A stretch of DNA of 21,578 bases, from the IMG/VR virus record IMGVR_UViG_3300046750_000783, positions 1-21,578 of that record; one strand, written 5' to 3'. The translations under genes and the position numbers were made by a program. Source of the stretch: a virus. Positions 1 to 21,578 of this stretch are shown one piece after another (the first letter of the stretch is position 1; each line of letters begins with the position of its first letter). The notes beneath the pieces were generated by a model. It searched no databases. It was not told the DNA's origin and saw only the letters and a program-made list of their open reading frames with translations.

Positions 1-12
1 TTAGATATTGGC

Positions 13-369
13 ATGTCTTATTTAGAAGGGTTCGGTAAAAAACACTCTTTGGATGATAGCCAGTTAGAAAAACTAGGTAAAAAAATAGTAGATCAATTAT
101 ATAAAGGTGATGTTGGTAAAGCATATGATGCTATTGTTAAAAGAGGTGTGATGAAAGAAGATGAAGATAAAGAACCATCTAAATCAGATCTTAAAAAATC
201 AAAAGGTTTAGCTAAAGCAAAAGAAGAACTTGCTCAGTTAACTAAACAAATGAAAGCTTTAGCTCGTAAATATAAAGAAGCAGAAGGTGAAGAAAAAGAA
301 AAATTAGTAGCTGATCTTAAGAAAAAAACAAAACTTAAGAAAGAATTAGATGCTATTATAGATAAATAA
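13..369 (+). CDS. Small charged helical protein, unknown function, possibly 5'-truncated
   Basis: A 118-residue, Lys/Glu-rich protein. The first 50 residues look like a compact helical segment. After an acidic linker (about 49-58), residues 59-118 form a long charged helix with coiled-coil character. There is no signal peptide or membrane segment. The reading frame stays open from the window edge to the ATG at 13 (codons TTA GAT ATT GGC), so the true start may lie upstream. No promoter or ribosome-binding sequence is visible. It lies 8 bp before the next gene and may belong to the operon that ends in the large terminase. By position it could be compared with small terminase (gp16), also small and helical, but I see no specific gp16 signature and do not assign it. 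Confidence 0.6.
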   Translation: MSYLEGFGKKHSLDDSQLEKLGKKIVDQLYKGDVGKAYDAIVKRGVMKEDEDKEPSKSDLKKSKGLAKAKEELAQLTKQMKALARKYKEAEGEEKEKLVADLKKKTKLKKELDAIIDK

Positions 370-377
370 AAAATGTT

Positions 378-761
378 ATGTTAAAATGGTTAAAAAAGAA
401 CTATCAATTATTCGTAATTATAGGGGCTTGTATTTTAGTCTTTAGATTTTTAGATGATAAAGAAAATTATGTAAGCGAATATAATGATAAAATTACTGCA
501 TTAGAAAAAAAAGTTGATTCACTCCATAGTGAAAACGATGAATTAACTTTTAAAATAGATACCTTAAATGTTCAGATAGGTAAATTAGATCAACAATTAG
601 ATCTAAAAGATAATAAAATAAATAATTTAAGATATGAAATTAACACAAAAGTTGATGCTGTTGATTCTTTTAATGACGATGAGCTTGAAAAGTTTTTCAC
701 AGAGCGTTACAGACAGTACATCGATTCAATTGAAAAAACCAATAGCAAAACTGGTAATTAA
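378..761 (+). CDS. N-terminally anchored coiled-coil protein, candidate inner-membrane spanin
   Basis: 127 residues. A short basic N-terminus (LKWLKKN) precedes one hydrophobic helix at about residues 9-26. Residues 32-95 are a periodic, charged coiled coil, followed by a polar tail. This is the architecture of Rz-like i-spanins: cytoplasmic N-terminus, one membrane helix and a periplasmic coiled coil that joins an outer-membrane partner to disrupt the envelope at lysis. The 3' part of the gene (634-761) is overlapped in another frame by the next gene, which encodes an exported coiled-coil protein. Such nesting is typical of Rz/Rz1 pairs. The function is inferred from topology and gene arrangement; I recognise no sequence family. 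A structural or scaffold membrane protein is the alternative. Confidence 0.65.
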   Translation: MLKWLKKNYQLFVIIGACILVFRFLDDKENYVSEYNDKITALEKKVDSLHSENDELTFKIDTLNVQIGKLDQQLDLKDNKINNLRYEINTKVDAVDSFNDDELEKFFTERYRQYIDSIEKTNSKTGN

Positions 762-1047
762 GGATTTAATTACCGGGGATGGAGCTAAAAATGAATTAGC
801 TATTACTATAGATAAAATTAAACTGTTTGAACAAAAAATAGTTTTAAAAGATAGTGTTATTTTAAATTTAAATAATAAAATAAATAATTTTGATTCTATA
901 CTTTTAACAAAATCTGACCAACTATTATTATCTCAAGAATTATCTAAAAGACTAGAACAAGATTTAAAAAAACAAAAATTAAAAAATAAATTAACTATGG
1001 GAGCGGGTATACTAGGAATAGTAGCTGTTGCTATACTAGTAAAATAG
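634..1047 (+). CDS. Exported coiled-coil protein overlapping the previous gene, candidate spanin partner
   Basis: 137 residues. It begins with a typical signal peptide: basic MKLTQK, a hydrophobic core of Leu/Ile/Met to about residue 16, then a Ser-Phe-Ser-Gln sequence at 20-23 that looks like a Bacteroidetes cleavage site. The mature part has coiled-coil segments (about 53-118) and ends in a C-terminal hydrophobic helix (about 121-136). There is no cysteine anywhere, so the lipobox of classical o-spanins is absent. The start lies inside the upstream gene, giving a 128 bp overlap in a +1 frame. The only other in-frame ATGs before position 800 are also inside the overlap (655, 673, 679) and would cut into the signal peptide. 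It ends 1 bp before the terminase start. The spanin role is inferred from topology and nesting. Confidence 0.65.
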   Translation: MKLTQKLMLLILLMTMSLKSFSQSVTDSTSIQLKKPIAKLVIKDLITGDGAKNELAITIDKIKLFEQKIVLKDSVILNLNNKINNFDSILLTKSDQLLLSQELSKRLEQDLKKQKLKNKLTMGAGILGIVAVAILVK

Positions 1048-1048
1048 T

Positions 1049-2623
1049 ATGTCTGATTTAAAAAAGGTAATACGTCAAGAATATATAAAATGTGCTAAAG
1101 ACCCTGTACATTTTATGCGTAAATACTGTTATATACAACACCCACAAAGGGGACGCATACCATTTAATTTATACCCATTTCAAGAAAAAGTACTCAAGTT
1201 ATTTAGAGACAATGATTATTCTGCTGTATTAAAATCTAGGCAATTAGGTATATCTACATTAGCAGCAGGTTATTCTTTATGGTTAATGACATTCCATAAA
1301 GACCGAAATGTATTAGCATTAGCAACTACCCAGGCAACTGCAAGAAACTTAGTAACAAAAGTACAATTTATGTGGGAGAATTTACCTTCATGGCTTAAAG
1401 TAGATTCAGCTGAAAATAATAAATTATCCTTAAGATTAACTAATGGTTCAAAAATACAAGCAAAATCTTCAAATGCCGATGCCGCAAGATCGGAAGCAGT
1501 ATCATTACTAATAGTTGATGAGGCTGCTTTTATTGATAATATTGCTGAGACATGGGCTTCTGCACAACAAACACTTGCAACAGGTGGTGGTGCTATTGTA
1601 CTATCAACCCCTTATGGTACAGGTAACTGGTTTCATCAAACATGGGTTAAAGCAGAACAAGGAGAAAATGAATTTTTACCAATTAAACTACCTTGGTATG
1701 TCCACCCCGAAAGAGACCAAAAATGGAGAGAGGCACAAGATTCATTATTAGGAGATCCTAGATTAGCAGCACAAGAATGTGACTGTGATTTTAGCACTTC
1801 AGGTGATATTGTGTTTTATAATGAATATTTAGAATATTATGAAAAATCTTTCATTAAAGACCCCTTAGAAAAACGTGGAGCAGATCAAAATTTATGGGTT
1901 TGGGAATCACCTGACTATAGTAGAGATTATATTGTAGTAGCGGATGTATCTCGAGGGGATGGCAAAGATTACTCAGCTTGCCATGTAATTGATACTGAAA
2001 GTAATGTACAAGTTGCAGAATATAAGGGGCAAATTAATACTAAAGATTATGGTCATTTATTAGTAGGTTTAGCTACAGAATATAATGAAGCAATGTTAGT
2101 AATTGAAAATGCAAACATAGGCTGGGCAACTATACAAGTTGCTATAGATAGACAATATCCTAATCTCTACTATTCACAACGGAGTGACTCCCCAAATGCT
2201 GATTCGTATTTTGATAAATATCAAGACCACTCCAAAATGGTAGCTGGTTTTACTATGTCATCTAGAACACGTCCTATGGTAATAGGTAAATTTCAAGAAT
2301 ACATTAGTGATAAGGGAGTAACAATACAATCTAGAAGATTAGTAGAAGAAATGAAAGTGTTTATTTGGAAAAATGGTAGAGCAGAAGCCCAAACAGGATA
2401 TAATGATGATTTAGTTATGTCATTTGGTATCGCTATGTACATCAGAGATACAGCACTAAAATTAAGACAAAGAGGTTTAGATGCAACCCGAAATGCATTA
2501 AATAATATAACAGTAAATAGAACACAATACCAAGGTGGGTATTTTTCAAGTGGGACGGATAATCCTTACCATATCGATACTCAAAATGGTGATAAAGAAG
2601 ATATTAGTTGGCTTCTTAGATAA
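1049..2623 (+). CDS. 17: Terminase large subunit (gp17-like DNA packaging ATPase/nuclease)
   Basis: 524 residues against 610 in T4. This protein docks on the portal, pumps DNA into the prohead with its ATPase and cuts the concatemer with its nuclease. ATPase domain: P-loop KSRQLGIST at 62-70, Walker B SLLIVDEA at 152-159 with catalytic Glu158, and coupling motif STP at 186-188. RNase H-like nuclease domain: Asp299 in ADVSRGDGKDYSA, Glu353 in LVIENANIGW, and Asp453/Asp454 in the GYNDDLVMS motif. These match the T4 catalytic acids in order and spacing. The P-loop has Ile where T4 has the Walker lysine; Lys62 at the start of the motif probably replaces it. The start is 1 bp after the upstream stop, with no Shine-Dalgarno. 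The portal gene follows 24 bp downstream behind its own promoter. Confidence 0.97.
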   Translation: MSDLKKVIRQEYIKCAKDPVHFMRKYCYIQHPQRGRIPFNLYPFQEKVLKLFRDNDYSAVLKSRQLGISTLAAGYSLWLMTFHKDRNVLALATTQATARNLVTKVQFMWENLPSWLKVDSAENNKLSLRLTNGSKIQAKSSNADAARSEAVSLLIVDEAAFIDNIAETWASAQQTLATGGGAIVLSTPYGTGNWFHQTWVKAEQGENEFLPIKLPWYVHPERDQKWREAQDSLLGDPRLAAQECDCDFSTSGDIVFYNEYLEYYEKSFIKDPLEKRGADQNLWVWESPDYSRDYIVVADVSRGDGKDYSACHVIDTESNVQVAEYKGQINTKDYGHLLVGLATEYNEAMLVIENANIGWATIQVAIDRQYPNLYYSQRSDSPNADSYFDKYQDHSKMVAGFTMSSRTRPMVIGKFQEYISDKGVTIQSRRLVEEMKVFIWKNGRAEAQTGYNDDLVMSFGIAMYIRDTALKLRQRGLDATRNALNNITVNRTQYQGGYFSSGTDNPYHIDTQNGDKEDISWLLR

Positions 2624-2632
2624 TATTTATAA
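2623..2632 (+). promoter_or_regulatory. T4-late-like promoter ATATTTATAA before gp20
   Basis: An exact ATATTTATAA lies in the gp17-gp20 gap, overlapping the last base of the gp17 stop codon. Its last base is 15 nt before the portal ATG. The same 10-mer recurs before six other late genes at similar spacing. It contains the TATAA core of the T4 late promoter TATAAATA. Promoter function is inferred. Confidence 0.72.
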
Positions 2633-2647
2633 CAATAACTATATACA

Positions 2648-4549
2648 ATGGCAGATACAGGCTTATTTAGTAGACTACAAAGATTATTTTCAACAGATGT
2701 AATTATACGAAATGTTGGGGGTGATCAAATAAAGGTAATTGATAGTAGTGCAATACAACAAAATGGAGAACTACAAACAAATTCATTAATTGATAGATAT
2801 AACAGGCTATATTCTACAAATCCTGCATCTTTATATGGAGCACAATTTAATTTTAATTATCAGTATCTTAGACCTCAATTATATTCAGAATATGATGTAA
2901 TGGATCAAGATGCTATTATAGCTTCTGCCTTAGATATTATAGCTGATGAATGTACATTAAAGAATGATATGGGTGAAGTTTTATCTATTCGTTCTTCAAA
3001 CGAAAATATTCAAAAAATACTTTATAACCTATTTTATGACGTTTTAAATATTGAGTTTAATTTATGGGCTTGGGCAAGACAGATGTCTAAATTTGGAGAT
3101 TTTTTCTTAAAATTAGAAGTTGCAGAAAAATATGGAGTATATAATGTTATACCTTATACTGCTTATCATATTAGTAGAGAAGAAGGATTTAATCCGGAAA
3201 ATCCATCTGATGTAAGATTTAGATATGATCCTAATGGTTTAGTTAACCCAAGTTCAGGAATGTATTCTACTCCAAATAATAAATCCCAAACAGAAAATGG
3301 TATTTTCTTTGACAATTATGAAATGGCTCACTTTAGATTAATCGGAGATACTAATTATCTTCCTTATGGTCGTTCATATATTGAACCTGCTAGAAAATTA
3401 TTTAAACAATATACATTGATGGAGGATGCAATGTTAATCCATAGGATTTCACGAGCACCAGAAAAACGTATTTTTTATATGAATGTTGGGTCTATTCCAC
3501 CTAATGAAATAGATTCATTTATGCAAAAAACTATTTCAAATATGAAACGTACTCCCCACATAGACCAAAAGACTGGAGAGTATAATTTGAAATATAATAT
3601 GCAGAACATGATGGAGGATTTTTATATCCCCGTTCGTGGTAATGATACTACAACAAAAATTGATACTACAAAAGGTTTAGATTATGATGGTATCCAAGAT
3701 GTTGAATATTTAAGAGATAAATTATTTGCTGCATTAAAAATACCTAAGGCCTTTCTAGGATATGATGAAAGTGTAGAAGGCAAGGCTACATTAGCTGCTG
3801 AAGATATTCGATTTGCTCGTACAATTGAAAGAATTCAAAGAATATTAGTTTCCGAACTTAATAAAATAGCACTTGTACATTTATATTCTCAAGGATATAG
3901 AGATGAAGCATTAACAAACTTTGAGTTATCAATGCAAACACCATCAATTATATTTGAACAGGAAAAAATTGAATTAATGAAATCTAAAACTGAATTAGCA
4001 ACTTCATTATTAGAAAATAATTTATTACCTACAGATTGGATATATGATAATATTTTCCATTTATCAGAAGATCAATATGAAGAATATAGAGATTTAAATA
4101 GAGAAGATGCTAAACGTAAGTTTAGACTAGCTCAAATTGAAGCAGAAGGAAATGATCCTGTTGAAACAGGTAAATCATATGGTACACCACACGATTTAGC
4201 TTCATTATATGGTAAAGGAAGAATGTATTCAGACCCAGGAAATGTTCCTGATGGTTATGATACGGATTCAGAATTAGGTAGACCCAAAGATTCTATTTCA
4301 AATATTGGAAAACAAAATAGTAATTTTGGAAAAGATAGATTAGGAGTCAAACGTATGAAAGATACTGATAAAAATGATTCTTCAGATAGTAGAACAGATA
4401 CAAATAAATCGGGTCTAGCTTTAGAAAATGCCCAAACAACTTTGTTAAAAAATAAAAATATGTTTAAAAAAATGAATAAAAAACAATTAGTTTTTGAGCA
4501 AAGTAAAGACAATACATCATTATTAGATGAAAACCAATTAAAGAAGTAA
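2648..4549 (+). CDS. 20: Portal protein (gp20-like)
   Basis: 633 residues. The portal forms the dodecameric ring at the unique capsid vertex, nucleates prohead assembly and is the channel for DNA. Conserved T4-type signatures are visible: the RAPEKRIFYMNVG strand at 269-281, DVEYLRDKLFAALKIP at 351-366 (T4 has YFRDKLYKALNVP), and the helical EDIRFARTIERIQ segment at about 385-397. The protein is about 110 residues longer than T4 gp20 (524). The extra length is a polar C-terminal tail from about 515, rich in Asp, Asn, Ser and Lys and apparently disordered, with a Lys-rich patch near residues 600-615. It has its own late-type promoter and starts at an ATG without a Shine-Dalgarno. A weak GAAGT/ACTTC hairpin at its stop is not a convincing terminator. 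Confidence 0.95.
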   Translation: MADTGLFSRLQRLFSTDVIIRNVGGDQIKVIDSSAIQQNGELQTNSLIDRYNRLYSTNPASLYGAQFNFNYQYLRPQLYSEYDVMDQDAIIASALDIIADECTLKNDMGEVLSIRSSNENIQKILYNLFYDVLNIEFNLWAWARQMSKFGDFFLKLEVAEKYGVYNVIPYTAYHISREEGFNPENPSDVRFRYDPNGLVNPSSGMYSTPNNKSQTENGIFFDNYEMAHFRLIGDTNYLPYGRSYIEPARKLFKQYTLMEDAMLIHRISRAPEKRIFYMNVGSIPPNEIDSFMQKTISNMKRTPHIDQKTGEYNLKYNMQNMMEDFYIPVRGNDTTTKIDTTKGLDYDGIQDVEYLRDKLFAALKIPKAFLGYDESVEGKATLAAEDIRFARTIERIQRILVSELNKIALVHLYSQGYRDEALTNFELSMQTPSIIFEQEKIELMKSKTELATSLLENNLLPTDWIYDNIFHLSEDQYEEYRDLNREDAKRKFRLAQIEAEGNDPVETGKSYGTPHDLASLYGKGRMYSDPGNVPDGYDTDSELGRPKDSISNIGKQNSNFGKDRLGVKRMKDTDKNDSSDSRTDTNKSGLALENAQTTLLKNKNMFKKMNKKQLVFEQSKDNTSLLDENQLKK

Positions 4550-4559
4550 AAAACTTCAC

Positions 4560-4569
4560 ATATTTATAA
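4560..4569 (+). promoter_or_regulatory. T4-late-like promoter ATATTTATAA before the prohead-core genes
   Basis: An exact ATATTTATAA followed by ATA, so the T4 late consensus TATAAATA is fully present at 4564-4571. It ends 16 nt before the ATG at 4586. It is the last consensus copy before the four core genes and gp21, and none precedes gp22 or gp23, so it may drive the whole capsid block. Confidence 0.75.
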
Positions 4570-4585
4570 ATAAATATATTTTTTG

Positions 4586-5452
4586 ATGAAAATAAAACAC
4601 TCCAAGTACAAAAACACAGGTATACTGTTTGAACTATTGGTGCGTCAAATCACTGCGGATACATTAAAAGGTGGGGATTCCCCCGCTATTGATATTCTTA
4701 AAGAATACTTTGTAAAAACTTCTTTAGGTCGCGAGTATAAGTTGTATGAATCAGTACTAAAATCTAATGTTTTAAATGAAGGAAAAGCTAATATAGTAAT
4801 TAGTACTATACTTGAATCTTCTAAAGGGTTTAATCGCACTTCATTAAAGAAACAAAAATATAACTTAATTAACGAAGTCAAAAAACATTATAATCTAGAT
4901 GTTTTCTTTGGTGCTAAAATTAAAAATTATAAAGAACTAGCAGCTTTATATACATTAATTGAAAACCATAATACAGAAATAAATACAAATGTTGATCAAG
5001 TTATTGATAATAAAATAACTTTATTAGAGTATTTAACTAAACATGAAGTTAATACTAAAGAAGTTAAAGAAGATGTTCTTAAGGAATTTCAAACTTATGA
5101 TAAAGACTTAAGAATACTTACTTATAAAGTACTTTTAGAAAAGTTTAATAATAAGTATGATAACTTATCCAGTGAACAAAAACAAGTACTTAAAGAATTT
5201 ATAAACTCAGTAGACTCAGCTCCTGGATTAAGAGACTTTTATAATAGTAAAATAGATGAATTGAAATCTACTTTAAACGAAGAAGCTAAAACTATTAAAG
5301 ATAAAGCTACTCAAATTAAAATTACAGAAGTGGCTAAGTATTTAGTTGAATTAGATAAAACAGCTAAGGTTAATAATGATAACTTAGTTGATTTATTACA
5401 ATATTACGAACTAGTAAAAGAAATTAAAGTAGCAAATGGCGTTCAAGTATAA
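4586..5452 (+). CDS. Conserved T4-like phage protein between portal and protease, unknown function
   Basis: 288 residues from the ATG at 4586. A TTG directly before it (4583) is also in frame, but the ATG is preferred because it lies 16 nt after the promoter element, as at other late genes. The N-terminus is basic (MKIKHSKYKNTGILFELLVRQI), then the protein is almost entirely charged alpha helix, Lys/Glu-rich, with no membrane segment, signal peptide or cysteine. I recall similar proteins with a KHSKYKNTG-LFELLVRQI opening next to the portal gene in marine T4-like phages, but no function is known to me. By position it may act in prohead core assembly or portal docking; that is inference. It overlaps the next gene by 17 bp, so the two are probably translationally coupled. 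Confidence 0.82.
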   Translation: MKIKHSKYKNTGILFELLVRQITADTLKGGDSPAIDILKEYFVKTSLGREYKLYESVLKSNVLNEGKANIVISTILESSKGFNRTSLKKQKYNLINEVKKHYNLDVFFGAKIKNYKELAALYTLIENHNTEINTNVDQVIDNKITLLEYLTKHEVNTKEVKEDVLKEFQTYDKDLRILTYKVLLEKFNNKYDNLSSEQKQVLKEFINSVDSAPGLRDFYNSKIDELKSTLNEEAKTIKDKATQIKITEVAKYLVELDKTAKVNNDNLVDLLQYYELVKEIKVANGVQV

Positions 5453-6209
5453 ACTTAAAGAAGCACCATCCCCAAATTTAGCTGCCCAAGTTGGAGCTAA
5501 AATTGGTGATGTATCCTATTCTAAAGATGGAGATACTAAATTTGTAGTTAATTCTATAGATAAAGAAACAGGCCAAATAGGATGGAAAGTAATTGAACTA
5601 CCCGCATTTGATAAATTAAATGATGATGTTGATAGTTTAGTTTCAACGGCTAAAGGAGTTTATACCAAAACTAAGGATGATGAAAAGTTTAGAGAAATAT
5701 ATGAAGAAGCTAGACTTTTAAGAAATAAAATCAGAAAACACCTTCGTAACGAATACCCAGACGAGTATAAGAGAATGACTATGGAAGGGGAAATTGAAGA
5801 AGCTACGGGTGTTGATGGAGATGTTATAGATTTAAATCCTTCTAATAAAACAAAATTATCCAATTATGTTAAATTACCACACCATTTAGCTGCGGCTCTA
5901 TTAGATGTAGCAGATGAAATGATGGCGGATGAAGCTGATACAATTAAAAACCAACCTCAAATAAAACAAGCTCTTGCATTATTAAAAAAAGCAGCTGAAA
6001 AAGCTATGACAGGGGAAAAAGAAGTTGAAGAAGTATCTACATCATCCGGTGTAGCTGCATACAATACTCCATTTGCCTTTAAAAAAGCAGGTAAAGAAGG
6101 AGTAAAAAATAATGTGTATGTTAAAAAGTTTGGATATAAATTAGTACCTAAGGACAAAAAAGGAAATTATGTTCAAAAAGGTAGTGGTTTAGAAGTAAAA
6201 AACTTTTAA
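5436..6209 (+). CDS. Putative prohead-core-associated protein with N-terminal LxE site
   Basis: 257 residues. It opens with MAFKYKLKEAP. The LKE at residues 7-9 fits the (L/I)-x-E cleavage rule of T4-type prohead proteases, and the next gene opens similarly (MYKYKLNEQE). Residues 15-55 look like a small beta domain and 60-110 are charged helices. Near 195-220 is a GVAAYNTPFAFKKAG segment of the kind I recall as a recurring tag-like stretch in marine phage virion proteins. The C-terminus is basic. It lies in the portal-to-protease interval where T4 keeps genes 67 and 68 for prohead core proteins. A role as an internal core protein processed by gp21 is inferred from position and the putative site. 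Starts inside the upstream gene; ends 1 bp before the next. Confidence 0.78.
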   Translation: MAFKYKLKEAPSPNLAAQVGAKIGDVSYSKDGDTKFVVNSIDKETGQIGWKVIELPAFDKLNDDVDSLVSTAKGVYTKTKDDEKFREIYEEARLLRNKIRKHLRNEYPDEYKRMTMEGEIEEATGVDGDVIDLNPSNKTKLSNYVKLPHHLAAALLDVADEMMADEADTIKNQPQIKQALALLKKAAEKAMTGEKEVEEVSTSSGVAAYNTPFAFKKAGKEGVKNNVYVKKFGYKLVPKDKKGNYVQKGSGLEVKNF

Positions 6210-6210
6210 T

Positions 6211-6453
6211 ATGTATAAGTATAAATTAAATGAGCAAGAAGATAAAGTAAAAAAATTCCATGAAGAAAGAATCATGGCCTTTGATGCTTTAGAAGCTCGT
6301 TTAGAAAACATAAAAAAATTATTACGTCAAGGTAAAATTGAAACAATAAAATACTACAGAGAAAACCCAAAAAGTTATGCTGTAGATAAACCAACAGATT
6401 TAATTGGCGATTATATAAACGATATTGAAACATTATTAAAATCAGAAGAATGA
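6211..6453 (+). CDS. Small helical protein, candidate prohead core protein (position of gp67/gp68)
   Basis: 80 residues. The opening MYKYKLNEQE parallels the previous gene product and contains LNE at 6-8, matching the T4 prohead protease rule (L/I)-x-E. The rest is two or three charged helices (about 12-50 and 62-79). T4 gp67, in the equivalent position, is also about 80 residues and is processed by gp21, but I see no direct sequence match, so the equivalence is positional only. The ATG is 1 bp after the upstream stop and the stop overlaps the next start by 4 bp (ATGA), a sign of translational coupling. Confidence 0.75.
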   Translation: MYKYKLNEQEDKVKKFHEERIMAFDALEARLENIKKLLRQGKIETIKYYRENPKSYAVDKPTDLIGDYINDIETLLKSEE

Positions 6454-7328
6454 AAAAAGCAGATCAATTATTTAAGGAATTAATCAATGAAAATTATATT
6501 GACCTTAAACCTATTAATAAAATAGAAGCTACACCTAAAACAAGTTTTGAAAATAAATTTGCTGAATTTTTAGCTGAAGAAGCTAAAGTTGAAGAAAAAA
6601 AGGTAACTAAAGAAGTTGAAGAAGTAGCTGAAAGTAATTTTGATTATAAAGATGTTAAAAATCTAGATAACCAAATTGGTCAAGAAGTATTAAATGGTAT
6701 TTACTTTGAAGCAAAACAAAACCCAGATAAGTCATTAGAAGAAATTAGAGAAATAGTATCTAAAAACTTAGCTAAGGATGGACAACATTATATGAATAAC
6801 GCTATGTTTGGCATCGATGGTTTAAAAGCTGAAACAATGAAATGTGAAGAAGTTTCAGGTAAACATGCCGCTAGTGGATATTCTGATAAAGTCAAAGAGG
6901 TAGTAAAAGAATCTTTAATGAGTGGAACAACAAATGTTGTTAAAGAAGAAGAAGAAGAAAAAGAAGCTCCAAAACCTAAAAAAGCTAAAAAAGTTAAAAA
7001 AGAATCTATTGACACTAAATTAGCTGAAATTGGTAAAGAAGCAGAAGCTGTAAAATTAGAAGCTCAATTAGACTTTTTACATGATCACATTGCTGAAAAA
7101 TTGGAAAGAGTTAATTCAATTAATGAAGATGAAAATCTTAAAGAATTAATTGATAAAGCTAAAATGAAGCAAATGCAAAAAGAAATTAAAGAGCTAGAAA
7201 AGAAAAAGGCTAAAATGGAAAAAATCTACGAAAAATCTTGTGGTAAAAAATACCAAAAAGAAGAAATTGTAGATGAAATGGAAGTTAACGGAGTTGAAGT
7301 AGAAGAAGTATCTTTAGACCATGAATAG
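6450..7328 (+). CDS. Lys/Glu-rich coiled-coil protein, candidate prohead core component
   Basis: 292 residues, highly charged and mostly helical. The N-terminus (MKKADQLFKELINENYIDL) has an INE at 12-14 that could be a gp21-type cleavage site. Residues about 68-145 form a less charged segment that may fold (contains QHYMNNAMFGIDGLKAETMKC). It is followed by a Glu run and a Lys/Pro/Ala-rich linker (about 165-188) and a long coiled coil (about 190-275) with many Lys and Glu. The composition, linker and location directly before the protease suggest an internal scaffold or core protein, but I do not recognise a family. It overlaps the upstream gene by 4 bp and the gp21 gene by 8 bp, placing it firmly in the head-assembly operon. 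Confidence 0.75.
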   Translation: MKKADQLFKELINENYIDLKPINKIEATPKTSFENKFAEFLAEEAKVEEKKVTKEVEEVAESNFDYKDVKNLDNQIGQEVLNGIYFEAKQNPDKSLEEIREIVSKNLAKDGQHYMNNAMFGIDGLKAETMKCEEVSGKHAASGYSDKVKEVVKESLMSGTTNVVKEEEEEKEAPKPKKAKKVKKESIDTKLAEIGKEAEAVKLEAQLDFLHDHIAEKLERVNSINEDENLKELIDKAKMKQMQKEIKELEKKKAKMEKIYEKSCGKKYQKEEIVDEMEVNGVEVEEVSLDHE

Positions 7329-7926
7329 ATCTCTATTAATAGAAACCCATACATTTAAAACCAACCCTGTTACTTTAACTGAAAATGTTAATAAAGAAAC
7401 AGGAAACTTAATAGTAGAAGGCGTTTTAGCTACTGCTGAAGTAAAAAATGGTAATGGTAGATATTATTCCAAAGAATTATGGGATAGAGAAATGGGCAAA
7501 TATTCTGAACTTATTAAAGAAAGACGTGCTATAGGTGAATTAGACCACCCAGAATCATCAGTTATAAATCTCCAAAATGTATCTCATATAATCTCAGAAT
7601 ATTGGTGGGATGGAGATAATGTAATGGGTAAAATAGAAATATTACCTACCCCCTCAGGAAATATACTTAAAGAAATTATTAAAGCGGGTGTAACAGTAGG
7701 TGTTTCATCTCGTGGTATGGGATCGTTAGAGCAAAATGGTAATGTAATGGAAGTACAAGATGACTTTGAATTATTATGTTGGGATTTTGTTTCAACACCT
7801 TCTAACCCAGGCTCTTATATGCATACCTTAAATGAAAGTAAAGGAGCCATTACTTATGACTATACTAATATAAACAATATTGTACGAGAAATTCTTTGTT
7901 CTAAGGGTTCTTGTCCTGTTTGTTAA
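7321..7926 (+). CDS. 21: Prohead core protease (gp21-like serine protease)
   Basis: 201 residues, close to T4 gp21 (212). The enzyme cleaves scaffold, core and capsid proteins after (L/I)-x-Glu during prohead maturation, then destroys itself. The fold and catalytic residues are visible: the GRYYSKELWDREM segment (47-59), His76 in GELDHPESS, and the serine in TVGVSSRGMGSL (Ser129 or Ser130). Asp155 in CWDFVSTPSNP is a possible third member. LNE at 170-172 could be a self-cleavage site near the C-terminus. The last ten residues carry three cysteines (193, 198, 201) in a C-x4-C-x2-C pattern, unusual for this family and of unknown role. The gene overlaps the previous one by 8 bp and is followed by a structured 122 bp gap before the scaffold gene. 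Confidence 0.94.
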   Translation: MNRSLLIETHTFKTNPVTLTENVNKETGNLIVEGVLATAEVKNGNGRYYSKELWDREMGKYSELIKERRAIGELDHPESSVINLQNVSHIISEYWWDGDNVMGKIEILPTPSGNILKEIIKAGVTVGVSSRGMGSLEQNGNVMEVQDDFELLCWDFVSTPSNPGSYMHTLNESKGAITYDYTNINNIVREILCSKGSCPVC

Positions 7927-7942
7927 TTTTCATAAATACTCA

Positions 7943-8025
7943 TATACGTATAACCGTAATACACCATCTCTTATATGGTGTCGATAAATAAATAAATCCC
8001 TATTACGGTTCCTAATAACCGTATT
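7943..8025 (+). promoter_or_regulatory. Structured gp21-gp22 gap with mutually exclusive inverted repeats
   Basis: The gap holds several perfect inverted repeats. ACACCAT (7961-7967) pairs with ATGGTGT (7975-7981) over a 7 nt loop. Directly outside it, AACCGTAAT (7952-7960) pairs with ATTACGGTT (8002-8010), giving a 16-bp stem interrupted by a 20 nt A/T-rich bulge. TACGGTT (8004-8010) can instead pair with AACCGTA (8017-8023) over a 6 nt loop. The two folds share the same arm. TATACGTATA (7943-7952) is a further palindrome. There is no U-run after either hairpin, so this is not a simple terminator. A control or RNA-processing element for the scaffold and capsid genes is inferred. Confidence 0.6.
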
Positions 8026-8048
8026 TCACAAATTTAAATTTTGCGATT

Positions 8049-9236
8049 ATGTCAAACAACAGAGATTTGCTCAAAGAAGCAATTGCTGATGCTAAAGCAG
8101 TAAAAGAAACTGCCATAGCAAACGCTAAAGCTGCTTTAGAAGAAGCATTTACTCCTCATTTGAAATCTATGTTAGCCGCTAAATTGGAAGAAATGGACAA
8201 AGACGAAGACATCGACGAAGGATACGATAAGTATGAAGAAGACGATATTAAGGCTGAAGAAGTTTCTGAAGAAGTAGAAGCAGTAGAAGAAAATGAAGAA
8301 GTAACTGAAGCTGAAGAAGTAGAAGAAGCTAAAAAAGAAGAGATTGACGAAGAAGAAATCAATCTTGACGAATTACTTGCAGAACTTAATGAAGACGAAA
8401 AGGTAACAGAATCTGAAGAAATCGAAGAAGCTAAAGAAGAAATTGACGAAGCTAAAGAAGAAATTGACGAAGCTAAGGAAGAAATCGACGAAGCAAAAGA
8501 TGATAAAGAAGATGTTAAAGAATCAGAAGAAATTGAAGAATCTGAAGAAATTGAAGAATCAGAAGAAGTAACTGAAGCCGAAGAGGACGAAGCCGAAGAA
8601 GGTGAAGCCGAAGAAGGTGAAGGTGAAATGGAAGAGGAAGAAATTGATTTAGAAGATATGTCTGAAGATGACCTTAAAGGCTTTATTGAGGATGTAATTA
8701 AGGACATGGTACAAGCTGGTGAATTAGAAGCTGGAGAAGAAATGGAAGTAGATGGCGAAGAGTCAGAAATGGATATGGATATCGAAGTTGAAGATGAAGC
8801 AGAAATACCAATGATGGAAGAAAAAAAGGAAGAAGTAGAAGAAGCTAAAAAAGAAGACAAAGAAAAAGTAGATGAAAGTGAAGAACTTACAACTGCATTA
8901 TCTGAAGTTGAGGAACTTAAACAAGAACTTAACGAAGTTAACTTATTAAACGCTAAATTACTTTATACTAATAAAATCTTCAAATCAAAGAATTTGTCTG
9001 AAGACAAAAAAGTTAAAGTGTTGAAAGCTTTTGATAAAGCTGAAACCGTAAAAGAAGCTAAAGTTATTTTTGAAACATTAAACGAAGGTTTAGTTTCAAA
9101 AACAGTAGCAAATGTAAGACCACAAGGTAGTGCATCAAAAGCAACTGGAACAATAACTGAAGCAAAACAGCCAATCGTTGAAAACGCTGCATTTGCACGT
9201 ATGCAACAATTAGCTGGAATTATAAAAGAAAATTAA
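8049..9236 (+). CDS. 22: Prohead scaffold/core protein (gp22-like)
   Basis: 395 residues, extremely acidic. This is the main internal scaffold that templates the prohead and is degraded by gp21 before packaging. The N-terminal helix (DLLKEAIADAKAVKE) is followed by Glu/Asp-rich coiled coil from about 48 to 280. That region includes three perfect EAKEEID heptads (127-147) and SEEIEE hexads (about 159-175). Residues 285-350 are a better-mixed helical region (VNLLNAKLLYTNKIFKSKNL) typical of marine gp22 proteins, and the C-terminus ends NAAFARMQQLAGIIKEN. It is longer than T4 gp22 (269), mainly through the repeats. LKE at 8-10 fits the protease rule. It sits 24 bp before gp23, probably on the same transcript. 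The Ser-rich antisense frame is a shadow of the GAA/GAC codons. Confidence 0.93.
   Translation: MSNNRDLLKEAIADAKAVKETAIANAKAALEEAFTPHLKSMLAAKLEEMDKDEDIDEGYDKYEEDDIKAEEVSEEVEAVEENEEVTEAEEVEEAKKEEIDEEEINLDELLAELNEDEKVTESEEIEEAKEEIDEAKEEIDEAKEEIDEAKDDKEDVKESEEIEESEEIEESEEVTEAEEDEAEEGEAEEGEGEMEEEEIDLEDMSEDDLKGFIEDVIKDMVQAGELEAGEEMEVDGEESEMDMDIEVEDEAEIPMMEEKKEEVEEAKKEDKEKVDESEELTTALSEVEELKQELNEVNLLNAKLLYTNKIFKSKNLSEDKKVKVLKAFDKAETVKEAKVIFETLNEGLVSKTVANVRPQGSASKATGTITEAKQPIVENAAFARMQQLAGIIKEN
8427..8489 (+). repeat. Three tandem 21-bp repeats inside gp22
   Basis: Three consecutive 21-bp units encode EAKEEID. The first two (8427-8447 and 8448-8468) are identical and the third differs by two silent T/A-to-C/G changes (AAG for AAA, ATC for ATT). 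A partial fourth unit follows. Seven-residue periodicity fits a coiled-coil heptad that grew by in-frame duplication. Confidence 0.85.
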
Positions 9237-9260
9237 TTTAACCCTATTAAAACTTAAAAA

Positions 9261-10871
9261 ATGAGTTTACAAACTTTATTAGAAAGTGCAAACCCATATC
9301 ACTCAGTACAGAGCGACGCTGCTCGATTAGCTGAAAAGTGGGAAAAAACAGGTTTGTTAGAAGGATTAAAAGGATCTCCTAAAAGTAACATGGGAATTAT
9401 CCTTGAAAATCAAGCTAAGCAACTTGTAGTAGAAAGTTCACAAACAGGTGGAGGTGCTGGATCTGCAGCAAACTTTACTGCTGGACAAGGTGAGCAATGG
9501 GCTGGTGTAGCTCTTCCGTTAGTACGTAAAGTATTCGGACAGATTGCAGCTCAAGAATTCGTATCAGTACAACCAATGAACCTACCTTCAGGTCTTGTAT
9601 TTTACCTAGATTTCCAATATGGATCTGCTAGAGCAGGACAAGCTGTAGATGGATCATTATATGGTACAGGTGAAGGATTTGCTTCAAATGACACTTCAGG
9701 TGGTCTTTTCGGAGCTGGTCGTTTCGGATACTCAATTAATAATGTAACAAAAGCAGGTGCTGCAGTTAATTCTGCACAAACAGCTTCTTGGTCTGACCTA
9801 GGATATGATTCTACATATAGTGCAACTACTGCATCTTTCCGTACAATCGAAATCCTTGATGGACAATTAGAAAACCTAGACAAAGAAGGTGTAAGAGCTT
9901 TCCAACTAAATGTTGATGGTGGTAATTCTTCAGTACAATTGTCTGCATTTACAAAAAGAAATGCGGCTGATAACGGTGTTGTATTTGTTGCCCCAGCAGC
10001 TGATGTAGATCAAGCTGTTGTAGATGTAGAGTACGCTTTACAACCAACTGACCAACATAGAGGTGATTTCGAAGATGGTGCTACTGGATTATCTCCAAAA
10101 GCCGGAACAATTCAAATCCCAGAAATTAACGTACAGATGAAATCATCTGCTATTGTAGCTAAAACACGTAAGTTAAAAGCTGTATGGACTCCTGAGTTCG
10201 CACAAGACTTGAATGCCTACCACGCTTTAGATGCTGAAGCAGAATTAACATCTATCTTAAGTGAGTATATTTCATTAGAAATTGACTTAGAGATCTTAGA
10301 TATGTTAATTGAAAATGCTTCTGCTGGTACTGAAGTATGGTCTGCTGTAAATAACAGACGTCTAGACGAGGCAGGTGAATTCCAGAATGATCTTGGATTC
10401 TATAACAGCCAAGGACAATGGTTCCAAACATTAGGAACTAAAATCCAGAAATTATCTAACGTTATCCACCAGAAAACTCTTAGAGGTGGTGCTAACTTTA
10501 TGGTTCTTTCTCCAGCTGTATCTACAATTATCGAGTCAATTCCAGGATTTGGATCTGACGTAGATGGTGATGTAGAAAAGTCATCTTATGCATTCGGTGT
10601 ACAAAAGATCGGTGCTTTAGGTGGTGGTAAGATCAAAGTTTACAAAAACCCTTACATGACTGAAAACCAAATCTTATTAGGATTTAGAGGAACTCAGTTC
10701 TTAGAAAGTGGTGCTGTATTTGCTCCTTACATTCCATTAATCATGACTCCATTAGTATATGATCCAGATTCATTTACACCACGTAAAGGTCTCTTGACTA
10801 GATATGCTAAGAAAATGGTACGTCCTGAATTCTATGGTAAAATCCAAGTTAATGGTTTAAATAGCATATAG
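9261..10871 (+). CDS. 23: Major capsid protein (gp23-like, HK97 fold)
   Basis: 536 residues, close to T4 gp23 (521). It builds the head shell. T4-type landmarks: the N-terminal region with KWEKTGLLEGL (26-36) and IILENQAKQ (46-54), then the mature start region (AANFTAGQ) and the conserved FVSVQPMNLPSGLVFYLDFQYG run. Further on are TRKLKAVWTPEFAQDLNAYH and the C-terminal VRPEFYGKIQV. T4 gp23 loses 65 N-terminal residues to gp21; here the aligned region offers LVVE/S at 58-59, with ILE at 47-49 as an alternative. Codon use is less A/T-biased than in the flanking genes (more C-ending codons), as expected for the most abundant protein. An intrinsic terminator follows. No consensus promoter precedes it, so it is probably co-transcribed with gp22. 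Confidence 0.97.
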   Translation: MSLQTLLESANPYHSVQSDAARLAEKWEKTGLLEGLKGSPKSNMGIILENQAKQLVVESSQTGGGAGSAANFTAGQGEQWAGVALPLVRKVFGQIAAQEFVSVQPMNLPSGLVFYLDFQYGSARAGQAVDGSLYGTGEGFASNDTSGGLFGAGRFGYSINNVTKAGAAVNSAQTASWSDLGYDSTYSATTASFRTIEILDGQLENLDKEGVRAFQLNVDGGNSSVQLSAFTKRNAADNGVVFVAPAADVDQAVVDVEYALQPTDQHRGDFEDGATGLSPKAGTIQIPEINVQMKSSAIVAKTRKLKAVWTPEFAQDLNAYHALDAEAELTSILSEYISLEIDLEILDMLIENASAGTEVWSAVNNRRLDEAGEFQNDLGFYNSQGQWFQTLGTKIQKLSNVIHQKTLRGGANFMVLSPAVSTIIESIPGFGSDVDGDVEKSSYAFGVQKIGALGGGKIKVYKNPYMTENQILLGFRGTQFLESGAVFAPYIPLIMTPLVYDPDSFTPRKGLLTRYAKKMVRPEFYGKIQVNGLNSI

Positions 10872-10899
10872 TAGATATTTAACTAATACTTAATAAATT

Positions 10900-10925
10900 A
10901 ACCCGGCCTTGTGCCGGGTTTTTTT
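10900..10925 (+). terminator. Intrinsic terminator after gp23
   Basis: A perfect 8-bp GC-rich stem, AACCCGGC (10900-10907) with GCCGGGTT (10913-10920), has a CTTGT loop. It runs straight into a T tract (10919-10925). It ends the capsid transcript 29 bp after the gp23 stop and 10 bp before the next promoter element. Confidence 0.93.
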
Positions 10926-10934
10926 ATCTCTTTC

Positions 10935-10944
10935 ATATTTATAA
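10935..10944 (+). promoter_or_regulatory. T4-late-like promoter ATATTTATAA after the gp23 terminator
   Basis: An exact ATATTTATAA begins 10 bp after the terminator T tract. Its last base is 13 nt before the ATG of the small hydrophobic ORF at 10958 and 123 nt before PhoH. The 13 nt spacing matches that at gp13, which argues that the small ORF is translated. Confidence 0.72.
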
Positions 10945-10957
10945 CTAACAACACGTT

Positions 10958-11206
10958 ATGGGTACTATACTTATCTCATTATATCATTATATTAAATTAT
11001 ACCCGTTTATTAACGTAATTTTACTGTTTCCATTAATTATTTGTATAACCCCTAAATTAAGAAGTCTATGGCGTCAAAACCACATACTGACGACGTTTAT
11101 CGTCCGAAGAGAATTCCAAAAAACCCAATTAAGTTCAAACTCCAACTTAATGCCGAACAAAAAGAAGCGAAAGCAGTTATACTTGAAAACACAATTACTT
11201 TATTAG
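10958..11206 (+). CDS. Small hydrophobic ORF overlapping phoH (possible membrane or leader peptide)
   Basis: 82 residues, overlapping the 5' end of phoH by 139 bp in a different frame. Residues 1-35 are hydrophobic, with a likely membrane helix at about 17-32 followed by basic residues. The remainder lies wholly in the phoH overlap and is probably shaped by the phoH frame. In favour: the ATG is 13 nt after a late-type promoter, the standard spacing here, whereas phoH alone would have an unusually long leader. Against: no family is recognisable, and the C-terminal half is of low-information composition. It may be a small membrane protein or a leader whose translation affects phoH. It could also be spurious. 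Confidence 0.35.
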   Translation: MGTILISLYHYIKLYPFINVILLFPLIICITPKLRSLWRQNHILTTFIVRREFQKTQLSSNSNLMPNKKKRKQLYLKTQLLY

Positions 11207-11805
11207 CTGGTGGAGCTGGAAGTGGAAAAACACTTTTAGCATGTAATGTAGCATTAGATGGTTTATTAAGAAGACAATATGATAAAATTATAATAACTAG
11301 ACCTACTGTGTCGAAAGAAGAAATAGGATTTCTACCAGGGGATTTAAGAGAAAAAATGGATCCTTGGGTTCAACCAATCTATCAAAACTTTTACCAATTA
11401 TATGATAAGGTTAAAATCGAAAAACTTATTGAAGATGGTAAAATAGAAATTGTGCCTGTGTCATTTATGAGAGGTAGAACGTTTTTAGATTCAATGATTA
11501 TCGTTGATGAAGCCCAAAATGTTACTCATGAACAAATGGAAATGATTACTTCACGTATAGGTTTAAGAAGTAAAATGATGATATGTGGTGATGCCCACCA
11601 AACAGATTTAAAAAAGAAATCAGATTCTGGTTTTAAATTTTTATATACAGCGGCAAGAAAAATTAAAAATTTAGAATCTATTACATTACAGACAAACCAT
11701 AGAGATTCTATTGTAGAAGATTTAATAAAATATTATCAAGAAGCAATTGAAAAAGGTATATCAATAACAACATCAGGTTCTTACACTTATAATAATAAAA
11801 ATTAA
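11068..11805 (+). CDS. phoH: PhoH-like P-loop ATPase
   Basis: 245 residues, a single PhoH domain resembling the motor half of SF1 helicases. Walker A GGAGSGKT at 48-55, ITRPTVSKEEIGFLPGD at 76-92, VSFMRGRTF at 131-139, Walker B MIIVDEAQN at 143-151, and sensor-like MICGDAHQTD at 171-180. All hallmark motifs are intact and the length is usual for phage PhoH. The family is common in marine phages, and in bacteria it was first linked to phosphate starvation. Its action is unsettled, with RNA metabolism often proposed. An in-frame stop at 11053 sets the earliest start, so the ATG at 11068 is chosen. No phosphate-regulation box is visible. Its place between the capsid and neck genes, behind a late-type promoter, suggests late expression. 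Confidence 0.95.
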   Translation: MASKPHTDDVYRPKRIPKNPIKFKLQLNAEQKEAKAVILENTITLLAGGAGSGKTLLACNVALDGLLRRQYDKIIITRPTVSKEEIGFLPGDLREKMDPWVQPIYQNFYQLYDKVKIEKLIEDGKIEIVPVSFMRGRTFLDSMIIVDEAQNVTHEQMEMITSRIGLRSKMMICGDAHQTDLKKKSDSGFKFLYTAARKIKNLESITLQTNHRDSIVEDLIKYYQEAIEKGISITTSGSYTYNNKN

Positions 11806-11809
11806 CTTA

Positions 11810-11819
11810 ATATTTATAA
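11810..11819 (+). promoter_or_regulatory. T4-late-like promoter ATATTTATAA before gp13
   Basis: An exact ATATTTATAA continues as ATAAAA, so the full TATAAATA is present. It ends 13 nt before the ATG at 11833 and should drive the neck gene cluster. As no further consensus copy lies in a gap until 18060, it may also drive the sugar island. Confidence 0.75.
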
Positions 11820-11832
11820 ATAAAAATATATT

Positions 11833-12975
11833 ATGAATGTACCAATTTATAATGGTAGTCCTAGTTGGTCCGCAGGTTTAACACCTTTTGGGTTTTATGA
11901 TAGTGAACTTGATTTTCAAACAGATGCTGTTAAAGTAGCAAAATTTTGTGCTCAACGTTTAGGGTACCCTTTAACTGATGTAGAACTTCAAGATATGAGT
12001 TTCTTCACAGCATTTGAAGAAGCAGTTACTATTTATGGCAATGAATTGTATGCCCATATTATTAGGGATAATCAATTATCTCTAGAAGGATTATCAACTG
12101 GTAGTAATTTAAATACAAGTATAGTAACACCTAATTTTGAACCCATCGTTAAGTTAACAGAACAATACGGTGCCGAAGCAGGGAGTGGGGGAAATGTACC
12201 ACACTATACAGGTTCATTTGTAATGACTGGAAGCCAACAAGATTATGATTTAGCTCAATGGGCAACAGACCAAGGTATAACTAGTAGTATTGAAATTAAA
12301 AAAGTATTTTATCAATCATCTCCTGCAATTACAAGATATTATGATCCTTATGTAGGAACAGGATTTGGATCCCAAAATATGTTTGATAGTTTTGGGTTTG
12401 GTGGTATGAGTCCGGCTATTAATTTTTTAATGATGCCCTTAAATTTTGATTTAGCTGCAATTCAAGCAATTGAACTAAATGATCAAATACGTAGATCTCA
12501 GTATAGCTTTGAATTAAAAAATAATAAATTAAGAATATTCCCAATACCATCAACTGGTGGGGGAAATTATTGGTTTGAGTATATTTTAAGAGAAGAAAGA
12601 ATCCAAGGTAGTGTTTCAAATACACCTGGAAATGTTACTAATGTATCAAATACCCCTTATACTAATCCCACATATGCAAGTATTAATTCTGTGGGGCGCC
12701 AATGGATATTTGAGTATACTTTAGCATTAGCTAAAGAGATGTTAGGATATGTAAGAGGAAAATATAGTAGTATCCCAATTCCAAATGCTGACGTAACACT
12801 AAATCAATCAGATTTAATTTCAGCGGCAACAACGGAAAAAGCAGCTTTAGTAGAAAAATTAAGAGGATATTTTGATCAAACTTCCCGTAAATCGTTATTA
12901 GAACGAAGAGCACAAGAAACTGAATTTAAACAAACGGAACTTCAACAAGTACCGTATACAATTTATATAGGATAA
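11833..12975 (+). CDS. 13: Neck protein, gp13-like
   Basis: 380 residues (T4 gp13 has 309). In T4, gp13 and gp14 complete the filled head and join it to the tail. The FCAQRLGYPLTDVELQDMSFFTAFEEAVTIYGN stretch (about 38-71) resembles the marine T4-type gp13 pattern, in which a helical unit names a predicted bundle (LG-P-V-VE-T/D) ahead of a long helix. The C-terminal half contains FEYILREER and a helical tail that ends in KQTELQQVPYTIYIG. The middle has a Gly/Phe/Met-rich insertion (about 180-220). The assignment also rests on order: the next two genes look like gp14 and gp15, as in T4. It has its own late-type promoter. I am sure it is a connector or neck gene, less sure of exact gp13 orthology. 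Confidence 0.75.
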   Translation: MNVPIYNGSPSWSAGLTPFGFYDSELDFQTDAVKVAKFCAQRLGYPLTDVELQDMSFFTAFEEAVTIYGNELYAHIIRDNQLSLEGLSTGSNLNTSIVTPNFEPIVKLTEQYGAEAGSGGNVPHYTGSFVMTGSQQDYDLAQWATDQGITSSIEIKKVFYQSSPAITRYYDPYVGTGFGSQNMFDSFGFGGMSPAINFLMMPLNFDLAAIQAIELNDQIRRSQYSFELKNNKLRIFPIPSTGGGNYWFEYILREERIQGSVSNTPGNVTNVSNTPYTNPTYASINSVGRQWIFEYTLALAKEMLGYVRGKYSSIPIPNADVTLNQSDLISAATTEKAALVEKLRGYFDQTSRKSLLERRAQETEFKQTELQQVPYTIYIG

Positions 12976-12976
12976 T

Positions 12977-13507
12977 ATGGCAATGTTTGGTCGCTTACGT
13001 GATGTAAGTTTAATAAGGGGATTAAATAGAGAATTACTACATGATGTTGTAACCCAACAAGCAGCTATTTATAAATTTAAACTAGAAGAAACTGGTGTAA
13101 ACATTTATGGTGAAGCTGCAGGGGAAAAATATTATGATGGTCCTTTTTTATTTAATTGTTTAATTAATAGAGAAGATCAATCATATAGTGATGTAGATGA
13201 AGGAGTAGGATTTAACCAAGGAATTGAGTTTGCATTTATTAGACAAGATTTAGTGGATGCTAATGTAGTACCCGAAGTAGGAGATATAGTTTTATATCAA
13301 AATAATTATTATGGAGTAAACTCCACAGTATCTAATCAATATTTTGTAGGTAAAAACCCATCATACCCTAATAATAGCTCTGATGGGTCAGAAAACCCCT
13401 TAAACCCTGGATTAGAAGATTTTGGTTCTAATTTATCTATTATAATTAAAACGTATAAAATCGCTAACGATAAAGTAGCTATTTCACCCTATAAAGAAAG
13501 ATTTTAA
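12977..13507 (+). CDS. 14: Neck protein, gp14-like (short)
   Basis: 176 residues against 256 in T4, so this is a reduced version. The pattern of a central EFAFIRQDLVDANVVPEVGDIVLYQNNYYGV stretch (about 88-117) matches gp14-type proteins, where a strand with Arg is followed by P-x-x-GD-I/L-Y-x-x-N. The protein is beta-rich, with no membrane segment. In T4 gp14 sits in the neck under the portal and gp13. It follows gp13 by 1 bp and its stop overlaps the next start (TAATG), so these genes are translated as a unit. Family assignment is by motif and order; residues beyond the central motif are not clearly alignable by eye. Confidence 0.68.
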   Translation: MAMFGRLRDVSLIRGLNRELLHDVVTQQAAIYKFKLEETGVNIYGEAAGEKYYDGPFLFNCLINREDQSYSDVDEGVGFNQGIEFAFIRQDLVDANVVPEVGDIVLYQNNYYGVNSTVSNQYFVGKNPSYPNNSSDGSENPLNPGLEDFGSNLSIIIKTYKIANDKVAISPYKERF

Positions 13508-14385
13508 TGCCTAATTTTAAACCATATCCAAAAAAACAAGTAGAGATTAGTAAAGGATTGCAAACAGCATTCGATACTAAAAGGGGAAATCCTAATAAAG
13601 AAATAAACCCTAATAAATCCCAAACGGGAATTGAGTTTAATAGATCAACTAAAATAAGTCAAAAAGGTGAAACATCAAAAACTTATTCTGTAGGTATTAA
13701 GGATATTGATGAAGCTGTTTTTTATTACTTTAATAATGTAATTCAACCTTTTGTATTCCAAAATGGAGAAAGAAGAGCAGTACCCATAATATATGGTAAT
13801 CCTGAAAGGTGGAAATCATATCAAAGAGATGGTTATTATAGAGATAAAGGTGGGTCTGTAATGTTACCTATTATAGTGATTAAAAGGGATACTATTGCAA
13901 AAGATAGAAGTACATACAATAAATTAGATTCTAATTCCCCTAATTTATATGGTACCTTCCAAAAAGGTTTCAACCCAAAAAACACATATAATAATTTTAA
14001 TTTACTAAATAATAGAGTTCCTACTAAACAATTTAATACTGTAGTAGTTCCTGATTATCTAGATATTACATATAGTTGTATTGTCCAAACTTATTATATG
14101 GAACAATTAAACAAAATAATTGAATCAGTAGAATACGCTTCAGATTCATATTGGGGTAATCCTGAAAGATTTAAATTTAATGCTAGAGTAAATTCCTTCT
14201 CTACTGCTGCTGAAATTACAGCAGGTCAGGATAGATTAGTTAAAAGTAATTTTGATATTAACCTAAGGGGTTATATCGTACCGGATGTAATGCAAAAAGA
14301 TTTAAATGCAATTAAAAAATTAAATTCTAAATCTAAAATTAACATAACAACAGAAACAACTGGGAATATTAATGATATTCCGTGA
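13507..14385 (+). CDS. 15: Tail sheath terminator/stabiliser, gp15-like
   Basis: 292 residues (T4 gp15 has 272). In T4 gp15 forms a hexameric ring that caps the finished tail and meets the neck. Recognisable pattern in order: a leading strand (DEAVFYYFNNVIQPFVFQ), RAVPIIYGNPERWKSY (T4-type VPLAYGPKEK equivalent), a LPIIVIKRDTI strand (PRM-FEI equivalent), and VVPDYLDITYSCIVQTYYMEQLNKIIESV. The last corresponds to the PYD-x-F-L-I-x-T-K--E-x-x-x-I-Q-I segment of gp15. Residues 1-50 are basic and polar. It closes the 13-14-15 block, and 33 bp of unremarkable AT-rich sequence separates it from the sugar genes. In T4 the genes 16-19 would follow here. Confidence 0.78.
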   Translation: MPNFKPYPKKQVEISKGLQTAFDTKRGNPNKEINPNKSQTGIEFNRSTKISQKGETSKTYSVGIKDIDEAVFYYFNNVIQPFVFQNGERRAVPIIYGNPERWKSYQRDGYYRDKGGSVMLPIIVIKRDTIAKDRSTYNKLDSNSPNLYGTFQKGFNPKNTYNNFNLLNNRVPTKQFNTVVVPDYLDITYSCIVQTYYMEQLNKIIESVEYASDSYWGNPERFKFNARVNSFSTAAEITAGQDRLVKSNFDINLRGYIVPDVMQKDLNAIKKLNSKSKINITTETTGNINDIP

Positions 14386-14418
14386 TAAATTAAATTAAGG
14401 TTTTTATATTACGACACA

Positions 14419-15498
14419 ATGAAAGTTTTATTTTTAGCACCACATCTAAGTACAGGAGGAATGCCTGCTTTTTTATTAAAAAGAATCCAATCCCTTAAAG
14501 AATATTCTGATATAGAAATTTATGTAGCAGAATGGAGTATTTATAGTTTAACTTATGTAGTACAAAGAGACCAAATTAAAAATTTAGTAGGAGATAACTT
14601 TATTTCATTTGAAGGAAAAGAAGAATTACAAAAAAACATTGTTAAATATTGCTATGATAAAAACATAGATATAATTCATATAGAAGAATCCCCAGAAGGG
14701 TTTGATTCATTCAATTCATTTCCCGAATATATTCAAGAAGATTTATACAATAAAAAACACCCATGGAAAATAATAGAAAGCCCCCATGGTATGTGGTTTG
14801 ACCCTTCAAAAAACAAAAAGTTTTTACCACATGGGTTTGCTTGTGTAACATTTGAACATGCAAATAAAACATATAAATTCCCAGATGTTAAAACTACTTT
14901 AATTCCATTTCCAATAGATATATCAATCCAATCAAATAAAACTAGAGAAGAAATTTTAGAAAACCATGGATATTTAACTAAAGGAGAATTTCATATATTA
15001 AATGTGGGGTTATGGACAAGGGGTAAAAACCAATCTTATGCCGTAGATATAGCTAAAAAATTGTATGATAAATATGGTTTTACTTATATATTCCATTTTA
15101 TAGGTAATCAAGCCCCTAATTTTAAAAATTATTGGGAACCTGTAGTAAAAGATTTAACTCCAAATATTAAAATATGGGGTGAAAGAACTGATACAGATAA
15201 ATTTTACAAAATGTCAGATTTAATGTTATTTACTTCTACTTGGGAATGTAACCCTATAGTATTAAAAGAAGCTATTTCAAATAATATTAAAATAATGGCT
15301 AATAATTTAGATCACTATGGTGATGAATATTTGCAGTATATAACTCCTTTAACTAAAAATATAACCCAAGATACAAATAAATTAATAGATGTTATCCATT
15401 CCCAAAATAAGTATGATCCCTATATTATTAACGATGTTAGGAATTTTGCTTTGCAACATTTAGATTTTTATAAAAAATTAATTGATGGAAAAAAATAA
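14419..15498 (+). CDS. Glycosyltransferase, GT-B fold, GT4-like
   Basis: 359 residues. The N-terminal Rossmann domain opens MKVLFLAPHLSTGGMPAFLL, with the Gly-rich loop (13-15) usual for the acceptor side. The C-terminal nucleotide-sugar domain has LNVGLWTRGKNQ (194-205), where the basic residues contact the donor phosphate, FHFIGN (225-230) and IWGERTDTDKFYKMSDLMLFTS. It then has the EX7E motif with Glu276 and Glu284 in STWECNPIVLKEAIS. These are hallmarks of family GT4 retaining glycosyltransferases. Donor and acceptor cannot be read from sequence. Context with a heptosyltransferase and ADP-heptose enzymes suggests it extends a glycan on the same acceptor. It overlaps the next gene by 14 bp. 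Host-surface modification is an alternative role. Confidence 0.88.
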   Translation: MKVLFLAPHLSTGGMPAFLLKRIQSLKEYSDIEIYVAEWSIYSLTYVVQRDQIKNLVGDNFISFEGKEELQKNIVKYCYDKNIDIIHIEESPEGFDSFNSFPEYIQEDLYNKKHPWKIIESPHGMWFDPSKNKKFLPHGFACVTFEHANKTYKFPDVKTTLIPFPIDISIQSNKTREEILENHGYLTKGEFHILNVGLWTRGKNQSYAVDIAKKLYDKYGFTYIFHFIGNQAPNFKNYWEPVVKDLTPNIKIWGERTDTDKFYKMSDLMLFTSTWECNPIVLKEAISNNIKIMANNLDHYGDEYLQYITPLTKNITQDTNKLIDVIHSQNKYDPYIINDVRNFALQHLDFYKKLIDGKK

Positions 15499-16597
15499 AA
15501 TTATTATTTCTTTTAACGGTCAACCAAAAGTTGAAATTAAAGGAGATAATCCTAAAAAGTATAAAATAGATTTTATAAATGGAGAAACTAACCAAACAGT
15601 TTACTCAACTGTTATTGATAATGATATGTGGACTTCTTGCAACCAGCGTTGGAATATTCCTTGGATTATAAAAATTAATAATAAAATAGTTCACAAATTT
15701 GATTTAACTAATAAAGAAGTAAAAGTAAGTCTTCAATCTAAAGCAGTTGGTGATACTTTAGCATGGACCCCTCAAATTCTTGAATTTCAAAAAAAATACA
15801 AATGCAAAGTGACTATAAGTACTTTTCACAATGAATGGTTTATAAATCACCCTAAATATAAAAACATTAAATTTATTAAGCCTGGAGAAGATGGAGAATA
15901 TTATGCTACTTTTAGTTTAGGTTGGTTTATGACAAAAGATAAATGGGATGAAGGTTCTTATCATCCTACTAAACCAAATACAATCCCCTTAATTCAGGCG
16001 GCAACAGATATTTTAGGACTTCCTTACCATGAAAAAAATTATGGAATAAAATATAAAGTAAAAAAAAGACCAATTAAAGAAAAATACATTTGTATAGGTC
16101 CTCGATCCACAGCGGCATTAAAAGAATGGGATTATAATTATTGGCAACACTTAGCAGAAGAATTGAATAAGTTAGGATATAAAGTAGTAAGCATTTCAAA
16201 GGAGGGATTTAAAAAACAAAATATAATTAATAAAGCAGATATGGAATGGGAAGATTCTATTAATTATCTCCACCATGCAGATTTATTTATAGGGCTAGGT
16301 TCGGGGTTATCTTGGATGAATTGGGCATTAGGAAAATACACACTTATGATTAATAATTTTAATCCTTATGGGTTTGATTTTACTCAAAACCTAACACAAA
16401 TCCAAAACCATTCAGTATGTAATGGATGTTGGGCTGATAGTAGATTTCAATTTAATAGGGGAAAGTGGGATTGGTGCCCTAGACATCAAGGAACTTTATC
16501 CGAATTTATTTGTCATAAATCTATAACCCCTGATAAAGTTTTAGAAAAAGTTAAATATATAATAAAACATAAATTAAATGAAAAAAATATGGGTTAA
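15485..16597 (+). CDS. TibC-type (BAHT) protein O-heptosyltransferase
   Basis: 370 residues from the ATG at 15485; a TTG at 15482 is also in frame but less likely. TibC-family enzymes transfer heptose from ADP-heptose onto Ser of beta-helical autotransporters. Residues 1-75 form the beta-rich N-terminal domain of that family. The GT-B core follows: SLQSKAVGDTLAW (82-94) with Asp90 as likely counterpart of the catalytic Asp, STFHNEWF (112-119), NTIPLIQAATDILGLPY (165-181), and KYICIGPRSTAALKEW (200-215). ADLFIGLGSGLSWMNWAL (265-282) completes the core. Cys312, Cys315 (CNGC), Cys331 (WCP) and Cys343 (FICHK) match the four-cysteine iron finger of TibC. Length is close to the family norm (about 400). 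Related GT9 LPS heptosyltransferases lack this cysteine set. Confidence 0.88.
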   Translation: MEKNKIIISFNGQPKVEIKGDNPKKYKIDFINGETNQTVYSTVIDNDMWTSCNQRWNIPWIIKINNKIVHKFDLTNKEVKVSLQSKAVGDTLAWTPQILEFQKKYKCKVTISTFHNEWFINHPKYKNIKFIKPGEDGEYYATFSLGWFMTKDKWDEGSYHPTKPNTIPLIQAATDILGLPYHEKNYGIKYKVKKRPIKEKYICIGPRSTAALKEWDYNYWQHLAEELNKLGYKVVSISKEGFKKQNIINKADMEWEDSINYLHHADLFIGLGSGLSWMNWALGKYTLMINNFNPYGFDFTQNLTQIQNHSVCNGCWADSRFQFNRGKWDWCPRHQGTLSEFICHKSITPDKVLEKVKYIIKHKLNEKNMG

Positions 16598-16973
16598 TGG
16601 GTGTTTTGATATATTACACCGTGGACATTATGAATTATTTAATTACGCTAAATCTTTAGGTGATAGACTTATAGTAGGAATAGATTCAGATGAAAAAGTA
16701 TCAAAAGATAAAGGTAAGAATAGACCATATAATAAATTAGAAGATAGAGTTTATGCTTTAGAAAGTTTAAAAGCTGTAGATAAAGTAATTGTTTTTAAAA
16801 ATCGTAAACATTTAGAATTACTAGTTGAAGTAAATAAACCTGATATTATGGTAGTAGGTAGTGACTGGAAAGGAAAAGAAATAGTAGGTGGACAATATTC
16901 AAAAGAAATTGTATATTTTAATAGAATAGGAAATTATTCTACAACAAATATTTTATTAAATGAGAGAAAGTAA
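16578..16973 (+). CDS. HldE C-domain-like heptose-1-phosphate adenylyltransferase
   Basis: 131 residues, a single nucleotidyltransferase domain. VNGCFDILHRGHYELF (6-21) carries the HxGH motif (His14, Gly16, His17) that binds the nucleotide. LGDRLIVGIDSD (28-39) and NRPYNKLEDRVYALESLKAVD (48-68) follow. VVGSDWKGKEIVGG and a terminal STTNI (121-125) come last. This sequence of motifs matches the adenylyltransferase half of HldE (RfaE), which makes ADP-heptose from heptose-1-phosphate and ATP. The STTNI ending separates it from glycerol-3-phosphate cytidylyltransferase (TagD), though substrate is not proven. In HldE this domain is fused to a kinase; here the kinase is a separate gene two positions on. 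It overlaps the upstream gene by 20 bp and the downstream by 14 bp. Confidence 0.88.
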   Translation: MKKIWVNGCFDILHRGHYELFNYAKSLGDRLIVGIDSDEKVSKDKGKNRPYNKLEDRVYALESLKAVDKVIVFKNRKHLELLVEVNKPDIMVVGSDWKGKEIVGGQYSKEIVYFNRIGNYSTTNILLNERK

Positions 16974-17310
16974 ATTATACCCTGATAGACAAAAAAAGGT
17001 ATTTGTTGATATAGATGAAACAATTTGCTTTTATAAAGGTAAAAGAATATATGAATTAGCTATACCTAATGTAACTAATATTAATAAGATAAATAAACTT
17101 AAAAAAGAAGGATGGCATATTACTTATTATACTGCGAGGGGTGGAGCATCTAAAATAGATTATTCTGAACTAACCCATAAACAATTAAATACATGGGAAT
17201 GTTTATATGATGAACTAATAGTAGGATACTCAGAAAACCCCCATACGCCTACAAAACCTTCATATGATTTAATTATAGATGATAAAGCTAAAAGAATAGA
17301 AGAGTTATGA
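16960..17310 (+). CDS. Small HAD-family phosphatase, candidate heptose-bisphosphate phosphatase
   Basis: 116 residues, a capless HAD domain. Motif I VFVDIDETIC has the nucleophile Asp17 and Asp19. Motif II is Thr58 in YYTARGG (56-62), motif III Lys99, and motif IV DLIIDDKA (103-110) with Asp107/Asp108. All catalytic residues are present. Small HAD proteins of this kind lie in bacterial capsule and nucleotide-sugar gene clusters. Lying between an HldE-like adenylyltransferase and an HldE-like kinase, it could remove the C7 phosphate of heptose-1,7-bisphosphate, the GmhB step. It is much shorter than GmhB (about 190) and lacks a recognisable GmhB zinc loop, so the reaction is inferred from context only. 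Overlaps: 14 bp upstream, 4 bp (ATGA) downstream. Confidence 0.82.
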   Translation: MRESKLYPDRQKKVFVDIDETICFYKGKRIYELAIPNVTNINKINKLKKEGWHITYYTARGGASKIDYSELTHKQLNTWECLYDELIVGYSENPHTPTKPSYDLIIDDKAKRIEEL

Positions 17311-18041
17311 ATATAGTTGTTATAGGAGAATCTTGTATTGATAAATTTGTATATTGTAAAGCAAATAGAATTTGCCCTGAAGCACCCGTTCCAGTAATAA
17401 ACCCTATCAATACTATTACTAACCCAGGCATGGCTTCTAATACTATATCTAATGTAAAAATATTATACCCTGATGCTGAGGTTAAATTAATAACCCAAAA
17501 TGAAAATATAACTAAAACTAGGTTTGTAGAAAAAAAATCAAACCAAATGTTTATTAGACTAGATGAAGGGGAGGATATTATATACCCTTTAAAATGGGAT
17601 CAAGAATTAGTTGAACAAATACATAATGCCGATATAGTTATAGTTAGTGATTATAATAAAGGACTTTTATCAAATAAAGATATATTAATGATAGGAGACA
17701 TTTCTAAATTATCAATTTTAGATAGTAAAAGAAAACTTAATAATGAAATGATATCCCATTTTCATTTTATTAAATTAAATGAATATGAATTTGAAAATAA
17801 TAAACATTTAAATCATAAGGGAATAATTACAACCTTAGGATCTAAAGGTGCTATTTATAAAGGTACCTTATACCCTAGCCCCAAACCACAAGAAACAATA
17901 GATGTTAGTGGTGCAGGAGATACTTTTACAGCCTCTTTTATAACTAAATATTTTGAAACTAAATCTGATCATAAATCTATTAATTTTGCAAATAAGATGG
18001 CATCTAAAGTAGTAAGTAAAAGGGGAGTAGTAACCCCATAA
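17307..18041 (+). CDS. HldE N-domain-like PfkB sugar kinase (compact heptose-7-phosphate kinase)
   Basis: 244 residues, about 70 shorter than the usual HldE kinase domain. The ribokinase (PfkB) signatures are intact. VVIGESCIDKFVYCKANRICPEAPVPV (4-30) contains the RI-PEAPVP motif typical of HldE. NPGMASNTISNV (39-50) takes the place of PGGAANVA. KTRFVEKKSNQMFIRLDEGE (70-89), VSDYNKGLLS (113-122) and LNEYEFE (157-163) also match HldE. The catalytic loop DVSGAGDTF (199-207) has base Asp205. HldE-K phosphorylates D-glycero-beta-D-manno-heptose 7-phosphate at C1. The missing residues come from shortened loops and helices between these motifs rather than a truncated end, so the enzyme is probably active. 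The last gene of the sugar island; a new promoter follows in 42 bp. Confidence 0.88.
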   Translation: MNIVVIGESCIDKFVYCKANRICPEAPVPVINPINTITNPGMASNTISNVKILYPDAEVKLITQNENITKTRFVEKKSNQMFIRLDEGEDIIYPLKWDQELVEQIHNADIVIVSDYNKGLLSNKDILMIGDISKLSILDSKRKLNNEMISHFHFIKLNEYEFENNKHLNHKGIITTLGSKGAIYKGTLYPSPKPQETIDVSGAGDTFTASFITKYFETKSDHKSINFANKMASKVVSKRGVVTP

Positions 18042-18059
18042 ATTTAAAAATTTTTATAC

Positions 18060-18069
18060 ATATTTATAA
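18060..18069 (+). promoter_or_regulatory. T4-late-like promoter ATATTTATAA before the small coiled-coil gene
   Basis: An exact ATATTTATAA lies in the 42-bp gap after the sugar kinase. It ends 14 nt before the ATG at 18084, so the tail block is separately transcribed from the sugar island. Confidence 0.72.
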
Positions 18070-18083
18070 CAAAATTAAATTAA

Positions 18084-18335
18084 ATGAAGTTATCTGAAAA
18101 AGAGTTGCAAGATTTAAATGAAATTCAGCAACAAAGTAATAATATAATATTTTCATTAGGAGAATTAGTATTGCAAAAACAAAGTTTAATTGATAATTAC
18201 CGTGAAATAGTAGTACAACAAAATAATTTAGGTAGTCAATTAAGTAAAAAGTATGGAGATGGTAGAATCGATTTAACAACAGGAGAAATTCAATCCCCAA
18301 CAGAAGAAAATAAAGATAATTCCACCACCCCTTAG
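18084..18335 (+). CDS. Small coiled-coil protein of T4-like phages, unknown function
   Basis: 83 residues. Residues 1-57 form an amphipathic, Gln/Glu/Leu-rich helix or helical hairpin (LNEIQQQSNNIIFSLGELVLQKQSL). It is followed by KKYGDGRIDLTTGEI and a disordered polar tail ending STTP. I recall similar short proteins with a KYGDG-x-I/IDL-TGE motif in marine T4-like phages, without known function. It has its own late-type promoter and sits directly before the tail sheath gene, so a tail-assembly or chaperone role is possible. No signal peptide, membrane segment or cysteine. Confidence 0.78.
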   Translation: MKLSEKELQDLNEIQQQSNNIIFSLGELVLQKQSLIDNYREIVVQQNNLGSQLSKKYGDGRIDLTTGEIQSPTEENKDNSTTP

Positions 18336-18354
18336 TTTTTTGAGAAAATTTTTA

Positions 18355-18364
18355 ATATTTATAA
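18355..18364 (+). promoter_or_regulatory. T4-late-like promoter ATATTTATAA before gp18
   Basis: An exact ATATTTATAA continues as ATAAATA, so the full T4 late consensus is present. It ends 26 nt before the gp18 ATG, the longest spacing of the seven, giving the sheath gene a longer leader. Confidence 0.75.
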
Positions 18365-18390
18365 ATAAATACAATAAATAAACATCTAAA

Positions 18391-20655
18391 ATGGCAGAAA
18401 CATTAATCTCACCTGGTGTATTGGCTCGTGAAAACGACCAATCTTTTATACAAGGTCAACCTATAGAAGCAGGAGCGGCTATTGTAGGACCCGCAGTTAA
18501 AGGACCTGTAGGAATCCCAACATTAGTAACTTCTTTTAGTGAATATCTATCAACATTTGGTGGAGCTGTTACTAGCGGATCTTCAGAATATACTTATTTA
18601 ACTTCAATTTCAGCAAATAACTATTTTTCCCAAGGAGGAAAATCATTATTAGTTACTAGAGTTGTAAGTGGTTCATTCAGTGACGCAGATACATCTAACC
18701 AAATTCAATGTCTAGAACATGAAAGTGGAGTATTAGCATTACAGGCTATATCCCTTACAGGTGGTACCGATGGAATTCCCAATACTTACACAACTGTATC
18801 CCCTACATCAACAAGTGGAAGTGGAGCTGAATTTACAATCATCACTGGTATAACAAGTGGTAAATTAACTCCATCAACTTCTGGTTTAACTAGTGCAGTT
18901 TCTTCAAGTTATGATGATTCAGGGAATAATACTACATATAGTGATGTTGCCGTAACAACAGATGGGAGTGGAGAAGGTGCTTTATTATATATTAGTATTG
19001 ATACTGATGGATCAATCCTTCAGGCTACTGCTACAACACAAGGGAGCGGGTATGCTGTAGGTGATAAGATAACGGTTTCTGCAGGAATGATTGGATCAGG
19101 TGTAGATTTAGAATTTACTTTAACCTCGGATCAATTTCAAGCAGAAATTGAAAGCGCTACTGTTACTAATGGAGGTAGTGGATATATTCTAGGTGAAGTT
19201 TTAACCATAAATGGAGATGATTTAGGAAGTGCAGAAAATGCAACTATAACATTAGGTGCAAGTAATATTGTAAATGCTACAAGTTTTGCTCTTGGTACTA
19301 TATCTGAAGGAGTAATAATGAATAGTGCAGGAAGCGAAGTAGGAAATGGTGCTTTAGCTAATGGATCAAGCGATAATATTAGATATGAAATAGTTTCATC
19401 TAATGCTAATACAGGAACTTTTAGTTTACTTGTTCGTAGAGGTAATGATACTCATAAAAATAAATCAATTTTAGAAACATGGGGTAACTTATCATTAGAC
19501 CCTAAAGCCCCTAATTATATTGAAAAAGTAATTGGTAATACAACCTATGATGTAGAAGTAGATGGTGTGGATTCATATGTAAAATCTTCTGGAGAATATA
19601 CTAATAAAAGTAAATATATCATAGTAAAATCAGTATCTAAAAAGACACCAGATTATTTTGATAATAATGGAACACCAAAATCAATATTTACAGGAAGTCT
19701 ACCACAAGTAGGATCAGGTTCCTTTAGTGGAGCTACTGGTGATTTATTCGGAGCTGATGCTAAATTTTATGATGAAATTACAAATACAAATATTCAAGGA
19801 TTAGCTCCTCATGAATATACCTCATCAATAGCTTTATTAAATAATAAAGATGATTATAAATTTAACTTATTAACAGCCCCAGGATTAAATAATAGTGATC
19901 ATAGTGATGCTACTAGTCAATTAGTAACAGTAGCAGAAACACGTCAAGACTGTATAGCAGTTGTAGATTTAGATGGATATGGAACAAAAATATCAACTAT
20001 GATAACTAATGCTGCGGCATTTGATAGCTCATATGGGGCTACTTACTGGCCTTGGTTACAAACAATTGATCCTAACACAGGACAAGTTGTTTGGGTACCA
20101 GCTTCAACTATGATACCTGGAGTATATGCATTTACAGATGCTTCAAGTGACGCATGGTTTGCACCTGCAGGTTTAACAAGAGGTGCTCTTGGAAATGTAA
20201 CCAAAGCAGAAAGAAAATTAACAACTTCTAATAGAGATTCCTTATATGAAGTTAATATTAACCCAATAGCTACATTCCCAGGAAGTGGAGTTGTAGTATT
20301 TGGACAAAAGACACTACAGAAACGAGCTAGCGCATTAGATCGTGTAAATGTACGTAGATTATTAATTGCTTTAAAAAGCTTTATATCCCAGATATCTGAT
20401 AATTTAGTATTTGAACAAAACACAATTGCTACAAGAAATTCATTCTTAGCAGATGTAAACCCATACTTAGAATCAGTACAACAAAGACAAGGATTGTATG
20501 CATTTAAAGTAGTAATGGATGATACTAATAATACTCCAGATGTAATAGATAGAAACCAATTAGTAGGACAGATTTATATCCAACCAACTAGAACAGCAGA
20601 ATTTATTATGCTGGATTTCAATGTATTACCAACAGGAGCAGTATTTCCTGAATAA
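18391..20655 (+). CDS. 18: Contractile tail sheath protein (gp18-like) with inserted beta-repeat domain
   Basis: 754 residues (T4 gp18 has 659). Sheath subunits stack around the tube and contract at infection. The N-terminus is typical: SPGVLARENDQSF (7-19), then AAIVGPAVKGPVGIPTLVTSF (29-49) and YLSTFGG (52-58). The C-terminal core is also conserved, with GLTRGALGNVTKAERKL, NINPIATFPGSGVVVFGQKTLQ, ALDRVNVRRLLIALKSFI, and EFIMLDFNVLPTGAVFPE at the end. Between about 126 and 295 lies a Ser/Thr/Gly-rich beta region absent from the core. It holds two similar repeats, GSGYAVGDKITV (218-229) and GSGYILGEVLTI (262-273), and probably projects from the sheath surface. It lies close to a heptosyltransferase gene and could be its acceptor; that is speculation. 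Confidence 0.96.
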   Translation: MAETLISPGVLARENDQSFIQGQPIEAGAAIVGPAVKGPVGIPTLVTSFSEYLSTFGGAVTSGSSEYTYLTSISANNYFSQGGKSLLVTRVVSGSFSDADTSNQIQCLEHESGVLALQAISLTGGTDGIPNTYTTVSPTSTSGSGAEFTIITGITSGKLTPSTSGLTSAVSSSYDDSGNNTTYSDVAVTTDGSGEGALLYISIDTDGSILQATATTQGSGYAVGDKITVSAGMIGSGVDLEFTLTSDQFQAEIESATVTNGGSGYILGEVLTINGDDLGSAENATITLGASNIVNATSFALGTISEGVIMNSAGSEVGNGALANGSSDNIRYEIVSSNANTGTFSLLVRRGNDTHKNKSILETWGNLSLDPKAPNYIEKVIGNTTYDVEVDGVDSYVKSSGEYTNKSKYIIVKSVSKKTPDYFDNNGTPKSIFTGSLPQVGSGSFSGATGDLFGADAKFYDEITNTNIQGLAPHEYTSSIALLNNKDDYKFNLLTAPGLNNSDHSDATSQLVTVAETRQDCIAVVDLDGYGTKISTMITNAAAFDSSYGATYWPWLQTIDPNTGQVVWVPASTMIPGVYAFTDASSDAWFAPAGLTRGALGNVTKAERKLTTSNRDSLYEVNINPIATFPGSGVVVFGQKTLQKRASALDRVNVRRLLIALKSFISQISDNLVFEQNTIATRNSFLADVNPYLESVQQRQGLYAFKVVMDDTNNTPDVIDRNQLVGQIYIQPTRTAEFIMLDFNVLPTGAVFPE

Positions 20656-20670
20656 AAACAAAAAAATAGA

Positions 20671-20680
20671 ATATTTATAA
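20671..20680 (+). promoter_or_regulatory. T4-late-like promoter ATATTTATAA before gp19
   Basis: An exact ATATTTATAA in the 42-bp gp18-gp19 gap ends 17 nt before the gp19 ATG. A dedicated promoter fits the high tube-protein demand. Confidence 0.73.
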
Positions 20681-20697
20681 TAAAATAAAAACACAAA

Positions 20698-21186
20698 ATG
20701 GCAGTATTAGATCCTAACGAAATATTTTACACGGCATTTGAGCCAAAACAAAAGAATAGATTTATTCTTTACGTTGATGGATTCCCATCTTACATCATGA
20801 AAGGTGTAGGAGCCGTATCTGTAAGCCAAGGTTCAGTACCTTTAAATCATATTAACGTACAACGTTATGTTAAAGGGAAAACAACTTGGGGTACAATTGA
20901 ATTTACATTATTTGATCCTATCACTCCTTCTGGTGCTCAAGCAGTAATGGAATGGGTACGTTTACACCACGAATCAGTAACTGGTCGTGATGGTTATAGT
21001 GATTTCTACAAGAAAGACTTAACAGTAAATGTACTAGGACCTGTAGGTGATGTTGTATCAGAATGGATTATCAAAGGAGCAATGATTACAGAAGCTTCAT
21101 TTGGAGATTTCAATTGGGATACTGAAAACGCTGCTCAAGAACTTACAATGACAGTCCAACCAGATTACTGTGTATTGAATTTCTAA
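20698..21186 (+). CDS. 19: Tail tube protein (gp19-like)
   Basis: 162 residues, nearly identical in length to T4 gp19 (163). Hexamers of it form the inner tube through which DNA passes, inside the gp18 sheath. The protein is beta-rich with the expected pattern: KQKNRFILYVDGFPSYIMKGV (16-36), VQRYVKGKTTWGTIEFTLFDPI (about 55-76), and VMEWVRLHHESVTGRDGYSDFYKKDL (about 83-108). VSEWIIKGAMITEASFGDFNWDTENAAQELTMTVQPDYC follows near the C-terminus. Adjacent gp18 and its own late-type promoter support the call. As in gp23, codon choice is less A/T-biased than in the sugar genes, consistent with high expression. An intrinsic terminator follows. Confidence 0.96.
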   Translation: MAVLDPNEIFYTAFEPKQKNRFILYVDGFPSYIMKGVGAVSVSQGSVPLNHINVQRYVKGKTTWGTIEFTLFDPITPSGAQAVMEWVRLHHESVTGRDGYSDFYKKDLTVNVLGPVGDVVSEWIIKGAMITEASFGDFNWDTENAAQELTMTVQPDYCVLNF

Positions 21187-21218
21187 AAATTTACCCAACC
21201 CTCATACCTCAAAAAATT

Positions 21219-21244
21219 GCTTGGCTTTGCCAAGCTTTTTTTTT
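21219..21244 (+). terminator. Intrinsic terminator after gp19
   Basis: Perfect 7-bp stem GCTTGGC (21219-21225) and GCCAAGC (21229-21235) with a TTT loop is followed by nine T residues. It is preceded by an A-run, so it could also work in reverse. Confidence 0.93.
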
Positions 21245-21272
21245 ATATTGGATGTCAATACTAAAAGGAATA

Positions 21273-21283
21273 GTTCTTTGACA
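21273..21283 (+). promoter_or_regulatory. rRNA-type boxA-like element (or host-type promoter) GTTCTTTGACA
   Basis: GTTCTTTGACA resembles the leader element found upstream of 16S rRNA genes in Bacteroidetes and is related to E. coli boxA (TGCTCTTTAACA), the NusB/S10 antitermination site. It lies 28 nt past the terminator T tract and 17 nt before the ATG at 21301. A second reading is a Bacteroidetes host promoter: TTG at 21248-21250, a 22 nt spacer, then GTTCTTTG in place of TAnnTTTG. It is clearly unlike the ATATTTATAA element used elsewhere here. The match to rRNA leaders is from memory. Confidence 0.45.
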
Positions 21284-21300
21284 TTTAAAAATAATAAGAT

Positions 21301-21570
21301 ATGGAAAATTTAGAATTTGTTTTAGGTGTCCTATCCACAGTAGGTATATTCTTAGTAGGGTATGCTTCGATAGGAGTGTTTAAGGTAAAAACCAAAGTTA
21401 GAGATGTTAACCAATCTATAGATAATGCTTATTTAGCTATAGATGAAATAGGCAAAGATCATTATAATAATATTAATGATTTACGATTAGATTGCCAAAA
21501 TCAAATTGATGAAATTTATAGGCAAATAGATTCAAGATTTGATAAATTTGAAAATAAAATAAATAAATAA
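21301..21570 (+). CDS. Small membrane-anchored coiled-coil protein
   Basis: 89 residues. One hydrophobic helix at about residues 5-26 (LEFVLGVLSTVGIFLVGYASIGVF) is followed by a basic patch (KVKTKVR). A charged coiled coil (36-89) with regular Ile/Leu spacing follows. A single N-terminal anchor with a short helical domain fits many phage membrane proteins, including inner-membrane spanins and lysis-control proteins; the following basic patch suggests the coiled coil is cytoplasmic (positive-inside rule), which argues against a spanin. No family is recognised. It stands alone after a strong terminator and behind a boxA-like or host-type promoter element rather than the late-type motif, so it may be expressed at another time than the structural genes. 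The gene is complete, ending 8 bp before the window edge. Confidence 0.75.
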   Translation: MENLEFVLGVLSTVGIFLVGYASIGVFKVKTKVRDVNQSIDNAYLAIDEIGKDHYNNINDLRLDCQNQIDEIYRQIDSRFDKFENKINK

Positions 21571-21578
21571 TTACTAAC

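Follow-up and report, generated by a model that had tools for sequence, protein, structure and literature searches.

Analysed here in full, the stretch of DNA called the window corresponds to a virus record of 21,578 bp, which is a fragment of the genome of a phage whose hosts are probably marine flavobacteria. Its gene order is T4-like (terminase-portal-protease-MCP-PhoH-'neck'-island-sheath-tube) and is seen again in two relatives, L002 (99%) and L003 (78%). The sheath and tube identities are backed by profile matches, and the label 'neck' reflects position only because no family matched the two neck genes that were scanned. An earlier sequence-only reading had described five packed genes at 14419-18041 within the virion block; all five open reading frames are indeed present there, between the 'neck' genes and the profile-confirmed sheath (Table 1), and consecutive genes overlap by 14, 20, 14, and 4 nt, in gene order.

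Table 1. Features of the island and its flanks in the window
Feature	Position	Strand	Basis
Three neck-region genes	11833-12975, 12977-13507, 13507-14385 (span 11833..14385)	+	Position only
Optional cargo island at the neckC / 83-aa gene site	14386..18083	+	Comparison of relatives
GT4-fold glycosyltransferase, 359 aa	14419..15498	+	PF13692 (E 3e-7), PF00534 (E 8e-7)
BAHT, predicted TibC/Aah-type protein O-heptosyltransferase, 370 aa	15485..16597	+	TIGR04414, fold match
HldE-C-like nucleotidyltransferase, predicted heptose-1-P adenylyltransferase, 131 aa	16578..16973	+	TIGR02199, phrog_7878, HRGH
HAD-fold phosphatase, 116 aa	16960..17310	+	phrog_1238 (E 9e-22)
HldE-N-like heptose-7-P kinase (predicted), short form, 244 aa	17307..18041	+	TIGR02198, phrog_8133, fold
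83-aa small conserved gene, downstream edge of the cargo site	18084..18335	+	Kept with or without the island
Tail sheath (landmark)	18391..20655	+	PF04984/PF17482; phrog_23 (E 2e-77)

BAHTs are familiar as enzymes that glycosylate E. coli adhesins. The BAHT gene of the island is listed with a TTG start at 15482, the in-frame ATG at 15485 being the likelier one. Both profile search and structure prediction returned the Aah/TibC type as the best match: residues 7-359 align to TIGR04414 with 221 bits (E 2e-65), above the curated equivalog cut-off of 200 bits, the TibC structure (PDB 4rap) is matched at E 4e-32, and residues 4-370 of the AlphaFold2 model (pLDDT 93.6), which includes the N-terminal beta-barrel of the TibC fold, superpose on TibC 21-397 with a VIA Z of 39.9 and an rmsd of 1.9 Å, as against Z 21 for the next family. 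The catalytic Asp110 and Lys230 of TibC and its phosphate-binding Thr226 are retained as D91, K214, and T210, the Asp and Lys being invariant across 27 homologues, and the four cysteines that had been noticed from the sequence, C313, C316, C332, and C344 in the 371-aa reading, correspond to the iron-finger residues Cys339/342/358/370. By contrast with TibC and Aah, members of the family from ETEC and DAEC, respectively (PMC4358343), the phage enzyme is encoded in a virion block with no autotransporter seen, belongs to a group often fused to GT4, and does not retain two specificity-related residues: the adenine contact Arg286 is Ser259, and Pro300, the donor-selectivity residue of TibC (Pro300 or Ser294), is Gly273. 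The same changes (R286 to S/T and P300 to G) characterize the BAHT clade of the window. Both positions adjust specificity; membership of the sequence family does not depend on them. The GT4 gene always lies directly 5' of BAHT in this clade, and in many relatives the GT4 domain is fused to the BAHT N-terminus; it is proposed to encode a second glycosyltransferase that works with BAHT.

The three remaining genes had been read as the last steps of ADP-heptose synthesis, and for the kinase and the nucleotidyltransferase this assignment holds at the level of HldE-like enzymes. The nucleotidyltransferase, with its HxGH motif present as HRGH, has TIGR02199 as its top-scoring NCBIfam model (117 bits, E 5e-34; cut-off of 181.5 not reached), the glycerol-3-phosphate cytidylyltransferase model TIGR01518 giving only 81 bits, and it matches phrog_7878 with 163 bits. 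The kinase scores 110 bits against TIGR02198 (E 1e-31), short of the cut-off of 345, the protein being short, and 233 bits against phrog_8133. Its motifs GAGD and SDYxKG are kept in 43 homologues, GAGD invariantly, and its AlphaFold2 model (pLDDT 91.3), which has a ribokinase fold, finds its best solved match in the heptose-7-phosphate kinase HldA (4e84, Z 25.7; best ribokinase 23.2). The phosphatase fared less well as a GmhB: its HAD fold and motifs stand, with DxDxT, T, K, and D (D17/D19/T21, T58, K99, D108) invariant in seven phage homologues, but no GmhB family model matched it in profile scans, and it resembles EcbF-BcbF only weakly (21 bits, cut-off 162). Its profile also matches PDB 9iqw, a 'capsule biosynthesis protein' (E 2e-21). 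It is predicted to perform the GmhB-equivalent step, removal of the 7-phosphate, from outside the GmhB family. Since each member of the trio lies under the curated cut-offs, they are best called HldE-like at most. In comparison with HldE (RfaE) or HldA-HldC plus GmhB, the trio would cover the same three consecutive steps, with the kinase fold nearest HldA and the HxGH enzyme nearest HldE-C, but the phage proteins are split, short, and include another HAD type, and GmhA and HldD are missing from the window, as the sequence-only reading had stated.

Comparison of relatives reveals that the island is cargo at a single site between a neck gene and the 83-aa gene that precedes the sheath. In relative L099 (tube 96%, neckC 88% amino acid identity), the site holds only 52 nt; in L010 and L012 it carries GT4 and BAHT alone, in L003 the same five genes, and in L101 six genes, the extra one being a cupin, while L049-L051 show a minimal cassette of fibre (GXX350), GT4/BAHT fusion, 83-aa gene, and sheath. 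The slot thus exists in four states: empty, GT4 with BAHT, GT4 with BAHT and donor genes, and BAHT with tail-fibre genes. Other cargo occupied 14 of 53 tube-sampled sites, with BAHT absent from the visible part. The donor genes, although present here, are therefore an optional add-on. Among the records examined, the kinase occurred in 6/26 BAHT phages versus 1/24 (p 0.10, not significant), and BAHT was encoded by 9/26 kinase-selected records versus 0/50 controls. The donor link is loose because most BAHT phages lack the kinase and cyanophages carry the trio with BAHT absent. The G028 'HldE-C' match at 9195 was rejected as a donor gene: on account of its weak score (56 bits) and a neighbouring NadR-like kinase, it is read as NMN adenylyltransferase-like.

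The missing GmhA had been expected from the host or from elsewhere in the phage genome. A clear GmhA match was present in only 4/100 Flavobacteriaceae genomes, and none of the 100 reached the HldE-C cut-off, so that host-supplied GmhA appears unlikely if the host belongs to this family; nor did GmhA turn up in any of the 32 phage records examined for it, three of which are complete cyanophages with the same trio. The searches for GmhA, BAHT, and tracts ran on often fragmentary records, and absences are weak for the short ones. A cupin is part of the module at 55/90 kinase loci and is a candidate isomerase. In cyanophages, the donor genes belong to a neighbourhood of sugar genes that also includes carbamoyltransferase, transketolase-like, and epimerase genes, and in P-SSM2 they adjoin an HldD-like epimerase (TIGR02197, 210 bits, cut-off 275). 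It had also been suggested that HldD might be dispensable; the window indeed lacks it, but TibC does not allow use of the D,D form to be inferred here, because Pro300 is Gly and Arg286 is Ser. The same substitutions are consistent with an unlikely alternative in which the donor of BAHT is another nucleotide or sugar, not ADP-heptose, the products of the trio go to GT4 or elsewhere, and the two came together in one operon as cargo by coincidence. This proposal gains from the absence of the trio from most BAHT phages. It also gains from the Flavobacteriaceae genomes: as these mostly lack GmhA and HldE-C, trio-less BAHT phages would have no donor if they infect this family. Against it, the trio directly follows BAHT in overlapping frames and recurs near BAHT elsewhere (L251, L197/L202), the three enzymes represent heptose steps that follow one another, and in cyanophages they are accompanied by an HldD-like gene.

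The acceptor, left open by the earlier reading, is suggested by genomic context in both phages and bacteria. Genes encoding Gly-[Ser/Thr]-Ser collagen-like tracts are found close to BAHT in seven bacterial genomes and in many phages. Its neighbours in Methylobacter, Methylomicrobium, Acidiferrobacterales, Arenicellales, and other genomes encode secreted or lipoproteins with (GTS/GSS)n repeats, and five bacterial genomes have all of their perfect tracts 0.2-5.7 kb from the single BAHT scoring above the cut-off. Tract-bearing viral records encode BAHT in 20/50 cases versus 0/50 Gly-Pro-X controls (p 2e-7), and tracts occur in 18/30 BAHT-positive versus 2/20 BAHT-negative viral records (p 4e-4), although ancestry may account for part of the association, since the two sets of records, with tracts and controls, are unlike in composition and probably come from different phage lineages. 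The Anaerovibrio BAHTs (L273, L274), which lack a tract, were counted as negatives; L261 and L262, labelled as bacterial MAG contigs, contain sheath and tube and are phage contigs that were not counted among the bacterial BAHTs. Judged from this context, the most likely family-wide acceptor is the Gly-[Ser/Thr]-Ser tract, which phages usually carry in a tail fibre. A literature search found no published report of collagen-like tracts as a BAHT-family target, nothing that relevantly linked heptosyltransferases with collagen-like repeats or collagen-like proteins with GTSGTS, and, for phages with TibC or phage heptose with virion glycosylation, nothing on such a system.

In the window and its near-identical extension L002, no G[ST]S tract was found, nor in the loci seen of the window's BAHT clade (longest record 54 kb); a scan for longer contigs of this clade returned none, and the window, from an incomplete genome, contains no detected autotransporter passenger. 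With no G[ST]S fibre in these islands, which always adjoin the 83-aa gene and the sheath, another virion protein such as the sheath, the tube, or the 83-aa product might be the acceptor in this clade. That possibility is a rather doubtful one, as all three genes are equally present in phages with an empty site. The sheath insert was likewise rejected as a general acceptor, sheath length not tracking BAHT: L099, with its empty site, has a long sheath (753 aa), whereas the BAHT-positive L017 and L101 have sheaths of 566-567 aa.

The element TATTTATAA occurs upstream of the first neck-region gene in 28/32 relatives, in contrast to 0/38 and 0/45 for the second and third, and precedes none of the island genes (GT4 0/18, BAHT 0/97, the other three 0/13, 0/18, and 0/13); it reappears ~12-15 nt upstream of the 83-aa gene. 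Lacking a late-promoter-like element of their own, the island genes are probably transcribed by read-through from the neck genes, and a transcript shared with the three upstream neck-region genes is proposed, so that the enzymes would be made during virion assembly. This arrangement speaks against the view that, in the infected cell, the enzymes act on LPS, capsule, or a host adhesin at the cell surface, perhaps so as to prevent superinfection or change the release of phage. Bacterial BAHTs do act on surface proteins (PMC4358343), and the same donor genes are surrounded by other sugar genes in cyanophages, but BAHT is linked with G[ST]S fibres that phages encode, often within the same island, and LPS heptosyltransferase families match it far less well (23 versus 221 bits; Z 20.5 versus 39.9), leaving the host-surface explanation improbable, a shade more so than a different donor or a different acceptor.

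Taken with slightly better than even confidence, the island represents phage-borne protein-O-heptosylation cargo that acts on a virion protein, with the G[ST]S tract as the likely family-wide target. Heptose-7-phosphate would be converted to ADP-heptose by the kinase, then the phosphatase, then the adenylyltransferase; BAHT would transfer the heptose to Ser/Thr of a late-made phage virion protein, and GT4 would probably extend the glycan or add a second sugar. The benefit may lie in fibre stabilization, adsorption, or masking. A more specific proposal, held tentatively and somewhat short of an even chance, is that, in phages and many environmental bacteria, BAHT and the G[ST]S protein form a two-gene system producing a heptosylated, hyperglycosylated, proline-poor collagen-like rod, either a phage tail-fibre shaft or a bacterial surface protein, and that certain phages, the present one among them, supply an ADP-heptose pathway themselves because their hosts lack one, starting with a cupin-type sedoheptulose-7-phosphate isomerase in place of GmhA.

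Virion glycosylation itself has precedent in mycobacteriophages (Freeman et al. 2023, as cited in PMC12619734), where phage glycosyltransferases act on the phage's own virion proteins, as is proposed here from genes alone; according to that citation, other enzymes are involved and the sites are the C-termini of the capsid and tail tube. The cyanophage sugar module T4-GC 304-308 (P-SSM2, S-SM2, S-CAM3) shares a homologous kinase, nucleotidyltransferase, and HAD protein near tail-fibre genes, but differs in carrying a cupin and an HldD-like epimerase, in its annotation names, and in the lack of BAHT in these genomes. We know of no donor-synthesis genes of the ADP-heptose trio kind in the mycobacteriophage system. 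If the proposed function is correct, a widespread class of aquatic phages would build glycosylated collagen-like tail fibres, the whole BAHT family would gain a sharp, testable acceptor, the import of ADP-heptose genes into hosts mostly without them would be explained, and a short repeat tag with its matching transferase would become available for glycoengineering. At least 549 phage contigs encode BAHT, and the context of the phage enzymes is collagen-like Ser/Thr tracts, not the autotransporters associated with TibC and Aah.

The window, a 21,578-bp virus record, runs in T4-like order from terminase through portal, protease, major capsid and PhoH to three neck-region genes, the island, an 83-aa gene, sheath and tube. 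As the sequence-only reading had described, the five island genes lie between neck and sheath; neighbours overlap by 4-20 nt. Among relatives with near-identical flanks, the site between neckC (the last neck-region gene) and the small conserved 83-aa gene occurs in four states (table), and the island is optional cargo at this one site. In a census of relatives picked by their tube gene rather than by BAHT, the TibC/Aah-type protein O-heptosyltransferase gene, 53 distinct sites were readable: 24 held BAHT, 15 were empty and 14 held other visible cargo; at one of the 15 empty sites (L137), cargo lies beyond the 83-aa gene. Judging from the capsid gene, which Flavobacterium phage immuto matches at 74% identity over 0.7 kb, the host is likely a member of Flavobacteriia.

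Features of the window and states of the cargo site (L-numbers denote loci of relatives)
Feature	Position or spacing	Where found
Five-gene island	14419-18041	window
BAHT start	TTG 15482 (listed); ATG 15485 (also in frame)	window; L003 homologue starts with ATG
83-aa gene	18084..18335	window
Sheath gene	18391-20655	window
TATTTATAA	2624, 4561, 10936, 11811, 18061, 18356, 20672	window
Empty site	52 nt between neckC and 83-aa gene	L099
GT4+BAHT		L010, L012
GT4+BAHT+nucleotidyltransferase+HAD+kinase		window, L003
Five genes plus cupin	cupin between HAD and kinase	L101

The assignment of BAHT as a TibC-type transferase with four cysteines is well borne out. In profile searches it scored 221 bits against a curated Aah/TibC cut-off of 200, and its only sequence matches of solved structure were two TibC chains. 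Its AlphaFold2 model (pLDDT 93.6) superposes on TibC over 355 residues (Z 39.9, 1.9 A), with GT9 as second-best family (Z 21). The key TibC residues Asp110, Lys230, Thr226 and the four iron-finger cysteines (PMC4358343) correspond to D91, K214, T210 and C313/316/332/344. Nevertheless, the adenine-contacting Arg286 is replaced by Ser and the donor-selectivity residue Pro300 by Gly, and homology therefore does not fix donor base or stereochemistry. BAHT genes are present on at least 549 viral contigs. Two such proteins (L044:9986-11086 and L045:2918-4015) have lost the four iron-finger cysteines but still carry the catalytic residues, and in L060, L064 and L075 a shorter BAHT-like gene (~295 aa) immediately follows the full one.

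Expression of the island appears to depend on its neighbours. Within the window, the element TATTTATAA has 12 copies where 2.6 are expected (0/100 shuffles reach 12), mostly 13-27 nt upstream of late-gene starts, and is taken as a late promoter-like element of the phage group. In relatives, 28/32 first neck genes carry it upstream, as do 66/125 copies of the 83-aa gene, 99/136 sheath genes and 140/143 tube genes, but GT4 (0/18), BAHT (0/97) and the donor genes never do. Since it precedes the first neck gene and never island genes, the island is presumably transcribed by read-through from the neck genes.

The donor enzymes fit the proposed ADP-heptose pathway in part. The kinase model (pLDDT 91.3) is nearest to the heptose-7-P kinase HldA (Z 25.7 versus 23.2 for ribokinase), and HldE-C gives the top profile score for the nucleotidyltransferase; the HAD protein, with catalytic motifs conserved across seven phage homologues, falls outside the GmhB family. 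Because all three score below curated cut-offs, they are named HldE-like and HAD rather than HldE and GmhB. A kinase homologue on a BAHT-bearing phage contig (G149:C1:27938-28672) contains two in-frame TAA codons, reflecting either a broken gene or stop reassignment.

In aquatic phages, kinase, nucleotidyltransferase and HAD form a module with a ~120-aa cupin: 90 kinase loci included the nucleotidyltransferase in 61, the cupin in 55 and HAD in 47, and in P-SSM2 the module adjoins an HldD-like epimerase. In the sequence-only reading, GmhA would have to be supplied by the host or from elsewhere in the phage genome. It was found in 0/32 phage records searched, three complete cyanophages included, and only four of 100 Flavobacteriaceae genomes matched GmhA clearly; HldE-C exceeded its cut-off in none of the 100. 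Chemically, turning sedoheptulose-7-P into manno-heptose-7-P is equivalent to turning fructose-6-P into mannose-6-P. Given this likeness and its weak matches to aldose-ketose isomerase families (PF07385, PF01050), the module cupin is a candidate isomerase replacing GmhA. The cupin of L101 (3321-3680) has 119 aa; the window lacks it. BAHT occurred in 9/26 kinase-selected records versus 0/50 controls, and the kinase in only 6/26 BAHT-selected records versus 1/24 (p 0.10); the three donor genes thus support BAHT in some phages and are not required in most. In P-SSM2 (L097:8719-9400) and other cyanophages, the annotated 'phosphoheptose isomerase' is a HAD phosphatase-like protein, the 'cysteine dioxygenase' a small cupin and the adjoining 'nucleotide-sugar epimerase' HldD-like, so these public names look wrong.

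The earlier interpretation, heptosylation of a virion protein, was mostly right, and a specific acceptor hypothesis can now be added. In many BAHT phages, genes close to BAHT encode tail-fibre-like proteins that contain tens to hundreds of Gly-[Ser/Thr]-Ser (G[ST]S) repeats, and some of these proteins end in what looks like a chaperone domain; in L049-L051, all that is visible is such a fibre gene followed by a fused GT4-BAHT gene, then the 83-aa gene and sheath. Among viral records, BAHT was found in 20/50 of those bearing G[ST]S tracts versus 0/50 of those bearing Gly-Pro-X tracts (p 2e-7; 15/23 versus 0/17 among records of at least 50 kb), and tracts in 18/30 BAHT-positive versus 2/20 BAHT-negative records (p 4e-4), figures that shared ancestry may inflate because the compared sets differ in lineage and composition. 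On the BAHT tree, starred branches force at least nine changes of tract label.

Bacterial BAHTs collected with the same profile show a similar pairing. Tract genes with secreted or lipoprotein-like products lie close to BAHT in Methylobacter (two), Methylomicrobium, Acidiferrobacterales, Arenicellales and a gammaproteobacterium, and 5.7 kb from it in Schekmanbacterium. Of nine bacterial genomes scanned in full for (G[ST][ST])6, six contain perfect tracts. In five of these, every perfect tract lies 0.2-5.7 kb from the sole over-cut-off BAHT; the sixth has its perfect tract on a separate contig and a degenerate one beside BAHT. The probability of one tract cluster lying so near BAHT by chance is ~0.001-0.002 per genome.

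Because no G[ST]S tract lies within the window, its relative L002 or the available loci of the window's BAHT clade, a tract acceptor in this phage is proposed by analogy with relatives. The BAHT family was named for autotransporter targets, whereas the predicted targets of the phage system differ from these; what would be new is a TibC-type system for protein heptosylation that phages carry as optional cargo. In L521, L522 and L524, genes related to the window's GT4 lie near long collagen-like repeat genes with no BAHT seen nearby, and GT4 itself may thus act on the fibre.

Independently of the island, sheath length among relatives is ~567 or ~750 aa, the difference being an inserted Gly-rich domain. 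Two contigs binned in bacterial MAGs (L261 and L262, one of them Winogradskyella) belong to phages and carry sheath and tube genes.
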